Assembly: GCA_019636535.1 (NCBI GenBank) | Contig: JAHBXK010000017.1 | Span: 1 to 64,000 of the forward strand | DNA: 64,000 nucleotides | Direction: 5' to 3' | From: Phycisphaeraceae bacterium | GTDB lineage: Bacteria > Planctomycetota > Phycisphaerae > Phycisphaerales > UBA1924 | Part shown: positions 1-64,000 of the stretch, piece after piece | How the letters are laid out: every line of letters starts with the position of its first letter | How positions within the stretch are numbered: position 1 is the stretch's first letter | The notes under the pieces: model-generated | The model's input: only the letters and a program-made list of their open reading frames with translations | The model's database searches: none | What the model was told of the DNA's origin: nothing | Made by a program: the position numbers and the translations under genes

Positions 1-1035
1 CACCGCCCCCCCCCCCCCCCCACCCCCACCCTCAGCGCCCGCGTTCGGGCCGGGGCAGACCTCGTTGAGGTCGAAGCCGATCACGCGCTTCTTCGAGCGC
101 GCGAGCGCTACCAGCAGCGCAGCGGCCTGGTTGAAGGAGAGCCCACCCGGCACCGGTGTCCCCGTGTGCGGGCAGAGGCTCGGGTCCAGCCCGTCGATGT
201 CGAAGGAGACGTAGACGCACGCGGGGAGTTCGGCCACCACGCGGTCCATCAACGTCGGCCACGGTGTGCCCGACCACTGCGCTCCGCACAGGTCGACATC
301 GAAGTGGATGCGGACGCGATCGGGGTGCGCGCGGGCGTAGTCGAGTTCCTCCCGGCAGTAGTCGCGGATGCCGACGCTGACGAGTTTCGTGACGCCCGGC
401 AGGTCGGTGAGGACGTTGCGCATGATCGAGGCGTGCGAGAAGCGGAAGCCCTCGAACGACCGGCGGAGGTCCATGTGCGCATCGACGTGGAGGATGCCCA
501 GCCCGCCCGCGGCCTCGGCGTCGCCGTGCGAGGCCAGGTGCGCCAGGTGCTCGCAGCAGGCCCGGATCGCGCCGTACGGCGTCGAGTGGTCGCCGCCGAT
601 GAGGCCGGGTGTGGCGCCCGCGCGCAGGGCGCGCAGGAACTCGTCGTGGGTGTACTCGTTGCACGCCCGGCAGGCGTCGTCGATCCTCGCGACGGCCTCG
701 CGGTCGGCGTCGGTGTCTTCGGCCCCACCCCGCGCGATGATCGGCTCAGCGAGCGCCCGCGCATCGCGCGACAGGGTTTCGATCGCCTCGGGGATGATGA
801 GCATGCGGATCCCCGCGGCGTAGACGTCACCGAAGTGGTGGTCGAGGAGATCGACCTGCTTCGAGGCTTCGAGGATCGCCGAGGGACCCGCCGAAGCGCC
901 ACCGCCGTACGACGTGGTCGCGTCGAAGGGACAGGGGACCAGCACGATGCGGGCGTCGTCGTTCTCGGAGGAATGGGCGGGGAGACCGAAGATCCCGGAG
1001 TCGGGCGCAGCGGCGGCGTTGGGGTCGAACGTCAT
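1..1035 (-). CDS. Arginase/agmatinase-family ureohydrolase, partial (C-terminus beyond left edge)
   Basis: Ureohydrolases cleave the guanidino group of arginine, agmatine or formiminoglutamate at a binuclear manganese centre. The reading frame from the ATG at 1035 gives 345 residues and no stop before the edge. The metal-ligand motifs are all present: GGDHS (His150), DAHMD (Asp185, His187, Asp189) and FDIDGLDP (Asp279, Asp281). The DLNEV segment near residue 322 is where family members approach their last helices, so only a short C-terminal piece should be missing. The last codons read through a run of 16 C on the plus strand (6-21), which encodes a polyglycine stretch and could shift the frame. 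The substrate cannot be decided from sequence alone. apaG lies 482 bp upstream on the same strand and ends 12 bp before this start. Confidence 0.9.
   Translation of the reverse strand, partial: MTFDPNAAAAPDSGIFGLPAHSSENDDARIVLVPCPFDATTSYGGGASAGPSAILEASKQVDLLDHHFGDVYAAGIRMLIIPEAIETLSRDARALAEPIIARGGAEDTDADREAVARIDDACRACNEYTHDEFLRALRAGATPGLIGGDHSTPYGAIRACCEHLAHLASHGDAEAAGGLGILHVDAHMDLRRSFEGFRFSHASIMRNVLTDLPGVTKLVSVGIRDYCREELDYARAHPDRVRIHFDVDLCGAQWSGTPWPTLMDRVVAELPACVYVSFDIDGLDPSLCPHTGTPVPGGLSFNQAAALLVALARSKKRVIGFDLNEVCPGPNAGAEGGGGGGGGAV
6..21. repeat. Homopolymer tract C16 inside the arginase-family gene
   Basis: Sixteen consecutive C on the plus strand (G16 on the coding strand) fall within the 3' part of the ureohydrolase gene. 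Such runs are prone to replication slippage and to sequencing error. Length changes would alter the reading frame after about residue 338. Confidence 0.9.
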
Positions 1036-1047
1036 GCCGGGAGCGTA

Positions 1048-1518
1048 TCAGCCAGCGCTGCCGCGCGGCCCCACGAGCAGGAACCGGCCGATCTGGGCGT
1101 CGAACTCCTCGGCGGGTGAGGCCGGATCGACCGCGCGGAAGCGGTAGTGCCCCTCCATCGTGCCCCACGAGGTCTCGAGCGGGCAAAGGCTGGAGTACTC
1201 GAACGACTGGCCGGGACCGAGCAGCGGACGCTGCCCCACGACGCCCTCACCGCGCACGACCTTGCGGTCGCCGTCGGCGTCGATGATCGTCCACTCGCGC
1301 GACTCGAGCCGCACGGTGACGGCGGACTCGTTGGTGATCCGGATCCGGTAGGCGAAGACAAACTTGTGATCGGCGGGGTCGGACTGGTCGGGGAGATAGG
1401 AGGGCCAGACCGAGACGCGCACACCGTGGGTGGTCCGCTCGGAACTCGGCGCAGCGGCCGGCGACCTGTTCAGCGCGTTCTGGGCGATGGGGGTGGGCGT
1501 GGGCGTGGACTGCGTCAT
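1048..1518 (-). CDS. apaG: ApaG (DUF525) domain protein
   Basis: The 156-residue product has a Pro/Thr-rich N-terminal tail of about 35 residues followed by a complete ApaG immunoglobulin-like fold. Recognisable family landmarks are HKFVFAYRIRITNES, the SREWTIIDADG strand, GEGVVGQRPLLGPGQSFEY and GTMEGHYRF. The ATG at 1518 is preferred because the domain begins soon after it; longer upstream reading is Arg/Pro-rich and unlike the family. ApaG proteins are linked genetically to magnesium/cobalt tolerance in enterobacteria, but their biochemical role is not settled. There is no Shine-Dalgarno sequence because the upstream leader is an extreme C-rich stretch on the coding strand (1528-1566). The gene ends 12 bp before the arginase-family start and is probably cotranscribed with it. 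Confidence 0.9.
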   Translation of the reverse strand: MTQSTPTPTPIAQNALNRSPAAAPSSERTTHGVRVSVWPSYLPDQSDPADHKFVFAYRIRITNESAVTVRLESREWTIIDADGDRKVVRGEGVVGQRPLLGPGQSFEYSSLCPLETSWGTMEGHYRFRAVDPASPAEEFDAQIGRFLLVGPRGSAG

Positions 1519-1527
1519 GGCGTGCTC

Positions 1528-1566
1528 GGGGGGCGGGGGGCGGGGGGAGGGCCGGGAACGGGGGGG
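1528..1566 (+). repeat. Dense G-tract cluster, potential G-quadruplex, in the apaG leader
   Basis: Six G runs lie almost back to back: 1528-1533, 1535-1540, 1542-1547, 1549-1551, 1554-1556 and 1560-1566, separated by one to three bases. This exceeds the usual four-tract pattern for an intramolecular quadruplex. The G-rich strand is the template strand of apaG, ten bases upstream of its ATG, so the mRNA leader would be C-rich and lacks a ribosome binding site. Confidence 0.75.
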
Positions 1567-1726
1567 GCGAACGGAGAAGAGTGCATCGACGCTCCATGCT
1601 CCGATGCGTCGAAAACGGTGGGGAGGTTGCGTTGGGAGCGGGTGAAGATGCGTGCGGGCCTGCGGGCGAGGTGCGGCGAGCGTGCGGGGGCCGAGCGGGG
1701 AAGTGCCGACCCGTCCGCTGACCGAA

Positions 1727-2839
1727 CTACGTGCCCTGCCCAGCGCTGGATCGCATCCCCACGAGACGCGCGGCTTCGGACAAGCCGCTGCGCAGATCAT
1801 GCGCGAAACCGTCCGCGCCGGTCGATCTCCAACTGTCGCGGTTCCCACCGGCGAACGCGGCGCCGCCGACGAGGATGCGCGGTGGGGCCTTGCCGATGCC
1901 CCGCGCTGCACGCACGGTCCGGATGATGTCGGGGATCTGCGTGGCGAGCGAAGCGCTGACGGCGATCAGGTTTGCGCCGAAGTCGTGCGCGGCCTGGGCC
2001 CAGTCCTCGGCCGGGACGCTTGCGCCGAGGAAGATCACGCGCCAGCCGTCGGCCTCGAGCAGGTCGGCGAGCATGCGGACACCGATCTCGTGCGCGTTGC
2101 CGTCGACGCTCCCCGCCACCACGGTGAAGCCGTTGCGCGGCTTGCGCTGATGGAACGGGTAGAGCAGCGAGACGACCATCTGCGTGGTGCTGGTGGCGAA
2201 GTGCTCCTCCCCGACGGAGGTCTCGTTCATCTGCCACATGCGGCCGAGTTCGTGCTGGACCGGCAGCAGGACCGACTCGAAGATCTCGAGCACGCTCGGC
2301 CGGACGAGGTCGGGATCGGTCCCGCGCGCGGCGGAGAGGACGAGTTCCGCCGCCGCGTGACGGTCGCCCTCGAGGATCGAGAGGAGGTACTTCGCGGCCA
2401 ATCGGCCGTGCGGCGTGTCGGCGTGGAGCCTGCTGGGAACGTACTCGGGCGCCGAGTCGAGGCGATCGATCGCCCGGCGGACAATCGCCGATGAGCGAGA
2501 GCCCTGGGCGCTGGGCAACTCCCGCTCCAGCACGTCGGCCATGGCGATCAAGCTCTCGCGAAGGTCGTGGATCGAATCGTCGCCCGCACGCGCAGCGAAG
2601 GCGGCCTTGGCCCACTCCACCTGGTCGATGAACAGCGTGTCGTGGCCCGCGATGAGCGCGGCGGCCAGGTCGGCCAAGCGCGACTCGATGTTCCGCTTCC
2701 AGTTGGCCTCCGCGTTGGGCTGGTATCGGCCACGGCAGGAGGGCCGTCGCTCGAAGAGCGCTTCCACCGTCAGCGCTGCGAAGGCCGGCGCCCCGGTGGC
2801 GATGAGTTGCCCGGCGAAGGCGTTGGTCGAGGTGGACAT
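1727..2839 (-). CDS. CarH/AerR-type cobalamin-binding photosensor protein without HTH domain
   Basis: The 370-residue product ends in a B12 module like that of the light-responsive regulator CarH. A helical cap (about residues 140-235) carries the motif W-x9-E-H (Trp202, Glu212, His213), known in CarH to shield the upper face of adenosylcobalamin. A Rossmann-type B12-binding domain follows, with DGNAHEIG supplying the lower axial ligand (His250); the 37-residue gap from His213 to His250 is close to the CarH spacing. No MerR-type DNA-binding domain precedes it. The N-terminal 130 residues are an unrecognised helical region. The ATG at 2839 is chosen because the longer frame runs back into a low-quality Arg-rich stretch overlapping the VWA gene's end. 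By analogy with AerR it may act through a protein partner; that is inference. Confidence 0.85.
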   Translation of the reverse strand: MSTSTNAFAGQLIATGAPAFAALTVEALFERRPSCRGRYQPNAEANWKRNIESRLADLAAALIAGHDTLFIDQVEWAKAAFAARAGDDSIHDLRESLIAMADVLERELPSAQGSRSSAIVRRAIDRLDSAPEYVPSRLHADTPHGRLAAKYLLSILEGDRHAAAELVLSAARGTDPDLVRPSVLEIFESVLLPVQHELGRMWQMNETSVGEEHFATSTTQMVVSLLYPFHQRKPRNGFTVVAGSVDGNAHEIGVRMLADLLEADGWRVIFLGASVPAEDWAQAAHDFGANLIAVSASLATQIPDIIRTVRAARGIGKAPPRILVGGAAFAGGNRDSWRSTGADGFAHDLRSGLSEAARLVGMRSSAGQGT

Positions 2840-2958
2840 CGCACAAGACTGTACCAAAGTCGTACCCCGCGAGACCCGGTGTGGGAGCGGGCTCTTCGGT
2901 GCTTTCGGGAGATCCACCGGCTCGGATGCGGATGACCGGGTCAGCGCTGGCCGGCGCA

Positions 2959-5900
2959 TCAACCCCCGCCGGGAGCCCGATCGTCGGTCCCTTCCATCCG
3001 CTCGCGTGCCCGGCGCTTGGCGGCGAACAGGGCCGACTGGCCGGGCTCGACAGCGCCCTCTCGGATTGGCGACTCGGCGGAGTCTGGGGCGTCCTTCTCG
3101 ACCGATCGATCCGGCGGGCGGGACGGAACCACGCTCCGGAAGGTTGCGGGTTCGGGAGCCTCCACCGCGCCCGCATCGGGAGGGGATGCGGGTCGGTGCT
3201 GTCCCTTCCGCCGCTCGGCAGCGCGGCGGACCAGTTCGAGCGCATCCTGGTCGCTGAGCGACCGATCGGAGTGTGCAGCATCCGCTCCGGTCGAACGGAG
3301 GTCGTCACCGCCCGAAGCGCCCTTGAGCCGCTCGATCGCGCGGACCGACTCATCCGATCGGTCTCGGATCGCTTCAGCGGTCCGACTTCGCCAGGCCGAA
3401 GCGCTCGCAGCGCCCTCGCCCCAGCCGAAGTAGCGATCCCAGGCGATGCGCCGGGTCGCCACGTCGAGCATCATGACCACCAACGCGGCCCAGAGCAACG
3501 CCCACCAGAGCGGCCGGCGCTCGCGCGCGGGGGCGAGCCCAGCGCGGCCGAACAACCCGGCCGATTCGGGCGCTGCCCAGTCCAGTTCACGACCACCGCC
3601 CGCATCGCGCAGCCGCTCGAGCAGCACATCGTTGCTGGCCAACGCGCGAAACTCGGCTCCCCCCGCTCGGACGACGCCGCCGACCAACGGCGCGAGCGCC
3701 GTTCCCGCGTCAATTCCACCAACGCCCCTTCGAGGGGTGGCGACCACCACGTACGCGCCCGCCCGCTCCGCCCGGACCCAGCCCTGAAACTCGCCAGGCC
3801 CGATCTGTTCGAGCCGCAACTCGGTCGGTGGTGCGGCGCTGGGCAGTCCGACGACGCCGCCCGTTCCTGCCGCTGCACCTGCGGAGAAGACGCGAACCGG
3901 CACGTCGAGGTCCATCGCCTCGGTTGACTCGACACGCACCCAGAGCCGGTCCTCGCCCTCTTCGACCCAGGCGCGAAGTTCGAGCCCGCGCTCCGGGCGT
4001 TGCCTCGCGATCGCCTCGACGTAACGCAGCCACAGTCCGGCGAACCCCGGCCAGCCGATCCACGCGCGCGCCCAGTCGCGTGCGTCTGATGTGAACACGC
4101 CGACACGCCCCACACCGACGTTCCAGTACGACAGCAGCGGCGTCGGCTCGGACGACTCGGCCGGCTCCGCGTCGAAGGCCCGCGGCAGTTCGGCGAACAT
4201 CCCGTGCGTGACGGTGGGCTCGGGTCGGAGCCGGGTCATGACCAGGCCGGAGAGTTCGGGCACCGCGCCGGGCGCCAGACCGCCCGCGACCGCGCTCTCG
4301 ATCGGCACGACCGTGATCCGGCCGCGTTTGATCATGGGCGTGCGGACGACACGGACCGCCTTGACCATGACGCGGGGGAGGAGCGTGGGATCGACGACGC
4401 GGTAGAACCGGCCGCCGCCGCGGACCGAGAGATCTCGCAGCGAATCGGCGTCCGCCTGATCGCCGACGGCGATGGAGGTGATACGCACGCCTTCGGCGGC
4501 GAGCGCATCGCCGATCGCGGGCAGGCGGCGGACGTCCTGCGACATGCCGTCGGAGAGCAGGATGACGTGCTTCTCATCGGCGGTGACTCTCTGCAACTGT
4601 GCCCGGGCCGCCTCGAGCGCGGGACCCATGACCGTGCCCCCGTCGGCCGAGATCCGACGCACGCGCACGGCGGTTGCCTCGGCGTCGTTGTTCGGGCCGA
4701 GCGGGACCACGGTGCTCGTCACGTCGCTGAAGGTGATGACGCCGACCAGGTCGGTCTTGTCGAGCGTTCTGATGGCCTCCGCCGCCCCCTCCGCGGCGAT
4801 GCGCATCTGCGACAGTCCGGTCCCCATGACCGATCGGCGCATCGAACCCGAAACGTCGATCACCAACACCACCGCCGCACCCGGCGTCAGGATGCGCTCG
4901 GGAAGGTCGAGCGCCACGGGGAGCAGGGGCTCGATCGCTGTGCCTCGCCAGCCGCCCGGCGCGAAGGAATCTTCGCCGCCCACCATGATCAGGCCGCCGC
5001 CGGCATCCATCACATAGGAACTCAGCAGCGCGTGCGCTTCGCGCGGCATCGCATCGGCGGGCACGTTTGTCAGCACCACGGCGTCGCGAGTCTGCATCCA
5101 GAGCGGATCGACCGCCAGACGCTCACCGGATGTGACCTCGACGTCAAGACCCGCCGATCGGAACACCTCGGCCAGGGCAGTGCTCTCAACACCGCCGGGG
5201 GTGGGGTCGATCAGCAGCACGCTCGCCGGGCCGGTCGAGAGCGTGATGGCCTCCGCGCGGTTGTTCTCCGCGATCGTGTCACCGTAAGGTCGGCCGTCGG
5301 GACCCGCGTCGGGCTCGAACACGCCTTCGATGCGGTGGACTCGACCCGAATCGAGCGGCACAACGAAACGCTCGACGTTCAAGCCCTCTCTCAGTTCGAC
5401 GCGTCTGGTGGGCCCGACGGGATCGCCGTTCACGCTCAGTCGGATCGTGCCGGGAACGATGCCCGCACCGGCCGAGCGCAGCACAGCGCGAACATCGATC
5501 GCGGCATCGGGACCGCCAACCGCCCGCGCTGGAGCCTCGAGCGACTCGAAGGCGACCTCCCGCTCCACGCGGTATCGCACGGGCAGAACGTCGATCGGCG
5601 CACGCGTCGGCACGGTGGTCGCGTCGCCGACCGTCTGGTTGCCGTCGCTGATGAGCACGAGCCTCAGCCGCGTAGAAGGCGGGGCCATGGCGTGCGCAGC
5701 GCGGATCGCCGCGGCGATGTCCGTTCCATCGAATGCGATGGGGACATCAACCGAGCCGAGCGGACCGGACGTGAGGGGTGTCACCGCAACCGCCCGGCCG
5801 TCGAAGGCGATGACCCCGACCAGATCATCCGGCCTTGCCCCGCCGATCGCTGATTGACGGGCACGTTCGAGCCAGTCGACCGCCGCATCGAGCACGCCCA

Positions 5901-6180
5901 GCGTGCTTCCGTCGGCACGTTGACCAAAGTTCGCGAATCGCTGCACGGAGCCCGAGACATCCACCATCACGATCACCGCGACTCGCTCGGTGGTGCGGAT
6001 CGCACTCGCACCGGCGAGCGCCAGCGCGATGATCGCGATCAACGCGAGCCTGAACAGCACGGCCGATGCCCGCCGCAGGCCGCTCATCAGCCTCAGCCGT
6101 TGCGCTGTGATCAGCACCACGACTCCGAGCACAGGAATCAGCAGCAACGGGCCGAGTTGGTCAACGCTCAATCCGCTCAC
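2959..6180 (-). CDS. Large membrane protein with two VWA domains and a glutamine-amidotransferase-like segment
   Basis: The 1073-residue product starts with two membrane helices (about 10-27 and 42-60). A first von Willebrand A domain begins at Asp74 with the MIDAS motif DVSGS. A class I amidotransferase-like segment follows around 310-425 (GGLIMVGGEDSFAPGGW), without an obvious catalytic Cys. A second VWA domain begins near residue 437 (IDVSGSM), and a membrane helix lies at about 890-908 before a charged cytoplasmic tail. This is the arrangement of BatA-like/DUF1355-type proteins common in planctomycetes, which probably bind metal-dependent protein partners at the membrane. The start is GTG at 6180, overlapping the upstream gene's stop by four bases (GTGA), so the two are translationally coupled. 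No MoxR ATPase or DUF58 gene, the usual companions, is present here. Confidence 0.85.
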   Translation of the reverse strand: MSGLSVDQLGPLLLIPVLGVVVLITAQRLRLMSGLRRASAVLFRLALIAIIALALAGASAIRTTERVAVIVMVDVSGSVQRFANFGQRADGSTLGVLDAAVDWLERARQSAIGGARPDDLVGVIAFDGRAVAVTPLTSGPLGSVDVPIAFDGTDIAAAIRAAHAMAPPSTRLRLVLISDGNQTVGDATTVPTRAPIDVLPVRYRVEREVAFESLEAPARAVGGPDAAIDVRAVLRSAGAGIVPGTIRLSVNGDPVGPTRRVELREGLNVERFVVPLDSGRVHRIEGVFEPDAGPDGRPYGDTIAENNRAEAITLSTGPASVLLIDPTPGGVESTALAEVFRSAGLDVEVTSGERLAVDPLWMQTRDAVVLTNVPADAMPREAHALLSSYVMDAGGGLIMVGGEDSFAPGGWRGTAIEPLLPVALDLPERILTPGAAVVLVIDVSGSMRRSVMGTGLSQMRIAAEGAAEAIRTLDKTDLVGVITFSDVTSTVVPLGPNNDAEATAVRVRRISADGGTVMGPALEAARAQLQRVTADEKHVILLSDGMSQDVRRLPAIGDALAAEGVRITSIAVGDQADADSLRDLSVRGGGRFYRVVDPTLLPRVMVKAVRVVRTPMIKRGRITVVPIESAVAGGLAPGAVPELSGLVMTRLRPEPTVTHGMFAELPRAFDAEPAESSEPTPLLSYWNVGVGRVGVFTSDARDWARAWIGWPGFAGLWLRYVEAIARQRPERGLELRAWVEEGEDRLWVRVESTEAMDLDVPVRVFSAGAAAGTGGVVGLPSAAPPTELRLEQIGPGEFQGWVRAERAGAYVVVATPRRGVGGIDAGTALAPLVGGVVRAGGAEFRALASNDVLLERLRDAGGGRELDWAAPESAGLFGRAGLAPARERRPLWWALLWAALVVMMLDVATRRIAWDRYFGWGEGAASASAWRSRTAEAIRDRSDESVRAIERLKGASGGDDLRSTGADAAHSDRSLSDQDALELVRRAAERRKGQHRPASPPDAGAVEAPEPATFRSVVPSRPPDRSVEKDAPDSAESPIREGAVEPGQSALFAAKRRARERMEGTDDRAPGGG

Positions 6181-8606
6181 GGTGACGTCGATCCGGCGGG
6201 TGTGCTCGTAGCGTCTGGTGCAGCGGGAGCGATCGGCGACTCGGCATCCGGGCCGCCCAGCACCCGGCGCGGCAGCCGCTCGAAGTACCGACGCAGGACC
6301 GGGTCGTATCGTGGTGAGATTGTGCGGTCACGCATCGCCCGCTCAGCGCGCGATGCTGCGCGATCGAGTTGCGCTGACGCGGCCTGCTGAGACGCCGAGT
6401 CCGGCGCCGCACGCCCGCCGGGGCCGAGCCACTCGGCGACGACTTGCTCGCCAGAGGGGCCATCCTGGGCGGATGGGCGGGCATCGACGGGCTCGGTTCG
6501 GAATCTCGCTCCAGGATCGTCCGATGCGAAGGTGTCCCCAAGTCCGGGCATCGAGCCTCCTATTCCTTGATCTGTTGAGCCGGGAACCCCACTTGAATCG
6601 GGGGACGGCCTCCCCTGCTGACGGGCGAAGTCCTGTGCCATCTGCTCGATCTCACGCCGCTGCTCCGGCGTGGCCTGTCGCATGAACTCCTCGGCACGCT
6701 TGCGGAGGTCCTCCGCGGCCCGACGGTCCTGAGCGAGGTCCTGAGGCGTACGACCAAGCCGCTCCATTCGCTCGGCGAGCCTCCGGACCCCTTCCATCGA
6801 CGGCTGACCGTCGGGGGACTCCGAACCGTCCGGTTGCGGCTGGTCGGACCCTTCAGATCGTTGGGGCGTCTCTGCACCGTGCGTGGAGGGCGCTGGCGAA
6901 CCGGTCGACTGCGGCTGGGTCTGCTCGTCCGTGGGCTGAGCCTGCGTCGGTTGGCGTTCGGGCGTCGAGGTGCCGCTTGGCGCGGGGCGGGTTGAGGGCT
7001 CGGAAGTGGGTGCTGGATCGGGACGAGGTGCGGGTTGCGCGCTTGGGTCCGGCGCTGCGGTCGGTCCCGGTTGCTGGCGGGTTGGGGTGGGCGATCGATC
7101 GCTCGCGTCAGGGGGCGCTTGACCGCTCTCTCGCTGCGCGGAAGGCTGTTCTTGTCCGCTTGCTCCACGGTCGCGTTCGGGCTGCCGGTGCGCTTGATCG
7201 GGGTCGGTTCTTCGAAGATCCTCCGCGGCTTGCCGCATCTCACGTGCCAACTCTCGGCGGGGATCTTCACGCTGGACAGGCTGGCCGGGCTGTTCCGAAG
7301 GCTCGGTTCGTTGTCCGGCAGGTTGAGACTCGGCTTCGCTCGTGCGCGGCTGCTCACGCTCTGCCTCTGACGGCGATCGCTCGGGTGGAGGTGCCATTGA
7401 AGGCGATGATTCGGGTGAGAGCTGCTCCGGAACCGGTTCGACCGGCCGCGGCAAGTCCGGTTGGTCTGCTTCACGCTGAGGCTGCGGCCGCGGCTGAGGC
7501 TGAGGCTGTGGTGGAGTCGGCGGATCGGCAGCGCGTTGGCCCTGCTCGGAGAGTTGCTCCAAATCCCGGGCGATCTGTTCCAACCGAGACGCTACATCCT
7601 CGGCGGATTGCCTGCGAATCGCCTCGCTCTCGGCGAGTTCGCGGAGGGCCTGGGCAGCACGATCGAATCGGCCCTCTGACAAGGCTCTGGCAAGTTCAGT
7701 TGAAGGGGTTGCGGAATCACCCGCCGGTGAGGGGGGCACTTCACCGCTCGCGGCCGAGTCCTCTTGCGGCGAAACAGAACGAAGTGCATCACGCACCGTC
7801 TCGAAGTTGCGCCGACGCTCGGCCGCGGCCTCGTCCGTCCGATTGGCGAGTTGTGTAAGCAACGATGCGGCCTCGCCCGATGCCGCGCGAGGATCAGCGC
7901 GGCCTTGGAGCAGTTCGGACTCGAGTTCGGCCAGCCGGGCCAGTTCATCCGCGCTGGCATCCGACATGGTCGGCCGATCGGGCTCGGCCACTGCCCCTTC
8001 AAGCGGCTTTGGGATCTGATCGCGCGTGTGCGAGAGTTGGGCGGCGAGCGCGTTCTGAGCGGCGAGCCGTGCCGAGGCCTGAGCGCGGTGTGCTCCCTTG
8101 CCCAGCAGATCGGCGGGAGGCACCAAGAACGCTACGCCGAGCGCAAGCGCCATGATTGCCAGGGCTCGGTTGCATTGACGTGTTGAAGCCAGACGGAGTG
8201 GGATGGCTCTTCGCACTTCTGCTTCGGTGGGTGGAGTGACAGGCCCCCTTTGAGCCGCCGTCTCGAAAGCATCGGATCGATTGCCACCGTCCACCAGTTC
8301 CGCCGCGACGGCGAGCCGCCCATCCAGTTTCATTGCGCGATCGAGCCGCCACGCCGATTCGATGTGCGTTGGGGCCGCGCGGAAGGCGGCGACTCCCGCA
8401 TAGACCGCTCCGAACGCCGCGAGCGCTGGAACGGACCACCACCATCCCAGGCCGGTGTGGCCGAGCAGGCGTTCGATCGCCACCAGCATCAGTGACGCAA
8501 CAGCCACCGGCACGGCCGCCCGCTCCGCGGAACGCACAAACACGGCGGCAATCAGCCGCCCTCGGGCCGCTTGCACGGGTGTGATGATCGAGCGTTCGCG
8601 TGTCAC
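6177..8606 (-). CDS. Membrane-anchored Pro/Gln/Glu-rich coiled protein, DUF4175-like
   Basis: The 809-residue product has two N-terminal membrane helices just after a short basic start and a third near residue 140-160. It continues as a long, mostly disordered or helical region rich in Pro, Gln, Ser, Glu and Arg, with many RRxAED-type heptad stretches. This resembles DUF4175-type proteins found next to VWA genes, but the similarity is by layout rather than a diagnostic motif. The GTG at 8606 is used because the frame upstream of it collides with trpD on the other strand; a GTG 11 codons later is also possible. The stop overlaps the GTG of the twin-VWA gene, so both are made from one message and probably work together at the membrane. 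Confidence 0.7.
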   Translation of the reverse strand: MTRERSIITPVQAARGRLIAAVFVRSAERAAVPVAVASLMLVAIERLLGHTGLGWWWSVPALAAFGAVYAGVAAFRAAPTHIESAWRLDRAMKLDGRLAVAAELVDGGNRSDAFETAAQRGPVTPPTEAEVRRAIPLRLASTRQCNRALAIMALALGVAFLVPPADLLGKGAHRAQASARLAAQNALAAQLSHTRDQIPKPLEGAVAEPDRPTMSDASADELARLAELESELLQGRADPRAASGEAASLLTQLANRTDEAAAERRRNFETVRDALRSVSPQEDSAASGEVPPSPAGDSATPSTELARALSEGRFDRAAQALRELAESEAIRRQSAEDVASRLEQIARDLEQLSEQGQRAADPPTPPQPQPQPRPQPQREADQPDLPRPVEPVPEQLSPESSPSMAPPPERSPSEAEREQPRTSEAESQPAGQRTEPSEQPGQPVQREDPRRELAREMRQAAEDLRRTDPDQAHRQPERDRGASGQEQPSAQRESGQAPPDASDRSPTPTRQQPGPTAAPDPSAQPAPRPDPAPTSEPSTRPAPSGTSTPERQPTQAQPTDEQTQPQSTGSPAPSTHGAETPQRSEGSDQPQPDGSESPDGQPSMEGVRRLAERMERLGRTPQDLAQDRRAAEDLRKRAEEFMRQATPEQRREIEQMAQDFARQQGRPSPDSSGVPGSTDQGIGGSMPGLGDTFASDDPGARFRTEPVDARPSAQDGPSGEQVVAEWLGPGGRAAPDSASQQAASAQLDRAASRAERAMRDRTISPRYDPVLRRYFERLPRRVLGGPDAESPIAPAAPDATSTPAGSTSP

Positions 8607-8689
8607 ATTCGATTGTACGAAACACGTGCGGGCTTCGTGCGGTCCGGGCTTTCGCAAGGCGGTGCCCCGGTTGGTCGATGAAGGCTGCG

Positions 8690-9796
8690 ATGACGAACGT
8701 GCCCGTTTCAGCCCCGTCTTCCGGCTCCGAGTCCGGCCTTTCGGCTTGGTTGGCCTCGCCCGCGGGGGTGCTGGCGCACCTGTTGACCGGGGCCACGCTG
8801 CGCGAGCGGGAATCTGAGAGCGTGTTCGAGCGCGTGCTCGGCGGTGGCTTCGACGAGGCACAGATCGGTGCGCTGCTCGCACTCGTCAGCGCGCGCGGAC
8901 CGACCGTGGACGAACTGGTGGGCGGGGCGCGTGCGATGCGAAGACACGTGGCACGCGTTGTACTCCCACCGGACGCCACGAGCGACGCCCGCGTGCTCGA
9001 CACGTGCGGGACCGGTGGCGCACCCAAGACGTTCAACGTCTCAACCGCTTCCGCCTTCGTGACCGCCGCGACAGCGCGCGATTCCGGATCGACCGTCTAC
9101 GTGGCCAAGCACGGCTCGCTCTCGCGGACAGGACGAGGGTCGGCGGAGGTGCTCGAAAGACTCGGCGCAAATGTCCATGCAGAGCCGTCGATCCAGCAGC
9201 GATGCCTTGCCGAAGCCGGGGTCTGCTTTTGTTTCTCCGTGCGTCACCACCCCGCGATGAAGCACGCCGTCGGACCCAGGAAGTCGCTCGGCTTCCCGAC
9301 GATCTTCAACCTGCTCGGCCCACTGACCAACCCGGCCGGCGCAACGTGCCAACTGCTCGGCACGTTCTCGGTCGAGCTGTCGGAGAAGATGGCTCGAACA
9401 CTGCAGCGCCTCGGCGTCGATCGGGCGATGGTGGTGCACTCGCACGACGGGATGGACGAACTCTCAACCACCGACACCAACCTTGTTCACGATGTGCGCG
9501 AGGGCGTGGTGACGACGCGGGTGATCGATCCCGAGCGGTTGGGGCTGCCGAAGACCACGACCGATGCTCTGCGGGTGCATTCGCTCGAAGAAGCCGCCGA
9601 TGCGGTCTGCTCAACGCTGCGTGGTGAGCCCGGGCCGAGAACCGATCTGGTCGTTCTCAACTCGGCAGGGGCGCTGGTCGTTGCGGGAGTGTGCGACGAC
9701 TTTGCGACGGGGATCGATCTCGCCCGACAGAGCGTCAATGGTGGCTCTGCGTGGGCGCTGTTCGAGCGATTTGTTGAAGCCAGCCACGGCCGTTGA
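8690..9796 (+). CDS. trpD: Anthranilate phosphoribosyltransferase
   Basis: TrpD transfers phosphoribose from PRPP to anthranilate, the second committed step of tryptophan synthesis. The 368-residue product shows the PRPP-binding loop DTCGTGGAPKTFNVST (Gly107-Gly110), the KHGSLSRTGRGSAEVLE segment that replaces the usual KHGNRSxSSxSGSADxLE, and the strongly conserved GFPTIFNLLGPLTNPA. The ATG at 8690 has AAGG five bases upstream; an in-frame ATG at 8678 is possible. It stands alone: no other trp gene is in the window, and it diverges from the Gln/Pro-rich membrane gene with 83 bp between them. The divergence in the PRPP and KHG motifs leaves a small chance that it acts on another substrate. 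Confidence 0.92.
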   Translation: MTNVPVSAPSSGSESGLSAWLASPAGVLAHLLTGATLRERESESVFERVLGGGFDEAQIGALLALVSARGPTVDELVGGARAMRRHVARVVLPPDATSDARVLDTCGTGGAPKTFNVSTASAFVTAATARDSGSTVYVAKHGSLSRTGRGSAEVLERLGANVHAEPSIQQRCLAEAGVCFCFSVRHHPAMKHAVGPRKSLGFPTIFNLLGPLTNPAGATCQLLGTFSVELSEKMARTLQRLGVDRAMVVHSHDGMDELSTTDTNLVHDVREGVVTTRVIDPERLGLPKTTTDALRVHSLEEAADAVCSTLRGEPGPRTDLVVLNSAGALVVAGVCDDFATGIDLARQSVNGGSAWALFERFVEASHGR

Positions 9797-9824
9797 GATC
9801 TGTCGTCGAATTCAGTTCAACCGG

Positions 9825-12224
9825 TCATCGCGAAGTACGCTCGCGCGGTCGGCCGGATCGCGATGTACGTTCGGTCGAGCGCTCTCGCGAACCATCAACG
9901 GTTTGATCGCTCGGCTCGGACAGCGCGCCAAAGGCGGAGACGACTTCGTTGAGGCCCGGCTGGCGGCCCGCTCCGGGTGTCAGCACCCAGACGGCGGGTG
10001 CGCTGTCCGACGCCCTGGCGATCCAGACGACCACGCGGTTCGAGCCCTCGGTTTGCAGAAGCCAATCCTGAATCGCCGAGCGTGCTTCCTCGGAACCGAA
10101 GGGACTGATGCCGATGGCCGCGCGAAGCGAAGCGGCCGTCTGGATGCTTTGGTCGAAGTCCGACGGCCCAGCGTCGTTCGTCGAGGCGGCTTCGCCACCG
10201 ATCGTGAACCCGGCCTTGCGCATCGACTCGATCGCCCGATCGATCGGACCCACCGCCGACGGAGCGAACGCGACCGAGTCGCGTAGCACGAGCACCTCCG
10301 GGCGCTCTGAGTCCCTCACGGGGCTGGGAGACCGGTTCCATGCGGTCAGGTCCAGATCGTACGAACCGACGGTCCACGCGCCGTCTTCCGGGGCAGGGTT
10401 CCCCTTCGGGAATGTCGGCGGCACGATCACCGTGCGGGACAGGAACATGCTCGGGATCAACACCACCGCGACGAGTCCAACAAAGATCAGCAGCGCGATC
10501 ACGACGCCGGCGTTCACACCCGCCGGCTCGAACGATCGCCGGCGCGCATCCATGCGTCCTTGCGCCCGATCGCGTGCCTCGCGAACGCGAGCCCTGGCAC
10601 GAACCAGTTGCTCCGCCGCCGACGATCCCGGCGCTCGTGGCGACGGACGGGGTGCGTGGGGTCGCGGCTCGGGTGATCGGACGGTGTGCCCCTGGTTGAC
10701 CGGCGGATCGATCGCGTAGCGTCCAGTCCACCAATCGGTGACGCGCAGCCGTGGCGTGTCCGTTGCGGCCGACCCCGCGAACGAGTTTCCAACCCCGACG
10801 GCCGCCGCCGCTCCGCCGAACGAAGCCGCTCGAACGGAAGATGGCCGCGGCTCGTCGGCCTCCCACGGATGGCGGTGGTTGCCGGACGCCGCATCGATCG
10901 CGGCCGGGTCGAACTCGTACGCGCCCGCTCCGCCGGCACGAACGCTCGGCAGATCGACGGGCTTGAGCGCGAACGGATCGCTCGCGCCGATCACGGTCTC
11001 GACATCGGCGAGCATCAGCCCCGCGCTCGCGTACCGCTTGTCATAGTCGGTCATCGCCCTGCGGATGATCCACTTCACCGCATCGGGGCATCGCCTGGAA
11101 ATCTGGCTCAGACCCGCGTGGGCGGGGAACGAGTCCTCGATGACCGAGTACAGCACCGCGCCCGCGGCGTAGAGATCGAATCGGCTGCCGTCCACCTCGT
11201 GCACCTTCACGCCGCGCAGCGCCATCCGCACCATCTCCGGGTCGCGGAAGTACTCCGTGCCGTGGGTCGTCAGCGTCATGCTGCTGCGCAGCGGCGTGAT
11301 GAGCCCGAAGTCCACCAGGTGCGCAGCGCCGTCGGCGACGATGATGTTGTCGGGCTTGACGTCCTTGTGCCACAAGCCGCCGTCGTGGTATGTTCGCAAT
11401 GTTCGGAGCAAGTCCGCCGCGTATCCGAGCGCTGCGCGCAGTCGCGGAGTGTCAAGCCCGTCCGGGCCGGACTCGGCGTGCAGACGCTGGCCGACGAGCG
11501 CGAGCGACTCGCCGGGCACATACCGCGTGACGTAGTAAAAACGCTCCTCGTTCAATTCGTGCTCGAGGATGAGGCCGAGCCGGCGTGCGGCGGGGAGCGC
11601 CCGGTTCTCGCGGATGATCTGCGGCAGCGTGCTTCCGTCGCGCAGCGAGAAGGCCTTGATGACGACGCGGTCAACCTCGAACTGTCCCGCCCGCACGAAG
11701 GCGGCCCGCTTCTCCGCCGTAGGTGCGGCGACGAACAGTTTGCCTCCCGACCCGCCCCCCGGCAGCGAGCCGACGATCTCGTAGCCGGGAAACTGGCCCG
11801 CCTTGCCGCCGCGAGGCCGATCGGCCGTCGGCGCCGCCATGACGGCCTCGGGAACTCGGCGCTCGATGCCCTCCGTCAGATCGGACAGGCCGAACAGCCG
11901 GATCCAGTGCCCGATCAGCATCCGGTAGAGGCACCCGCCCATGGCAGCGAGTTCCGCTTGGAACGCACGCCCGTAGTGCGACGACGCCGACCACCGACCG
12001 ATGAGCACGTTGATCACGATGAGCGGCACGAAGACCACGGACGCGACGACGGCACCGACCAACCGAAGCGCGTCGCGCAGCATGCCACCGATGAACCCGA
12101 CAGTCCGGCGAATCACCCAACCGAACGCCCGGCTGAGCGGACCGACCACCGCGACCAGCAGCGCGATACCGACAACGACCGCCACGATCACGCCGAGGAG
12201 CACAAGAGGAGCGACGACGCCCAT
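9825..12224 (-). CDS. Membrane-bound Ser/Thr protein kinase-like protein
   Basis: The 799-residue product begins with two hydrophobic segments (about 5-30 and 55-77). A protein kinase domain covers about 148-420, with a Gly-rich loop GGGSGG, ATP-anchoring Lys190, catalytic loop HKDVKPDN (His286, Asp288, Asn293), DFG at 305-307 and an APE-region equivalent TEYFRDPE. Another membrane helix lies at about 570-595, followed by an extracytoplasmic domain of about 200 residues with no family I recognise. HKD replaces the more common HRD, but the catalytic Asp is intact, so activity is plausible. The ATG at 12224 has AAGGA seven bases upstream. It lies 33 bp downstream of an ECF sigma factor gene on the same strand; sigma/kinase pairs of this kind are known in planctomycetes and suggest control of the sigma factor by phosphorylation. 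Confidence 0.88.
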   Translation of the reverse strand: MGVVAPLVLLGVIVAVVVGIALLVAVVGPLSRAFGWVIRRTVGFIGGMLRDALRLVGAVVASVVFVPLIVINVLIGRWSASSHYGRAFQAELAAMGGCLYRMLIGHWIRLFGLSDLTEGIERRVPEAVMAAPTADRPRGGKAGQFPGYEIVGSLPGGGSGGKLFVAAPTAEKRAAFVRAGQFEVDRVVIKAFSLRDGSTLPQIIRENRALPAARRLGLILEHELNEERFYYVTRYVPGESLALVGQRLHAESGPDGLDTPRLRAALGYAADLLRTLRTYHDGGLWHKDVKPDNIIVADGAAHLVDFGLITPLRSSMTLTTHGTEYFRDPEMVRMALRGVKVHEVDGSRFDLYAAGAVLYSVIEDSFPAHAGLSQISRRCPDAVKWIIRRAMTDYDKRYASAGLMLADVETVIGASDPFALKPVDLPSVRAGGAGAYEFDPAAIDAASGNHRHPWEADEPRPSSVRAASFGGAAAAVGVGNSFAGSAATDTPRLRVTDWWTGRYAIDPPVNQGHTVRSPEPRPHAPRPSPRAPGSSAAEQLVRARARVREARDRAQGRMDARRRSFEPAGVNAGVVIALLIFVGLVAVVLIPSMFLSRTVIVPPTFPKGNPAPEDGAWTVGSYDLDLTAWNRSPSPVRDSERPEVLVLRDSVAFAPSAVGPIDRAIESMRKAGFTIGGEAASTNDAGPSDFDQSIQTAASLRAAIGISPFGSEEARSAIQDWLLQTEGSNRVVVWIARASDSAPAVWVLTPGAGRQPGLNEVVSAFGALSEPSDQTVDGSRERSTERTSRSGRPRERTSR

Positions 12225-12257
12225 GGGTCCATCCTTGCGGGCAGTGCCCGGCGAGAG

Positions 12258-13061
12258 TCAGTCCGCCGAGCGATCCCGGTTTCGAAGTTCGACCTGCCTG
12301 CGATAGATCTCGCCGACGGCTTCGTCGAACTGGGCCTCATCGAACGAGGCCGGGCCCGCGCCGCCACCCGACGCGGATCTGCCCGCCGGGTTGCTCGGAT
12401 TCAGGGGCAGGCCGTTTCGATCCGCCTCGGCCATCTCGTCCTCCGTGAAGGAATATGTCGCGATCACTTCCGCCAGCCGCTGCCGCAGCGCTTCCCGGAC
12501 CTTGGCCAACCGACGGCTCACCGTCGGCTCGGAGATGCCCAGGGCTTCGGCCACTTCCCTGCCCGGCTTGCCGTCGAGCACGCGCATGCGGTAGATCGAG
12601 AAGTCGGTGAAGTCGCACTGCTTCTCGACCAAACGGATCGCGGCCTCGACTTTCGCACGAAACACCGAGGCCTCGTACTCCTGATCGGCCCGCACGCCGC
12701 TCTCGACCATCCAGCCTTCTTCCAGCGACGCCGGCTTGATCCGACCGCCACGCCCGTCGCCGCCGCGCTTCTGTGCGTTGCGGCGGTCGAGTTCATCGCC
12801 CAGCACGTGCTTGGCGATCGCGAGCAGCCACGTCGAGAAGCGGGCGCCCCGTTCGGGTTGGTATCGATCGATCGAATCGGAGAGCGCGGCGAGCGTCTCC
12901 TGCGAGAGGTCGCGCACGGTCTCGGGGCCGATCCGCCCCCGCCCCCACTTGGTGAACTGGGCTCGAAGAACTGGACCGAAAGTCTCCCACAAGTCATACC
13001 ACGCGCCTTGGTCGTTGGCGCGGAGGCGGTTGATGAAGGTGGTCGTCAGTTGATTGAGCAT
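12258..13061 (-). CDS. ECF-family RNA polymerase sigma factor
   Basis: The 267-residue product has sigma region 2 (about residues 14-97), with the core-binding segment TVRDLSQETLAALSDSIDRY and GARFSTWLLAIAKHVLGDELDRR. Region 4 (about 160-205) has a clear HTH: GREVAEALGISEPTVSRRLAKVREAL. A C-terminal tail of about 60 residues, Gly/Pro-rich then helical, goes beyond the normal ECF length of about 190 and may be regulatory. The ATG at 13061 places region 2 at the usual distance; a GTG at 13115 would add 18 residues. No anti-sigma factor gene is adjacent. The next gene on the strand is the kinase-like protein, which suggests a phosphorylation-controlled rather than anti-sigma-controlled ECF. Confidence 0.9.
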   Translation of the reverse strand: MLNQLTTTFINRLRANDQGAWYDLWETFGPVLRAQFTKWGRGRIGPETVRDLSQETLAALSDSIDRYQPERGARFSTWLLAIAKHVLGDELDRRNAQKRGGDGRGGRIKPASLEEGWMVESGVRADQEYEASVFRAKVEAAIRLVEKQCDFTDFSIYRMRVLDGKPGREVAEALGISEPTVSRRLAKVREALRQRLAEVIATYSFTEDEMAEADRNGLPLNPSNPAGRSASGGGAGPASFDEAQFDEAVGEIYRRQVELRNRDRSAD

Positions 13062-13464
13062 GATCGGTGAAGACGCGGTCTGAGGGTCGTGGTACGGCGA
13101 GTGCGCGCCGATCACCCAGACAAGTTTATGGGGATTCCTCTTGCCTCGATGCAGCCCAAGGCCCCGATTTCACGCTGCCTGCACCCTCACCCTCGCCGCA
13201 GACCATCGTCATTATGCGGACGCTCGATCCGGCTGTCACTCCCGCGATTCGGCCATCGCAACGAGTGAAATCTGCCGCGAGGGGTTCCGAATCACCAGAA
13301 TGCACCCGCCGCAACGTCGCGGCGAGCGCAGCCTGAACCGTTTGACGCCGCAGCGTCCAGACGGCCCCGGCCTCGCCCTTCCAGAACGGTCCGCTCCCAC
13401 GGAGTCGGGGGCGGCGGGGCGAACGACCACGGGCCTTGGGGAATCGGCGGCAGGAGGAACAACC
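13062..13464. other. Intergenic region between divergent sigma and coiled-coil genes
   Basis: About 400 bp separate the divergent starts. Both strands are open over parts of this stretch, but the translations are Arg/Pro-rich and resemble no family. I see no convincing TTGACA/TATAAT pair, hairpin or RNA gene. It presumably holds both promoters, and an ECF-type promoter would not match the housekeeping consensus. Confidence 0.4.
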
Positions 13465-14454
13465 ATGTTTGGCATCACGAAGACGGTGGTTCGATACGGC
13501 CTCATCGGGGCTCTGGTGCTCGGCGCTGGCATGGCCATCGCCGGCCCGCACCGCGTCAAAGCGCTCTTCACGCAGACACGCGAGGCGATCAACAACAAGA
13601 TCGACGAGAACATCACCGATCCGGTCGCGCTACGCGCTCAACTCAAGAGTCTCGAAGCCCAGTACCCGCGCCGGATCGCCGAGGTCCGGGGCGACCTGGC
13701 CAAACTCCGCGAGCAAGTCACGCAACTCAACCGAGACCTCTCGGTGTCGCGTCGGGTTGTCGAACTCGCCGATGAAGACTCGGCGAAACTCGCCGCGGCC
13801 ATCGATCACGCGCACGCCGCGGGCATCCGCACCGTCGGCCTGGAATCGGACAGCCCATCGCACGAAGTCGTGATCCGCTTCAAGAATGACCGCCTCGACG
13901 TGGGCGCCGCTCAGTCCCGGCTGAACCAGATCGATGCCACACGAAACGCCTACGCCAACCGCGCGGTCGACGTGCAGCGCGATTTGGGCTACCTCTCGCA
14001 ACAGGAGCGTCAGCTCTCGTCGCTGCTGACGCGACTCGAGACCGAACACACCAGTTTCCAGACCCAGTTGTTCGATCTCGAGCGTCAGATCGACGCCATC
14101 GGCCGCAACGACCGCATGATCGCGATCATGGCGGACCGTCAGCAAACGCTCGACGATCAGTCTCGCTACCGCGCTGCGAGCCTCGACGCGATCACCAGCA
14201 AACTCGCGGACATCCGCGCCCGCCAGGAAGCAACGCTGGCCTCGCTCGGCAAGGCCGGTGAGCGGTCGGAGTACGAACACGACGCCAAGGCATCGCTCGA
14301 CCGTGAGGCCGTTCAACGCAGCCGCGAGACCGACCGCGCTCAGCCCGCGAACCGACCACGCACGATCGAGATCGATGCCTCCAGCGTTTCCGCCGTCGTC
14401 GGGCCGATGCTCCCCGAACCGGGACGATCGGTGGCCGGCTCGGCCGGACGCTGA
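13465..14454 (+). CDS. Membrane-anchored coiled-coil protein of unknown function
   Basis: The 329-residue product has one N-terminal membrane helix (about 8-27), then long helices rich in Gln, Arg, Glu and Leu with heptad patterning at about 58-100 and 150-245. Overall it looks like a membrane-tethered rod, in layout similar to PspA-like or tubular scaffold proteins, but I see no signature that names a family. A Pro/Ser-rich C-terminal tail ends the protein. The start is secure: AGGAGG at 13452-13457 lies seven bases before the ATG. The gene is followed 139 bp later by a C26 amidotransferase gene on the same strand. It diverges from the ECF sigma gene and could be one of its targets; that is conjecture from position. 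Confidence 0.75.
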   Translation: MFGITKTVVRYGLIGALVLGAGMAIAGPHRVKALFTQTREAINNKIDENITDPVALRAQLKSLEAQYPRRIAEVRGDLAKLREQVTQLNRDLSVSRRVVELADEDSAKLAAAIDHAHAAGIRTVGLESDSPSHEVVIRFKNDRLDVGAAQSRLNQIDATRNAYANRAVDVQRDLGYLSQQERQLSSLLTRLETEHTSFQTQLFDLERQIDAIGRNDRMIAIMADRQQTLDDQSRYRAASLDAITSKLADIRARQEATLASLGKAGERSEYEHDAKASLDREAVQRSRETDRAQPANRPRTIEIDASSVSAVVGPMLPEPGRSVAGSAGR

Positions 14455-14593
14455 GTTTCGCCGCCCGATCACGGCGGGAACGCGACACGCGGCAAGCAAC
14501 GACGCGGGCGGTGCAACGCGGCCACAGGCCGAAGCGCCGCCCGCTTTCCGTTTGCGCACACCACCACGAGGATCGCCCCGAGTACAGTGGGCC

Positions 14594-15367
14594 ATGGACC
14601 GACCGCTCATCGGCATCACGTGCGACGTCGTGCGGCCCGAAGGTTCACACGATCGCCCGCGAATGGTGGCCGCACTCGCCTATGCCCAAGCGATCGAGCG
14701 AGCCGGCGGCATGCCGGTCGTGCTCGCACCGATCGCGGGGTTGCTCCCCCACTACCTTGCGATGTGCCGAGGTTTCGTGCTGACCGGCGGAGACGACCCG
14801 GCGATGGAACCGTTCGGCCAGCCCACCCACCCCCTCGCAAAACCGATCGACCCGATCCGTCAGTCGTTTGAGACCGAACTTCTGCAAACCTTGCTCAACG
14901 ATCGCAGCAATCACGGCGATCGCCCCGTGCTCGGCGTCTGTCTGGGCATGCAGATGATGGCCCTTGTTGCGGGTGGTGATCTGAACCAGCACCTGCCGGA
15001 CGACTGCCAGACTGCATGGATGCACCATCCGAACGTGTCGGGCGGCGAGGATCGCATCAGCGCGAATGGCGATCGAACGCACACCATTCATCTCGAGCCC
15101 TCCGCTCGGGAGGACTGGGGCGGTCTGCTGCCCGAAGTCGGGGCCGTTGCAAGCCATCACAGGCAGGCCGTGCGCGATCCCGGGCGATTGCGTGTATTGG
15201 CAAGGTCGCCGGACGGCCTGATCGAAGCCATCGGCAGCAGCGACCCCGCCGACGCTGAAAGGCCATTCAGATTGGGCGTTCAATGGCACCCGGAGCGCAC
15301 CAGCGAGTCACGCCTGGGATCGGGCCTGTTCGAGTCGCTCGTTGCCGCAGCCCGACGCGCGAATTGA
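14594..15367 (+). CDS. Peptidase C26 / class I glutamine amidotransferase-like hydrolase (PuuD-like)
   Basis: The 257-residue product matches gamma-glutamyl-gamma-aminobutyrate hydrolase-type enzymes, which split gamma-glutamyl amide bonds. The start MDRPLIGITCDV is typical. The oxyanion strand is TGGDDPAMEPFGQP, the nucleophile elbow is GVCLGMQ (Cys116), and the remaining triad lies in GVQWHPE (His232, Glu234). An SHHRQAV segment near residue 187 is also conserved in the family. The ATG at 14594 fits the family N-terminus exactly. It lacks neighbouring polyamine or putrescine genes, so the physiological substrate is open. Confidence 0.88.
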   Translation: MDRPLIGITCDVVRPEGSHDRPRMVAALAYAQAIERAGGMPVVLAPIAGLLPHYLAMCRGFVLTGGDDPAMEPFGQPTHPLAKPIDPIRQSFETELLQTLLNDRSNHGDRPVLGVCLGMQMMALVAGGDLNQHLPDDCQTAWMHHPNVSGGEDRISANGDRTHTIHLEPSAREDWGGLLPEVGAVASHHRQAVRDPGRLRVLARSPDGLIEAIGSSDPADAERPFRLGVQWHPERTSESRLGSGLFESLVAAARRAN

Positions 15368-15471
15368 CGCCCTCTGAACGCAACAACCCCGCGTTTCGCG
15401 GCCTATCGTCACGTTCCCCGCGGGTCGCCGACCCGCTGGTCAAACACAATCGCAAGTCAGGAGTCGACACC

Positions 15472-15795
15472 ATGTCCGAGCAGCCCGAACAGCGTCAGGT
15501 CCAACTTCGCATCGACGAGTCGAAGATGAACACGACCTACGCGAATACCATCCGCACGTCCACGACCGGAGACGAGGTTGTGCTGGACTTCGGCATCAAC
15601 CTTCCGGTCCCCACGCCGGACAACCAGCCCGCCCTGCAATTCAGCGTGAACTCGCGGGTGGTGCTGAACTGGCGCGGTGCCAAGCGCTTGGCGATCAGCC
15701 TCGGCCAAGTCATCCGGCAGTTCGAAGAGCGCAACGGCGAGATCCAACTCAACCAGGGGCAGGGCGGCGATAGCAGCCCTCGTTTGGCAAACTGA
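15472..15795 (+). CDS. DUF3467 domain protein
   Basis: The 107-residue cytoplasmic protein contains the pattern of DUF3467: YANTIRTSTTGDEVVLDFG near residue 23, then FSVNSRVVLNWRGAKRLAISLGQVI. The function of the family is unknown; small members are common in planctomycetes and other bacteria and often stand alone. A GGAG sequence at 15460-15463 lies eight bases before the ATG. A strong rho-independent terminator 60 bp after the stop shows that it ends its transcription unit. Confidence 0.85.
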   Translation: MSEQPEQRQVQLRIDESKMNTTYANTIRTSTTGDEVVLDFGINLPVPTPDNQPALQFSVNSRVVLNWRGAKRLAISLGQVIRQFEERNGEIQLNQGQGGDSSPRLAN

Positions 15796-15854
15796 ACGCC
15801 GCACCGCTCGTGAATGCGGGCGATCGGCGACCACGTCAATCATTTGGAACGCGC

Positions 15855-15890
15855 GCGGGCCACTTCCTCGGAGTGGCCCGCTCACTTTTT
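15855..15890 (+). terminator. Rho-independent terminator after the DUF3467 gene
   Basis: A perfect 10-bp inverted repeat (15855-15864 with 15872-15881, stem GCGGGCCACT) with a 7-base loop is followed by TCACTTTTT. This is the clearest intrinsic terminator in the window. Confidence 0.85.
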
Positions 15891-16007
15891 CAGGATCGTG
15901 TTTCCAATCCTGCCCAACGCGCCTCGGCAGGATCGGTTAGAGTGGTGCGGTCCCATGCACCGCTCCATCCGACAGCCTTCGCCACTCTGCCCACAAGGAG
16001 CAAGATC

Positions 16008-16568
16008 ATGAGCGTCCGTCTTCGATCCTGCCTGAGTTGCGGTGTTGTGTCCCTTTCGGTGCTCCTGTTGAGCAGCGCATCCTGCTCACCGACGCCATCG
16101 GACAGGGGCGAGCGAGCAGCGCTGCACGGCGAGAGCGAAGGGGCCATTGCCGCCTTCAAAGCAACCGACCCGACGTTGAACGCCCTCATGACCAAGGCCG
16201 TCGCCTGGGTCGTGTTCCCCGACGTCGGCAAGGCCGCCTTCGTCGTCGGCGGCGCACACGGCCGTGGCGTGGTCTATCACGGCGGCCGACGCGTCGGCTA
16301 CTCGTCCATCTCGCAAGGCTCCCTGGGTCTCCAGGTCGGTGCTCAGACCTTTCGACAACTCGCGCTTTTCCTTCGCGAAGAGGACTTTCAGCGCTTCAAG
16401 CGAGGAGACTTCTCGCTCGAAGCCAACGCCTCGGCGGTGCTCCTCAAAGCCGGTGCCGCCTCCACCACCGACATCTCCAAGGGTGTCATCGTCTTCGTTG
16501 AACCCAAGGGCGGCCTGATGGCCGAGGCCGCGATCGCCGGTCAAGTACTCAAGTACGAACCGCATTGA
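16008..16568 (+). CDS. SYLF/YSC84-domain lipoprotein
   Basis: The 186-residue product has a hydrophobic export signal ending at SSASC (likely lipidated Cys26, although Ser at the -3 position is atypical). A complete SYLF (YSC84) domain follows: FPDVGKAAFVVGGAHGRGVV, GSLGLQVGAQTFRQLALF and the C-terminal KGVIVFVEPKGGLMAEAAI. SYLF domains bind phospholipids in eukaryotes; bacterial members are exported and their role is not established. AAGGAG at 15995-16000 supports the ATG at 16008. It sits between the DUF3467 terminator and an anchored thioredoxin gene on the same strand, 144 bp before the latter. Confidence 0.87.
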   Translation: MSVRLRSCLSCGVVSLSVLLLSSASCSPTPSDRGERAALHGESEGAIAAFKATDPTLNALMTKAVAWVVFPDVGKAAFVVGGAHGRGVVYHGGRRVGYSSISQGSLGLQVGAQTFRQLALFLREEDFQRFKRGDFSLEANASAVLLKAGAASTTDISKGVIVFVEPKGGLMAEAAIAGQVLKYEPH

Positions 16569-16712
16569 TCGAAAGTCCTTCGGACAGTCGCGTGCGAACC
16601 GGATCGAGAGGACCTTTCCTTGAAAATCCTCGCTCGCATCGGGATCGCGAGCAATAATCGCTCGACTGGTTCGCGGCGGGCGCAGGGGTCGCTCAACACA
16701 TAGGAGCACGGC

Positions 16713-17168
16713 ATGTCTGAACGCGTCATCAAGTCGCTCGTACTCGTCACGATCGCGGCTCTGATCATCGTTGCCCTCGTCACACGAGGGCTGCCCGGCA
16801 GCCGCAGCGGACAACAGACACAGGGTGGCTCGGTCATCACGGCCGGCAGCGTCTTGAACCTGGGTGAGGGCGAGTTCACGTCAACCCTCTCCGCTACTTC
16901 GAAGCCCGTGTTGGTCGACTTCTGGGCGACCTGGTGCCCGCCGTGCGTGAAGATGGGCCCCGAGATCGAGGCGCTGGCCTCGGCGATGGGCGATCGCGCG
17001 GTCATCGCCAAAGTGGACGCGGACCAAGCCCCGAATCTCGCCAGGCAATACAAGATCTCAGCGCTGCCCACAGTCGTGATCTTCTTGGACGGCAAGGAAG
17101 TCGATCGCGTGGTGGGGTATCAGAGCAAAGACGCCCTGCAGCGACGGCTCGAGTCGGCTATGCGTTGA
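16713..17168 (+). CDS. Membrane-anchored thioredoxin
   Basis: The 151-residue product has an N-terminal membrane helix (about 7-25) and a thioredoxin fold with active site WCPPC (Cys75, Cys78), FWATWCPPCVKMGPEIE, and the cis-proline segment ISALPTVVIF. The Pro-Pro between the cysteines, rather than Gly-Pro, is characteristic of thioredoxin-like periplasmic reductases such as those in cytochrome c maturation. The N-terminal anchor places the domain outside the cytoplasm. No cytochrome biogenesis gene is nearby, so the partner is unknown. It is followed by a hairpin and the tRNA-Leu gene. Confidence 0.9.
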   Translation: MSERVIKSLVLVTIAALIIVALVTRGLPGSRSGQQTQGGSVITAGSVLNLGEGEFTSTLSATSKPVLVDFWATWCPPCVKMGPEIEALASAMGDRAVIAKVDADQAPNLARQYKISALPTVVIFLDGKEVDRVVGYQSKDALQRRLESAMR

Positions 17169-17179
17169 GGCGCTCGTCC

Positions 17180-17210
17180 TTGCGACGGAGTCGAGGCAGG
17201 CGGCTACTGT
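17180..17210 (+). promoter_or_regulatory. Possible promoter of the tRNA-Leu gene
   Basis: TTGCGA at 17180-17185 and TACTGT at 17205-17210, 19 bp apart, lie just upstream of the tRNA. The match to the housekeeping consensus is only moderate and the spacing is at the long end. Confidence 0.35.
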
Positions 17211-17218
17211 CTGCCTCG
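17192..17218. repeat. Inverted repeat between thioredoxin gene and tRNA-Leu
   Basis: An 8-bp perfect inverted repeat (CGAGGCAG with CTGCCTCG) encloses an 11-base loop. It may serve as the thioredoxin gene terminator, though no T tract follows. It overlaps the proposed tRNA promoter. Confidence 0.5.
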
Positions 17219-17227
17219 TCGCATCCG

Positions 17228-17311
17228 GCCGGAGTGGCGGAATGGCAGACGCAGCGGATTCAAAATCCGCCGGGCTTTAAACCCGTGCAGGTTCGACTCC
17301 TGTCTCCGGCA
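17228..17311 (+). tRNA. tRNA-Leu (anticodon CAA)
   Basis: The 84-base sequence folds as a class II tRNA. The acceptor stem GCCGGAG pairs with CTCCGGC and is followed by discriminator A. The anticodon arm is GCGGA-TTCAAAA-TCCGC with CAA at positions 34-36, a long variable arm is present (CGGG/CCCG around TTTAAA-like loop), and the T-loop is GTTCGACTC. It reads UUG leucine codons. CCA is not encoded. The 3' end is 46 bp before an N6-adenine methylase frame. Confidence 0.97.
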
Positions 17312-17357
17312 CTTCTGATTTTGGTCAGAGTTACTTCATCCGCCGATTCCTCAGCGG

Positions 17358-19610
17358 ATGGGCAGTTCAACGGCGGTGCGCACCCGCACGCTGCCTCCGA
17401 CCAACCAGTACCATGCCGTCATGCCGGCATCGATGGCACCATCCGAGCGAACAGCGCGGTCGAGTCACCGACCAGCGGATCGATCGGCGCAGGCCGCCGC
17501 ACACCGTGCGTTGCGCGGGTTGGTCGACGCACCGTCGAATCAACCCGATCCGACATCAGTTGAAGCACGAGCCCGGCTGACGCTGATCCGACTGCTCGGA
17601 CAACGACTGCTCACTCGCGGCGTCGGCGCCTCTCTTGGGTGCCCCCCCCCCTCCCTGCAGCATGACGCAACCAGAGAATCGCACGATGCCGTGCCCCCGA
17701 GCGTTCTTGAGGAAATCGACGCCGCGGCCGCGATCCTGCTCGCTGACCCAGACCCATCCCTCGCCGTCGATGCGCTGTACGAGTCTTTGCTCGACGCCGG
17801 CACGCGAGCGGGCGGCAACCAGCGACGCACGCTCGGCGCCTTCTACACCCCCCCACCGCTCGTGGAGCACATCCTCAACGCAACGATCACCCCGACGCTT
17901 AACGAGATCGAGAGTCGATGCGACGACCCGGAACAACTGCTCGCTCTGCGCTTGGTCGATCCGGCCTGCGGCAGCGGCCGTTTCCTTCGCCCCGCCGCAG
18001 CAATTCTCGCCGAACGACTGGCCAGAGCCAGATGCAGCCGTTCCGGCAAACCGGCAACGCCTGCCGAAGTCGCCCGTGCGAAGGCCGACGTCTTGCGCAA
18101 CTGCATCTTCGGCGTAGACATCGACGCGGCCGCACTCGAGGTCTGTCGCCTCGGCTTCACGCTCTCAACACCCTCGTGCGATGATGTTTGTGATCGACCA
18201 ATCCCCTCGCTCCATCTCGCCGACTCGCTCGCAAGCGACGACCTCTGGTCGTTCCTCACACAACCTCACGGCTTCGATTTCGTGATCGGCAACCCACCGT
18301 TTCTCAACCAACTCGACGCTCGCACCACACACAGCCGGGAGAGGGCCGGTCGCATCACCCAACTGACCAAAGGCACGGTCGGTGGCTACGCCGATCCCGC
18401 CGGCGCGTTCCTCCATCTCGGTGTGCGCATCGCCCGCCCCGGCGGAAGTGTGGGGATGGTGCAACCCCTCTCGCTCCTCTCGACGCGCGACAACTCCCGC
18501 CTGCGATCATCGCTCCTCGAAGATGCCGACTTGGTGTCGGTCTGGATCGATGAAGGTCGGACGTTTTCCAATGCCTCCGTTCGGACTTGCGCCGGCGTCT
18601 TCCGCAAGCACGCCGGCGACGACTCCTCCCCCGCCTCCACCAACGCACCGATCACGGTGACGACCGGACGTTCCTTCCGATCGATCACCCACCGACCCGA
18701 CTCACCCAACCCGAACTCGGCAGCGCTCTCGTCACACTCCTCATGGAGCATCCTCGCTTGCCGAGCGTTCGGTGTGCCGACCCCGAGAGTCGAACATGCC
18801 GGGACGCTTGCAGAAGTCGCCATCGCCACGGCGGACTTTCGCGACCAGTACTACGGGCTTCGCGGCCGGATCATCGAAGGCGATGGACCTTGCCTGAACA
18901 ACGACCACGAAGCGCACCGCCAACCCCGCCTGATCACGTCAGGGCTCATCGACCTGGCCAGCAATCTCTGGGGGCACACACCCGCCAGGGTCCACGGCGT
19001 CGATTGGCACGCCCCGATCGTCGATCTCGACCTGCTCGCTGAGAACCCACTCACACGAGAGTGGGCGGCCCGCCGGCTCATCCCCAAGGTGCTCCTCGCC
19101 ACCCAGACGCGCGTCATCGAGGCGGTAGTCGATGAACCGGGCTCACTCCTCCCCGGCGTGCCCGTCATCACGCTCACGCCAAGGCCCGATGGAGCACCTT
19201 CCGGACCGCTACACCAAGCCGGATCGCCCGGCCCCCTGTGGATGCTCGCAGCAGCCGTAGCCTCGCCGGTGGCGTGCGTAGCCGCGCTCGAACAGACCTG
19301 CGGATCGGCCCTCTCCGCAACGGCAATCAAACTCAGCGCCCGCCAGACCCTCTCGCTTCCACTCCCCTCAGACCATCGCGGCTGGATCGACTCGGCCGAT
19401 CACTTCAAGCGAGCCTCCAACGCGAACAACGCCGTCGATCGCTCGACGGCGCTGCACGACTTCGCTGAGGCTTCGGTCCGCGCCTTCGGCCTGAGCCGAC
19501 GCGACGCGACCGAAGTTCTTGACTGGTGGACCTACCGGCTCAGGCGACCAGCGCGGTGCAGGCCTCGATCACTTCGATCACCTGCCGAACCGCGAACGGC
19601 TTGCGGATGA
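17358..19610 (+). CDS. Orphan N6-adenine DNA methyltransferase (Eco57I/N6_Mtase type)
   Basis: The 750-residue product carries the SAM-binding motif DPACGSGRFL (201-210) and the catalytic motif NPPF (312-315). Between them GVDIDAAALEVCRLG is typical of motif II/III. The preceding GAFYTPPPLVEHIL is the hallmark of type I/IIG-like gamma-class adenine methylases, and the C-terminal 300 residues are a plausible target-recognition region. No nuclease motif or adjacent restriction gene is visible, so it looks solitary. The start could be 17421 or 17436 rather than 17358, as the first residues are low quality. A C10 run at 17642-17651 interrupts the N-terminal domain. The 3' end overlaps the convergent response regulator gene by 71 bp, and the final 25 residues are Arg/Pro-rich, suggesting that the original stop was lost. 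Confidence 0.85.
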   Translation: MGSSTAVRTRTLPPTNQYHAVMPASMAPSERTARSSHRPADRSAQAAAHRALRGLVDAPSNQPDPTSVEARARLTLIRLLGQRLLTRGVGASLGCPPPSLQHDATRESHDAVPPSVLEEIDAAAAILLADPDPSLAVDALYESLLDAGTRAGGNQRRTLGAFYTPPPLVEHILNATITPTLNEIESRCDDPEQLLALRLVDPACGSGRFLRPAAAILAERLARARCSRSGKPATPAEVARAKADVLRNCIFGVDIDAAALEVCRLGFTLSTPSCDDVCDRPIPSLHLADSLASDDLWSFLTQPHGFDFVIGNPPFLNQLDARTTHSRERAGRITQLTKGTVGGYADPAGAFLHLGVRIARPGGSVGMVQPLSLLSTRDNSRLRSSLLEDADLVSVWIDEGRTFSNASVRTCAGVFRKHAGDDSSPASTNAPITVTTGRSFRSITHRPDSPNPNSAALSSHSSWSILACRAFGVPTPRVEHAGTLAEVAIATADFRDQYYGLRGRIIEGDGPCLNNDHEAHRQPRLITSGLIDLASNLWGHTPARVHGVDWHAPIVDLDLLAENPLTREWAARRLIPKVLLATQTRVIEAVVDEPGSLLPGVPVITLTPRPDGAPSGPLHQAGSPGPLWMLAAAVASPVACVAALEQTCGSALSATAIKLSARQTLSLPLPSDHRGWIDSADHFKRASNANNAVDRSTALHDFAEASVRAFGLSRRDATEVLDWWTYRLRRPARCRPRSLRSPAEPRTACG
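17642..17651. repeat. C10 tract inside the methyltransferase gene
   Basis: Ten C encode part of a Cys-Pro-Pro-Pro segment near residue 95 of the methylase, upstream of both catalytic motifs. A one-base change would truncate the enzyme before its SAM-binding motif. Confidence 0.85.
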
Positions 19611-20133
19611 AACTCTCGAAGCCGACCGTTCGAACACCCGTGAACTGCGCGTCGGTCAATTTGCCGCTCATGCCGACGATCCGCGTCATCTGCAGATCCT
19701 CGTCCTGCCGGATCATCTGGGCCAGCGCACGCACGTCGTTGCCGACGGCGTCCTCGGAGCCGAGGTGCATGTCCAGCAGCATCACGTGGGGCTTGAAGCG
19801 GTCGCACTCAACGCCCGCCTGGAAGGCGCTGGTCGCCGAGCGAACCTCGTAGTTGGTCTGCTCGCCCAGCACCTTCGCCAGCGCGTCGACGATCTCGGGC
19901 TCGTCGTCGACCACCAGGATGCGGGTCTTGCCGCCGGCGATGCCGTCGAACGGAATCCCGTGCTCCTTCATGAACCGGAGCAACTGTGCCATCGGGATGC
20001 GCCGGTCCTTCGAGCCGGGAATCCGATAGCCCTTGAGTTGGCCCGTATCGAACCACTTGGAGACGGTGCGGGGAGCAACGTTACAGATCCGGGCGACCTC
20101 GCCGGTCGTGAGCACGTCCTTTTCAAACGCCAT
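19540..20133 (-). CDS. Response regulator with N-terminal excisionase/MerR-type HTH
   Basis: The 197-residue product reverses the usual order of output and receiver. Residues 7-55 form an excisionase-family winged HTH (LTTGEVARICNVAPRTVSKWFDTGQL), followed by a short linker and a CheY-like receiver at about 70-190. The receiver has the acidic pair Asp76/Asp77, phospho-acceptor Asp121 (VMLLDMHLG), Ser156 and Lys178 (FIRKPF), so it should be phosphorylatable. No histidine kinase is nearby. The ATG at 20133 begins the domain exactly. It diverges from the HEAT/pseudo-receiver gene across a 402-bp intergenic region and may bind there. The downstream end overlaps the methylase gene tail-to-tail. 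Confidence 0.92.
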   Translation of the reverse strand: MAFEKDVLTTGEVARICNVAPRTVSKWFDTGQLKGYRIPGSKDRRIPMAQLLRFMKEHGIPFDGIAGGKTRILVVDDEPEIVDALAKVLGEQTNYEVRSATSAFQAGVECDRFKPHVMLLDMHLGSEDAVGNDVRALAQMIRQDEDLQMTRIVGMSGKLTDAQFTGVRTVGFESFIRKPFAVRQVIEVIEACTALVA

Positions 20134-20320
20134 GTCTCGTCCTCGCTGCAGGGGCTTGTGGTGGGTTGGTCCGCCGGACTTCACGCATACCGGCGCGAAA
20201 GCGTCCATCGACCGGAACCGGACCGACCTTGACGAGTGAGCCGCTTGAGGGACGAAAATCGTCTGGCCAGCGTGCGAGGAAGAGGCCGAATCTGCGGACC
20301 GGGTTGAATCTGCGTGGACA

Positions 20321-20342
20321 AACCCGGCCCATTTGCCGGGTT
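20321..20342. repeat. Inverted repeat AACCCGGC / GCCGGGTT
   Basis: A perfect 8-bp stem with a 6-base loop (CCATTT) lies 47 bp upstream of the -35 element of the next promoter. It could be an operator or an mRNA structure on either divergent transcript. Confidence 0.5.
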
Positions 20343-20388
20343 GACCCCCGCAAAACCCGATCAAAACCCAACTTTGATCGCGCCTCGA

Positions 20389-20418
20389 TTGACACCGGCT
20401 CTGCAACGCCGGTACTTT
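20389..20418 (+). promoter_or_regulatory. Housekeeping-type promoter of the HEAT-like gene
   Basis: TTGACA (20389-20394) and TACTTT (20413-20418) are separated by 18 bp. The spacer carries an inverted repeat CCGGC/GCCGG, a possible operator. Transcription would start near 20425, leaving a leader of about 110 bases before the GTG at 20536. Confidence 0.7.
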
Positions 20419-20535
20419 ACTAGCCTTGCATCCGGCCCCGCATCCCTCGCGCGGGTCGGTTCGTAGGTGATTCGGTCCGGTCGGCGTTCCCGCGAACGCC
20501 GCCTCAGTTGTGGTGTCGGCCCCCAGGAGTCCCCT

Positions 20536-22770
20536 GTGCAACGATCTCTCGCCCACGCGATGGCCAGCTTCGCGCTCCCACTCGCACTGTTCAGCCTGGC
20601 TGGGATGCCGGCTTCCGCTCAAACCCGGACCGGCGCGGCGGAGACGCGTGGCACAACCTCCCAACCCACGCCCGGGCAGTTGCTCGAGGACTTCCTGCAC
20701 TACGTCCTCATCGATCGGCCGGACGTCGCCGCCGCGACGGGTCAATCGCTGCTCGACCTCAACGTCGACCCGGCCGAATTCGTCCGCATAGTCGAGCAGT
20801 CACGCGGCGGACTCGACCGCTTCAACCGAGCCGTGATCCGCGCGCAAAGCCGGCGCGAACTCGAGCCAACCGCCTCCGCCATTCTCAAGACGTACGAAAA
20901 CGGCAAACTCGCCGTCGCACGCGATCCCGAGTCGATCGCCAAGAACATCCGCGACCTGACCGGCGTGCGCCGTCAGGCCGTCTTCGCCGAGGCCAGACTC
21001 AAGGAAGCGGGCGAGTACGCCCTGCCTCAACTCCTCGAGGCCCTGCTGCAACGTCAGGACGCTCGCCTGAGCGCTGAGGCCCGCCGCATCATGGTGGCGA
21101 TGGGTCGCCACTCCGTTGTACCGCTCATCTCGGCACTCCCCGACCTCGAACCCGCCGCGCAGGAACTCGTCGCGGGCATCTTGGGCGATATCCCGTATCC
21201 ACACTCGCTCCCGGTGCTCTACGACGTTCGTGCCAAGTCCGACGTCGCCTCGGTTCGCACGTCGATCGAGCAGGCCATCCGCAAGATCGTCGGCGTTTTG
21301 AACGACTCTACCCCGGTCGCCGATCGCTACGTCGAGGTTGCACAGGGCTATTACGCTGAGTCCCCCTCGCTGACGCCCTTCCCGGGTGAGCCGAACCAAC
21401 TCTGGTGGAACCACGACCCGCGCATCGGCCTGACGTTCGACGCGATCGACACCAGCGTCTTCCACGAGGCGATGGCCATGCGCTTCGCCGAGCGTGCCCT
21501 GGCACTGGACGGCACCAACCACCGCGCCGTCGCAACGTGGCTCGCCTCGAACTTCTCTCGCGAGATCGACGGCCCCGAGAACTACGACAACCCCGCCTAT
21601 CCGCCGACGCGCCGCGAGGCGATGTACTACGCCGTGGCTTCGGGCCCCGCCGCGTCTCAGCGCGTCCTCGCGCGCGCCATCGACGACATCGACACACCGC
21701 TCGCCCGCCGAGCCATCGAGTCGATCGACAAGACCGCCGGGGGCGCAGGACTCTGGGCGGGGCTCGAAGGTCGCCGCCCGCTGCTCGAGGCCCTCCGATA
21801 CTCCAACCGCCGAGTGCAGTACGACGCCGCCATCGCGCTGGCCAACGCCCAACCGACGGAGCCGTTCGACGGCTCCGACCGCGTGGTGCCCATTCTCGCA
21901 AGCGCCATCCGCGACGTCGGCACCAAGTACGCTGCTGTCATTGCTTCAAGCGAAGAGCGTGGCAGTTCGCTCTCATCGATCTTGCAGGGCCGCGGCTTCA
22001 CCGTTCTGCCCGCCAGCCCCTCGCTCTCTGGCATCGAGCAGCAGATCGCCGACGCGCCAGCCGTCGACCTGATCGTCTCCGACCTGCCCGCCGCCAGCAC
22101 GCAGGAATTGATCGACGAGTCTCGCGGCCGCAACAAACTGCGGGCCACGCCCATCCTCGCGCTCGTCAGCACGCAGGGCTTCGACGAACTCTCCCCTCGC
22201 TTCGCTCGCGACAACTCCGTCCGCATCGCCAAGTCCGGCCTGACGCCCGACGAGATCATCGCATCGACCGACGATCTCCTGGATCGCGCCATCGGCGGAT
22301 TGATCACGGGCGAAGAGGCCCGCGCCTATCGCGACTCGGCGCTCGCAGCCCTGCGAGATCTGGGTGTGTCGGGCAATCGGGTGTTGAACGTCGCCGATGC
22401 GGGTGGACCGCTCATCACCGCCCTCGCCACGGCAACGGGTCAGACCCGGATCACCATCGCCGAAGTCCTCTCCCACGTCCCCACCTCGGCAGCGCAGCAG
22501 GCGATCTTCGACGCGGCCATGCGAGCCGACGGACGCGACCGCGTTGAGTTGCTCGCCCGCGCTTCCGGCTCGGCCAAGCGCCACGGCAACCAACTCACCG
22601 ACCGCCACGTCGCGTCGCTGCTCCGTCTGGTCCGCGACGGCCAAAGCGAGGAAGCGACCGCCGCCGCTGCGCTCATGGGCTCGCTCAACCTGCCGAACGT
22701 CAACGTCGTCCCGCTCATTCTCGGCCAGAACGTCGAGAACGCGGCCGCTGCCGACGTGCGGGCTCGCTGA
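20536..22770 (+). CDS. Exported HEAT-like repeat protein with degenerate receiver domain
   Basis: The 744-residue product begins at GTG 20536, with AGGAG seven bases upstream. It has a signal peptide ending around ASAQ (residue 28). Residues about 130-260 and 380-450 are alpha-helical pairs with HEAT-like character (for example LPQLLEALLQRQDARLSAEA and VVPLISALPDLEPAAQELV). Around 462-590 there is a CheY-like fold: YAAVIASSEERG, then VDLIVSDLP with Asp516 in the phospho-acceptor position, then TPILALVST and an AKSG lysine. The N-terminal acidic pair is missing, so it is probably a pseudo-receiver. More helical repeats follow. No enzyme motif is seen, so a scaffold role outside the cytoplasm is my best guess. 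A strong promoter lies upstream. Confidence 0.78.
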   Translation: MQRSLAHAMASFALPLALFSLAGMPASAQTRTGAAETRGTTSQPTPGQLLEDFLHYVLIDRPDVAAATGQSLLDLNVDPAEFVRIVEQSRGGLDRFNRAVIRAQSRRELEPTASAILKTYENGKLAVARDPESIAKNIRDLTGVRRQAVFAEARLKEAGEYALPQLLEALLQRQDARLSAEARRIMVAMGRHSVVPLISALPDLEPAAQELVAGILGDIPYPHSLPVLYDVRAKSDVASVRTSIEQAIRKIVGVLNDSTPVADRYVEVAQGYYAESPSLTPFPGEPNQLWWNHDPRIGLTFDAIDTSVFHEAMAMRFAERALALDGTNHRAVATWLASNFSREIDGPENYDNPAYPPTRREAMYYAVASGPAASQRVLARAIDDIDTPLARRAIESIDKTAGGAGLWAGLEGRRPLLEALRYSNRRVQYDAAIALANAQPTEPFDGSDRVVPILASAIRDVGTKYAAVIASSEERGSSLSSILQGRGFTVLPASPSLSGIEQQIADAPAVDLIVSDLPAASTQELIDESRGRNKLRATPILALVSTQGFDELSPRFARDNSVRIAKSGLTPDEIIASTDDLLDRAIGGLITGEEARAYRDSALAALRDLGVSGNRVLNVADAGGPLITALATATGQTRITIAEVLSHVPTSAAQQAIFDAAMRADGRDRVELLARASGSAKRHGNQLTDRHVASLLRLVRDGQSEEATAAAALMGSLNLPNVNVVPLILGQNVENAAAADVRAR

Positions 22771-22830
22771 ACGCGACGGCCATTCGCCACTCAGCTCGCG
22801 CCGGAGTTGTCTACCGGCGAAATCTGTGCA

Positions 22831-22858
22831 TTGCGCCGATGGCGATCGCGGGTATGCT
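22831..22858 (+). promoter_or_regulatory. Possible promoter of the cardiolipin synthase gene
   Basis: TTGCGC (22831-22836) and TATGCT (22853-22858) are 16 bp apart, ending 29 bp before the ATG at 22888. The match is moderate. Confidence 0.4.
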
Positions 22859-22887
22859 GACGCTTCCCCGAACGGTGTTCGCGTCGC

Positions 22888-24378
22888 ATGAACTGGCTCC
22901 CCGACTGGTTCCCTACCACGTACTTCCTGATCGACTGGTCGATCCGGCTCGCTCTCGGCGTGCTCATCATCATCCGCCGGCGCCCGGTCTCCGCCTCGCT
23001 GGCGTGGCTGGCGCTGGTCCTGTTCGTGCCGGTGTTCGGCATCGTCGCCTACTTTCTTGTTGGTGAGACGCGTCTGGGCGCCAAGCGCTTGGCTCGGTAC
23101 GAGCAACTCACGCGGGGCATCGAGGCCGAGGCGATCCGGGTCCGACAGCACCGACACCTCGAGTCCACGCTCTCTCACATGCCTTACGCAGCGGTCGCCC
23201 AGTTCGGTTCAAACTCCACGGGCTTCCCGCCCCTGGTCGGCAATCGACTCTCGCTGATCAACCGCTCCGAGGAGTTTCTCGATTCGCTCCGCAACGACAT
23301 CGCCGAAGCGAGGGAGCACGTCCACATCCTGACGTACATCTGGCAGCAGCCCAACGAGTCCCAGCCCGGCCCGTGCGAGCGACTGGCCGAGGAACTCATC
23401 AAGGCCGCCGAACGCGGAGTCGCGTGCCGCGTGCTGCTCGACGCGGTCGGCAGTGCAGCGTTCCTCCGATCTGCGCTGGCCGCCCGAATGCGGCGTTCCG
23501 GGGTCAAGGTCGTCTCGGCCCTGCCGGTCAACCCCCTCCGGGCGCTCTTCGCCCGAATCGATCTCCGCAACCACCGCAAGATCGCCGTCATCGACGGTCG
23601 CACGGCCTACGTCGGCTCACAGAACATCAACGACATCCACTTCCGCTCCAAGCCCCACCGCGACACAGGCCCCTGGATCGACGCAACGCTCCGGCTCAGC
23701 GGCCCGGCGGTCTACGCGCTTCAAGCGATCTTCCTTCGCGACTGGCTCATGGATGCAGACGAGAAGATCGGTTCGGTCGAGTCCTACGTGCCCCCCATCG
23801 ATCCCCTCAAGGCGGCCGAGGACGACGACCACTGCGTCGTGCAGGTCATTCCCTCCGGACCAGGCGGCGCACCCGACGCCATCCACCAGGCCATGCTCAC
23901 GATGATCTATCACGCGCGTGAGGAACTGGTCATGACCACGCCCTACTTCGTACCTGACGACGCGACCCGCACCGCGCTCCAGGCGGCGGCCACGCGCGGC
24001 GTCAAGGTCACGCTCGTCATGCCAAAGGTCTCCGATTCGGTTCTGGTCGCCGCCGCTTCTCGCTCGCACTACCTCGACCTGCTCGAGAGCGGCGTGCGGA
24101 TCCTGCACTACCGAGACGGACTGCTCCACGCCAAGACGATCACCATCGATACAGATCTCGCCATGATCGGGTCGGCCAACTTCGACCAGCGTTCCTTCTG
24201 GCTCAATTTCGAGGTCAGCCTGTTCGTCTTCGACGACGACTTCGCCTCGGTCGTTCGCTTCATGCAGAACGACTACCTGAATGCGTGCGATGAGGTCACG
24301 CTCGCCGAGTGGCGGCAACGCTCCGCGTGGCAGACGCTCAGGGACAACAGCGCGCAGTTGCTCGGACCGCTGCTGTGA
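22888..24378 (+). CDS. cls: Cardiolipin synthase (phospholipase D superfamily)
   Basis: The enzyme joins two phosphatidylglycerols into cardiolipin at the inner membrane. The 496-residue product has two N-terminal membrane helices (about 10-30 and 36-58) followed by two PLD domains. The first has the HKD motif HRKIAVID (His229, Lys231, Asp236) then GSQNIND. The second has HAKTITID (His414, Lys416, Asp421) then GSANFDQRS. Length and layout match the ClsA type. The ATG at 22888 starts directly at the first membrane helix. It ends 54 bp before the convergent photolyase-related gene with no clear terminator between them. Confidence 0.95.
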   Translation: MNWLPDWFPTTYFLIDWSIRLALGVLIIIRRRPVSASLAWLALVLFVPVFGIVAYFLVGETRLGAKRLARYEQLTRGIEAEAIRVRQHRHLESTLSHMPYAAVAQFGSNSTGFPPLVGNRLSLINRSEEFLDSLRNDIAEAREHVHILTYIWQQPNESQPGPCERLAEELIKAAERGVACRVLLDAVGSAAFLRSALAARMRRSGVKVVSALPVNPLRALFARIDLRNHRKIAVIDGRTAYVGSQNINDIHFRSKPHRDTGPWIDATLRLSGPAVYALQAIFLRDWLMDADEKIGSVESYVPPIDPLKAAEDDDHCVVQVIPSGPGGAPDAIHQAMLTMIYHAREELVMTTPYFVPDDATRTALQAAATRGVKVTLVMPKVSDSVLVAAASRSHYLDLLESGVRILHYRDGLLHAKTITIDTDLAMIGSANFDQRSFWLNFEVSLFVFDDDFASVVRFMQNDYLNACDEVTLAEWRQRSAWQTLRDNSAQLLGPLL

Positions 24379-24432
24379 ACGGCATCGAATGCAGAGTCAT
24401 GCATAAGACTATCGTCGGCGTGTGAGACCGGG

Positions 24433-26034
24433 TCAGATCCGCCCGCTCATCGCACGCCCCCGTACCGACTTTGCCGAAATCGTGATCTCCGCACGCTGCG
24501 CGGCACTGAGCCCGTCGAGGTTCTTGATCGCCAGACTCATCCGCGGATTGCGCCTCAACCGGTCTTCATGCCGGATGAGGAACTCCCAATACAGCGTGCT
24601 GAACGGGCAGGCGCCAGGTCCGGTCCGCTTGGTCGGGTCGTACTCGCACGATGAGCAGTAGTTGCTCATCTTCCGGATGTAAGCCCCGCCCGAGACATAC
24701 GGCTTCGTGCCCACGAGCGGAAGTCCTCCGCGTTGACTCGGCCTCGCATCCGCGTGCTGAGACATCCCGAGCACATTCGGCAGCGTCACCCAATCCACAC
24801 CATCGGCAAACATGCCAAGATACCAGTCGCTCACACGCTTGGGATGCACGCCCAGCATCAGCGCGAAGTTGCCCATCACCATCAGACGCGGTATGTGGTG
24901 GGCATACGCACGGTCCAGCACCTGCCCCACGCACTCGCGCATGCAGACCATCTCCGTCCGGCCCGTCCAGTAGACCGGCGGCAGATCGCCTCCGTGACCG
25001 AGGAAGTTCCGTTCCGCATACTCGGGACCCTCCAGGCGGTACACGCCCCGCACGAACTCTCGCCATCCGATGATCTGCCGCACGTACCCCTCGACCGACT
25101 GCAACGGCGCACCACCATCGACGTACGCAGCGACCGCCGACTCGATGCACTCGCGCGGGTCCAGCAGTTTCAGATTGAGCGCGGGCGACAGCGCCGAGTG
25201 GTACAGAAAGGGCTCATCGGTCCACATCGCGTCCTCAAACGGACCGAAGTCATGCAACCTGTGCGTCACAAAGTCCCGCAGGCACTCCAACGCCTGCGCC
25301 CGCGTCACCGGCCAGCCGAACGGTTCCATCTTGCCGGGCAGTTCCGGCAGACGGTCACGAACAGCCTTCGTCACACTCCGCGTAATCGCGTCCGGATCGA
25401 ACATCGGCACGGCTGGCGGGTTCGGTCCGCGCGCGCCAAACGACCGCCGGTTCATCTTGTCGAGGTTCCACTCCCCACCAACCGGCGTCCCATCGGGCTC
25501 CATGAGAACGTTCAGTCGCCTGCGCTGCTCGCGGTAGAAGAACTCCATCACCAGCGGCGGCTTCCGCCCGTCTGCCCAAGCAGCAAACTGTTCATCGCTG
25601 GTCAGAAAGTGTCGATCCGGCAGCAACTCGACCCGGACGCCGGCTCGGTCAGAGCATGCCCTGATCATCTTCTCGACTCGGTGTTCTCCCGGCACGACCA
25701 GCCGTATCGAATCTGGCCGAACCGCTCGGATCGCCCGCTCAATCTCGCCGCCCAATGTCTGCGTGTTCGCCGGATCGTCCAGATGCACATACCGCACACG
25801 AACCCCGCGAGATTCCAGTTCGTTCGCGAAGTGACGCATCGCCGAGAGAAAGAGCACCGTGCGCTGCGCGTGGCTCGGCACGTGGCGAGACTCCGCCGCC
25901 ACTTCCATCATCAGTACCAGATCCTGCCCGTTGTCGAAGCCGTCGAACACCGCGGAACGCTGATCCAGTTGATCACCCAGCACGACGCAGAGCCGGCGAA
26001 CCGCTACGGCGGGTTTTCTCGAGGCCCGAGCCAT
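24433..26034 (-). CDS. FeS-containing cryptochrome/photolyase-related protein (PhrB/CryPro type)
   Basis: Members of this prokaryotic (6-4) photolyase class repair UV lesions with FAD, a ribolumazine antenna and a 4Fe-4S cluster. The 533-residue product starts with the Rossmann-like antenna domain VVLGDQLDQRSAVF and ends with the FAD domain (EGYVRQIIGWREF, LPNVLGMSQHAD, YIRKMSNYC). The cluster cysteines fit: Cys460 and Cys463 in CSSC, Cys476 thirteen residues later, and Cys364 or Cys368 about 95 residues earlier. This closely matches the spacing known from Agrobacterium PhrB. The ATG at 26034 is preferred over a TTG 42 bp upstream. It lies 54 bp downstream of the GH3-family gene on the same strand and is probably cotranscribed with it. 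Confidence 0.93.
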   Translation of the reverse strand: MARASRKPAVAVRRLCVVLGDQLDQRSAVFDGFDNGQDLVLMMEVAAESRHVPSHAQRTVLFLSAMRHFANELESRGVRVRYVHLDDPANTQTLGGEIERAIRAVRPDSIRLVVPGEHRVEKMIRACSDRAGVRVELLPDRHFLTSDEQFAAWADGRKPPLVMEFFYREQRRRLNVLMEPDGTPVGGEWNLDKMNRRSFGARGPNPPAVPMFDPDAITRSVTKAVRDRLPELPGKMEPFGWPVTRAQALECLRDFVTHRLHDFGPFEDAMWTDEPFLYHSALSPALNLKLLDPRECIESAVAAYVDGGAPLQSVEGYVRQIIGWREFVRGVYRLEGPEYAERNFLGHGGDLPPVYWTGRTEMVCMRECVGQVLDRAYAHHIPRLMVMGNFALMLGVHPKRVSDWYLGMFADGVDWVTLPNVLGMSQHADARPSQRGGLPLVGTKPYVSGGAYIRKMSNYCSSCEYDPTKRTGPGACPFSTLYWEFLIRHEDRLRRNPRMSLAIKNLDGLSAAQRAEITISAKSVRGRAMSGRI

Positions 26035-26088
26035 ACCGCTCGGTTCGCCGTCGAACCCGTCTTCGATTCGGTACAAAGCAAGCCACGG

Positions 26089-27975
26089 TCAGCCTGCGCC
26101 TCGACACGCCACGCCGATCACACCCTCGATGATGTCGCGGTGGTTTGCACACCGCGGGCACTTGTGCTGCCCACCCAACTTCCCGCGCGATTCGAGCCAG
26201 CGATGGAAAGTCCCCATCGCCAGCGGCGTAACGGTCGGCGGCGCCATCCCCACGTCGTCCGTTCGTTTGGTCGTGTAATCGACGTTCTGCGCTTTGATCG
26301 CGACGTCGAAAGCGTCACGAAACGCGGCAGACGACGCGGGACCCTCCCGCCACGCGGCCAAAATCGAATCCGGCACCTCCACCGCCAACTCGAGCCCCGG
26401 ACGCGTTGTCGGCGTCGGATACACCGGCGCAGCCGTGAACTCTCCGACCGCCACGCCGATCTCCGCGGCGGCCTTTGCAACCGCGTTCTCGATGTGCTCG
26501 ACGATCAGGTTCTCGCCGAACGCATTGATGAAGTGGCGGTGCCGGCCCACGATCCGCAGGCGAGCGGGTCCCGCCGGCCCGAGCACGCCGTCCGTACCCC
26601 TGCTCCATCCGCCCCTGCCGGCCGAGTCCCTCGGCGACGAATCGAACTCCACAACATCCCCGATCACGTACCTCCACAGCCCAGCGCACGTGCTCATGCA
26701 CACCACGTACCGCACACCCGGCTCCACCCGGTCGCACGTGAACACCCCAGCCGAACGCTTCCCCGCCAATGCGTCGTCGATCTCGTCTAGCGGGATGAAC
26801 TCGTAGAAGTTGCCGATGTCCGTCAGCAGCCTCAGGCCCGGATCGCGCGGCGTGTCCTGAATCGCGATGAACCCCTCACTCGCCGGGTACAACTCCAGCC
26901 GGTAAGGGATGTCCGGCCCATCCGCCGTTCCGCTGTACCGCTGACGGATACGTGCTTCGAACGGCGAGTACTTCACGCCCCCGTGCACGAACAGCGTCAG
27001 ATTCGGCCACACGCGGTCGATCCCGTCCCTCGGCCCGATCGTCCCCTCTTCGCGCGCCAACTCCAGCACGCGATCCATGAGCACCAGCGCCCACGACGGC
27101 ATCCCGTTGATCATCCGGATGTCTTGCCGCAGACACTCCCTAGCCATGGCCTCGATCTTGGAAGGCCAGTGGTTCATCAGCGCGATCTCTTTGCCCGGCG
27201 AGTAGATCTCGCTGATCGGCCAGCGGATCAGGGGCGTCACGATGCCCGACAGGTCCCCGGTCCGCACGCCGTGCCGGTTCGTGGTCAAGTCGCTCGAACC
27301 GCCCAGAAACAGCGCTCTGCCCGATGTCAGGAACGGCAGCGAAATCCCGAACCTCGCCGCGTACGCAAAAATGTCCATCGCTGCGAGATAGTTGCTCCGC
27401 ATCATCTGCGACGACACGGGGATGAATTTGTCCCCCGCCGTCGTGCCGCTCGTCTGCGCGAAGTCCATCACGAGCCCGGGCCAGAGCACGTCCGGTCGTC
27501 CGTACTCTCGCATCTCGTCAATCGGCGCTCGAAACGCCGAGTAGTCAGCGACGGGGACGGTCTTCCGATACGCATCGACCAACTCGTCGTCGTTCAGCCG
27601 TGCAAGGCAGGCAAAGTCGTGCCGCTTACCGAACCATGTGTCGCGAGCCAAAACAACCAGCCGACGCAGTTGCGATCGCTGAATCGCCGCGGTTCGATCC
27701 GTCCACATCGCCGCATCGCCCAGCCGACGGATGCGCCCGCCCAGCCTCACGCGAAGCCCGCCACCGACCAGACCGGTCCAGCGTCGAATTCGAGTGCCCC
27801 CCCCACTCCGCCGACGACCTGCCCCGCCTGCGCGTTCCGACCCCTCCCGGGCCACTCCCCGAGTCTCTCCGCCTTCGCCACTCACGTGGCGCGATGTCGC
27901 CTCCGCCACACGCGCCTCGCTCGACGTACTAGAGACTTCGATCGGTGCTTTGCTCGTAAGGGTCGGTCGGCTCAT
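26089..27975 (-). CDS. GH3 auxin-responsive-promoter family protein (acyl-adenylate-forming)
   Basis: GH3 enzymes adenylate carboxylic acids and transfer them to amino acids; plant members conjugate auxin and jasmonate, and bacterial members have varied or unknown substrates. The 628-residue product carries the P-loop-like motif FAQTSGTTAGDKFIPVS near residue 175. It also has later family segments ELYPASEGFIAIQD, LLTDIGNFYEFIP, YRYVIGD-like LWRYVIGDVVEF and FINAFGENLIVEH. The N-terminal 90 residues are Arg/Gly-rich and absent from relatives, so the true start may be the ATG at codon 90 (MWTDRTAA). The C-terminal CPRC-x-N motif is unusual. It follows the alpha/beta hydrolase gene by 115 bp and precedes the FeS photolyase gene. 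A C8 run lies in the N-terminal extension. Confidence 0.88.
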   Translation of the reverse strand: MSRPTLTSKAPIEVSSTSSEARVAEATSRHVSGEGGETRGVAREGSERAGGAGRRRSGGGTRIRRWTGLVGGGLRVRLGGRIRRLGDAAMWTDRTAAIQRSQLRRLVVLARDTWFGKRHDFACLARLNDDELVDAYRKTVPVADYSAFRAPIDEMREYGRPDVLWPGLVMDFAQTSGTTAGDKFIPVSSQMMRSNYLAAMDIFAYAARFGISLPFLTSGRALFLGGSSDLTTNRHGVRTGDLSGIVTPLIRWPISEIYSPGKEIALMNHWPSKIEAMARECLRQDIRMINGMPSWALVLMDRVLELAREEGTIGPRDGIDRVWPNLTLFVHGGVKYSPFEARIRQRYSGTADGPDIPYRLELYPASEGFIAIQDTPRDPGLRLLTDIGNFYEFIPLDEIDDALAGKRSAGVFTCDRVEPGVRYVVCMSTCAGLWRYVIGDVVEFDSSPRDSAGRGGWSRGTDGVLGPAGPARLRIVGRHRHFINAFGENLIVEHIENAVAKAAAEIGVAVGEFTAAPVYPTPTTRPGLELAVEVPDSILAAWREGPASSAAFRDAFDVAIKAQNVDYTTKRTDDVGMAPPTVTPLAMGTFHRWLESRGKLGGQHKCPRCANHRDIIEGVIGVACRGAG

Positions 27976-28090
27976 GGCTCAATCAGCGTAACGACAGAAT
28001 CCGGCAACGCTTCGCGCAGTCGATTGCGGCACGAACACACCCGCGCACCGACACCACACGCCGAAATCGGCGCCGGCCACCACCCACCGC

Positions 28091-29005
28091 TCATGGACGC
28101 ACGGAACTGTGATTCGAGCCGGCCTTCACCGCCGCCGACCCGTTCCCCCCGTTCTGCAGCCGCTCCGCGAAACCGACCAAGGCATCCGCGAACGCGTCCG
28201 GACACTCGATCATCGGCGCATGCCCGCACTGATCGAACCAGACGATACTCGAATCTCCGATCAGCCGCTTGAACTCCTCCGCGGCCTCCGGCGGCGTCAC
28301 AATGTCCTGCTTGCCCCAGATCAGGAGCGTCGGGGCCTGAATTTCCCGAATCCGATCGCCCAAGTGATCCCGACGCGCTGAGCGGCTCAACTTCACCATC
28401 GCCCGCGCCCCGCCCCGGTCCGACAACTCCCGGTGCGCACGGTCCAGATCCGCCTCGCGCATCTTGCTCTGGTCGTAGAACAACTCCCCGATCTTCCGCC
28501 GCAACCAATCGTGGCTCGGACGAATCTGAATGTCCGCGACCAGCGACTTCTCGATCAATCCCGACGACCCGGCCAAGCACAACCCCCGAACGAACGACTG
28601 ATGCTCGAGCGCCAGCCGGAGCGCCACATGACCGCCGAAACTGTTGCCCACGATCAGCGCAGGCTCGTCGAGGTAATCAGAAAGAAAGTTCGCCGTCAGC
28701 CTGGTCACGCCGTGAATCGAACAATCCTCGCCGCGAAGTTGCAGAAGCGGCAACTCAAACAGGATGCAACGCATCCGGTCGCTCGTCCGCTCGACCACTC
28801 CTTCCCAGTGCTCGTTCAACCCCACCAGACCGTGAAGAAACACGATCGGCACAGTCCCGGGCCGGCCCAAATCCACGACCTTGGCCTTCAGACCCTTGGA
28901 AGGGCCGCCGCGACCATCCACCGCCCAACTCGAAGTCCGTACCCCATGCACCGACGTCAGCGTCGTGTCAAGCATGTGATCCATGGCTGGGGGCTGCGAA
29001 TGCAT
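28091..29005 (-). CDS. Alpha/beta-fold hydrolase
   Basis: The 304-residue product shows the canonical fold: the oxyanion segment FLHGLVGLNEHWE near residue 57, nucleophile elbow GNSFGGH (Ser122), acid WGKQDIVTP and catalytic base CGHAPMIE. These place it with epoxide hydrolase/meta-cleavage-product hydrolase-like enzymes, but the substrate cannot be read. Several in-frame starts exist (GTG 29026, ATG 29005, 28984, 28975) and none has a good ribosome site, so the N-terminus is uncertain. It is part of a same-strand series from citrate synthase to the FeS photolyase-like gene. Confidence 0.87.
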   Translation of the reverse strand: MHSQPPAMDHMLDTTLTSVHGVRTSSWAVDGRGGPSKGLKAKVVDLGRPGTVPIVFLHGLVGLNEHWEGVVERTSDRMRCILFELPLLQLRGEDCSIHGVTRLTANFLSDYLDEPALIVGNSFGGHVALRLALEHQSFVRGLCLAGSSGLIEKSLVADIQIRPSHDWLRRKIGELFYDQSKMREADLDRAHRELSDRGGARAMVKLSRSARRDHLGDRIREIQAPTLLIWGKQDIVTPPEAAEEFKRLIGDSSIVWFDQCGHAPMIECPDAFADALVGFAERLQNGGNGSAAVKAGSNHSSVRP

Positions 29006-29125
29006 GGTTGGATGTGATGGTATCACTAACCTCTGGCGACGTCTTGTTCAGGGACTGATCGGGATACGACTACCACGGGCCAAAGAATACCCATTCCGGC
29101 CGGTGCACACCCCGATACGACAGCG

Positions 29126-30205
29126 TCATGCCCGCAGTCCCCACGTCTCTGCCCGGCTGACCACGAACCGGGTCACGGCGCTCACCACGGGCATCACCGC
29201 CCCCTTTCCCTGTTCACCCCCCACGGTCGCTGCCGCGGCAACGCCGAATGGCAAACCGACCACACCCTCGGCCAGTACCCACGATTCCTCGCACCACCCC
29301 GCGTGCTTAAACACCGTCCCCTTCTCGCCGGACGCCAAAGCAAACCCCAAGCCGAACGCAAACCCGTTCTCAGCCTGACTGTGGGGTCTGAACAACTCCG
29401 CGGTCCACCGCCGATCGACCACCCCGTCGGCCCCACCCCCCATCCTGTACCACAACACGGCCAGGTCCTCCACCGTGCTGTACAGCCCCGAAGACCCTAT
29501 CGCCGGAAAGTACCTCCCAGACGCCAACTCGTACCACGTCGGTGCCTCATCTCCCGCCTCATTCCCCAATCTCGAATGCACCATCCCCAACGGCTCAAAG
29601 ACCGTCTCCCGAACCAACGCCCTCAGTGACCTGCCCGTCCTCGCCTCCAGCGCCATCTGCGCCAGCACATACCCCGCCCCGCTGTACACGCACTTCGTCC
29701 CCGGCTCATACTCGATCCGGCAGTGACTCGCCGGACCGAGGCACCCCGCCAAAATCTCCCCCGCCCGAATCGCCGCACCCCCCACGGGCCTCTGCGGAAA
29801 TCCCCGCGTCGTGAACCCCGCCGTGTGCGACAGCAACCGTCGCAACGTCACGCCGCCGACCCATCCACGCCGCTCCTCGTCAACACCCGCAATCTCCGGC
29901 CAATCCGGCAACACCTCCACCACAGGCTCATCCAGTCCGATTCGCCCCTCCGCCGCCAGCCTCACCGCGCACACCGCCACAACCGGCTTGGCTTGCGACG
30001 CACACTTGTACAGACCCACACCCCGCCGGCCGGGAGCCCCGGCCGAGATCGGCGCTGACTTCGACCCGCACAACAAGACGCCGAACCCGCCCAGCGCAAC
30101 CCCGACCTGCACGCCCACATCCGACCGATCGCACCAATCGCGAATCAAGCCGACCAGCCCGGGCGGAAAGTCCGCGGGCGCTTCAGTTTGCTTCAAACGG
30201 TCCAC
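29126..30205 (-). CDS. Beta-lactamase-family serine hydrolase (class C/EstB-like)
   Basis: The 359-residue product belongs to the penicillin-binding-protein/beta-lactamase fold group. The SxxK motif is KCASQAKPV (Ser70, Lys73). The second motif is YSGAGY, where family members normally have Tyr-x-Asn, so the Asn is replaced by Gly. The third is KHAGWCEE (HAG in place of KTG). No export signal is visible, so it seems cytoplasmic and is more likely an esterase or a non-catalytic homologue than a resistance enzyme. It overlaps the end of the citrate synthase gene. The start may be GTG at 30205 or TTG at 30196, the latter overlapping the stop as TTGA. Confidence 0.8.
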   Translation of the reverse strand: MDRLKQTEAPADFPPGLVGLIRDWCDRSDVGVQVGVALGGFGVLLCGSKSAPISAGAPGRRGVGLYKCASQAKPVVAVCAVRLAAEGRIGLDEPVVEVLPDWPEIAGVDEERRGWVGGVTLRRLLSHTAGFTTRGFPQRPVGGAAIRAGEILAGCLGPASHCRIEYEPGTKCVYSGAGYVLAQMALEARTGRSLRALVRETVFEPLGMVHSRLGNEAGDEAPTWYELASGRYFPAIGSSGLYSTVEDLAVLWYRMGGGADGVVDRRWTAELFRPHSQAENGFAFGLGFALASGEKGTVFKHAGWCEESWVLAEGVVGLPFGVAAAATVGGEQGKGAVMPVVSAVTRFVVSRAETWGLRA

Positions 30206-31416
30206 TTCTTCAGCGCCGGTCCGGTGTACTGGGCAATCGGGCGGATCAGCCGGTTGTCGCCGTGCTGTTCCATGATGTGAGCGCACCAGCCCGTGATCCG
30301 GCTCGCCACGAAGATCGGCGTGTATTGCGGCACCGGAATCCCCATCGTGAAGTACGTCAACCCGCAAGGGAAGTCGACGTTCGGATGGATCTTCTTCTTC
30401 TCCAGCATGATCTTCTGAACCTGCTCACCCAACTTGAACCACTTGATCGCCGCATGCCCGCCCGGGTTCGATGTGTCCGACTCCGCCACCGCCCGACCCA
30501 AACTGTGCAGAATCGGCGCACGGTGGTCCCCATTTTTGTACACGCGATGCCCGAAGCCCATCAACTTGCGCTTCGTGTCAAACGCCCGCTGCATCCACTC
30601 ATCGACCTTCGCCGTGCCGATCCCCGCCTCCCCCACGTCGTTCATGATCTCCTTCAACATCTCCATCGCCGCCTCGTTGGCGCCGCCGTGCAACGGGCCC
30701 TTCAACGCCGCAATGCCGCCGCACACCGCACCGTGCATGTCGCTCAGCGTCCCGGCGATCACCCGCGTCGTAAATGTCGACGCGTTGTAGTCGTGCTCGG
30801 CGTACAGGATCAGCGACACATCCACCACCCGCGCGTAGTCATCGCTCGGCTTCTTCCCCGACATCAGGTACAGCAGGTTCGCGGCGTGCGAAAGACTCGG
30901 ATCGCCCCCCGTGTCCGCGGCGACCAGAGGCCGACCGTCGATCACGTTTTGCATGTGACCGATGATCGTCGGGATCTTCGCAAGCAGCCTCTTCGACTTC
31001 AGCAGGTTCGCTTCCGCGCTCACACTCTGGCAGTCCGGATCCAAGTGCCCGAGGATCGACACAGCCGTCCGCAGCACGTCCATCGGAACCGCGTACCCCC
31101 CGTTCAACATCGGCCGTGTGCTCTTGAGAAACTCGATCACCGGCCCGGGCAGCGCACGCTCCGACACGATCTCGTCCTTGAACCGCTTGAGTTCCGACTC
31201 CGAGGGCTTGTGCCCCTCCAGCAGCAAGAACGCGACCTCCTCGAACGTCGCGTGCTGCGCGAGATCGTGAATCTCATACCCCCGATAGATCAGCGCTCCC
31301 TGCTCCACCGAGCAGATCGCCGTCTGCCCCGCGATCACGCCCTCCAAACCCCGCGCAAGCGTGGGCGCGGCGGACGAAGCGGCGGTGGGAGCGGTCGTTT
31401 GCGTGCTGGCGGTCAT
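30193..31416 (-). CDS. gltA: Citrate synthase
   Basis: The enzyme condenses acetyl-CoA with oxaloacetate at the entry of the TCA cycle. The 407-residue product contains the active-site pattern: EHDYNASTF, GPLHGGANE with the catalytic His, GFGHRVYKNGDHRA, and PNVDFPCGL with the catalytic Asp. Its features are those of the short Gram-positive/archaeal-like type with an Ala/Thr-rich N-terminal tail of about 20 residues. 2-Methylcitrate synthases look similar, but no prp genes are near. The start ATG at 31416 lies about 180 bp from the divergent rbfA gene. Its 3' end overlaps the serine hydrolase gene by 13 bp. Confidence 0.95.
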   Translation of the reverse strand: MTASTQTTAPTAASSAAPTLARGLEGVIAGQTAICSVEQGALIYRGYEIHDLAQHATFEEVAFLLLEGHKPSESELKRFKDEIVSERALPGPVIEFLKSTRPMLNGGYAVPMDVLRTAVSILGHLDPDCQSVSAEANLLKSKRLLAKIPTIIGHMQNVIDGRPLVAADTGGDPSLSHAANLLYLMSGKKPSDDYARVVDVSLILYAEHDYNASTFTTRVIAGTLSDMHGAVCGGIAALKGPLHGGANEAAMEMLKEIMNDVGEAGIGTAKVDEWMQRAFDTKRKLMGFGHRVYKNGDHRAPILHSLGRAVAESDTSNPGGHAAIKWFKLGEQVQKIMLEKKKIHPNVDFPCGLTYFTMGIPVPQYTPIFVASRITGWCAHIMEQHGDNRLIRPIAQYTGPALKKWTV

Positions 31417-31594
31417 GATCGAGCTTCCTCCGAGTGCGGTTCAATCTCACGTACGGAACGAGCGATGTTCGGTCCGATCAGAACCCACCCCGCGCGGTTC
31501 GGGCTTCGGCCCCTATCGGCTGGCCGAGTCTAGCAACCGCCCCCGCGCCACGACCAACGCCCCACGCCGGGCACGACCGACATAAGGTTCCTTC

Positions 31595-32014
31595 GTGAAC
31601 CAGCGCGTCGAACGCGTCGCCTCCACGCTCCGCGAGGCCCTGCAGGCGGTCATCGCCCGGGGTCTGGCCGACCCGCGCGCCCGAGGGCTGATCACCGTCA
31701 CCGAGGTCCGCGTGACCGACGATCTCAAGAAGGCCGACGTCTTTGTCAGCGTCCTGCCTGACGAACACCAGGAACTCACCCTCCACTCGCTCCGCCACGC
31801 CGCCCGCCATATCCGCCGACAGGCGGGCGAACTCATGGCGCTCCGCGAACTCCCCGAACTCGTCTTCAAGACCGACCGGGGCATCAAGCAGCAGGCCGCC
31901 GTCATCGAGGCCCTTGCAAAGGTCCGCGCAGAACGCCAGCAGACCGCCGAGTCTGAAGCGTCCGACGACCAGCCCGACAACCAGCCCACCGACCAGCCGG
32001 AGGGCCGAGCGTGA
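31595..32014 (+). CDS. rbfA: Ribosome-binding factor A
   Basis: RbfA helps mature the 30S subunit by binding near the 5' end of 16S rRNA. The 139-residue product has the KH-like RbfA fold: NQRVERVASTLREAL at the start, ITVTEVRVTDDLKKADVFVSV, and HAARHIRRQAGELMALRELPELVFKTD. It ends in an acidic, Gln-rich tail. The start is GTG at 31595. Its stop overlaps the GTG of the next gene (GTGA), so translation is coupled. Confidence 0.93.
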   Translation: MNQRVERVASTLREALQAVIARGLADPRARGLITVTEVRVTDDLKKADVFVSVLPDEHQELTLHSLRHAARHIRRQAGELMALRELPELVFKTDRGIKQQAAVIEALAKVRAERQQTAESEASDDQPDNQPTDQPEGRA

Positions 32015-32925
32015 CCGCCCCTCCTCCGCCTCCTTCAGGTGCCAGCGGCAACCACGGTCAAGGCAACAACGCTCACGCCGCGGAGCGACTCAACGACCTC
32101 CTCACCAGGATCCGCAAACGCCACGGCGAGGCCGTCGCCGTCCTCGCAGCCAACGGCGCTTCGGTCCACCACGCCGCCAAGCCAGGCGCAACGACCGCCG
32201 AGGGCCAAGTCACCCCCGACGCCCACGAGTCCGCCGCTCCAACTCACGCCGGCTCAAGGCCCTCCACGGCGTTCCTCGAAGCCGATCAACCCGTCCTCGC
32301 GGAACTCGTCCGCTCGTTCCTCGTCTGGGAGGCCGGCACCGCCAAGGCCGCCTCGGCGATCCGTCGCATCGAACAGGCCGTCGTCGATTTCAATGATCTT
32401 CGCGTCTGCATGCACGACGAATTTCTGAGGCTGCTGGGCAAGTCCACGCCAAAGACCGAGGATCGCGCCATGCGCATGCGCGCAGCACTCAACGACGTCT
32501 ACCTCCGCGAGCACGGCATGACGCTCGAGCACCTGCCCGCGCTCCCCAAGCGCGAAGCCCGCGAGTATCTCGAGTCCGTTGAGGGTGTCCCGAGATTCGT
32601 CGCCGCCCGCACCATCCTGCTCGCCCTCTCCGGCCACGCAGCGCCCGTCGATTCTCGCATCCTCCGAGTCCTCACCGAGGCCCGCGCCGTTCCACCAACC
32701 GCAACGACCGACGACGCCGCCGCCCTGCTCGAAAAGCGCATCCGCGCTGGCGAACTGCTCGAAGCCTACCTGCTCCTGCAAGCCCAGGCCGACGAGCCGG
32801 CCCGCGGCGAGACCGAGCAATCTCCCCCCGCCGCGCAACGTGCGAAAGCCAACGGCTCCGCCCGATCATCCGAAGGGAAGAAACCAGGCAAGTCCTCGGG
32901 CAAGCATCGCACCGAAGGCCGTTGA
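32011..32925 (+). CDS. HhH-GPD-like protein (endonuclease III superfamily, degenerate)
   Basis: The 304-residue product has a low-complexity N-terminus (about 1-85), then an all-helical core. The segment YLESVEGVPRFVAARTILLAL resembles the helix-hairpin-helix of endonuclease III, followed by PVDSRILRVL, equivalent to the catalytic Asp region VDTHVxRV. The Lys of bifunctional glycosylases and the C-terminal FeS cysteines are absent, so it is at most a monofunctional or non-catalytic relative. A Lys/Ser/Gly-rich tail ends the protein. It overlaps rbfA by four bases and is followed by yebC; such a position is common in planctomycetes, but its role is unproven. Confidence 0.7.
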   Translation: MTAPPPPPSGASGNHGQGNNAHAAERLNDLLTRIRKRHGEAVAVLAANGASVHHAAKPGATTAEGQVTPDAHESAAPTHAGSRPSTAFLEADQPVLAELVRSFLVWEAGTAKAASAIRRIEQAVVDFNDLRVCMHDEFLRLLGKSTPKTEDRAMRMRAALNDVYLREHGMTLEHLPALPKREAREYLESVEGVPRFVAARTILLALSGHAAPVDSRILRVLTEARAVPPTATTDDAAALLEKRIRAGELLEAYLLLQAQADEPARGETEQSPPAAQRAKANGSARSSEGKKPGKSSGKHRTEGR

Positions 32926-32991
32926 GCCATCCTCTCATGACAGCCCGAGAGAGACTCCGCACCGAGCCTCTCGATTCTCGGAGATTCCACA

Positions 32992-33762
32992 TTGGCCGGC
33001 CACAACAAGTGGAGCAAGATCAAGCATCGCAAGAAGATCGTCGACGGGCGACGCAGCAAGGTCTGGACCAAGTGCGTCAAGGCGATCATGGTCGCCGCAC
33101 GCAACGGACCCGACCCCGATATGAACCTCGCCCTCCGCTACGCCGTCGATGAGGCCAAATACGCCAACGTCCCAAAGGACACCATCGAGCGGGCCATCAA
33201 GAAGGGCTCCGGCGAACTCGGAGCCGAGCGCTACGAGACCGTCCGCTACGAGGGCTACGCCCCGGGCGGCGTCGCCGTCGTCATCGATGCGCTCACCGAC
33301 AACCGAACGCGAACCGCCGGCGATGTCCGCAACACCTTCTCCAAGCACGAGGGCAACCTCGGCGCAACCGGCTGCGTCGGCTTCCTCTTCGAGCACAAGG
33401 GCCGAATCGTCCTCACCCCCACCGCGGATGTTCCGCCCGACCCCGAGTCGGTCATGGACCTCGCCCTCGAAGCAGGCGCCAACGACGTACGCGGCGGCGA
33501 CTTCGACCCTGACGACCCCGATGCTCCGCCCCCCGCGTGGGAACTGCTCACCGACCCAACCGACTTCCTGCGCGTCCGCAGCGCCGTCGAAGCCCTCGCC
33601 CCCAAGGCCAGGCTGAAGATCGACGAAGCCGCCCTCGCGATGATCCCCACAACCGTGGCCCGCGTCGACGATCAGGAAACCGCCGAGCGCATCCTCGACC
33701 TCGTGGAAGCGCTCGAGTCCTTCGACGACGTCCAGAAGGTTTACACCAACCTCGGCGACTGA
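32992..33762 (+). CDS. yebC: YebC/PmpR family translation or transcription factor
   Basis: YebC-type proteins bind DNA or ribosomes; recent work links them to translation of proline stretches, while PmpR is described as a regulator. The 256-residue product has the signature AGHNKWSKIKHRKKIVDGRR at the N-terminus, DMNLALRYAVDEAKYANVPKD, and YEGYAPGGVAVVIDALTDNR. The start is TTG at 32992, required because the conserved Met-Ala-Gly-His begins there and no ATG or GTG is in range. It follows the HhH gene by 66 bp. Confidence 0.94.
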   Translation: MAGHNKWSKIKHRKKIVDGRRSKVWTKCVKAIMVAARNGPDPDMNLALRYAVDEAKYANVPKDTIERAIKKGSGELGAERYETVRYEGYAPGGVAVVIDALTDNRTRTAGDVRNTFSKHEGNLGATGCVGFLFEHKGRIVLTPTADVPPDPESVMDLALEAGANDVRGGDFDPDDPDAPPPAWELLTDPTDFLRVRSAVEALAPKARLKIDEAALAMIPTTVARVDDQETAERILDLVEALESFDDVQKVYTNLGD

Positions 33763-33850
33763 CGTCGGCATCCAATGCCGACGACCGATCCGCAAGCCGA
33801 TCCGCCTACGGACCGGTCCCCCCTCCCCAAGTCCAACCTACCCTTTCCCC

Positions 33851-34954
33851 ATGTCCGCCTTTTACCAACTGGAGTTCGAGCGCCCCGTTGTCACGATCGA
33901 GCGACGGATCGAGCAACTCGAGCGGCACCTTCGACAACTCACGACCGTGCCCGCGCCCGCCGCCGATGCGCCCGCCGGGTCAGCCGACGCACCCGTGTTC
34001 ACGGCCGATCTCCCGGCCGCCAACGGCGATATGGCCGTGATCGACGCGGACGACCTCCCTCCAACCGCCGAAGCCACCAAGTCGCTGATCGATCGACTCG
34101 CGGCCCAGCGGCAGGCCCTGCTCACCGATCTCTACCGCGACCTCTCTCCCTGGAACACCGTCCGCGTTGCGCGCCACCCCAACCGCCCGCAGTCGCGCGA
34201 CTACATCGAGATGTTCTGCAAGGACTTCTGCGAGTTGCACGGCGATCGCCGCTTCGGCGACGACCCCGCCATGGTCACCGGCTTCGGACGCATCGGCTCC
34301 ATCAAGTGCCTCATTGTCGGCCACCACAAGGGCCGCACGACCAAAGAGAAAATCGCCTGCCACTTCGGCTGCGCTCACCCCGAAGGATATCGAAAGGCCC
34401 TCGCCAAAATGAAACTGGCCGAGAAGTTCGGCCTGCCGATCGTCACGCTCGTCGATACTCCGGGGGCCTACCCGGGCGTCGGCGCTGAGGAGCGAGGACA
34501 AGCCGAGGCCATCGCCGTCAACCTGCGCGAGATGAGCCGGCTCAAGACCCCCATCGTCTCCATCATCATCGGTGAGGGTGGTTCCGGTGGCGCGCTCGGA
34601 ATCGCCGTCGCCGACCGCGTCGGCATGCTCTCCAACTCCTGGTACTCGGTCATCAGCCCCGAAGGCTGCGCCGCGATTCTCTGGAAGCAGGCAAACGAAC
34701 AGACCAACACCGCCGCGGCCGATTCACTCAAACTCACTGCACGCGACAACCTCGACCTGGGCATCGTCGACTCGGTCATCCCCGAGCCCCTCGGCGGCGC
34801 CCACCGTGACCCAAAGGCCATGGCTCGCACCCTCGAACGGTGGATCACCGACCAACTGCAGGAACTCCGCACGCACCGACGCGAACTCCTGCCCCAGCGC
34901 CGGTACGAGCGATTCCGCGCGCTCGGCGCGTACGTCGAAGCCGCGGTCGCCTGA
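33851..34954 (+). CDS. accA: Acetyl-CoA carboxylase carboxyltransferase subunit alpha
   Basis: AccA pairs with AccD to transfer CO2 from biotin to acetyl-CoA, the first step of fatty acid synthesis. The 367-residue product has the N-terminal coiled segment typical of AccA, extended by an Ala/Asp/Pro-rich insert at about 35-75. The core then follows: RPQSRDYIEMFCKDFCELHGDR, GHHKGRTTKEK, ETPG-equivalent LVDTPGAYPGVGAEERGQAE and IGEGGSGGALGIAVADRV. No biotin carboxylase or accD is in this window. The ATG at 33851 matches the family start. Confidence 0.95.
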   Translation: MSAFYQLEFERPVVTIERRIEQLERHLRQLTTVPAPAADAPAGSADAPVFTADLPAANGDMAVIDADDLPPTAEATKSLIDRLAAQRQALLTDLYRDLSPWNTVRVARHPNRPQSRDYIEMFCKDFCELHGDRRFGDDPAMVTGFGRIGSIKCLIVGHHKGRTTKEKIACHFGCAHPEGYRKALAKMKLAEKFGLPIVTLVDTPGAYPGVGAEERGQAEAIAVNLREMSRLKTPIVSIIIGEGGSGGALGIAVADRVGMLSNSWYSVISPEGCAAILWKQANEQTNTAAADSLKLTARDNLDLGIVDSVIPEPLGGAHRDPKAMARTLERWITDQLQELRTHRRELLPQRRYERFRALGAYVEAAVA

Positions 34955-35010
34955 GACCCGATCGCCGTCCTGATCCCCCCGGAGCGACACCCGAAGCCCC
35001 CGCACCCCGA

Positions 35011-35039
35011 TTGACCCGCCCCGCTCTTTCCCGTATACT
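35011..35039 (+). promoter_or_regulatory. Housekeeping promoter of the DksA-like/lspA operon
   Basis: TTGACC (35011-35016) and TATACT (35034-35039) are separated by exactly 17 bp. This is the best sigma70-like match in the window. Transcription should start near 35046, leaving a leader of about 110 bases before the GTG at 35156. Confidence 0.72.
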
Positions 35040-35155
35040 GGCGGTCTTTTCGCCGCAGGATGTTCGGGTTGTGCGAGGGTACGAGGAGCGCGGCTCCTCG
35101 CCACTCCGCCCGCAACACCCCCCTTCAGGCCCCACCAGGGAAAGGACCCCAGCGC

Positions 35156-36061
35156 GTGGCCAAATCCGCCAAGACTGCCAAGGCCGCACCCAAGCCGGCC
35201 GCAAAGACCGCCAAGAAGCCCGCAGCCAAGCCAGCCAAGCCCGCTGCGAAGGCCTCCGCGCGCCACACAGCCAAGAAGCCGGCTCCGAAGCCGGCCACCA
35301 AGGCCCAGGCCAAGGCGCCCGCGAAGGTGGCGGCTAAGGCTGGCAAAGACGCGAAGGCCACCAAGCCCGCCAAGCCGGGAGCCAAGCCCGCTCCCGCCCA
35401 GCCCGACACGTCCGCCGAGAAGAAGGGACCCAAGGGCATCACCGTCGTCCAGCCCAAGGTCGTCAAGAAAACCAAGCCCAAGGTCAAACTCGAAATGCCC
35501 CACGCCGAGCCGCTCATCAAGCCCGGCATGAAGTGGAAGCCCCTCATCCCCTCAGGACCCAAGGCCCCGCCCTCACCCTACGGCGTCTGGCGCAGCCCCG
35601 ACGACGTAAGCGTTGAAGAAGTCAAGATCGATCCCAAGGCCCGCCTCCCCAAGAAGGAACTCGAGCGCTACCGCGACATCCTCCTGCGAAAGCGCGCTGA
35701 ACTTCTCGGCGACATCACCGGCATGGAGCGCGAAGCGCTCAACTCCGGCAGCGGCAGCCTCTCCAGCCTGCCCCAGCACATGGCCGAGCAGGGCTCCGAC
35801 ACCTACGACCAGCACCTCTCCCTCGACCTCGCCGCCGTCGATCGCGAACTGATCAAGGAGATCGACGAGGCGCTCTCGCGAATCGACAGCGGCATCTATG
35901 GCGTCTGCCTCAAGACCGGCAAACGCATCAACGCTGATCGCCTCAACGAGATCCCTTGGGCACGCTACTCCATCCAGGCCGCTCGCGAGATGGAACGGAA
36001 CATCCACCTGCCGTCCTCCGCTTCCACCAGCGAGTCGAGCGCCAACTCCGACATGGACTGA
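35156..36061 (+). CDS. DksA/TraR-like protein with Lys/Ala/Pro-rich N-terminal tail and degenerate zinc site
   Basis: The 301-residue product has a highly basic repeat tail (about 1-105, built of AKP and KKPA units like histone H1 tails). A coiled domain follows, with KKELERYRDILLRKRAELLG and the acidic loop area DTYDQHLSLDLA. The C-terminal segment is YGVCLKTGKRINADRLNEIPWARYSIQAARE. Only Cys251 of the four zinc ligands remains; Thr254, Ser272 and Ala275 occupy the other three positions at exact DksA spacing, so zinc is probably not bound. DksA modulates RNA polymerase with ppGpp; here a polymerase- or nucleic-acid-binding role is likely. The start is GTG at 35156 behind AAAGGA. lspA follows after 5 bp. 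Confidence 0.85.
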   Translation: MAKSAKTAKAAPKPAAKTAKKPAAKPAKPAAKASARHTAKKPAPKPATKAQAKAPAKVAAKAGKDAKATKPAKPGAKPAPAQPDTSAEKKGPKGITVVQPKVVKKTKPKVKLEMPHAEPLIKPGMKWKPLIPSGPKAPPSPYGVWRSPDDVSVEEVKIDPKARLPKKELERYRDILLRKRAELLGDITGMEREALNSGSGSLSSLPQHMAEQGSDTYDQHLSLDLAAVDRELIKEIDEALSRIDSGIYGVCLKTGKRINADRLNEIPWARYSIQAAREMERNIHLPSSASTSESSANSDMD

Positions 36062-36066
36062 CCAGA

Positions 36067-36777
36067 GTGCCGGACGCAAACGACCCCACCAAGGCCGACG
36101 CGCCGACGCCGACGCGAAAGCAGGACGCGCACGCCGCGCAACCACGTCACGGCACCGCCTGGCGCTCTCGCCGCGCCTGGGCCGCAATGCTCATCGCCAT
36201 GATCGCCGCCATCGCCGTCGATCTCGCGAGCAAGAACTGGGCCTTCCGCACCATCGCCGACGAACCCGTCATCGTCGAGCGCGAGGCCGTCCTCGCCATC
36301 AGCCGCGAAGACCCCCGGCTCGTCAACACGCTCATCCCGCGCCACGACCCAATGGTCGTCATACCGCGCCTTCTCGAGTTCACCCTCGTACTCAACCCGG
36401 GCGCCGTCTTCGGTGTCGGTCCCGGCAAGCGGTTCTTCTTCGTCGGTTTCACGCTCCTGGCGCTCGCCTTCGGTCTGGGCATGTTCGCCGCGTGGACCAC
36501 CCCGCGCGATCGCTCCGCCCACATCGCCATCGGCCTCCTCCTCGGCGGAGGACTCGGAAACCTCTACGACCGCCTCGTCTTCGGATGCGTTCGAGACTTC
36601 CTCCACCCACTCCCGGGTTGGATGTGGCCCGGCGGTTGGAAGCCCTTCGGCGGCACGGGCGAGATCTGGCCCTACGTCTCCAACGTCGCCGACCTGCTTC
36701 TGCTCATCGGAATCGTCACGCTCATGGCTTATCTGTGGAAGCGCGACCGCTCCGAACGCCCCGCGCGCCCGTCCTGA
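36067..36777 (+). CDS. lspA: Lipoprotein signal peptidase (signal peptidase II)
   Basis: LspA removes signal peptides from lipidated prolipoproteins in the inner membrane. The 236-residue product is longer than the usual 165, owing to an N-terminal tail and an insert after the first membrane helix. It has four membrane helices with AVDLASKNWA, LVLNPGAVFGVGPGKRFFF, GGGLGNLYDRLVFGCVRDF and YVSNVADLLLLIG; the last two carry the catalytic aspartates. The start is GTG at 36067, five bases after the DksA-like gene's stop. The predicted lipoproteins in this window are its substrates. Confidence 0.93.
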   Translation: MPDANDPTKADAPTPTRKQDAHAAQPRHGTAWRSRRAWAAMLIAMIAAIAVDLASKNWAFRTIADEPVIVEREAVLAISREDPRLVNTLIPRHDPMVVIPRLLEFTLVLNPGAVFGVGPGKRFFFVGFTLLALAFGLGMFAAWTTPRDRSAHIAIGLLLGGGLGNLYDRLVFGCVRDFLHPLPGWMWPGGWKPFGGTGEIWPYVSNVADLLLLIGIVTLMAYLWKRDRSERPARPS

Positions 36778-36791
36778 TCGCTCCCCGATCC

Positions 36792-37898
36792 TCAGTTCAC
36801 CCGCTCACCACCGAACATCGGCGCAGCCGCCGCGGGCGATTGCACGCCCGCCGTCGCCGTCTGATGCTGCGCTGACGCATTCGCCTTGCTCAAGATCCCG
36901 TCCCACATCTGCCGAACCTCCGCCGCCATACGCGTGTTCGGGAACTCCTGCGTGATCCGCCGACCCACGAGAATCGCCGACCTCCAGTCGCGGTTCTGGA
37001 CCGCGATCTTGAACTGCGCCCCGAGATTCTCCCGCGCCTTGGTGACCACGCCCCGCGCCACTTCCTGAAACGCCTGCCCCTCCACCGGCGTCAGGTACTG
37101 GTCCAGTTCCTTCAGCAGCGTCATCGCCTCCTCAACGCGCTCACCCTTCGCCGCTTCGAGGAACCGCCTCTCGAGGTCTTCCTTGAAAACATCCCGCGCC
37201 TGAATCACCCGCGCCCGCAGATTGTCAACCCGCGGCGACTCCGGATACAGACGCTGAATCCGCGCCGACTCCTGAAACGCCACGTCCCAGCGCCGCTGCA
37301 CGATCAGCCCGTCCAGCCGCGCGATCGCATCCGCCACCCTCCGTTCGATCACCTCCGTCCGCGCCAACTCGATCCGCGCCCGGAACTCCTCCGCATCCGC
37401 CCGATACCCGAACCGATCCGCCAGTTCCGTGCACAGCACGATCGCCGCGTCCCACGCCTGGTTCTGAATGTCTTCCTCGATCGCCCGGCACAGCAACTCC
37501 CGCTCCGCCCGCCGGTTCAGCACCCGCCGAGCGTCATCCGACAGCCCCGCGCTCTCATCCAGCCGGCGCACCGCCTCCGTCAGCCGATCCACCGACCGCC
37601 GCAACCCCTCGTCCTTAGCCGATCCCCTCGCCGAAATCAGCGCCCACGCGATCGGACCAGTCGTCAGCACCAAAAACAGCCCGCAGTACCCCGCTACGCG
37701 CAGGTACGGATTCGCCGGGAATTCACCCACCCCCGCCCCGGCCAGCACGAACAGCACCGACGCCACGCCCACCAGCCCATAGCAGACGATCGACACAACC
37801 ACCGCCGCCGGTACCCCGCGCTTCCGCGGCATCGGCACCACCGACGTCACTCCCGGCGCTTGCTCACTCCGTTCCTCAGCGGGCGATCGATGCTCCAT
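36792..37898 (-). CDS. Membrane protein with helical (TPR-like) domain
   Basis: The 368-residue product has two membrane helices (about 32-57 and 68-88) and then about 250 residues of helical repeats. Recurrent features are AIEEDIQNQAWDAAIVLCTEL, DGLIVQRRWDVAFQESARI and AVQNRDWRSAILVGRRI, with a W/D-A-A pattern every 50-60 residues, like tetratricopeptide units. It ends in an Ala/Pro-rich tail. The ATG at 37898 is confirmed by GGAGG six bases upstream. No enzymatic motif is seen. Its 3' end faces lspA with 14 bp between. A protein-interaction role at the membrane is inferred. Confidence 0.78.
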   Translation of the reverse strand: MEHRSPAEERSEQAPGVTSVVPMPRKRGVPAAVVVSIVCYGLVGVASVLFVLAGAGVGEFPANPYLRVAGYCGLFLVLTTGPIAWALISARGSAKDEGLRRSVDRLTEAVRRLDESAGLSDDARRVLNRRAERELLCRAIEEDIQNQAWDAAIVLCTELADRFGYRADAEEFRARIELARTEVIERRVADAIARLDGLIVQRRWDVAFQESARIQRLYPESPRVDNLRARVIQARDVFKEDLERRFLEAAKGERVEEAMTLLKELDQYLTPVEGQAFQEVARGVVTKARENLGAQFKIAVQNRDWRSAILVGRRITQEFPNTRMAAEVRQMWDGILSKANASAQHQTATAGVQSPAAAAPMFGGERVN

Positions 37899-37941
37899 CT
37901 TCGGCCTCCGTGCAGTCCCCACCACCGCGCCCGCCCCGCCC

Positions 37942-38307
37942 TCAACTTCCCGGCGTCGGCTCGCCGCAGTTCCTCGTCACAGGCACCAGACACAGGAATC
38001 GGAGCCCCCGCTCCCCCGCCTTGAACTGGTGTTCCTCATCCGCCGGCACATACACCACGTCCCCCGCCCGAATCGGGTTCTCTCGCCCCTCTAGCAGCAC
38101 CGTCCCGCCCCCTTCCACCACAAACACCTCGTGCTCATAATCGTGGCTGTGCCGCGGCGAGTTTCCCCCCGGCTCAACCCGAAACGACCGCAGCGCGAAG
38201 TTCGGCGCCCCATCCTCGCGCCCAACCATCACCGCCATCGATACGCCCCGCACCCCCGCCATGTCCACCGGCTTGTCCTGCACGTCATGAATGTTCCGAA
38301 TCACCAT
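37942..38307 (-). CDS. Cupin-domain protein
   Basis: The 121-residue product is a single cupin barrel. The first motif PRHSHDYEHEVFVVEGGG contains His, His, Glu and the second motif region VVYVPADEEHQFKAGE contains His, giving a typical metal-binding set. Its small size and lack of other domains suggest a metal-dependent sensor or isomerase-like protein of unknown substrate. GAGGAA lies upstream of the ATG at 38307. It starts 51 bp from the divergent MBL hydrolase gene. Confidence 0.87.
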   Translation of the reverse strand: MVIRNIHDVQDKPVDMAGVRGVSMAVMVGREDGAPNFALRSFRVEPGGNSPRHSHDYEHEVFVVEGGGTVLLEGRENPIRAGDVVYVPADEEHQFKAGERGLRFLCLVPVTRNCGEPTPGS

Positions 38308-38358
38308 CGTCCATTTCCTCTCGAAATCGCTCCTCCCTTGCTCCAGTATTATCCGCCG

Positions 38359-39039
38359 ATGCCCAACCGCCAGCACAATCTCGCGCCAGACCCCGCCGAA
38401 CCCCTCCCCACCATCCGCGGCATCGCCCTCGGCATGTTCGAGACCAACTGCTACGTCGTCACCGTCCCCGCCGCCCGCGACTGCTGGATCATCGACGCCG
38501 GTTTCGACCCCGCCGATCTCATCGACCTCATCCAAACCGAGAATCTCAACCCCACCGCCGTTCTTCTCACCCACGCCCACTGCGATCACATCGCCGGCCT
38601 CTCCGAAGTCCGATCGGCCTTCCCAAACATCCCCATCCACCTCCACCCGGCCGAGCACGCCTGGCTCACCGATCCGATGAAAAACCTCTCCGCCGCCATG
38701 GGCGTCGGCGTCGTGGCGCCGCCGGCCACCGCCACGCTCGAAGACGGCATGACCCTCGAACTCGCCGGCACACACTGGCGCGTTCTCCACACCCCGGGCC
38801 ACTCACCGGGCGGCATCACACTGGTCCACGACGCGAGCAACCAGGCGATCGTCGGCGACACGCTCTTCAACGGCTCCATCGGCCGCTTCGACTTCCCAGG
38901 CTCATCCGAAGATCAACTCCGCCGATCGATCCTCGAAAAACTCTACACGCTCCCCGATCAAACCCGCGTCTACCCCGGCCACGGCCCATCCACCACCATC
39001 GGCCGTGAGCGACGCTCAAACCCCTACGTCCGCGGCTGA
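38359..39039 (+). CDS. MBL-fold metallo-hydrolase (glyoxalase II-like)
   Basis: The 226-residue product has the binuclear zinc site of the metallo-beta-lactamase superfamily: THAHCDHIAG, TPGHSPGGITLV, GDTLFNGSIGRFD and YPGHGPST. These match the short single-domain glyoxalase II-like hydrolases (YcbL type), which split thioesters. The ATG at 38359 fits the family N-terminus (TNCYVV follows at residue 29). A hairpin at 39111-39139 ends the unit. Confidence 0.92.
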   Translation: MPNRQHNLAPDPAEPLPTIRGIALGMFETNCYVVTVPAARDCWIIDAGFDPADLIDLIQTENLNPTAVLLTHAHCDHIAGLSEVRSAFPNIPIHLHPAEHAWLTDPMKNLSAAMGVGVVAPPATATLEDGMTLELAGTHWRVLHTPGHSPGGITLVHDASNQAIVGDTLFNGSIGRFDFPGSSEDQLRRSILEKLYTLPDQTRVYPGHGPSTTIGRERRSNPYVRG

Positions 39040-39110
39040 CACACCGCCCACGACTCGCCGCGAGGCGTGTCGCTCGCCCCCGGCCGTCCTCACCCCACCC
39101 CAAAATGAGC

Positions 39111-39139
39111 ACGGCCCCGCCGTACACACGCGGGGCCGT
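39111..39139. terminator. Bidirectional hairpin terminator between MBL and TPR lipoprotein genes
   Basis: A perfect 10-bp inverted repeat (ACGGCCCCGC with GCGGGGCCGT) has a 9-base loop. It lies between two convergent genes, 72 bp after one stop and 47 bp after the other. No long T tract follows on either side. Confidence 0.65.
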
Positions 39140-39185
39140 TCCCATGTCAACGTATCCCACCGGCACACACCGGCCTATCCGTTCG

Positions 39186-40499
39186 TCACTCTCCTCCAAC
39201 CGCCGACCCCACACCATCGGTCGGCACGTTCGTGAGCGCCGTCCCGCCCGGCATCGATCCCACGTTGTTCAACGACGCCAGCATCGACTCGCTCACCCTG
39301 TCGCCCGGGTTCCGCTGCAGCGCCTGCGCCAGCGTCGTCCGAGCCTCTTCCAAACGGCCCGCGTCCCGAAGCATCGTCGCCTTCACGACGAACGGCAGCG
39401 TCGAGTTCCCCGATCGCTGGATCGACTGGTCGATCGTCGCCAGCGCTTCGCCCGTCTTCCCCTCCAGACCAAGGAACGACGCCCGGAACATGTACCCTTC
39501 AAACCGATTCGGCGCGAGCGCCGTGGTCCGCGCCCCCGCGAGCCGCAGGTTGCCGCGATCCTTCAGCACCATCGCCACGTTCCCGAGTTCGATCCAGGCC
39601 TGCGGGTCCGAGGCTCCCTCCGTCGTGTTCACGATCTTCTGCAGCATCGACCTCGCCTCAACCGGCCGCTGCACCGCCAGCAGGCACTTGGCCCGCAGCA
39701 TCTGCAAGTCCTTCCGATCCCGATGCTCGGTCACATTCAGCAATCGGCCGAGGTTGAACTCCGCCAGGCCGAACTCCCCGCAGGCAACCTGCGACCGCGC
39801 CAAGTCCTCCAGAATCCCGTGGTCCTCGGGCGCCAGCAGCAGCGCATCGTTGAAGTACTCCGCTGCGCGACGGTGCTGCCCGCGAAGCACCGCAATGTGC
39901 CCCAGCGTCTGCCGAACCGCCGGGCTGTACCCGAACGACTCGCGATGTTCGAGCAGCAACCGCTCCGCGTCGTCCATCCGCCCCATGCTCACCAGCATCT
40001 CCGCCGAAGCCGTCAGATACTGCGGGTTCGTCGGGTCCTTCTCCATCGCCTTCGAGTAGTACTCGAACGCCTTCTGATCCATGCTGAACCGCTCGTGCAC
40101 GATCCCGAGGAAGTAGACCGCCTCCACGTTCTCCGGCTGGAGTTCCAGCGTACGGTCGAACGCGTCCTTGGCCTCCTGCAACCGGCTCTTCTCCACCAGA
40201 ATCCGCCCGCGCAAGAGGTGAGACTTCGCCACGTTCGGGTTCAACGCGATCGAGCGGTCGATCGTCTTCAGCGCCTTGTCAAAGTCGCCGCCCAGATACT
40301 GCTGCTGGGCCATCTGCCACTCCGTCCCGCTCTTGAGTTCCGCCAGACGCTGCTGGGCGATCACCAGGCCTTCGGACGTGTACTGCCCATGTCGCTTACC
40401 ATTGCACCCGACAAGCACCCCGGCGAACAACGCCGCAGCGCCGCCGCAAACCAGAACGATCGATCGGCCATAGCCACCTGCGCAACGGTTCAGTCGCAT
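39186..40499 (-). CDS. TPR lipoprotein of the secretin/pilus cluster
   Basis: The 437-residue product has a lipoprotein signal ending at LVGC (Cys32), then about ten tetratricopeptide repeats. Examples are YLGGDFDKALKTIDRSIALNP, RLQEAKDAFDRTLELQPENV and MDQKAFEYYSKAMEKDPTN. Lipoproteins of this type (PilF/PilW-like pilotins) help secretins assemble in the outer membrane; here that is inferred from position 77 bp after the secretin gene. Two ATGs lie six bases apart; that at 40499 is preferred because GGAG is eight bases upstream of it. A bidirectional hairpin follows the stop. Confidence 0.85.
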   Translation of the reverse strand: MRLNRCAGGYGRSIVLVCGGAAALFAGVLVGCNGKRHGQYTSEGLVIAQQRLAELKSGTEWQMAQQQYLGGDFDKALKTIDRSIALNPNVAKSHLLRGRILVEKSRLQEAKDAFDRTLELQPENVEAVYFLGIVHERFSMDQKAFEYYSKAMEKDPTNPQYLTASAEMLVSMGRMDDAERLLLEHRESFGYSPAVRQTLGHIAVLRGQHRRAAEYFNDALLLAPEDHGILEDLARSQVACGEFGLAEFNLGRLLNVTEHRDRKDLQMLRAKCLLAVQRPVEARSMLQKIVNTTEGASDPQAWIELGNVAMVLKDRGNLRLAGARTTALAPNRFEGYMFRASFLGLEGKTGEALATIDQSIQRSGNSTLPFVVKATMLRDAGRLEEARTTLAQALQRNPGDRVSESMLASLNNVGSMPGGTALTNVPTDGVGSAVGGE

Positions 40500-40576
40500 G
40501 AGCATGTCTCCAAAGAAAGCGGGCGGACGCACGCCGGTGCGCCCGCCCGATGCATCGGCTGTTTCAAAGGGTCCGA

Positions 40577-43153
40577 TTACCGGTTCGGAACATCTTCCAC
40601 CGTCACGCTCGCGCTCGGACGATCCATCGGAACCGCCTCGGGCGTCGTCGTCGCCACGGGCTGCGTCGGAACCGACTGAACCGGCACATTCGCAAGCGGG
40701 CGGTCCTTCGCGTCGAAGCCCGCCGCCCACAACTCACCCGTTTCGGGGTTGAAGATCCACCCGTACTCCGTGTGAAACTTCGTGTCGGGCTTGAAGCCCA
40801 TCACGACCTTGCCCGCGTTCGGGCCACCGACGTACACGTTCGACGGAACTTTGCTCAGCAGCCCCGCGTGGAACAGCGACTGCCAACCCGCGTTGGCGCC
40901 GATGCCCAGCGCCGGCATCGAACCGTCGTTGTCCTCGACAAAGGTCGCCACCGACAGACGCAGGTTCGACAACTCGCTCTGAACCAGCTTCGGGTCGGTC
41001 TGCGGGTTGAACGACACCGTCGTCGGCTGCGCGGGCGTCTGAGCCTGGGCCGACGCCGGCCGCGAAACCTGCGTCCCGCGAACCGCCTCGACCATCTGCA
41101 CGCGCTCGCCGTTCATCTCGATCGCCTGCTCCGCGAAGCCGCCGCCGATGCGCGTCTGAAGTTCACGGCTGTTGAAGTCCATCATCGCCGCGGCGATCGG
41201 ATCAGCCGACGCCACGGCCCCAGTCTCGGGCACCGCCGGCACGAAGAAGTTCGCGCCCAGCTCGCCCGGCCGATCCACGGGGTCGCGCCCCTGGTCCTGC
41301 GAACCCCACGGCACGCGGTGACGCGGCGGCTCAGGCAGAGTCTGGATCGGCTCCAGGCGGCGATCGGTGTCGTCGCGGAAGATGTTGTTCAACCGGCTCT
41401 CGTCCGGCCAGTGCTCACGCTCGCCCGTGATCCGCTCACGCAGGCGGTACACCGCCGGCTGATGGGGATTCAGCGACAGCGAACGCTGGATCGTCCAAAG
41501 CGCCTTGTCGTGCTTGCCCTCGCGCGCCAGCCGCTCGGCCTCCACGTTCAACTGCGCCGTCATCTTCTCCCGGCTCCACGGCAGCAGACCCTGACGCGCA
41601 CCCGCGCGCACCCGGTCGATGTCCGCGTTCGCTTTCTCCGCCGCCGCAGCCACGGACTGATCCGTGATGATCGTCGGGGTGATCAGGAAGATAATCTCCG
41701 ATCGCTGCGTGTTGTCGTCGTTGCCACGGAACGCCGCGCCGATCAGCGGGATGTCGCCCAGGAACGGAACCTGCCGACGGTTGAACGTCTGCGAGTCCGT
41801 GAACAGGCCGCCCAGCACCACCGTCTGGCCGTCGCGAACGTTCACGTTCGTCACCAGTTCCTGCGTCACCTCGTCGGGGATCGTCACCGCCGCGCCGTTC
41901 GCGTCCGTGATCGTCCGGATCTCAGCCGCAGAGACCTGAGGCTTCAGTTCCATCCGGATGTTCCCGTCCACCGAGACGAACGGCCGGAAGTACAACTGCG
42001 TGCCCGTATCCAGGAACTGCACCGTCTGAGTCGTGCTCGTCTCGGTGCTCGTCGTGCTCAAGTAGCCGACGCGCTTACCAACGAGCACCCGCGCGGGCTG
42101 ACGGTTCAGCGTCAGGATCTTCGGGTTCGACAGGATCACCGTGTCCGTGATCGTGTCCAGCATCCGCAGGAAGATCGACAGGTCGCCGCCCACCACGCCC
42201 ACCTTGAAAGTGCCGGGGCCGCTCGTGTTGCCAGGCGTCGACGTGATCGCCGTGCCCTGGTTGTTCGCCGGCGACAGACCCTGGTTCGCAGCACCCGTGC
42301 CGCCGCGGATCAGGCTGTTCGCCGCAGCCAGCGGGCCGCCGATGTTGATGAAGTCCGTGAACTTCAGGTCGCCGATGATCGAGAAGTCGATGCCGAACGC
42401 GTTCGCCTCGTTCAGCGACGTCTGAAGGATCGTCGCCTCGATCAGCACCTGCGCCGGCCGCGTGTCCAACTGCGTCAGCAACTCCTCGATCGCCTTGATG
42501 TTCTCTTCGTAGTCGATCACCACCAGTGTCGCCGTCAGCGCGAAGTCGTCCTTGCCCGTCGGCGACTTCTCGGGGATCGAGAAGTTCGCCGTCTTCTCGC
42601 TTGTCTGGATCTGCCCGCCGTCGCGGCTCAGCAGCGGCTCGGCGAACGTCTTGGCGTCCGTCGCGTTCAGATAGTTCAGCCGAACCACCTTCGCCACGCG
42701 CTTCTTCAACGCCGCCTCGATCTGCTTCAACTCGTCGTTCGTGTACACATAGATGAAATTACCCTGCTCCAGGTACCCGAACCCGTTCACGTGCAGGATC
42801 GCGTCGAGCGCCTCGTAGAACGTCACGTCGTACAACGCCGCGCTCACCCGAGCCGAGACGTTCTTGCTCGCGATGATGTTCTTCTGCGTCTGCGTCGAGA
42901 GCATCTGCAGTACGTTCGCGAGGTCCTCGTCCTTCAACTGGAGAGTGACCGTGTTGTGCTCGCTCACGACAACCTGGTTCTGGCCGCCATCCCGGCTCGG
43001 ACGCATCGGGTCGCGCACGCCCGGCGCGTCACCCGCCTGGGCCAGCACGACCGATGGAAACCACAGACCAACCGCCGCCGCGGCCGCGAGCGCGGGGACC
43101 TTGCCGACCAGATCGAGCAGTTCGCGGGGGGTTCGCCGACGCTGCATGGACAT
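40577..43153 (-). CDS. Secretin (GspD/PilQ family) with C-terminal pseudopilin-like domain
   Basis: Secretins form the outer-membrane gate of type II secretion and type IV pilus machines. The 858-residue product has a signal peptide (cleavage near 38), an STN/N0-type domain (about 68-150, LKDEDLANVLQMLSTQTQ), N1-like domains and the secretin barrel to about residue 498 (VNVRDGQTVVLGGL, PFLGDIPLIGAAFR). A TPR-like helix pair follows at about 528-575. Residues about 723-820 then repeat the soluble domain of the neighbouring GspG-type pseudopilin: VYVGGPNAGKVV, and GWIFNPETGELWAAGFDAKD against GWIFDPLTGDLYASGFDVND. I know of no secretin with such a tail. GGAGAG lies five bases before the ATG at 43153. 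Confidence 0.93.
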   Translation of the reverse strand: MSMQRRRTPRELLDLVGKVPALAAAAAVGLWFPSVVLAQAGDAPGVRDPMRPSRDGGQNQVVVSEHNTVTLQLKDEDLANVLQMLSTQTQKNIIASKNVSARVSAALYDVTFYEALDAILHVNGFGYLEQGNFIYVYTNDELKQIEAALKKRVAKVVRLNYLNATDAKTFAEPLLSRDGGQIQTSEKTANFSIPEKSPTGKDDFALTATLVVIDYEENIKAIEELLTQLDTRPAQVLIEATILQTSLNEANAFGIDFSIIGDLKFTDFINIGGPLAAANSLIRGGTGAANQGLSPANNQGTAITSTPGNTSGPGTFKVGVVGGDLSIFLRMLDTITDTVILSNPKILTLNRQPARVLVGKRVGYLSTTSTETSTTQTVQFLDTGTQLYFRPFVSVDGNIRMELKPQVSAAEIRTITDANGAAVTIPDEVTQELVTNVNVRDGQTVVLGGLFTDSQTFNRRQVPFLGDIPLIGAAFRGNDDNTQRSEIIFLITPTIITDQSVAAAAEKANADIDRVRAGARQGLLPWSREKMTAQLNVEAERLAREGKHDKALWTIQRSLSLNPHQPAVYRLRERITGEREHWPDESRLNNIFRDDTDRRLEPIQTLPEPPRHRVPWGSQDQGRDPVDRPGELGANFFVPAVPETGAVASADPIAAAMMDFNSRELQTRIGGGFAEQAIEMNGERVQMVEAVRGTQVSRPASAQAQTPAQPTTVSFNPQTDPKLVQSELSNLRLSVATFVEDNDGSMPALGIGANAGWQSLFHAGLLSKVPSNVYVGGPNAGKVVMGFKPDTKFHTEYGWIFNPETGELWAAGFDAKDRPLANVPVQSVPTQPVATTTPEAVPMDRPSASVTVEDVPNR

Positions 43154-43520
43154 GAGGACTCTCCGGATTCGAGCGCTGGTAAGGAAGAGGACTCGCCTCC
43201 CTCGCCGGCCGCTCTTGGGCTAATTGCCTCCTGCCGCAACACGCGCGGCGTCATGGAGTTGTCGTCGATCCCCACTTGGGACTTTGGGCAACTTCCGATT
43301 CCTGAGAACTCGCAGGTATGCTGCGTCGGCTCTGGCCCCTGTGTCGGTTGTACGACCGAACGACCGCACAGACCGCCCAGTTTGGCGCACGCATCCTCAC
43401 CCGCCGCTCGCGCGCGCAATATGGGGCATCGGCGCAGCATCACGCGGCCGAGGCTTCCCGGACCGGGCACACACACTCCGCCCCCTCCACATTCGCTCGT
43501 TTATCTGAGAGTCACAACCC
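43154..43520. other. Noncoding leader upstream of the secretin gene
   Basis: The 367 bp carry no credible gene; open frames exist on both strands but their translations are composition-driven. I see no clear terminator. The stretch may contain a separate promoter for the secretin-TPR pair. Confidence 0.4.
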
Positions 43521-43781
43521 TCACCGCGCTCGCAGCGACTCGGCCGACTCCGAGGGAGTCCCTACCACTTGCAGCGCAGGCTCGGGGCTCGGCTCCGCGA
43601 TCGCCGTGCGAGGGTGGCTCGTCACCAGCATCAGCCTCGCCCAGATCAACAGGCCCAGCGCGAGCACGCAGAACCCGAAGCCCGTCACGCGGAGATGCCC
43701 GGACAACCGCTGGCGCAACTCGACGCCACGGGAAGTCGGCTCGGCGAGATCATCTTGTTCGGGCCTTGCTGTGCGTGCCAT
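43521..43781 (-). CDS. Small single-span membrane protein in the pilus cluster
   Basis: The 86-residue frame has a charged N-terminus, one membrane helix (about 32-53, TGFGFCVLALGLLIWARLML) and a Pro/Ser-rich tail. It lies in order between the GspH-type gene and the secretin gene on the same strand. Size and topology resemble small accessory proteins of type II secretion systems, but I recognise no family. Without a ribosome site and with GC-driven composition, it may not be a gene. Confidence 0.45.
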   Translation of the reverse strand: MARTARPEQDDLAEPTSRGVELRQRLSGHLRVTGFGFCVLALGLLIWARLMLVTSHPRTAIAEPSPEPALQVVGTPSESAESLRAR

Positions 43782-43843
43782 GCGACAAGTGTGCAACCGA
43801 ATCCCCGCTCACGCAAGGTCCGAGAGCATCAGGCACAATCCGC

Positions 43844-44461
43844 TCATCCGCCCGTAACGTCTGTGACAATCGGATCGCCGGAATCACCCCCCGAACCGGC
43901 GGGATCTTCGCCCTGCGATCGCACCACGCGGACCCGCCCCGTGAAGGCGTCCACCTGGATCCGGAACGTCTGCTGCATCCCGATGATCGTCACCGTACCG
44001 CCGGCGCTCGCCGCGTTCGAGCCCGCGTCCACCACCGGACCGCCCAGCGCATCGAACATCAGCACGTTGTCGCCGTCGAAGCCGGCCTGCGTCATCCGCG
44101 AGTCACCGAAGCGCGCGTCGCTCAGATTCACCTCGTACCGCCCGGACCGCTTCGTCGGGTCGTACAGCACGTTGTTCTGCACGTCGATCACGTTGCCCGG
44201 CACCGCCACCAGCGTGTACCGGTTGTTCGCCACGTCGAACACCATCGCCCGGCGCTCCTGGAACGCCACCGCGTCGCTCTGGATGAACGTGATGTCGCTC
44301 ACCACCATCCGCACCGCGCCCTGCACGCGCAGAATCCCAGTCTCACCCATCGCCGGAATGATCATCGCGCCGGCCAGGCCCAGCACCACGATCACGCACA
44401 GCAACTCCAGCAGCGTGAAGCCGCTACGGACGCGAACGGTCGACTTCTGACTGCGGAACAT
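43844..44461 (-). CDS. GspH-like pseudopilin
   Basis: The 205-residue product begins MFRSQKSTVRVRSGFTLLEL, a prepilin leader with Gly before the processing site and Phe+1/Glu+5, then a hydrophobic helix (about 15-35). The C-terminal domain has the beta-rich look of GspH/FimT minor pseudopilins (FIQSDAVAFQERRAMVFDVANNR). It should be processed by a prepilin peptidase, which is not in the window. GGGAG seven bases upstream supports the ATG at 44461. It lies in the middle of the secretin/pilin cluster. Confidence 0.88.
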   Translation of the reverse strand: MFRSQKSTVRVRSGFTLLELLCVIVVLGLAGAMIIPAMGETGILRVQGAVRMVVSDITFIQSDAVAFQERRAMVFDVANNRYTLVAVPGNVIDVQNNVLYDPTKRSGRYEVNLSDARFGDSRMTQAGFDGDNVLMFDALGGPVVDAGSNAASAGGTVTIIGMQQTFRIQVDAFTGRVRVVRSQGEDPAGSGGDSGDPIVTDVTGG

Positions 44462-44535
44462 CGGCTCGCTCCCGGAACGCAAGGGCGGCCCCTCGCCTGC
44501 ACGCCATGTCGGCGCGCCCACGCCTCGCACAACAC

Positions 44536-44871
44536 TCAGTTCGGCGGCTGCTGCGGGGGCAGCGTGATCGGAGGCATCTCCTTCACGCGAACCTCGAGCG
44601 GCTGATTCAACCTCGACTCGAGCCGTGCAAGACGCTGGTTCATGTCGCGCATTTGCTCGATCATCAGCCTGCGCTGCTCACCCGCGTTGAAGGGCGTCGT
44701 CGTCAGCGGCTCGCCGCGAGGCTCGTTGCGCGGCTGCGCACCGACGCTCGACGATGACGAACTCAGGCCCGCGTGACCGACCGCAAGCACCACCGCGCCG
44801 AGCGCGGCGAACGGAATCAGGCGGTCGATCATCCGGCGGGTGTGTCCGCCGCTCACTCGCGAAAGACTCAT
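44536..44871 (-). CDS. Small membrane protein with coiled coil in the pilus cluster
   Basis: The 111-residue product has a single membrane helix (about 16-36), a Ser run, and a short amphipathic coil (about 64-90, EQRRLMIEQMRDMNQRLARL), ending with a Pro/Gln tail. GGAG six bases upstream supports the ATG at 44871. It lies between GspG-type and GspH-type genes on the same strand. I recognise no family; a bitopic scaffold role in the same machine is inferred. Confidence 0.72.
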   Translation of the reverse strand: MSLSRVSGGHTRRMIDRLIPFAALGAVVLAVGHAGLSSSSSSVGAQPRNEPRGEPLTTTPFNAGEQRRLMIEQMRDMNQRLARLESRLNQPLEVRVKEMPPITLPPQQPPN

Positions 44872-44967
44872 GGGATGCTCCGGGGTTTGCCTCCGAGGGC
44901 TCCTCATGTCTTCGGCCCGATCGCGGCACGACTGCGGCACGCGTCCGGAATAACCGTCCCGCGGACC

Positions 44968-45411
44968 TCAGGGCTTCGGGATCGGGCGGTCGTTGACATC
45001 GAAACCGGACGCGTACAGATCGCCCGTCAGCGGATCGAAGATCCACCCCTGTTCGTCCGTCCACGAACCGTCGGGCTCGTACCCCTCGATCAGCACCACG
45101 CGACGCGAGTTCGGACCGCCCACCCACGCATTGATCGGCGCCGACAGCAGGTAGTCCCCGCTCAGGCCCACGAGCGGCCCCCACGCCTCCGCGGGATCGT
45201 CCGAATCCGTGATCGGCGGGATCAGGCCGTTGTTCCTCGTCTGCCACACTCCGATCGCCTTCCTCATCTTCTGAAGGTCGGTGTACGTCGCGTTCGCGGC
45301 GGCCTCCTGCGTAGCGCTGCTGAACTGCGGGATCACTAGCGCCGCCAGAATCCCGAGAATCACCACCACGATCAGAATCTCGACCAGCGTGAATGCGCGA
45401 CGAACTTTCAT
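44968..45411 (-). CDS. GspG-type major pseudopilin (copy 2)
   Basis: The 147-residue product has a six-residue prepilin leader and a classical helix RAFTLVEILIVVVILGILAA. A globular domain follows with VGGPNSRRVVL and the end motif GWIFDPLTGDLYASGFDVND. This domain is shared with the C-terminus of the secretin in the same cluster. GGAGAG stands before the ATG at 45411. It follows the first GspG-type gene after a strong 12-bp hairpin. Confidence 0.92.
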   Translation of the reverse strand: MKVRRAFTLVEILIVVVILGILAALVIPQFSSATQEAAANATYTDLQKMRKAIGVWQTRNNGLIPPITDSDDPAEAWGPLVGLSGDYLLSAPINAWVGGPNSRRVVLIEGYEPDGSWTDEQGWIFDPLTGDLYASGFDVNDRPIPKP

Positions 45412-45505
45412 GACTCACTCTCCGCTTGCCCGGGCGGCGATCCGCTCACCCGATTCCCGTTACACCTCACGATCCCGAACGCCTACGCGCTGTGCTCGGT
45501 CGAAT

Positions 45506-45535
45506 CCGGCCGGCCCGCGTCAACGGGCCGGCCGG
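45506..45535 (-). repeat. Perfect 12-bp hairpin between the two GspG-type genes
   Basis: CCGGCCGGCCCG (45506-45517) pairs perfectly with CGGGCCGGCCGG (45524-45535) around a 6-base loop. It lies 25 bp after the stop of the first pilin gene. No T run follows on the minus strand, so it may act as an attenuator or mRNA 3'-end stabiliser that raises the yield of the first pilin rather than a full terminator. Confidence 0.75.
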
Positions 45536-45560
45536 CTTGGTGATTCACGTCAGAACCAGA

Positions 45561-46058
45561 TTACTGGTTCGTGACCCAGGTGCCAGCGTCTTCATCGAAC
45601 CCGGCGGCGGCGATCTCACCGCTCGTCGAGTTGTAGAACCAACCCGGGCCGTCCGGATCGGCGGCGGCGGCCGCCGCGTCCGTACGCGGATTCGCCGATT
45701 CGGCGACCTCGTTGCGGCCGTTGCGCGGATTCACAGGACGATTCCGCGTGTACGGCTGCTGCGCCCGGCCGAGGCTGTTGTCGTCGCCCAGACCGAACGT
45801 GTTGCCCGTGCCGGCCAGCAGATCGTCGAACGAACCGTCCTGGTCGCCCGCGATCGCCGGAACGTCCCCGTTGTTGCGGACGCGGAACAGCTCGATCTGG
45901 TTCCGAAGCGTCTGCAACTGGGTCTGAATGTTGCCCGTCTGCGCTTCCTGGCTGGCGTTCGTGAACTGCGGGATCACGATCGCGGCCAGAATGCCCAGGA
46001 TCACAACCACGATCAGAATTTCAACCAGCGTAAAGGCCTTCGACACTCGAGTACGCAT
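45561..46058 (-). CDS. GspG-type major pseudopilin (copy 1)
   Basis: The 165-residue product begins with a short prepilin leader and the helix KAFTLVEILIVVVILGILAA. Its globular domain ends DGPGWFYNSTSGEIAAAGFD, again the GW(F/I) motif. It has an Ala/Asp insertion (about 118-130) and Gly/Asn-rich loops not seen in copy 2. AAGGAG eight bases upstream confirms the ATG at 46058. It is the first gene of the cluster and is followed by a hairpin, suggesting that it is the most abundant pilin. Confidence 0.92.
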   Translation of the reverse strand: MRTRVSKAFTLVEILIVVVILGILAAIVIPQFTNASQEAQTGNIQTQLQTLRNQIELFRVRNNGDVPAIAGDQDGSFDDLLAGTGNTFGLGDDNSLGRAQQPYTRNRPVNPRNGRNEVAESANPRTDAAAAAADPDGPGWFYNSTSGEIAAAGFDEDAGTWVTNQ

Positions 46059-46379
46059 GCAGGAGTCTCCTTTCACACACCGTCCAACACCCGGCGGGAC
46101 ACACTCCGACGGGCCGTGACACGCTTGCCTGGACCACCTGGTCGGGGGTGTTCCACGTGGAACACCCCGGAACTGGTGGCGAGCGAATCGGTCATCGGAT
46201 GTCGGTTGCGCGTGTTTGCGTCCACAGGGGGATTGACTTTTGACTTCCGCGTTCGCGGCGGATCGATCGGATCAAGGTGCACAGATTCGCGCGGTTACGG
46301 GGCGAACGGCGTGTTATCCGGGCGGGGCGTACGGTTCGCGGCCTGATTCGGCGGGGGGATTGAGACGGAGCCAAGTGAG
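46059..46379. other. Divergent intergenic region with parS
   Basis: The 321 bp between the pilin cluster and the tRNA-binding protein gene hold the parS palindrome (46145-46168). I see no gene here and no clear housekeeping promoter, although both divergent promoters should lie here. Confidence 0.6.
46145..46168. promoter_or_regulatory. parS: parS-like centromere site
   Basis: A perfect 24-bp palindrome has as its 16-bp core (46149-46164) TGTTCCACGTGGAACA. This matches the ParB-binding consensus TGTTNCACGTGNAACA exactly. I see no second copy in the window and no parA/parB. In other bacteria such sites lie mostly near the replication origin. Confidence 0.88.
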
Positions 46380-46805
46380 ATGTCCGACGCGACTGCCGTA
46401 ACTCCCGCAACCGCCGCCGGTGCGCCGAGCCCGAGTTCGTTCAAGCCGGAGGTGACGTTCGAGGACTTCGCGAAGATCGACTTCCGGATCGCGAGGGTGG
46501 TCTCGGCGGAGAACCACCCGAATGCGGACAAACTGCTCAAGTTGCAGGTTGACGATGGTTCCGGGACGCTGCGGCAGATCTGCTCGGGGATTCGCGAGGA
46601 CTACACGGCGGAGCAGATGGTGGGGAAGCACATCGTGATCGTGGCGAACCTTGCGCCGAGGAAGATCCGGGGTGAGGAATCGCGCGGGATGCTGCTGGCG
46701 GCGAGCGAGATGCCCAAGGACGCCGCTGCCGCGACGGGCGAGAAGCGGTCGGTGATCCTGCTTCAGCCTGAGAAGCCGCTGGCGCCCGGCTCGCTCGTGT
46801 CGTGA
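46380..46805 (+). CDS. tRNA-binding (CsaA/MetG C-terminal-like) protein
   Basis: The 141-residue product is a stand-alone tRNA-binding OB-fold domain. Landmarks are FAKIDFRIARVVSAENHPNADKLLKLQVDDG, RQICSGIREDY, and NLAPRKIRGEESRGMLLAAS, the pattern found at the C-terminus of methionyl-tRNA synthetase and in CsaA. Free-standing versions assist aminoacylation or act as chaperones. The ATG at 46380 is preceded by a weak ACGGAG. It faces the photolyase gene 20 bp downstream. Confidence 0.92.
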   Translation: MSDATAVTPATAAGAPSPSSFKPEVTFEDFAKIDFRIARVVSAENHPNADKLLKLQVDDGSGTLRQICSGIREDYTAEQMVGKHIVIVANLAPRKIRGEESRGMLLAASEMPKDAAAATGEKRSVILLQPEKPLAPGSLVS

Positions 46806-46825
46806 CGCGGTCGCGCGGAACGTCA

Positions 46826-48277
46826 CTACAACGATTGAAAGACCTTCATAACGCGGTCGCGCGCCTTGGCGTGGTCGGCGATCGGCTCGGGGTAGTCGAT
46901 CGTGCCGCGAAGGAGGGCGGGGAGGTCGCTCGGGTCGTGGATGGGGCCTTTCTCACCGCCGTCGAGGTCGGCGAGTTCGGGGACGTAGGTGCGGATGTAC
47001 GCGCCGTCGGGATCGAATCTGCGGGACTGGGAGACGGGGTTGAAGATGCGGAAGTAAGGCGCGGCGTCGGTGCCGGTGGAGGCAGACCACTGCCAGCCGC
47101 CGTTGTTCGAGGCGAGGTCTCCGTCGATGAGGTGGCGCATGAAGTGCCGCTCGCCCCAGCGCCAGTCGATGAAGAGGTCCTTGGTGAGGTACATGGCGGT
47201 GATCATGCGGACGCGGTTGTGCATCCAGCCGGTTTGGAGCAACTGCCTCATGCCAGCGTCGACGATGGGAACGCCGGTGCGGCCCACCGTCCATGCCTCG
47301 AACGCGCGCTGGTCGTTGTTCCAGAGGATGCGTTCGGTGTCGGGCTTGAAGGCGCGGTGCATGCAGACGCGCGGGAAGCCGACGAGGATGTGCTTGTAGA
47401 AGTCGCGCCAGACGAGTTCGCTGATCCAGTGATTCGGCCCCTCATGGCCGGCCTTCTTGCTTTCGAGGAGGTCGCCGTTGGCTTCTACCGCCGGGGCGAG
47501 GCACTGCCTGGGGGAGATCGCGCCGACGGCGAGGTAGGGTGAGAGTGTGCTGGTGGCCTCGAGGGCCGGGAAATCGCGGCGGTCCTTGTAGCGAGTGATT
47601 GACTTGGCGATGAAAGCGTCGAGGCGCTTCGAGGCCGCACGCTCGCCGGCGGGCCAGAGGTCGTCGGGCACGTCGGTCTCGAACCCAGAGACCGTGTCGG
47701 GGACTGGGTCGGAACGGACACCGGTTTGCGGCTGCTTGCGCGGACGCTGGAGGACCGCGGCGGAACCGGATGGGAAGCCGTCTTCGAGGAGCGCCTTGTA
47801 GTACGCACGCTTGAAGGGCGAGAAGACGGTGTAGTACCTGCCCTCGGCGGTGGAGACGGAGCCGGGCGGGAGGAGCACCTGATCGTGGTAGCGATGGAAG
47901 GTGACGGCGCCGCTGGCAAGGCGTGCCTGCACGGCGTCGTCGCGCCGGCGCTCGTTGATCTCGTACTCGGCGTTGGTGTGGACGCTGGTGCAGTTGACTT
48001 CGCGGCAGAGGCGTGCGACGGCTTCGGGTGCATCGGCGAAGCGATCGGCGCGGACGATGCGAAGGGGGATGTTCAGGGCGGCGAGATCGGCGGAGAGTTC
48101 GCGCAGCGTTCGGAGGATGAAGCGGATCTTGACACCAGCCCAGTCGTGCTCGCGCCACTGGGTGGGGGTGATGAGGAACGCGGCGATGACGCCGTCGTCG
48201 GAGGCTTTACAGGCCGCACGCAGGGCCTTGTTGTCGGCGGTTCGGAGGTCGGAACGGAACCACATGAGTGCGGGCAT
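46826..48277 (-). CDS. phrB: Deoxyribodipyrimidine photolyase (class I CPD)
   Basis: The enzyme reverses cyclobutane pyrimidine dimers using blue light. The 483-residue product has the N-terminal antenna domain (WFRSDLRTADNKAL) and a helical FAD domain with WRDFYKHILVGFPRVC, TGVPIVDAGMRQL, TGWMHNRVRMI, and NNGGWQWSASTGTDAAPYFRIFNP. These match the class I (E. coli type) photolyase signature closely. A second ATG four codons on is possible. It is independent of the FeS-type protein at 24-26 kb. Confidence 0.96.
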   Translation of the reverse strand: MPALMWFRSDLRTADNKALRAACKASDDGVIAAFLITPTQWREHDWAGVKIRFILRTLRELSADLAALNIPLRIVRADRFADAPEAVARLCREVNCTSVHTNAEYEINERRRDDAVQARLASGAVTFHRYHDQVLLPPGSVSTAEGRYYTVFSPFKRAYYKALLEDGFPSGSAAVLQRPRKQPQTGVRSDPVPDTVSGFETDVPDDLWPAGERAASKRLDAFIAKSITRYKDRRDFPALEATSTLSPYLAVGAISPRQCLAPAVEANGDLLESKKAGHEGPNHWISELVWRDFYKHILVGFPRVCMHRAFKPDTERILWNNDQRAFEAWTVGRTGVPIVDAGMRQLLQTGWMHNRVRMITAMYLTKDLFIDWRWGERHFMRHLIDGDLASNNGGWQWSASTGTDAAPYFRIFNPVSQSRRFDPDGAYIRTYVPELADLDGGEKGPIHDPSDLPALLRGTIDYPEPIADHAKARDRVMKVFQSL

Positions 48278-48385
48278 CGAGCGCTCCGAACGAAGAAGGG
48301 GAAGTGTTGGAGCGCGCAGGTTCGCTCCGGCAGCATGAGGATTCGATGGCGAAGCCCGGTCCGATTCCGAGGCCTGTCGGGAAGG

Positions 48386-49300
48386 TCAGGGGCCGATCGA
48401 CCGGCCGTCACGCAGGCGGCGGACGGACCCGGAGCCCTCGCGCCAGCGCCAGGCAGCGCGGAGGGCGTCGTAGAGCATCCTCGGCGCATCGCGGGCGATC
48501 TTGAGGGTGGACTGGGTTGGGTTCTGCCAGTCGACGGGTACTTCGCGGATCCGCGCACCCAGCCGCTGGGCGATGAGGAGGATTTCAACGTCGAATGCGA
48601 AGCGATCGACCGTCTGCGCAGCGAAGATCCGGCGTGCGATCGAGATTCGGAAGGCCTTGAACCCGCACTGGGTGTCGCCGAGGCGCGGGAGACAGAGGAC
48701 GCGGACGACGTAGGGAAAGGTCCGGCCGAGGATCTGTCTCAGCGGGTGCTGGCGCGTGACGATGCGGGACTGTGGGGCTCGGCGGGTGCCGATGATGACG
48801 TCCGCGCTGACGGCGTGTTGCGCGAAGCGTTCGAGGTGGTGGATGGGCGTGGAGTTGTCGGCGTCCAAGAAGAGGACCCACCCCCCCAACCACCCCCCTG
48901 CCGCTGGACCGGCGGGCTCGCCGTGAGCGCCCGAGTCGCGAGGCGCGTCCGGCCGGGAGGATGCTGGTGAGCCGTGTTGAGCGCCATCGGAAAGGGCGGC
49001 GATGACGGCGTTCATGCCGATGCGGACGGCGTGGCCCTTGCCGCGATTCTGACCGAGCCGGATCAGGCCGACGGGCCTGCCGAATCGACGGACGCGTTCG
49101 GCGGTGTGGTCGGTGCTGCCGTCGTCGACGACGAGCACTTCCGCCTTGATTCCGGCATGGTCGAGCCAGGCGAAGACGTCGGCGAGGGTCTCGGCGATGA
49201 ATCGTTCGGCGTTGTAGGCCGGGATGACGACGCCGATTGGAGCGAACAGCCGTGCGTCGGGCGTCTCGGCGCTGGGCTGTTCGGCATTCGGGTCGGTCAT
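48386..49300 (-). CDS. Family 2 glycosyltransferase (dolichyl-phosphate glucosyl/mannosyltransferase-like)
   Basis: The 304-residue product has the GT-A fold: VVIPAYNAERFIAETLADVF, VLVVDDGSTDHTAERV, NRGKGHAVRIGM, VLFLDADNSTP (the DxD metal site) and GDTQCGFKAFR. It resembles the ALG5/DPM1-type enzymes that load a lipid-phosphate carrier. A Gly/Pro/Ser insert (about 110-140) is unusual. The ATG at 49300 starts about ten residues before the core. It diverges from the TMTC-like gene with 93 bp between; a lipid-linked sugar made here could feed that protein. Confidence 0.9.
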   Translation of the reverse strand: MTDPNAEQPSAETPDARLFAPIGVVIPAYNAERFIAETLADVFAWLDHAGIKAEVLVVDDGSTDHTAERVRRFGRPVGLIRLGQNRGKGHAVRIGMNAVIAALSDGAQHGSPASSRPDAPRDSGAHGEPAGPAAGGWLGGWVLFLDADNSTPIHHLERFAQHAVSADVIIGTRRAPQSRIVTRQHPLRQILGRTFPYVVRVLCLPRLGDTQCGFKAFRISIARRIFAAQTVDRFAFDVEILLIAQRLGARIREVPVDWQNPTQSTLKIARDAPRMLYDALRAAWRWREGSGSVRRLRDGRSIGP

Positions 49301-49393
49301 GGGCGGGGTCCGGGTTCGGATGGTAATCTCTCTGCGGGAGAACCGCCCGCAACGACGGGCGGATGAGGGGGTGGGACCGGAGCGGATCAGACG

Positions 49394-51598
49394 ATGGCGA
49401 AGCAGCCGCCTCAGACCAAACCGATCGATGCTTCGAGGGATCGATCGGGCGGGCCATTCGCTCGGCCGGGTGTGCGGTGGGGTGTGTTCGACGCGCTGGC
49501 GATCGCGGCGGTGATGCTGATCGGCTTCGGCGTCTTTCTCAACGCCTTCGACGGGGAGTTTGTGTACGACGATGAGGAGCAGATCGTCAACAACCGCTTG
49601 GTCACGACGCCGGGGATGGTCCGGCGGGCGTTGACCTCGGACGTGTGGGCCTTCAAGACGGCGATGGTGGGTGCTGACGGACAGGCGGGCACGGAGCGTG
49701 AACCGGCCGGGAGCAACTACTACCGGCCGGCGTTCGTCGGGCTGTTGATCGTTCAACACCGGCTGTTCGGGCTCGAATCGACACGGCCGTGGCACGCGAC
49801 CAACGCGCTGATGCACGCGTTGGTGTGCGGGATGGCGTACGTGTTGGCGCGTCGGCTGGGGTTGGGAGGGGCCGCGGCGGGCGCGGTGTCGCTGATCTTC
49901 GCCGTTCACCCGGCGCACGTGGAGACGGTGGCGTGGATTTCGGGGTCGCCGGACCTGCTGCTGTCGATCGGTGTGCTCGGATCGATGATCGGGTCGACGC
50001 GGCTGCGTGATGGCCTGGGCGGACGGGGCGCGTGGTGGGCGTGGCCCGCGGTGATCGCGGGGTACGCGCTGGCGGTGACGAGCAAGGAGATGGGGATTCT
50101 GGCGTGGATGCCTGTGTCGGCCTGCGCACTCGCGGGCTGGGATGGCGATCCGACTCGGCGTGCCTGGCACGGCAGGTCGATGGTTCGAGCGGCGAGCGTT
50201 GCCGTGCCGGGGGTGGTGCTGGCTGCGGTGTTCTGGATCATTCGAGGGCGGATCATCGGGGACGCCTGGCAAGCCGCGCCGGGCGCAGCGAACCTTGAGT
50301 CGATGATCCTGAGCATGCCGGCAATCGCGTTCTTCTATCTGCGGCAGGCGTTCTGGCCGTGGGAGGGCCTCGGGGCGCTGCACGCGGCGGGCGCGTGGAC
50401 GAGCACAGCGACCGCCATGCCGACCGGGGGTGTCGGGGCCGCCCATCCGCTGAGGGCGGTGACAAGTCAGACGGTGGGGTTCTGGAACTTCTGGTTGCCG
50501 CTGATGGTGTGCGTGGCGATGGGACTGGCGATGCTGTGGTCGGCGTGGCGGAGCCGGGCGGGGCTGATCGGGCTTGCGCTGTTCGGGGCGATGCTTGCGC
50601 CGGCCTTCAACATCCGCGTGTTTCCGGTGGAGCACATCGTGCGCGACCGGTATCTGTACCTGCCGCTGCTCGGGCTGCTGTTGATGATCGCGGGTCCGCT
50701 GGAGGCGTGCGTGCGGTCGCGTGGTGCGAGAGCGAGCAGGACGACAGGACAGACGGAGAGCGCACGCGGACTCGCCGGATTCGTCGGCTCGCCGGCGTTC
50801 GGGGCCGGGGTGTTGGCGCTGGTGGTTGTGGCGGCGGTGGGGATGGCGATCAAGACGGTTCGGTACAACGAGGTGTGGAAGACGGACCTGGGGCTGTGGG
50901 AGTCGGCGGTGAAGTCGGACCCGACCTCCGCGCACGCGTTTGCGCAGTGGGGCACGTATCTGTCGAGGAAAGATCGGCTTGAGGAGGCGCTGGAGGCTTT
51001 CAACCGCGCGGAACGGATTTCGTCGATGGTGCTGGTGCGGAACGGGCGGGCGGTTGTGTGTCTGAAACTGGGCGATGTCCGGACGCAGGCCGGGAAAACG
51101 GACGAAGCACGCGCGCTCTACACGATCGCGGAACGCGACGCGAGGTTGGCGTGGGAAGCGCTCGGCGGGGCGAAGGGGACTCCGGATTCGTCGCTGGCGG
51201 AGTCGTATGACCAACTGGGGACAGCGCTGGCGAGGCTGGGGCGGCTGCGGGAATCGGCGGCGGTGTTCGGCGAGGCGAGCGCGATCATGCCGTTCGTGCG
51301 TGCGAAGTTTGCGACCAAGCAGGGCGTGGCGCTGTACAAGATGAACGACTCGGCCGGGGCGCTGCGCGTGATGGAAGCGGCACGGGAAGCCGCGAAGACC
51401 GAACTGAACGCGGAGTCGAAACTGCTGTTGCACCGGCTCGGTGCGCTGTACGGCGAGATGCGCCGAGGGCGGGACGCGCTCGATACCTTCACCGAGTTCC
51501 TGGTGTACAGCCGGGACTGGCAGTCGCACGACGAGGTGCGCAACGCGCGCGAGCAGGTGCTCAAGATCTTCAGGGACAACAACCTGCCGATCCCGTGA
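49394..51598 (+). CDS. TMTC-like membrane glycosyltransferase with TPR domain
   Basis: The 734-residue product has about ten membrane helices (first at 33-51). An acidic pair follows in the first outer loop (FVYDDEEQIVNN, Asp59-Asp60), then NYYRPAFVGLLIVQHRLFG, WHATNALMHALVCGMAYVLARRL and AVHPAHVETVAWISGSPDLL. This pattern is known from eukaryotic TMTC O-mannosyltransferases and their bacterial relatives (GT-C fold). The C-terminal 220 residues are TPRs (YLSRKDRLEEALEAFNRAER). Such enzymes use lipid-linked sugars, and the divergent neighbour is a lipid-sugar-type GT2. Enzymatic activity is inferred. Confidence 0.82.
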   Translation: MAKQPPQTKPIDASRDRSGGPFARPGVRWGVFDALAIAAVMLIGFGVFLNAFDGEFVYDDEEQIVNNRLVTTPGMVRRALTSDVWAFKTAMVGADGQAGTEREPAGSNYYRPAFVGLLIVQHRLFGLESTRPWHATNALMHALVCGMAYVLARRLGLGGAAAGAVSLIFAVHPAHVETVAWISGSPDLLLSIGVLGSMIGSTRLRDGLGGRGAWWAWPAVIAGYALAVTSKEMGILAWMPVSACALAGWDGDPTRRAWHGRSMVRAASVAVPGVVLAAVFWIIRGRIIGDAWQAAPGAANLESMILSMPAIAFFYLRQAFWPWEGLGALHAAGAWTSTATAMPTGGVGAAHPLRAVTSQTVGFWNFWLPLMVCVAMGLAMLWSAWRSRAGLIGLALFGAMLAPAFNIRVFPVEHIVRDRYLYLPLLGLLLMIAGPLEACVRSRGARASRTTGQTESARGLAGFVGSPAFGAGVLALVVVAAVGMAIKTVRYNEVWKTDLGLWESAVKSDPTSAHAFAQWGTYLSRKDRLEEALEAFNRAERISSMVLVRNGRAVVCLKLGDVRTQAGKTDEARALYTIAERDARLAWEALGGAKGTPDSSLAESYDQLGTALARLGRLRESAAVFGEASAIMPFVRAKFATKQGVALYKMNDSAGALRVMEAAREAAKTELNAESKLLLHRLGALYGEMRRGRDALDTFTEFLVYSRDWQSHDEVRNAREQVLKIFRDNNLPIP

Positions 51599-51657
51599 GG
51601 CGCGGGCAGGAGGCGCGGCTGTGGATGGCGAGCGCAATCGCGTGCGGGGGGAGCGGA

Positions 51658-52170
51658 TCAGTCCGCGCCGCTGCGACCCTTGACGCGGTCGTACGCCCCG
51701 CGGGAGCGGAGTTCGTCGATCATTTCGAGGATGAGCAGGTTGGCCATGCCGACCGGGCCGTAGGTGCCGACGTCGACCGAGATTCGCGTGATGGTGGCCG
51801 TGCGACGCTGGATGACGACGACGAAGGACTGCTTGCGCTCGTCGTCGTAGACCAGTCGGATCCGACGGTCGGTCTCGTCGCCTTCTCCGGGCTCATCGAT
51901 GCGGAGTTGGAGGTTGAGACGGTCGGCGGCGATTCGGAGCGACTCCACGGCCTCGTGGAACTCGACGGGCTCGAAGGTGGTGAGTTTGCCCTGCGTGAAG
52001 ACGGTGGCGCCGGTCTGGGCGGCGGATGCGCCAGCGCTGATGGCCGCGGGCTCGAGGCCGGTGCAGGCGGGGAGAGCGAACGGTGCGACTGCGCACGCGG
52101 CCAATCCCGCGACGCACGCTGCGATCGTCGGGCCTGAGCCTGGGCGACGGATCGGATTCGAGCGATTCAT
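51658..52170 (-). CDS. Putative lipoprotein (DUF3568-like)
   Basis: The 170-residue product has an Arg-rich start, a hydrophobic segment and a lipobox-like LPAC (Cys36), so it is probably a lipoprotein. The following domain has ATVFTQGKLTTFEPVEFHEAVESLRIAA and RIRLVYDDERKQSFVVVIQRR, alternating strands like those of DUF3568-type envelope proteins; the assignment is by pattern. Its ATG overlaps the stop of the E2 gene upstream (ATGA), so it is translationally coupled to a metabolic enzyme, which is odd for a lipoprotein. Confidence 0.75.
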   Translation of the reverse strand: MNRSNPIRRPGSGPTIAACVAGLAACAVAPFALPACTGLEPAAISAGASAAQTGATVFTQGKLTTFEPVEFHEAVESLRIAADRLNLQLRIDEPGEGDETDRRIRLVYDDERKQSFVVVIQRRTATITRISVDVGTYGPVGMANLLILEMIDELRSRGAYDRVKGRSGAD

Positions 52171-53633
52171 CCGCGGGCGGGCGTAAGCAATTGCTCCGGT
52201 TCCTGGAGCAGGGCGATGATCTCGGCGAGGGCGAGCGCGGCGGTGGCCCCGTCGACGACGCGATGGTCGCACGCGAGGCTGAGGGGGAGGAGGTTGCCGA
52301 CGAAGATGCCGCCGTTGCGGATGACCGGGGCCTGGCGGGCACGGCCGACGCCGAGGATGCCCGCCTCGGGGTAGTTGATGATGGGTGTGGCGAAGCGGCC
52401 GGCGTGGCTGCCGACGTTGGAGATGGTGAAGGTTGAGCCCGAGAGCATCTCGCGCGCTGCGGTGCGGGAGCGGGCGGAATCGGCGACGTGGGCGATCTGG
52501 CGGGCGATCTCGATGACGCCGAGGGCGTCGCAGTCGCGGATGACGGGGACCATGAGGCCCGAGTCGGTGTCGGTGGCGATGCCGAGATGGACAGCGCGGT
52601 GCTGGACGATCGCGGCCTCGTGGTTGGGATCGTCGGGGCGCTCGTCGACGGTCGCGTTCATGGCACGGAAGGCGTCGCGAGTGAGGACGCGGCAGACAGC
52701 GCTCGCGACGAAGGGGAGAACCGAGATCTTCTCGCCGGTGGCGGCGGAGAGTTTCTTGCGGAGCGAATCGAGGGAGGAGATGTCGGCCTCGTCCATGACG
52801 TTGAAGTGGACGGCCTGATTGACGCTCTCGCGGAGGCGGTTGGCGATGGTGCGACGGACGCCGCGGAACGGAACGCGGAGCGTGGCCTCGCCGGGCGGGA
52901 TGCTGGGGACTTCTCGTCGCGCGGGCGGGGGCACGGCAGGCGCGGAGCGAACCTCAACGGGTTGACGCGGGGCGGGGACGCTGTGGCGAGTGGCGGGGGC
53001 TGGGGCGGCTGGCGCTGGGCTTGAAGGAGCGGCGGGGCGTGCGGGCGCAGCGTGCGAGCCGGCAGCGCTGCCGGACGACGCCGAGCGAACGTCCTTCTCG
53101 GTGATGCGGCCGGCGATGCCCGTGCCGGCGATGTTGGTCAGGTCGACGCCGAGATCGCGGGCGAGCCGGCGGACGGCGGGGGTGGCGAGCACCTTGCCCT
53201 CAGCCGCGGAGACGCCGCCGAGTTCGCCGGACATCTTGCCGACGACGGTTCCGTCGTCTTCGGTTCGTGCGGGGACATCGGCCTCGGCGGAATGGTCGTG
53301 GGCGGCGTGCGTGCCGTTGTTGGCGGGCTTGGAGGCGGGCTTGGGTTCGGCGGCGGCCGATGCGGCGGCGCCACCTGCGGGAACGTACGAGACGAGTGGG
53401 TTGCCGACCCTGAGGATCTCGCCCTCGGAGCCGTGGAGCGCAGCGATCACGCCGTCGCGCGGGGAGGGAACCTCGACAAGGGCCTTGTCGGTCTCCATCT
53501 CGGCGAGGATGTCGTGCTCCTTGACGGCGTCGCCCACGTTGACGCGCCACTTGATGAGTTCGGCTTCGTGCACGCCCTCGCCGAGGTCGGGAAGGATGAA
53601 ATCGTTGGGATTGGCGGACTTGGCATGGGCCAT
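52167..53633 (-). CDS. 2-Oxoacid dehydrogenase E2 component (dihydrolipoamide acyltransferase)
   Basis: E2 carries acyl groups on lipoyl-lysine and transfers them to CoA. The 488-residue product has one lipoyl domain (MAHAKSANPNDFILPDLGEG to residue 85, with lipoylated Lys50 in EMETDKALVEVPSP), a Pro/Ala linker and a peripheral-subunit-binding domain (ATPAVRRLARDLGVDLTNI, about 145-180). A second linker and the catalytic domain follow, with DHRVVDGA (His457, Asp461). Whether it acts on pyruvate or branched-chain acids is not settled; no E1 or E3 gene is in the window. It diverges from the GNAT gene by 62 bp. Confidence 0.94.
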   Translation of the reverse strand: MAHAKSANPNDFILPDLGEGVHEAELIKWRVNVGDAVKEHDILAEMETDKALVEVPSPRDGVIAALHGSEGEILRVGNPLVSYVPAGGAAASAAAEPKPASKPANNGTHAAHDHSAEADVPARTEDDGTVVGKMSGELGGVSAAEGKVLATPAVRRLARDLGVDLTNIAGTGIAGRITEKDVRSASSGSAAGSHAAPARPAAPSSPAPAAPAPATRHSVPAPRQPVEVRSAPAVPPPARREVPSIPPGEATLRVPFRGVRRTIANRLRESVNQAVHFNVMDEADISSLDSLRKKLSAATGEKISVLPFVASAVCRVLTRDAFRAMNATVDERPDDPNHEAAIVQHRAVHLGIATDTDSGLMVPVIRDCDALGVIEIARQIAHVADSARSRTAAREMLSGSTFTISNVGSHAGRFATPIINYPEAGILGVGRARQAPVIRNGGIFVGNLLPLSLACDHRVVDGATAALALAEIIALLQEPEQLLTPARG

Positions 53634-53695
53634 GTGTTCGGGCTCCGGCAGGGACGGGACCTGGGGGATGGGTCGGTGCGAAGGATACCGCCTTC

Positions 53696-54568
53696 ATGGC
53701 AACGGTTCACCCCACGAAAGAGCCCTTGGACATCGCGGCGTTGGCGCGGCGCGAGGAGCAGCGCAATGCGCGCGGATTGTCGGAAGTGGCGAACGAGCAG
53801 ATGAGCGTTGCGGGCGGGTTTGTGGGGAGGGCGGAAGCGGGGTCGTGGCTGAACCAGGCGACAGGCGTGGGGTATGGGATGGAGGTCACGCGGGAGGATG
53901 TCGAGCGGATCATCGCGTTTCACGAGGAAGTGGGCGCTGAGCCGCGGATCGAGGTTTCGGCGTTCTGCGATCCGTCGCTGATCCGGCACGTGAACGAGGC
54001 GGGGTTTCGGATCGCGAGTTCGGGGTTTTTGGGCGGGTTTGAGCACGTGCTGGTGCGTGTGCTGAGCCAGAACGGACGCGCATCGCCGCGCGTGGAGGTT
54101 CCGGAGGGACTGGAACTCGGGCTCGTGGACCCGTCGGATGCGCGCGAGGTGCGCGAGTATGCGCATGTCGCGATCTCGGGGTTCTTACCGGAGGGGCAGG
54201 CCCTGAGCGAGGTGGATCTGGAGATCTGCGCACGGTGCGTGCGGCACCCGCGGACGCTGGCGGCGGTGGCGCGGCTGGACGGGCGGATCGTGGGGGCGGG
54301 GGCGATGGAGATCAGCGGCCCGGAGACGAAGATCGCTGCGCTGTTCGGGTTGAGCGTACTGCCCGAGTATCGGCGGCGGGGGATTCAGCAGGCGCTGATC
54401 GCCTATCGGCTGAACATCGCGAGCGAGCGAGGGATGACGGTGGCGACGATCGGCTCGCGGCCGGGGGCGGCGACCGAGCGGAACGTGCGGCGGATGGGGT
54501 TTGAGTTGGGGTACACGAAGGTGATCATGGTTCGGCCAGGGCCGGGGCTGAAGGGCGTCTCGGCGTGA
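53696..54568 (+). CDS. GNAT-family N-acetyltransferase
   Basis: The 290-residue product has a GNAT domain in its C-terminal half. VEVPEGLELGLVD opens the domain, RIVGAGAMEISGPETKIAALFGLSVLPEYRRRGIQQALIAYRLNIA gives motifs D and A (acetyl-CoA pocket RRRGIQ), and GSRPGAATERNVRRMGFELGY closes it. The N-terminal half is a related fold with lower motif conservation, as in duplicated GNATs. The substrate is unknown. The ATG at 53696 is secure by position. It faces mreD with 12 bp between stops. Confidence 0.88.
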   Translation: MATVHPTKEPLDIAALARREEQRNARGLSEVANEQMSVAGGFVGRAEAGSWLNQATGVGYGMEVTREDVERIIAFHEEVGAEPRIEVSAFCDPSLIRHVNEAGFRIASSGFLGGFEHVLVRVLSQNGRASPRVEVPEGLELGLVDPSDAREVREYAHVAISGFLPEGQALSEVDLEICARCVRHPRTLAAVARLDGRIVGAGAMEISGPETKIAALFGLSVLPEYRRRGIQQALIAYRLNIASERGMTVATIGSRPGAATERNVRRMGFELGYTKVIMVRPGPGLKGVSA

Positions 54569-54580
54569 CGGCCGTGAGTT

Positions 54581-55144
54581 TCAGCGCCCACCATACCGTC
54601 GCGCGAGCGGGTCGTTGAAGCGGAACCACGAGTGGCCCGGGATGAGGATCAGGCCGAGGAGCGCGGCCGAGAAGGCCGTGTAGACGGCGGAGCCAGCGCC
54701 CTGCAAGAGCGTGGTGGTGGGGCTGAGTTCGAAGGAGGCGGAGTAGAGGGACTTGACCGTCATGAGTGCGGTGGAGACGACGGTCTCGGCCATGGCGCCG
54801 AGGACCGACATGACGACGAGGGCCACGAGGCTCTTGCGCATCATGACGCCGCGGAGGGTGAGGACGAGGTAGGCCGCGGCCATGTAGCCCAGGGCGTGCG
54901 GGCCGACGAAGACGATCTCGTAACCCGCGACGCCCGCACGCTGGGAGGTGAGATCGACGACGACGCCGATGAGGAACGCGGACCAGAGAGAAGCCAGAGT
55001 CGGGGCGGAGAGCGCGATGAAAACGACCAGCGGGAGGGAGAAGTAGGGAGCGATCCGAGCGTCGCCGATGGAGAGCGCCGAGCGGAGGCCCGCGTCGAGG
55101 CCGAGCGTGATCCACGCGAAGAAGAGGGCGACGGTCCATCTCAT
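54581..55144 (-). CDS. mreD: MreD-like rod-shape protein
   Basis: The 187-residue product is very hydrophobic, with five or six membrane helices (for example APYFSLPLVVFIALSAPTL and SLVALVVMSVLGAMAETVV). MreD has little sequence conservation, so the call rests mostly on its place directly after mreC. Its ATG overlaps the mreC stop by four bases (ATGA). The gene ends 12 bp before the convergent GNAT gene. No mrdA/rodA follow it. Confidence 0.82.
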   Translation of the reverse strand: MRWTVALFFAWITLGLDAGLRSALSIGDARIAPYFSLPLVVFIALSAPTLASLWSAFLIGVVVDLTSQRAGVAGYEIVFVGPHALGYMAAAYLVLTLRGVMMRKSLVALVVMSVLGAMAETVVSTALMTVKSLYSASFELSPTTTLLQGAGSAVYTAFSAALLGLILIPGHSWFRFNDPLARRYGGR

Positions 55145-56079
55145 GGCGTCACCTCCGCGGCGTTGACGCGCGTGCGCCGGGCGTCGCTGAAGGGCAGCGG
55201 CGCTGCGTCGTCGAGCGAACGGATCTGGACTTCGCGGAGCGTGCTGAAGTCGACCTCCGGACGGACGGTGATCATGCGCCGCTGGCGGATCTCGGGGTTG
55301 ACGTCGGCTGAGACGACGCGGCCGACGATCAGCCCCTCGGCGTAGAGCGGCCACGCGTCGTCGCGGAGACGGACGAGCATGCCCTGGTCGATGGGGATGG
55401 GGAGCGAGGTGGCGGGGTCGAGGAACTCGCCGTCGCCGACGGTGAAGATCAGGTCGGAACCGCGTCGCTCGTGCAACTGGCAGATGGGACCGGGGAAGTC
55501 TTCGCGGAGCATGACGACGCCGATGAGTCGCGGTGCCGAGCGATCAGCGATGGTCTGCACGGTGGCAAGACGGTCGGTGACGCTGACGACCTGACCGACC
55601 AGATGGACGCCGCGAGCGGCGACGACGGCTCGGGGCAGGACGCCCGCGCGACGGCCCGCGCGGATGGTGAGCACGCGCGCGGAGAGATCGGTGGAAGTGC
55701 CGAGCACCGGGGCGGTGACCTGTCGCACGGCCAGACCCGGGTTGATGTCGATGCCGCGTTGGAGGTCGCGGATGACGCCGCGGAGGCTCTCATTCTCGCG
55801 GTCGAGTTGGAGTTTCTGGGCGAGGAGTTCGTCGCGCTGCTGCTGGAGGGCCTGCACGGCGGCGGGGTCGAGCCCGCCTCGCGGCGTTTCGATCTCAGGC
55901 CCGCCGACGAGTTGATAGAGGGGATGGCTGATGGGGAGGAGGATCGTCCGTGCGGGCTGCGCAAACTGGCTCTGCCAGCGTGTCCATCGCGGAGGCGTGA
56001 TGGAAAACAGCACGCACAACAGCACGAGGCCCACGAGGACCGACTTGGGATTGAGGTAGTGGCGTGCGGCGCGTGGCAT
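55141..56079 (-). CDS. mreC: Rod shape-determining protein MreC
   Basis: MreC links the MreB cytoskeleton to periplasmic wall synthesis. The 312-residue product has one N-terminal membrane helix (about 12-30), a coiled coil (about 70-110, ALQQQRDELLAQKLQLDRENESL) and the two-barrel MreC domain: TRIVAPVLGTS-like QVTAPVLGTSTDLSARVL, GVLPRAVVAARGVHLVGQV, ARPRLIGVVMLREDF-type and a C-terminal VNPEIRQRRMITVRP. Order mreB-mreC-mreD on one strand matches the standard cluster; 36 bp separate it from mreB. Confidence 0.92.
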   Translation of the reverse strand: MPRAARHYLNPKSVLVGLVLLCVLFSITPPRWTRWQSQFAQPARTILLPISHPLYQLVGGPEIETPRGGLDPAAVQALQQQRDELLAQKLQLDRENESLRGVIRDLQRGIDINPGLAVRQVTAPVLGTSTDLSARVLTIRAGRRAGVLPRAVVAARGVHLVGQVVSVTDRLATVQTIADRSAPRLIGVVMLREDFPGPICQLHERRGSDLIFTVGDGEFLDPATSLPIPIDQGMLVRLRDDAWPLYAEGLIVGRVVSADVNPEIRQRRMITVRPEVDFSTLREVQIRSLDDAAPLPFSDARRTRVNAAEVTP

Positions 56080-56115
56080 GATTCGGTCGGTGGCCGGCGG
56101 GGCGCGCGCTGAGGC

Positions 56116-57189
56116 TCAGGGCGAGTCGAGATCGGACTCGAGGATGAACTTCCACTCCTCGATGTGTTCGAGATAGATGGCGGTCCCGCGTGCCACACAG
56201 GTGAGCGGATCCTCGGCGAGTCTGGCTTCGAGTCCGGTGGCGTTGCGGAGCACGACGTCGAGCCCACGCAGGAGTGCGCCGCCGCCGGCGAGATTGATGC
56301 CGTTCTCCACCAGGTCGGCGGCGAGTTCGGGCTCGCAGCGTTCGAGCGTTCGCGTTACGGCCTCGATGATGGCGCCGACGGGCTCCTGGAGGGCCTCGCG
56401 GATCTCCTCGCTGGTGATGACCGTCTTTCGGGGCAGGCCCGAGATCATGTCGCGGCCGCGGACTTCCATCGAGACTTCTTCGCCGAGGCCGCCCGCACCG
56501 CCGGGAGCTGCGGAACCGATGTCGATCTTGATACGCTCGGCGGTTTGCTCGCCGATCATCAGGTTGTAGGTCTTCTTCATGTGGTTGATGATCGCCTCGT
56601 CCATGTCGTCGCCCGCAACGCGGACGGACTCACAGACTGCGATATCACCCAAACTCATGACGGCGACTTCGGTGGTGCCGCCGCCGATGTCGACGATGGC
56701 GCTGGCGGTCGGCTCGGCGAAGGGAAGCCCGGCGCCGATCGCGGCGGCGATGGGCTCGGCAAGGAGGTAGGTTCGTCGAGCGCCCGCCCGCTCGGCCGAG
56801 TCGTAGACCGCCCGCTTCTCGACGGCGGTGATGCCGGAGGGGATGGAGATGACCACGCGGGGGCCGATGCCGAACATCGAGCGCTTGCCGGTGACCTTCT
56901 GGATGAAGTACTTGAGCATTTGCTCGGTGATCTCGAAGTCGGAGATCACGCCGTCCTTGAGGGGACGGATGGCGGAGATGGTGCCGGGGGTCTTGCCGAG
57001 CATCTCCTTGGCGGTCCAGCCGACGGCCTCACCGTTCTTGAGTACCTTGTTGGTTCCCTTCCAGACGGCGACGACGCTCGGCTCGTTGAGGACAATGCCC
57101 TCGCCGCGAACGGCGACGAGCGTGTTGCACGTCCCAAGGTCGATGCCCATGTCGACGCTGACCATGCTGAGGAAGCGGTCGAAGATCAC
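56116..57189 (-). CDS. mreB: Rod shape-determining protein MreB
   Basis: MreB is the bacterial actin that guides cell-wall insertion. The 357-residue product has GIDLGTCNTLVAVRGEGIVLNEPS (phosphate 1), VISIPSGITAVEKRAV, LLAEPIAAAIGAGLP, IVDIGGGTTEVAVMSLG (phosphate 2), and NGINLAGGGALLRGLD (adenosine site). The start is GTG at 57189 (VIFDRFL), which restores the family N-terminus; an ATG at 57165 would lose eight residues. It heads the mreBCD run and diverges from the trigger factor gene with about 270 bp between. Confidence 0.96.
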   Translation of the reverse strand: MIFDRFLSMVSVDMGIDLGTCNTLVAVRGEGIVLNEPSVVAVWKGTNKVLKNGEAVGWTAKEMLGKTPGTISAIRPLKDGVISDFEITEQMLKYFIQKVTGKRSMFGIGPRVVISIPSGITAVEKRAVYDSAERAGARRTYLLAEPIAAAIGAGLPFAEPTASAIVDIGGGTTEVAVMSLGDIAVCESVRVAGDDMDEAIINHMKKTYNLMIGEQTAERIKIDIGSAAPGGAGGLGEEVSMEVRGRDMISGLPRKTVITSEEIREALQEPVGAIIEAVTRTLERCEPELAADLVENGINLAGGGALLRGLDVVLRNATGLEARLAEDPLTCVARGTAIYLEHIEEWKFILESDLDSP

Positions 57190-57459
57190 GGGCGGGCGTG
57201 CTCCGGGGCGTCTGACGTGGGGGAGGATTCGAGAACGGCGTGAACGGACGGCATGAGCATAAGCGATCGCGCGCAAGCGCGTGCGAATAAAAGGCCTACG
57301 GCCTGACCATTATCGGGGGGCGTGTCGGGCGTCCATGAGAAATGCGTTCGGGCGGGGGGCGGGCGTGCGGGTGCGGTGGCCTACCCTGTGCGTTCGCACA
57401 TCGGGCGGGGAGTCGCCGGCCAGCGTGGCCGGGGGCTCTGGACCCCGGAGCACGAGAAC

Positions 57460-58995
57460 ATGGCGCAGCAGACCGCGGAAGAGACACTCCCCAAGAACAA
57501 GGTGACGATCGAGGATCTGGGCCCCTGCGCCCGCAAACTCAGCATCGAGATCCCCGCCGAAGCGGTGGATCAGACGCTCGGGGCGAGCATCGAGGGGCTG
57601 ATCGCCGACGCCGAACTTCCCGGCTTCCGCAAGGGGCGGGCGCCGCGCCGGCTGATCGAGCGGAAATTTGCGCCGGCCATCCGCAAGGAGGCCAAGAACC
57701 GCCTGATCGGGACCGCCTTCCAGCGTGCGATCGACGAGAACGGGCTGAAGGTCGTGGGCGACCCGATCGCCGACGAGAACCTGGTGAAGGCCGAGGTCGA
57801 GCCCGGCAAGCCGCTGGCGTTCGAGGTGCAGGTCGAGGTGATGCCGAGTTTCGAACTTCCGGCGATGGACGGCATCGACGTGAAGCGGCCGAAACTCGAG
57901 GCGACCGACGACATGGTCGTTCGCGAGGTCTCGCGCCTGCAGTTGAACGAGGGGGCGCTCAAGAGCAAAGAGAAGCCCGAGGCGGGCGACTACCTGACCG
58001 GCCACGCGGTGATGACCGACGACGCGGGCAAGCAGCACCTGGACATCATGGACGCCGTGGTGCAGATCCCCACGAAGGACGGCGATGGGAAGGGGATGAT
58101 CCTTGGCGTGCAGGTCGAGGACTTTGCGAAGCAATTGGGCACACCGAAGATCGGCCAGACGGTGACGATCAAGACGATCGGGCCTGAGAATCACGAGAAC
58201 GAGGAACTCCGCGGCGCGAAGCTGACGATCAGCTTCGAGGTCAAGCGATCGGACGAGATCGTGCCCGCGTCGATCGACGAACTGGTCTCGCGGTACGGCC
58301 TGGAGAGCGAGCAGGCGCTCCGCGACGCGGTCCGCACGCAGATCGCTCAGCGGCTGGGTGTTGAACAGTCGGCGCTGATGCGGCAGCAGATTGCCAAGTA
58401 CCTGGTCGAGAACACGAAGATGGAGTTGCCGCAGCGGCTGACGGCGAACCAGGCGCAGCGGAACCTCGACCGGGCGCGTCTGGAACTGATGCACCGCGGG
58501 CTTGATGCTCAGAAGGTCGAGGAGCGGATCGCCCAGTTGCGTTCTTCGAGCGCCGGCCGGGCGGTGGCCGAGTTGCAGTTGTACTTCATTCTCGACCGCG
58601 TGGCGGAACTCGCGGGCGTGAAGGTGACCGAGGCGGACATCAACAACCGCATCGCGCAGTTGGCCTTCAGCCGTGGCGAGCGACCGGAACGCCTGCGTCA
58701 GGAGATCATCCAGCGCAACCAGGTGGGACTGATCTTTCAGCAGGTGCGCGAGCACCGGGCGATGGACCAGATCCTGTCGAAGGCCAAGATCGAGGACGTG
58801 ACGGTCGAGGCGTTCAACAAGATGTTCGGCCCCGGCGGCCCCGAGGCGAGCGAGGCCGGCGGCGGCGAGTCGGCCGCGAAGTCAGCGCCGAAGAAGAAGA
58901 CCGCGGCGAAGAAGGACGAGGACGATGCGCCCGCGCCCGCCGCGAAGGCCGACAAGCCCAAGACCACTCGGAGCAAGAAGAAGAGCGACGAGTAA
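57460..58995 (+). CDS. tig: Trigger factor
   Basis: Trigger factor is the ribosome-bound chaperone for nascent chains. The 511-residue product has the ribosome-binding domain with the signature GFRKGRAPRRLIERKF (residues about 47-62), a PPIase domain (about 170-250) and the C-terminal helical domain. A Lys/Ala/Pro-rich tail of about 45 residues (APKKKTAAKKDEDD) extends beyond relatives. GGAG nine bases before supports the ATG at 57460. No clpP or clpX follows it here. Confidence 0.94.
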   Translation: MAQQTAEETLPKNKVTIEDLGPCARKLSIEIPAEAVDQTLGASIEGLIADAELPGFRKGRAPRRLIERKFAPAIRKEAKNRLIGTAFQRAIDENGLKVVGDPIADENLVKAEVEPGKPLAFEVQVEVMPSFELPAMDGIDVKRPKLEATDDMVVREVSRLQLNEGALKSKEKPEAGDYLTGHAVMTDDAGKQHLDIMDAVVQIPTKDGDGKGMILGVQVEDFAKQLGTPKIGQTVTIKTIGPENHENEELRGAKLTISFEVKRSDEIVPASIDELVSRYGLESEQALRDAVRTQIAQRLGVEQSALMRQQIAKYLVENTKMELPQRLTANQAQRNLDRARLELMHRGLDAQKVEERIAQLRSSSAGRAVAELQLYFILDRVAELAGVKVTEADINNRIAQLAFSRGERPERLRQEIIQRNQVGLIFQQVREHRAMDQILSKAKIEDVTVEAFNKMFGPGGPEASEAGGGESAAKSAPKKKTAAKKDEDDAPAPAAKADKPKTTRSKKKSDE

Positions 58996-59040
58996 GCCGC
59001 TCGGCCTGATTTCCTTCTCACTCGGACCATTCTCGGCCGG

Positions 59041-60834
59041 ATGACCACCACCCCCACGGCTCCCTCATCCGTCGCGACGGCGCGGGTCGTCGCGCTGATC
59101 GTGACGTGGAACCGGCGCGAGCACGTTCAGAACGTGCTATCCGCGCTCGCGCGCCAGCGTGCGGCGGCTGGGGGGGGGGCGGGCGCTTGCGCGCTGCACG
59201 CGGTGGTCATCGACAACGCCGCGACCGACGGCACGGCGTCGGCGCTGGCGCGGTCGTGGCGGCCGGATCGCGTCGTCATCAACGACACGGATCGGGCGCA
59301 CGTGCCGAAGTTCAGGGAAGGCTCGGTGGCGGAGGCCGCGAACGAAGACGGCAGCGCTGCGCCCGGAGCAACGGTAAACCCGCTCCGATCGGCGCTGGCA
59401 TCGCTGACGGTGGTGCGGAACCGGTGCAATCTCGGCGGGTGCGGCGGCTTCAACACGGGGTTTGCGTACGTTGCGCACGCCTTCGACGGATCGACCTTGC
59501 AGCCGCCGGACTATGTGTGGCTGGTCGATGACGACGCCGATCTGCCCGAGGATGCACTGGGACACTTGATGTCGGCGATGACGAGCGACGCGTCGATCGG
59601 GCTCGTCGGCTCGCGCACCGTCAACATTTCCGACCGCTCGACGACGATCGAAACGACGATCTACTTCGACCGCACGCTCGGGCGGATGTGCCCCGAGCCG
59701 CCGGCGGGCCACCCGCGAGAGCAATCGCACCGAGCGTGGCTCGCATCGCCGGGGGGTGCTGGCGGCCAGCGCGTCGGCGGCGGGCACTACTCGGGCGTGC
59801 TAGACGTGGAAGTGGTGAGCGCGTGCTCGATGCTGGCGCGCTGGGCGGACGTGGTGGGAACGGATGGGCGATCGGGCGTCGGCTTCTGGGACCGACGGTA
59901 CTTCATCTACTGCGATGACGCGGACTGGTGTCTTCGCTTCGGGATGGCGGGCAAGCGCGTCGTGCTCTGCCTCGACGCGGTCGTGTACCACACGCCGTGG
60001 CTGATGAAACTGACGCCGCAGCGGTTGTACTACGCGCAGCGGAACGCGTGCTGGATGACGCGGAAGTTGTATCGGGGGCGGGAACTCAAGCGGATCACCC
60101 GGCTGTGGATGCGGAGCCTGATGCGTGATGCGCTCTCTGCCTTGACGCACCGACGGCTGACCCACAGCGCGGTGATCCTGCAAACGATCGACGACATCGT
60201 CGGAGAGAACTGGGGGATCGATGGGAAGACCGCGCCCGAAGCGCCCCCGGCCGCAACCGCCGACGAGGTGCGGGCGCTGATCGAGTCAGCGCGAAGGATG
60301 AGCAGGCCCGTGCTGCTGGTGATTCACAACGCTGAGGCACTGAACGTTGCACGCGAGTGGCTTGCGAGAGTTGGGCTTGGAAGCAGCACCGGGATGCACG
60401 GCGAGATCGGCGATGATCGACCCGCGGTCTCCAGCGCGGAACCCGCTCCCTCCCCGCCCCCCCTGCTGCTCTACGCGTCGAACACCGTTCCCGGGTTCGA
60501 GCACACGCCGCCGGGGGGTGATGCGCTGTCGGCGATGGGGTTTGCCAACGCGCGGGCGGTGGTGTTCGGGGCGCATCTGACGAGCAAACTCAAGAAGCAG
60601 GCGGCGTTGCTGCACGCCCGGCCGGGGCTGGTGGTGGTCTTTGACAACACGTGCCCGTCTCCCGTGCTTTCGGCATGCCCGACGCTGCACGTCGACTCGC
60701 GCTCGCCCGATCGGCCGTTTGTTGAGCGTGAGACGTGGGGAACACGCGCGCGGATGCTGGCGAGGTGGGTGCGGGTGGCGGTGCGGGCGAGCGTCTACTC
60801 GCTTCGCGTACGGCACGACGAACGGGCGTGGTGA
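59041..60834 (+). CDS. Family 2 glycosyltransferase (GlfT2/rhamnosyltransferase-like), long form
   Basis: The 597-residue product starts with a GT-A domain: VALIVTWNRREHVQNVLSAL, VIDNAATDGT, RNRCNLGGCGGFNTGFAYV, and LVDDDADLPE with DDDAD at 163-167 as metal site. A further catalytic-type segment YFIYCDDADWCLR follows. These recall GlfT2-type and rhamnosyl transferases that add sugars to cell-wall polysaccharide. The C-terminal 200 residues have a second unrecognised domain (LLVIHNAEALNVAREWLARVG). A G10 run at 59170-59179 lies in the first 50 codons. No sugar-synthesis genes are adjacent. Confidence 0.85.
   Translation: MTTTPTAPSSVATARVVALIVTWNRREHVQNVLSALARQRAAAGGGAGACALHAVVIDNAATDGTASALARSWRPDRVVINDTDRAHVPKFREGSVAEAANEDGSAAPGATVNPLRSALASLTVVRNRCNLGGCGGFNTGFAYVAHAFDGSTLQPPDYVWLVDDDADLPEDALGHLMSAMTSDASIGLVGSRTVNISDRSTTIETTIYFDRTLGRMCPEPPAGHPREQSHRAWLASPGGAGGQRVGGGHYSGVLDVEVVSACSMLARWADVVGTDGRSGVGFWDRRYFIYCDDADWCLRFGMAGKRVVLCLDAVVYHTPWLMKLTPQRLYYAQRNACWMTRKLYRGRELKRITRLWMRSLMRDALSALTHRRLTHSAVILQTIDDIVGENWGIDGKTAPEAPPAATADEVRALIESARRMSRPVLLVIHNAEALNVAREWLARVGLGSSTGMHGEIGDDRPAVSSAEPAPSPPPLLLYASNTVPGFEHTPPGGDALSAMGFANARAVVFGAHLTSKLKKQAALLHARPGLVVVFDNTCPSPVLSACPTLHVDSRSPDRPFVERETWGTRARMLARWVRVAVRASVYSLRVRHDERAW
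59170..59179. repeat. G10 tract inside the glycosyltransferase gene
   Basis: Ten G lie near codon 44 and encode Gly residues between the first beta strand and the nucleotide site. Slippage here would end translation early. Confidence 0.85.
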
Positions 60835-61066
60835 GGAGCGGGCCGAATCGGTGAGACCGAAGATCGTCCGTTGCGGACGAACCGCCGGAGCCCTCGCCAT
60901 GGCGAGCGAGGCTGTGGAACGGGCCGCAACCTGTGAAACAGGGCGGGCGAACGGTGCCACGGCGGGCTGAACAGGCTGCCGCCGGGGTGCGCTTTGCCGG
61001 TACAATCGTCCGTTGAAGCCATCTCTAGGGGTATTGAACCAACGTGCAGACGACAGGAGACGACGC
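60835..61066 (+). other. Structured intergenic segment before the sugar-binding protein gene
   Basis: The 232 bp contain several inverted repeats in a row: TCGTCCG/CGGACGA (60864-60880), the palindrome CTCGCCATGGCGAG (60893-60906), CCTGT/ACAGG (60930-60942) and CGGCGG/CCGCCG (60960-60984). The 11-mer ATCGTCCGTTG recurs at 60863 and 61005. No class of known RNA fits. It may be an mRNA leader or an operator array. Confidence 0.5.
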
Positions 61067-62065
61067 ATGAACGGAACTTTCAGGACGCTTCGCGCTGGGC
61101 TGGCCGCTGTGGCGGCCGCGGGTGCCGTGCTCGCCGTGACGAGCGGACTTTCGGCGGCGAGCGCGGACAAGCCGCGGTCGTACGAGTTCGGCGTGATCGC
61201 CAAGAGCCAGTCGAACCCGGTGTTCCAGGCGGCGCGGACGGGCGCTGAGGATGCGGCCAAGGAATTGAGCCGCAAGCACGGGGTGGAGATCAAGATCAAC
61301 TGGCGCACCCCGAACAACGAGGACGCGCAGCAGCAGGCGCAGTTCGTTGAGCAATTGGCGAGCCAGGGCGTGGACGGGATCGCGATCTCGTGCTCGGACG
61401 GGAAGCTGCTGAAGAGCGCGATCGACTCGGCGGTGGACAAGGGCGTGGAGGTGGTGACGTTCGACTCGGACTCGCCGGAATCGAAGCGGTTCGCGTACTA
61501 CGGCATCAACGACGAAGAGGCCGGGCGGGCGGTGATGCGCGAACTGGCCAAGGCGATGGGCGGCAAGGGCGTGGTCGCGGTGCTCGGCGGCAACCCGAAC
61601 GCGCCGAACCTGCAGGCCCGCATTCGCGGTGTGCGCGAGGAGGCGAAGAAGCACGAGGGGATCACGATCAAGGACGTCTTCTACCACGCCGAGACCGCGG
61701 CGGAGGCGGCGCAGCGCGTGCAGCTGGTGCAGTCGGCAAACCCGGACATCACGGGGTGGGCGATGGTGGGCGGGTGGCCGCTGTTCACCAAGAACGCGCT
61801 CGACGGCGTGGCCGACAAGGCGAAGGTGACGAGCGTCGACCACCTGCCGGAACAGTTGGTGTATGTCACGAACGGGCAGGTGCAGGCGCTCATCGGACAG
61901 GACTGCTACGGCTGGGGCTACCGCAGCGTGGAGATGCTGTTCGACAAGGTTCACGCCAACAAGAAGCCGGAGAAGGTGATCAACAACTTCGATCTGGCGG
62001 TCGTGACGAAGGAGAACGTCTCGGAGTTTGAGGGGCTGTGGGAGAAGTGGCTGCGGAAGAAGTGA
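61067..62065 (+). CDS. Sugar ABC-transporter substrate-binding protein (RbsB type), orphan
   Basis: The 332-residue product has an N-terminal signal peptide (cleaved near ASA, residue 29) and the periplasmic-binding-protein type I fold: FGVIAKSQSNPVFQAARTGAED, VDGIAISCSDGKLLKSAIDSAV, VVTFDSDSPESKRFAYYGINDEEAGRAV and GQDCYGWGYRSVEML. Related proteins bind monosaccharides such as ribose, galactose or inositol. AGGAGA six bases before supports the ATG at 61067. No permease or ATPase gene is near. A terminator follows about 60 bp after the stop, so it is a single-gene unit. Confidence 0.9.
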   Translation: MNGTFRTLRAGLAAVAAAGAVLAVTSGLSAASADKPRSYEFGVIAKSQSNPVFQAARTGAEDAAKELSRKHGVEIKINWRTPNNEDAQQQAQFVEQLASQGVDGIAISCSDGKLLKSAIDSAVDKGVEVVTFDSDSPESKRFAYYGINDEEAGRAVMRELAKAMGGKGVVAVLGGNPNAPNLQARIRGVREEAKKHEGITIKDVFYHAETAAEAAQRVQLVQSANPDITGWAMVGGWPLFTKNALDGVADKAKVTSVDHLPEQLVYVTNGQVQALIGQDCYGWGYRSVEMLFDKVHANKKPEKVINNFDLAVVTKENVSEFEGLWEKWLRKK

Positions 62066-62122
62066 GACCGGCTGAGGGTGGGGTGCTCGTGATCTGATTG
62101 ACTGGAAACCACGTCGAAACCG

Positions 62123-62157
62123 AATCGACCCCCGGGCGGTGAACCCGGGGGTCGATT
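62123..62157 (+). terminator. Terminator hairpin after the sugar-binding protein gene
   Basis: A perfect 14-bp inverted repeat (62123-62136 with 62144-62157, AATCGACCCCCGGG and its complement) has a 7-base loop. There is no T tract beyond it, but the stem is strong. Confidence 0.75.
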
Positions 62158-62302
62158 GCTTGTCCGGCAAGAGGTCGATGGAAGGTGGGGTTTGGCTCGC
62201 GCGTTGAGGCAATCGGCGGGAGCCACCCGCTTCGAGCCCTACACCGAGCCCCACATCGGGCAACGCATCGTGCGGGCGCTACCCTGAGCACCCGGACGAC
62301 TC

Positions 62303-63403
62303 ATGTTCATCGACGAAGCAGCATTCACAATCCGTGCCGGCGATGGTGGGCGAGGCTCGGCCTCGTTCCGGCGCGAGAAGTACGTCCCGAAGGGCGGGCC
62401 GGACGGCGGCAACGGCGGCAAGGGGGCCGACGTGGTCTTCGTGGCGGATGAGAACGTCAACACCCTGCTCGACTTCCGCGGCGTGACGGAACTGAAGGCC
62501 CCGCACGGCGAGAACGGACGGGGCAAGCAGCAGTACGGCCTGGACGGTGAGGACCTGGTCGTCCGCGTGCCGCCGGGAACGATCGTCACGAACACCCAGA
62601 CGAACCAGGTGATGGCCGACCTGAAGCCGGGCGAGCGGGTGGTGCTGGCGCGGGGCGGCCGGGGCGGACTGGGGAACGACAAACTCGCGACGAGCACGAA
62701 CCAGGCGCCGAAGACCGCGCAGCCGGGCGAGCCGGGGGAACGGTTCGAGGTGCGGCTCGAACTCAAACTGCTGGCCGACGTGGGGATCATCGGTCTGCCC
62801 AACGCGGGCAAGAGCACGATGCTGAGCGTGCTGACCAAGGCCACGCCCAAGATCGCGAACTACCCGTTCACCACGCTGCACCCGCAACTCGGCATCGCCG
62901 ATCTGGGTGAGAATCGCAGGCTCGTGCTGGCGGACATCCCGGGCCTGATCGAGGGCGCAGCGGAGGGCGCGGGGCTCGGGCACGAGTTTCTTCGACACGT
63001 CGAGCGCACGCGCGTGCTGATGCACGTGATCGATCTGGCGGGTTGCGAGGAAGATGTTCGAGCGGCGGGGGATGGCGAAGAGGGTGGCGCAAGCGAAGTT
63101 GCGAGGATCGCGCAGGCGGCGGTGGAGCGGTACCGCACGATCCGGCGCGAACTCGAGCGCTACGCCCCTGCCCTCGCCGAGAAGGACGAGGTGGTGGTGC
63201 TCAACAAGGCGGACCTGCTGGACGCCGAGACCGCGCGAGGCGCGTTGGGGCGGTTCCGGTCGATCCTACAACTGGGGCGCGATCAGGAGGCGCTGCTCGT
63301 GTCGGGCGCAGCGCGCTTGGGAACACGCGAACTGCTCGAGACGCTGTGGTCGATGGTGCGCACGCGATCGCCGGACTGGAAGCCGTCCGTGCCAACGCAC
63401 TGA
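62303..63403 (+). CDS. obgE: GTPase ObgE/CgtA
   Basis: Obg GTPases act in late 50S assembly and stress response. The 366-residue product has the Gly-rich Obg fold (residues about 1-157: IRAGDGGRGSASFRREKYVPKGGP-type, GLGNDKLATSTNQAP) and a G domain with P-loop GLPNAGKST (164-172), DIPGLIEGA, and NKADL. It lacks the C-terminal OCT domain. The ATG at 62303 starts at the conserved FIDEA. No rpmA/rplU gene is upstream. It faces the nitroreductase gene 23 bp beyond its stop. Confidence 0.95.
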   Translation: MFIDEAAFTIRAGDGGRGSASFRREKYVPKGGPDGGNGGKGADVVFVADENVNTLLDFRGVTELKAPHGENGRGKQQYGLDGEDLVVRVPPGTIVTNTQTNQVMADLKPGERVVLARGGRGGLGNDKLATSTNQAPKTAQPGEPGERFEVRLELKLLADVGIIGLPNAGKSTMLSVLTKATPKIANYPFTTLHPQLGIADLGENRRLVLADIPGLIEGAAEGAGLGHEFLRHVERTRVLMHVIDLAGCEEDVRAAGDGEEGGASEVARIAQAAVERYRTIRRELERYAPALAEKDEVVVLNKADLLDAETARGALGRFRSILQLGRDQEALLVSGAARLGTRELLETLWSMVRTRSPDWKPSVPTH

Positions 63404-63426
63404 AACGCGCTGACCCGACTGCGAAG

Positions 63427-64000
63427 TCAAACCCGAGTAACGACGTCCTCGTGCTTGAAGCGGACTTTCGGCAGCGTGGCGTACTTGTCATCAGCGGCGC
63501 GGTAGCCCGCGGTCGCGACGCAGTAGGCACGAAGACCTTTGGCGGACAGCCCCAGCACCTGGTCGTAGCCGGCGGGGTCGATCCCCTCCATCGGACAGGC
63601 GTCGATCTGCATCATCGCCGCGGCGGAGAGGAACACGCCCAGCGCGATGTACGCCTGGCGACCGGCCCACTGGTCGAGTTGGATGCCCTTGGCCGGGGCG
63701 CCTTCAACGAATCCGGCCAGCATGTCCCGGTAGCCCTTGAGCGAATCGACGCTCTGGCCGCGAACCTCGGCCACGCGCGAGACAAGACGGTCGGCGAGTT
63801 CGGTGGTGACGCTGGTCATGGCTGTGAAGACCACCAGGTGCGAAGCGTCGGTGATCTGCGGCTGATTCCAACTGACCTCGCGGAGCCTGCGACGCACGTC
63901 CGCGTCCTGAATCACGAAGCACCGGTACGGCTGCAGGCCGTAGGAACTGGGCGAGAGCGTCAGCACGCGCTCGAGCACCGACCACTGCTCGGGCGGAATG
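63427..64000 (-). CDS. Nitroreductase-family NAD(P)H oxidoreductase, partial (N-terminus beyond right edge)
   Basis: The visible 191 codons cover the C-terminal part of an FMN-dependent nitroreductase. VLTLSPSSYGLQPYRCFVIQD is the family FMN-binding segment (S-S-x-x-x-Q-P), followed by HLVVFTAMTSV, YIALGVFLSAAAMMQIDACPMEGIDP (the dimer/FMN segment) and a C-terminal KYATLPKVRF. It resembles NfsB or similar enzymes. The frame stays open to the edge, so the start lies outside the window. Confidence 0.9.
   Translation of the reverse strand, partial: IPPEQWSVLERVLTLSPSSYGLQPYRCFVIQDADVRRRLREVSWNQPQITDASHLVVFTAMTSVTTELADRLVSRVAEVRGQSVDSLKGYRDMLAGFVEGAPAKGIQLDQWAGRQAYIALGVFLSAAAMMQIDACPMEGIDPAGYDQVLGLSAKGLRAYCVATAGYRAADDKYATLPKVRFKHEDVVTRV

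Follow-up and report, generated by a model that had tools for sequence, protein, structure and literature searches.

The window analysed here, a stretch of 64,000 nucleotides at the beginning of contig C9 in a genome of 3.56 Mb and 71 contigs, encodes a real but unusual photocobilin. Judged from its sequence and its structure model, the 370-residue product of the gene at 1727-2839 (minus strand, ATG start) is an order-swapped member of this class of photoreceptors, with the globin first and the B12 domain last. The protein is probably an adenosylcobalamin (AdoCbl)-based light sensor that acts by protein contact, with B12 as the only chromophore in most of its clade. The 2024 characterisation of photocobilins relied on two proteins that do not belong to the group of the window protein, and an output was demonstrated solely for a fused cyclase. 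The available text of that study (PMC10979010) already mentions, in outline, members whose B12 domain lies at one end or the other. The main text names STAS, SpoIIE and PP2C-type partners and does not mention ECF factors, fasciclin or planctomycetes. Titles and abstract openings of the papers retrieved in literature searches reveal no planctomycete photocobilin and no link between photocobilins and ECF factors; the photoglobin paper of Schneider et al. 2022 may cover such architectures. The new observations are that, in one clade, the B12 light site is conserved and the bilin site eroded, and that an ECF sigma neighbour recurs. A clade that keeps the former site and erodes the latter reveals which chromophore is essential, and the recurrent ECF sigma/anti-sigma neighbour provides a testable output for standalone photocobilins. 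The features of the locus are as follows.

1727-2839, minus strand: photocobilin gene P0001 (globin-CBD), from the 370-residue translation, Pfam, the family alignment, the profile and AlphaFold.
2450-2839, minus strand: photoglobin or phycobiliprotein-like helical domain, residues 1-130, from profile A2 against the PDB and fold comparison (Z 15.6-17.0).
2690-2701, minus strand: W47-K-R-N50, at the position of the photoglobin CxQD motif, with N50 aligned to the biliverdin-binding Asp270 of SasPcob.
2612-2614, minus strand: W76, the equivalent of SasPcob Trp296, invariant in 42/42 proteins.
2162-2398, minus strand: B12-binding_2 four-helix bundle (adenosyl pocket), residues 148-226 (PF02607).
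2201-2236, minus strand: W202-x9-E212-H213, putative upper-ligand pocket and dimer interface, from the alignment and motif counts.
1811-2125, minus strand: B12-binding Rossmann domain, residues 239-343 (PF02310).
2090-2101, minus strand: G247-N-A-H250, predicted lower axial cobalt ligand, equivalent to SasPcob His108.
1135-1389, minus strand: ApaG (PF04379, by Pfam), immediately downstream of the photocobilin gene.

An earlier note on this DNA proposed a CarH-type B12 light-sensor domain, and this assignment holds. Pfam identifies B12-binding_2 (E 6e-13) and B12-binding (E 1.3e-19), and the motifs W202-x9-E212-H213 and D246-G-N-A-H250-E-I-G are both present. Residues W202, E212, H213 and H250 are identical throughout a 17-sequence family alignment. 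The motifs GxxW, EH, GxxH and GxxxP, which are named as light-response signatures in the available text of PMC11796333, lie at residues 199-202, 212-213, 247-250 and 272-276. All four are kept in 36 of the 38 fully readable sequences among 42 family proteins, a set from which six duplicates (L063-L067 and L082) were excluded, and the other two sequences deviate by one letter. Among solved structures, the protein is closest in sequence to SasPcob (8j2w/8j2x) and to the CarH-like 8jbs. The protein shares with CarH and LitR (5c8d, 8c31) the CBD fold (Z 19-20) and the AdoCbl pocket motifs, and its own genome encodes a PF01923 adenosyltransferase.

Unlike CarH and LitR, the window protein has no MerR domain, as the earlier note had also stated; Pfam detects no HTH or other DNA-binding domain along its 370 residues. 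The same combination of a CBD-type fold (Z 19-20) and no DNA-binding domain is found in AerR (7te2) and AppA SCHIC (4heh), which, in contrast to the window protein, lack a photoglobin. Among the outputs raised in that note, protein-protein control is judged the most likely, and the lack of a MerR or HTH domain in the sequence supports this view. A further difference from CarH concerns His132, the second ligand of the light state, for which an H132A variant is named in PDB titles. The residue at this position, directly following Trp202, is Gln203 in the window protein, and in the alignment SasPcob likewise carries Gln beside the Trp. Given Gln203 instead of His132, the light state of the window protein should be ligated by water or hydroxide, which is what the available text of PMC10979010 reports for SasPcob. 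A His occupies the position in 24 of 39 family members, and those relatives could form a CarH-like bis-His state.

The N-terminus, which the earlier note took for a new 130-residue helical region, proves by profile and fold to be a photoglobin domain, that is, a globin of the bilin-binding type. Pfam gives no match on the N-terminal part alone or on residues 1-147 of the window protein, and a phmmer search with the single N-terminal sequence gave no informative match (a LysR chain at E 1.8 was the best). Profile A2, which combines 18 N-terminal domains, was searched against all PDB sequences and retrieved SasPcob (8j2w, 2.8e-11; 8j2x, 3.1e-11) and AbPcob (8j2y, 1.7e-5), followed by allophycocyanins from 0.009. 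One of the 18 members also matches Pfam Phycobilisome (1.3e-7). The A2 match covers 227-319 of 8j2w, which is the C-terminal biliverdin-binding globin, and the domain order is thus reversed in the window protein. AlphaFold models were obtained for the full-length protein (pLDDT 93.6, pTM 0.90) and the N-domain (pLDDT 94.3, 0.88). The N-domain model superposes on allophycocyanin with Z 17.0 (2.1 Å, 126 residues), on smURFP with Z 16.2 and on the photocobilins 8j2x/8j2w with Z 15.7/15.6; for the full model, photocobilins are the best fold matches (residues 141-364, Z 25.6, 1.9 Å, 208 residues). These photocobilin structures were retrieved with VIA-align and are absent from the best 50 plain Foldseek matches of either model. 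Plain Foldseek yielded modest E-values for the N-domain (best 5e-3) and, among the best 50 matches of the full model, many CarH-type chains. A DNA-binding N-terminus, which the earlier note had regarded as evidence against its reading, was checked by Pfam and fold searches and rejected: Pfam finds no HTH, and the fold matches listed are mostly phycobiliproteins, the remainder being smURFP, photocobilins, designed proteins and a small number of other globins.

The window protein therefore resembles SasPcob (8j2w/8j2x) and AbDPcob (8j2y) (Zhang et al. 2024, PMC10979010) in pairing a CarH-type CBD with a globin or photoglobin domain, and in its W-x9-EH, GxxH and Trp296-equivalent residues. It differs in domain order, in the replacement of Asp270 by Asn, in a Trp at the phycobilin Cys position and in having no fused output domain. 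Its closest named full-length relative is 35% identical and comes from a Phycisphaeraceae MAG (L006), which suggests a planctomycete close to Phycisphaerae as the source of the window. Full-length relatives are encoded in 15 of the 61 genomes searched (16 genes), in addition to L006 and a Nitrospirales MAG (L007). A search for the N-terminal domain across the phylum (planctomycete by inference), as suggested in the earlier note, gave profile matches in 38 of 392 genomes. The spread count rests on 30 loci fetched from matched genomes, and the globin stands ahead of the B12 domain in one frame in 29 of them. The remaining locus, L077, holds a standalone globin ORF; inspection by eye of a larger stretch (L095) places a histidine-kinase-like frame next to it, and a CBD was not detected there. 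A 40-row unrooted tree, from which L077 and L086 were omitted (CBD missing or cut), sets apart four CxxD/AxxD proteins (L007, L041, L087 and L089; 91/96). The 24-row group of the window protein (83/89, weak) has the Trp and no Asp in 24/24 members. One photocobilin (L083, 838-3393, minus strand) carries an N-terminal extension of approximately 500 residues, without a Pfam match there. An internal TGA flagged in some relatives was dismissed, as in the forward-strand loci read it is simply the normal stop codon at the C-terminus, and a PHROGs search gave no match.

The bilin site has not been kept to the same degree as the B12 site. According to the available text of PMC10979010, biliverdin in SasPcob is held by Asp270 and Trp296, and Trp296 contacts both bilin ring D and the corrin. 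SasPcob His108 is chain residue 102 (offset 6), which places Asp270 at the second D of TLDD in the alignment; AbPcob has His at this position, in agreement with the same source, and the alignment register is thereby confirmed. In the window protein, the position is occupied by Asn50, and Trp47 stands at the position of the Cys in the phycobiliprotein CxRD motif (described in the available text of PMC10151467). Across the 42 proteins, the Trp296 position is always W and the Asp270 position is variable (D 10, H 8, A 6, N 5, E 3, S 3, others 7); Trp is usual at the phycobilin Cys position, and the L018-type relative combines the two as WxxD. Compensation for the Asp loss by Trp47 was considered and rejected (Fisher p 1.5e-5, not significant after relatedness, with 2-3 independent pairs), as the tree implies only 3 changes for W and 5 for D, and their association is not built of independent events.

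The window protein has the Trp296 equivalent and lacks the Asp, which is also missing from the founding member AbPcob. SasPcob binds biliverdin with a Kd of about 0.7 uM when AdoCbl is present (PMC10979010). As AbPcob, with His replacing Asp, still binds some biliverdin and responds to red light (PMC10979010, available text), the loss of Asp is expected to weaken rather than abolish binding. This behaviour favours a two-chromophore photocobilin, in which biliverdin from the heme oxygenase of the same genome would bind non-covalently and red light would drive AdoCbl cleavage, as in SasPcob. Such a protein would also account for the retained globin fold and the invariant Trp, and the genome does encode one PF01126 heme oxygenase. 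In G011, which also carries a window-type photocobilin (L053), a CVED paralogue (L041, 5143-6258) is followed 9 bp downstream by a divergent heme-oxygenase gene in an apparent operon (L041, 4591-6258, minus strand). Against this reading stand Asn50, the rarity of Asp in the family, the Trp at the Cys position and the distribution of PF01126, which is undetected in 27 of 39 photocobilin genomes (for the PF01126 family only, in assemblies 84-99% complete). Overall, we regard the use of two chromophores as unlikely. A heme oxygenase as co-occurring bilin source was rejected, since PF01126 is present in 8/15 photocobilin genomes vs 27/46 genomes without a photocobilin (Fisher p 0.77); of 24 additional genomes with a photocobilin, 4 contain it, 3 of them above the cut-off. 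A PHY phytochrome is absent from the window genome and present in 1 of 61 genomes. In one genome without PF01126, a tryptophan 2,3-dioxygenase-like gene (L042, 5475-6410, minus strand) lies just downstream of the photocobilin.

Taken together, the B12 signature in 36/38 sequences, the bilin Asp in 10/42 proteins and the lack of PF01126 in 27/39 genomes suggest that light is probably sensed through B12 only in most of the clade of the window protein, where tight binding of biliverdin by the globin has probably been lost. Evidence against this loss is that the genome has a heme oxygenase and that AbPcob binds some biliverdin without the Asp. Together, the tree and the distribution of heme oxygenase suggest that a bilin-using form was kept in the CxxD group and that the site eroded in the group of the window protein, a direction that is inferred as the tree is unrooted. 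The BBAG-2/photoglobin lineage (Rockwell et al. 2023, PMC10151467, available text) likewise ties a bilin-type globin to a B12 domain, and the CxxD members L007, L041 and L089, along with the heme-oxygenase neighbour of L041, resemble it. In contrast to the window clade, the BBAG-2 globins described there are separate genes beside B12 genes, and the window clade lacks the Cys and Asp of CxQD.

A light-independent corrinoid protein, whether a sensor of AdoCbl level or redox state or a corrinoid methyl carrier, would be consistent with the NCBIfam matches to the carriers MtgC and MtbC, whose E-values (1e-10 to 5e-14) are at about the CarH level. However, all NCBIfam scores are far under the cut-offs (52 bits against 370-400; 52/370 for MtgC, 41/350 for MtbC), W-x9-EH and the set of four light signatures have been conserved, photoreceptors are the closest relatives of solved structure and no methyltransferase gene was seen beside the window gene; a role of this kind is improbable. 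Very improbable is an anti-repressor of the MerR protein P0002 (contig C71) of the same genome, which combines an HTH with degenerate B12 domains and could be controlled as class II LitR is by short-LOV in Pseudomonas (PMC9758184, available text), as the P0002 and photocobilin genes are not neighbours and P0002-like genes occur in 4/15 photocobilin genomes vs 16/46 without (p 0.75). P0002 (L145, 8471-9433, minus strand; L005) is a CarH-like protein that keeps W-x9-EH and is missing the cobalt-ligand His; similar genes occur in 20 of 61 genomes.

For the preferred B12-based light sensor, candidate partners were sought among neighbouring genes. The survey covered 36 loci with flanks of approximately 7-15 kb, namely the window, L006, L007, 13 of the relatives and 20 of the 24 further genomes; the flanks of G046, G058, G143, G161, G240 and G372 lie outside this count, and the ECF gene of L112, where the photocobilin is cut at the contig end, is included. 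Controls were 20 stretches (400 kb) from 17 genomes of the same set, compared with 424 kb of photocobilin loci. A single ECF sigma group recurs close to the photocobilin, in 11/36 loci vs 0/20 control stretches (Fisher p 0.005 by loci and 0.0007 by length, with kinship among loci uncorrected). A query with the ECF sigma factor on contig C1 of the window genome, which was unused in discovery, gave the same 11 vs 0. RskA-like anti-sigma genes (8/36), fasciclin (7/36) and DUF1365 (3/36) are each found in 0/20 controls, with profiles built from the loci themselves. Pfam domains of example neighbours include Sigma70_r2/r4, Fasciclin, CIA30, FA_desaturase, Amino_oxidase, DUF1365 and CMAS, and RskA_C was found in one of four anti-sigma-like proteins tested. 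Lipid-desaturase and DUF1365 genes are among the recurrent neighbours of ECF-linked photocobilins. In L099 and L096, the photocobilin lies beside both the RskA-like and the ECF gene. In the window genome, the C1 sigma gene (E 1.3e-81) overlaps by 4 bp an RskA-like gene without a Pfam match, and a fasciclin gene is present on C45.

The search for partner genes suggested in the earlier note thus identified an ECF factor enriched near the photocobilins of relatives and none beside the window gene. No ECF gene of the linked group is present anywhere within the window, and in the loci read none lies near the photocobilins of f1, the family to which the window protein belongs; an ECF output for the window protein is therefore an analogy. 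Light-driven protein-protein control of an ECF switch would be the likely form of output; that this particular protein works through such a switch is a tentative proposal, with the balance tilted against it. Light control through an ECF/anti-sigma pair is known from CarQ-CarR of Myxococcus, where it operates through singlet oxygen (PMC9304148, available text). As a whole, the interpretation in the earlier note is partly supported.

In the proposed mechanism, the C-terminal CarH-like domain would hold AdoCbl base-off on His250, with Trp202 and Glu212-His213 predicted to surround the adenosyl group. The protein would be a dimer in the dark, and light would break the Co-C bond and separate the dimer. 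The N-terminal globin may cap the corrin edge, similar to the C-terminal globin in SasPcob. Given the probable loss of bilin binding, light would be sensed through B12 alone, and, as there is no DNA-binding domain, output would occur by protein contact. Within the wider family, the partner with the strongest support would be the ECF sigma/RskA-like anti-sigma pair, which may control envelope, lipid and photo-stress genes. In its most extended and rather doubtful form, this scheme envisages bilin-free photocobilins in the phylum, in which all that remains of the globin is a lid or a surface for docking, and in which photolysis of B12 by light would free or bind an RskA-like anti-sigma factor so that an ECF sigma factor turns on a photo-stress regulon. 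If correct, it would constitute a direct route from B12 and light to a sigma factor, without a DNA-binding photoreceptor or a singlet-oxygen step, and would offer a natural green-light-only photocobilin for optogenetics.

Several other genes were observed in these neighbourhoods. The earlier note reported no carotenoid or bch genes nearby, and a by-eye reading of a list of likely window ORFs revealed none. ApaG was rejected as a partner, as it is near the photocobilin in 3/36 loci and elsewhere, in the photocobilin genomes of the 61, is on another contig, distant or not found. Gene order differs among the three genomes with ApaG near the photocobilin (window, 1135-1389, minus strand; L043, 5487-6596; L006, 196-714), two of which also have a dienelactone hydrolase near the photocobilin. 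In L046, the genes directly upstream encode a kinase and an ECF factor of another type (PF07638). The Nitrospirales photocobilin (L007, 3127-5671, plus strand) is followed by an ABM-domain histidine kinase gene, with a response-regulator-like ORF further on. On contig C23 of the window genome (L142, 6892-7965 and 8109-8693, plus strand), another protein with a B12 fold, which like P0002 lacks the ligand His, is encoded directly upstream of an ECF sigma gene. The window also harbors a DNA photolyase (PF00875, PF03441; 46829-48277, minus strand) and a photolyase-related DPRP protein (PF04244; 24436-26076, minus strand).

Follow-up and report, generated by a model that had tools for sequence, protein, structure and literature searches.

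The secretin gene at 40577-43153 of the window (the whole stretch of 64,000 nucleotides from a Phycisphaeraceae bacterium that was analysed) encodes an 858-amino-acid protein of the PilQ/GspD superfamily whose residues 723-821 are, by sequence comparison and structure modelling, a type IV pilin head minus its membrane helix. The gene is on the minus strand, as are all other features of the window located below, and its reading frame, strand and coordinates agree with the original prediction. The pore domain (residues 334-496, 41666-42154) places the protein among the secretins, with a score of 143.5 bits against PF00263 in Pfam (E=6e-42, cut-off 27.5). Against the subfamily models TIGR02515 (PilQ) and TIGR02517 (GspD) it scored 230 bits, under the cut-off of 284, and 221 bits, under the cut-off of 351, respectively. 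Residues 72-133 (42755-42940) form an N0 domain, matched by PF21305 at E=2.3e-5, just under the cut-off. The pore domain is followed by a post-barrel region (residues 497-580, 41414-41665) that is a candidate S-domain and contains one TPR-like hairpin at residues 541-572 (PF13371, E=6.6e-4, below the cut-off); this stretch is kept in the relatives examined, with dN/dS of 0.08-0.23. A low-complexity linker of about 142 residues (581-722, 40988-41413), for which no match to Pfam families was found, leads to the pilin head (40691-40987).

The head differs from type IV pilins in being part of a secretin and in lacking the N-terminal membrane helix and the prepilin cleavage site. The N-terminal methylation motif, Glu5 and the hydrophobic helix are absent from the secretin, the N_methyl motif occurring only in the separate pilins, so that the protein does not qualify as a functional (assembling) type IV pilin. 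The original prediction held that secretins normally end in a short S-domain. That does not describe the present family, in which the tail is long (median 316 amino acids past the secretin core), hypervariable and mostly of low complexity. We read the general plan of these tails as the pore domain, a helical or TPR-like conserved stretch, a variable linker with or without grafted domains, and a terminal peptide.

The closest pilin relative of the head in the genome is pilin B, a protein of 147 amino acids encoded in the same cluster (44968-45411), with an N_methyl motif (E=5e-7). Secretin residues 726-820 and pilin B residues 44-144 are 36% identical over 101 columns. BLASTP of the head against pilin B gave 69.3 bits (E=1e-18), in line with the earlier observation that residues 723-820 or so align with the soluble domain of this pilin, and a search of the whole genome with the secretin tail found pilin B at E=3e-14. 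The paired motifs on which that observation was based are all present (EDNDGSMP/TRNNGLIP, YVGGPN/WVGGPN and GWIFNPETGELWAAGFDAKDRPL/GWIFDPLTGDLYASGFDVNDRPI), and the count of 15 identical positions out of 23 in the GWIF-type motif is exact. The description of pilin B as GspG-type holds for its N-terminal part alone, the gspG model giving 46.9 bits, below its cut-off of 88.85.

We built profiles from the pilin heads of relatives alone (54 of pilin A and 55 of pilin B, with no secretin among them). The original prediction was to be given up if the tail had no significant profile match to pilin domains or was predicted to take an unrelated fold. The pilin-B profile matched the tail with 87.0 bits (E=4.3e-26). 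Among shuffled or reversed control tails the top score was 10.2 bits, a second control set, in a repeat with 107 tails, stayed at or below 12.0 bits, and the tails of headless relatives gave no score with this profile. A chance or low-complexity similarity of the head to pilins is ruled out by the shuffled and reversed controls.

AlphaFold2, given residues 712-826 and 28 homologous heads, predicted a pilin-type fold and not an unrelated one (pLDDT 90.5, pTM 0.83), with a long helix (H10-30), a short helix (H47-51) and three strands; PilA1 of C. difficile and GspG-like pilins likewise have one long helix and a three-stranded sheet. Full-length pilin B, modelled as a control, has the same order of elements after its membrane helix (pLDDT 89.4). 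In a VIA-align comparison of the head model with the PDB, the matches shown at Z of at least 2 were type IV pilin entries only; the best of them, with C. difficile PilA1 (6t8s), had the weak score of Z 4.4 over 81 residues, at 3.7 Å. Because these matches were weak, though confined to pilins, the pilin B model was compared in the same way, and it behaved alike, finding type IV pilins only (best Z 5.3) and 6t8s at Z 4.8 over 85 residues. As judged from the two models, the weak structure scores of the head are similar to those of a genuine pilin of the same group. Foldseek alone gave no match to the head model at E <0.001. A sequence-profile search of solved structures with the head gave none below E=0.1, the best being 3g20, a type II secretion protein, at E=0.13.

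Secretins of the present kind were found in 156 of the 163 genomes of the same Phycisphaerales family, in all 74 genera. A pilin head on the secretin tail occurs in 12 of the 163 genomes, belonging to 8 genera, so the fusion that the original prediction proposed to look for in related genomes is present in other genera; 104 of the 116 secretins examined do not have one. In nine genomes (G000, G006, G016, G030, G114, G115, G182, G183 and G184) a B-type head is in a long open frame with the secretin. In two other genera the heads are of the pilin-A type: G036 has one such head, scoring 46 bits against profile A and 25 against profile B, and the tail of G028 (L242) ends in two in tandem, 44% identical to each other. 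The named matches were uncultured Phycisphaerales and Phycisphaeraceae MAGs. With the B-type profile, which would miss A-type or other heads, no fused frame was found outside the family, whether in the order (400 genomes) or in the phylum (392).

A tenth genome, G001, has a B-type head broken by a frame change. It is the only other genome of the genus, and the change lies inside the head near 9968-10240 of L129 (L129/L075). The assembly is fragmented, in 620 contigs, and the frame change may be either an error in the sequence or a genuine loss. This broken frame could be taken to favour a chance similarity, or two genes fused only by faulty assembly, but the probability of either is vanishingly small and the reading is already refuted by independent assemblies and control tails, since eight other genomes, in different assemblies, have a B-type head and the secretin in one open frame and the control tails reach at most 12 bits compared with 87.

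The nine B-type secretin heads, which come from six genera, formed one group (SH-aLRT 89) in a tree of 119 heads. The group stood beside all 52 typical pilin-B heads (97), and the head of G036 fell within pilin A. The present head is up to 59% identical to the heads of other secretins, compared with 36% to its own pilin B. Since the secretin heads form one group beside pilin B, they are probably old and not copies of the adjoining pilin. The head tree gives no support to recent copying from the adjacent pilin or to concerted evolution with it. A tree of the secretin core contained the B-head secretins in one supported group that also included headless members, with G036 and G028 elsewhere. We favour separate gains of the heads, for which the core trees and the profile-score preference speak; an AU test on the heads alone does not reject a single origin (p=0.47). 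One early gain followed by many losses is possible.

The head is under purifying selection, and the linker around it drifts. In two close pairs of relatives, the head had dN/dS values of 0.135 and 0.187. Those of the preceding linker were 0.562 and 0.313, and those of the pore region 0.04-0.05. In the head clade 20 positions are invariant over nine rows, which represent six genera, and residues of the pilin-B core and turns are retained in the head (Trp757, Pro770, Asn772, Gly798-Trp799 and Asp814). Two basic residues of the helix that are conserved in pilin B, Lys at 730 and Arg at 741, are gone from the head clade, a loss that would fit a pilin head that has ceased to be packed into filaments. 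A head kept by selection is likely to have a job, and it probably does one, such as gripping the pilus or the pilus assembly machinery.

The secretin gene is part of a cluster with the conserved order pilin A, pilin B, 134-amino-acid protein, GspH-like pilin, 91-amino-acid membrane protein, secretin and TPR lipoprotein. In nearly all the family members examined, pilin A (45561-46076) stands in tandem with pilin B. The 134-amino-acid protein (44536-44940) has one hydrophobic segment and no significant family match in Pfam; its position is conserved in relatives, as is that of the 91-amino-acid single-span membrane protein (43521-43796). The GspH-like minor pilin (43844-44530), likewise conserved in the cluster, has an N_methyl motif and scored 25 bits with the gspH model, below the cut-off. 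Directly downstream of the secretin, at 39186-40505, is a TPR lipoprotein with the lipobox LVGC, its start placed at the methionine before the signal peptide. It matches TPR families, and with the PilW model it scored 65 bits, below the cut-off. With a lipoprotein signal, TPR repeats and a gene beside that of the secretin, it has the features of a TPR pilotin (PilF/PilW/TadD-like) and is a candidate for that role. A TPR lipoprotein gene follows the secretin gene in those relatives whose locus extends that far. In G030, G183 and G184, the head-bearing secretin and the TPR gene are on a different contig from the pilins (L067/L078, L072/L081 and L069/L080). Two genes of the window, at 24433-26076 and 46826-48277, resemble photolyase-family genes by eye; one of them adjoins the pilin cluster.

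PilB, PilT and PilC are encoded elsewhere in the genome, on contig C71. The PilT family match scored 438 bits (cut-off 319) and that for PilM 149 bits (cut-off 133), and the presence of a PilT-type retraction ATPase together with PilM marks a type IV pilus as opposed to type II secretion. The PilM is of the Akkermansia Amuc_1101 type and is followed by two large proteins of 447 and 740 amino acids (L252:2720-8430, contig C4). These two proteins had no family match and are candidates for the alignment complex. A search for the alignment lipoprotein PilP gave no match in this genome and none in the control genomes either. We infer that the machine is a type IV pilus of the Planctomycetes-Verrucomicrobia kind and that the loci on other contigs belong with the secretin, in a genome that also has other secretins and ATPases.

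Pilin heads and N0 domains are contact surfaces of the pilus machine. The N0 domain of Thermus PilQ has been reported to contact itself, and a PilMNOPQ network to touch PilA (PMC3724824). Residues 412-416 of RcpA bind the TPR lipoprotein TadD (PMC10499894), and OutD has an unstructured end that folds on its pilotin, OutS (PMC3276575). Given that secretin C-termini are bound by pilotins in this way and that a TPR lipoprotein gene is located just downstream, the tail is likely to be periplasmic. The original prediction suggested that the head could cap the filament. This is unlikely, given that the C-termini of secretins engage pilotins in the periplasm (PMC10499894, PMC3276575) and that the head is without the filament helix.

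We tentatively read the head as a periplasmic docking module on a flexible tether that engages the filament or pilin-binding parts of the machine, a reading to which we would give a little less than an even chance. The tail would be periplasmic and lie alongside the channel, kept close to the outer membrane by the pore domain and, probably, the TPR lipoprotein as well. Since the helix that holds a pilin in the filament is missing, the head would be unable to join the filament in the normal way; a ring of heads would instead mimic a pilin surface and bind the usual partners of pilin heads, which may be filament subunits or minor pilins on their way into the channel, or else the alignment complex of the inner membrane. 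On its linker of about 142 residues a head could reach the filament, the vestibule or that complex, and binding may help to recruit, align or hold the filament machinery under the gate. Docking draws on the homology, the shared fold, the occurrence in 8 genera, selection on the head, the recurrent grafts described below, the changed helix surface and the periplasmic topology expected from pilotin binding. The fact that most relatives have no pilin head (104 of 116) counts against it and indicates that the head is not essential to the machine. Docking is favoured over the four other roles weighed below, namely plugging of the gate, ballast, a decoy and surface display.

The heads could also serve as a plug, folding back into the periplasmic vestibule or beneath it and blocking the channel until an emerging filament pushes them aside. 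With about a dozen of them per ring, the heads could fill the vestibule, and the linker would be long enough. This is nevertheless unlikely, since most relatives have no head, known secretins have gates of their own, and in solved secretins the chain exits the barrel on the outer side of the channel. It is likewise improbable that the head is structural ballast, a spare domain that needs only to fold. The tails are indeed hypervariable and mostly of low complexity, and purifying selection could reflect fold stability alone, but the grafts that could be identified copy components of this machine, and the head clade retains its 20 invariant positions. A decoy or buffer, competing with real pilins for pilin-binding proteins and so tuning the amount of filament, is a distinctly doubtful role. 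The pilin-like surface is kept at the core motifs and, with no N-terminal helix, the head has no ability to polymerize; however, its tether localizes it to the gate, and a free decoy would not need one. That the tail is on the cell surface, with the head as an adhesin or DNA-binding patch, is highly improbable. Pilins of other systems do bind DNA or surfaces (PMC6561018), but the C-termini of known secretins bind lipoprotein pilotins in the periplasm (PMC10499894, PMC3276575), and in relatives too the TPR lipoprotein gene follows the secretin.

Pilin heads are not the only domains grafted onto these tails. A second copy of the secretin's own N0 occurs in the tail in three lineages, namely in one genus with six such genomes (G023, G116-G120), in G009 and in G016, with scores of 51-76 bits compared with 6-8 bits for the best control. 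The tail of G016 has an N0 copy and a pilin head together. The tail N0 copies were recorded at L026, L031 and L010, and at L204 and L210-L213. It is possible, if on balance doubtful, that the tail is a graft site that has repeatedly been given the machine's own interaction domains (two types of pilin head, and N0) and that serves as the gate's handle for the filament or the alignment complex.

The extreme C-terminus of the secretin, SVTVEDVPNR (40580-40609), is a variant of a T-x-V-P-(T/E/D)-like motif that occurs in the family with or without grafted domains. A T-x-V-P-like end motif was found in 36 of 112 tails, compared with at most 16 in 300 shuffles. The motif is a possible pilotin-binding peptide, maybe for the TPR lipoprotein.

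The closest known secretin system resembles the present one in having N0, Secretin_N and pore domains, an operon with pilins, and a TPR lipoprotein as candidate pilotin, and differs in that the present secretin has a long post-pore tail ending in a pilin head. In the RcpA-TadD pair of Tad pili, a TPR lipoprotein binds the unstructured C-terminus of the secretin, and a TPR lipoprotein is encoded here as well, the two being likened by their TPR repeats alone; the C-terminus of RcpA, however, is a short peptide with no folded domain (PMC10499894). A precedent for the reuse of machine domains is the Caulobacter Tad protein CpaI (PMC13170226), a bridging component in the periplasm whose fold resembles a secretin's own N-terminal domain; it is a separate protein, whereas here the copies are on the secretin tail. 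In the open-access literature searched, which gives weak evidence of absence, we found no secretin with a pilin domain, in keeping with the statement in the original prediction that none was known. The parts are therefore known, and their combination on a secretin tail has, as far as we have found, not been described.

It has long been asked how a secretin in the outer membrane locates its filament, lines up with it and opens for it, and contacts between secretin and filament have been hard to catch. A secretin with a pilin head that selection maintains, an arrangement apparently arrived at again with other parts of the same machine, points to a contact surface open to testing with isolated domains. 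It would also mean that secretin tails can carry folded functional modules, whereas they are usually viewed only as pilotin-binding peptides.
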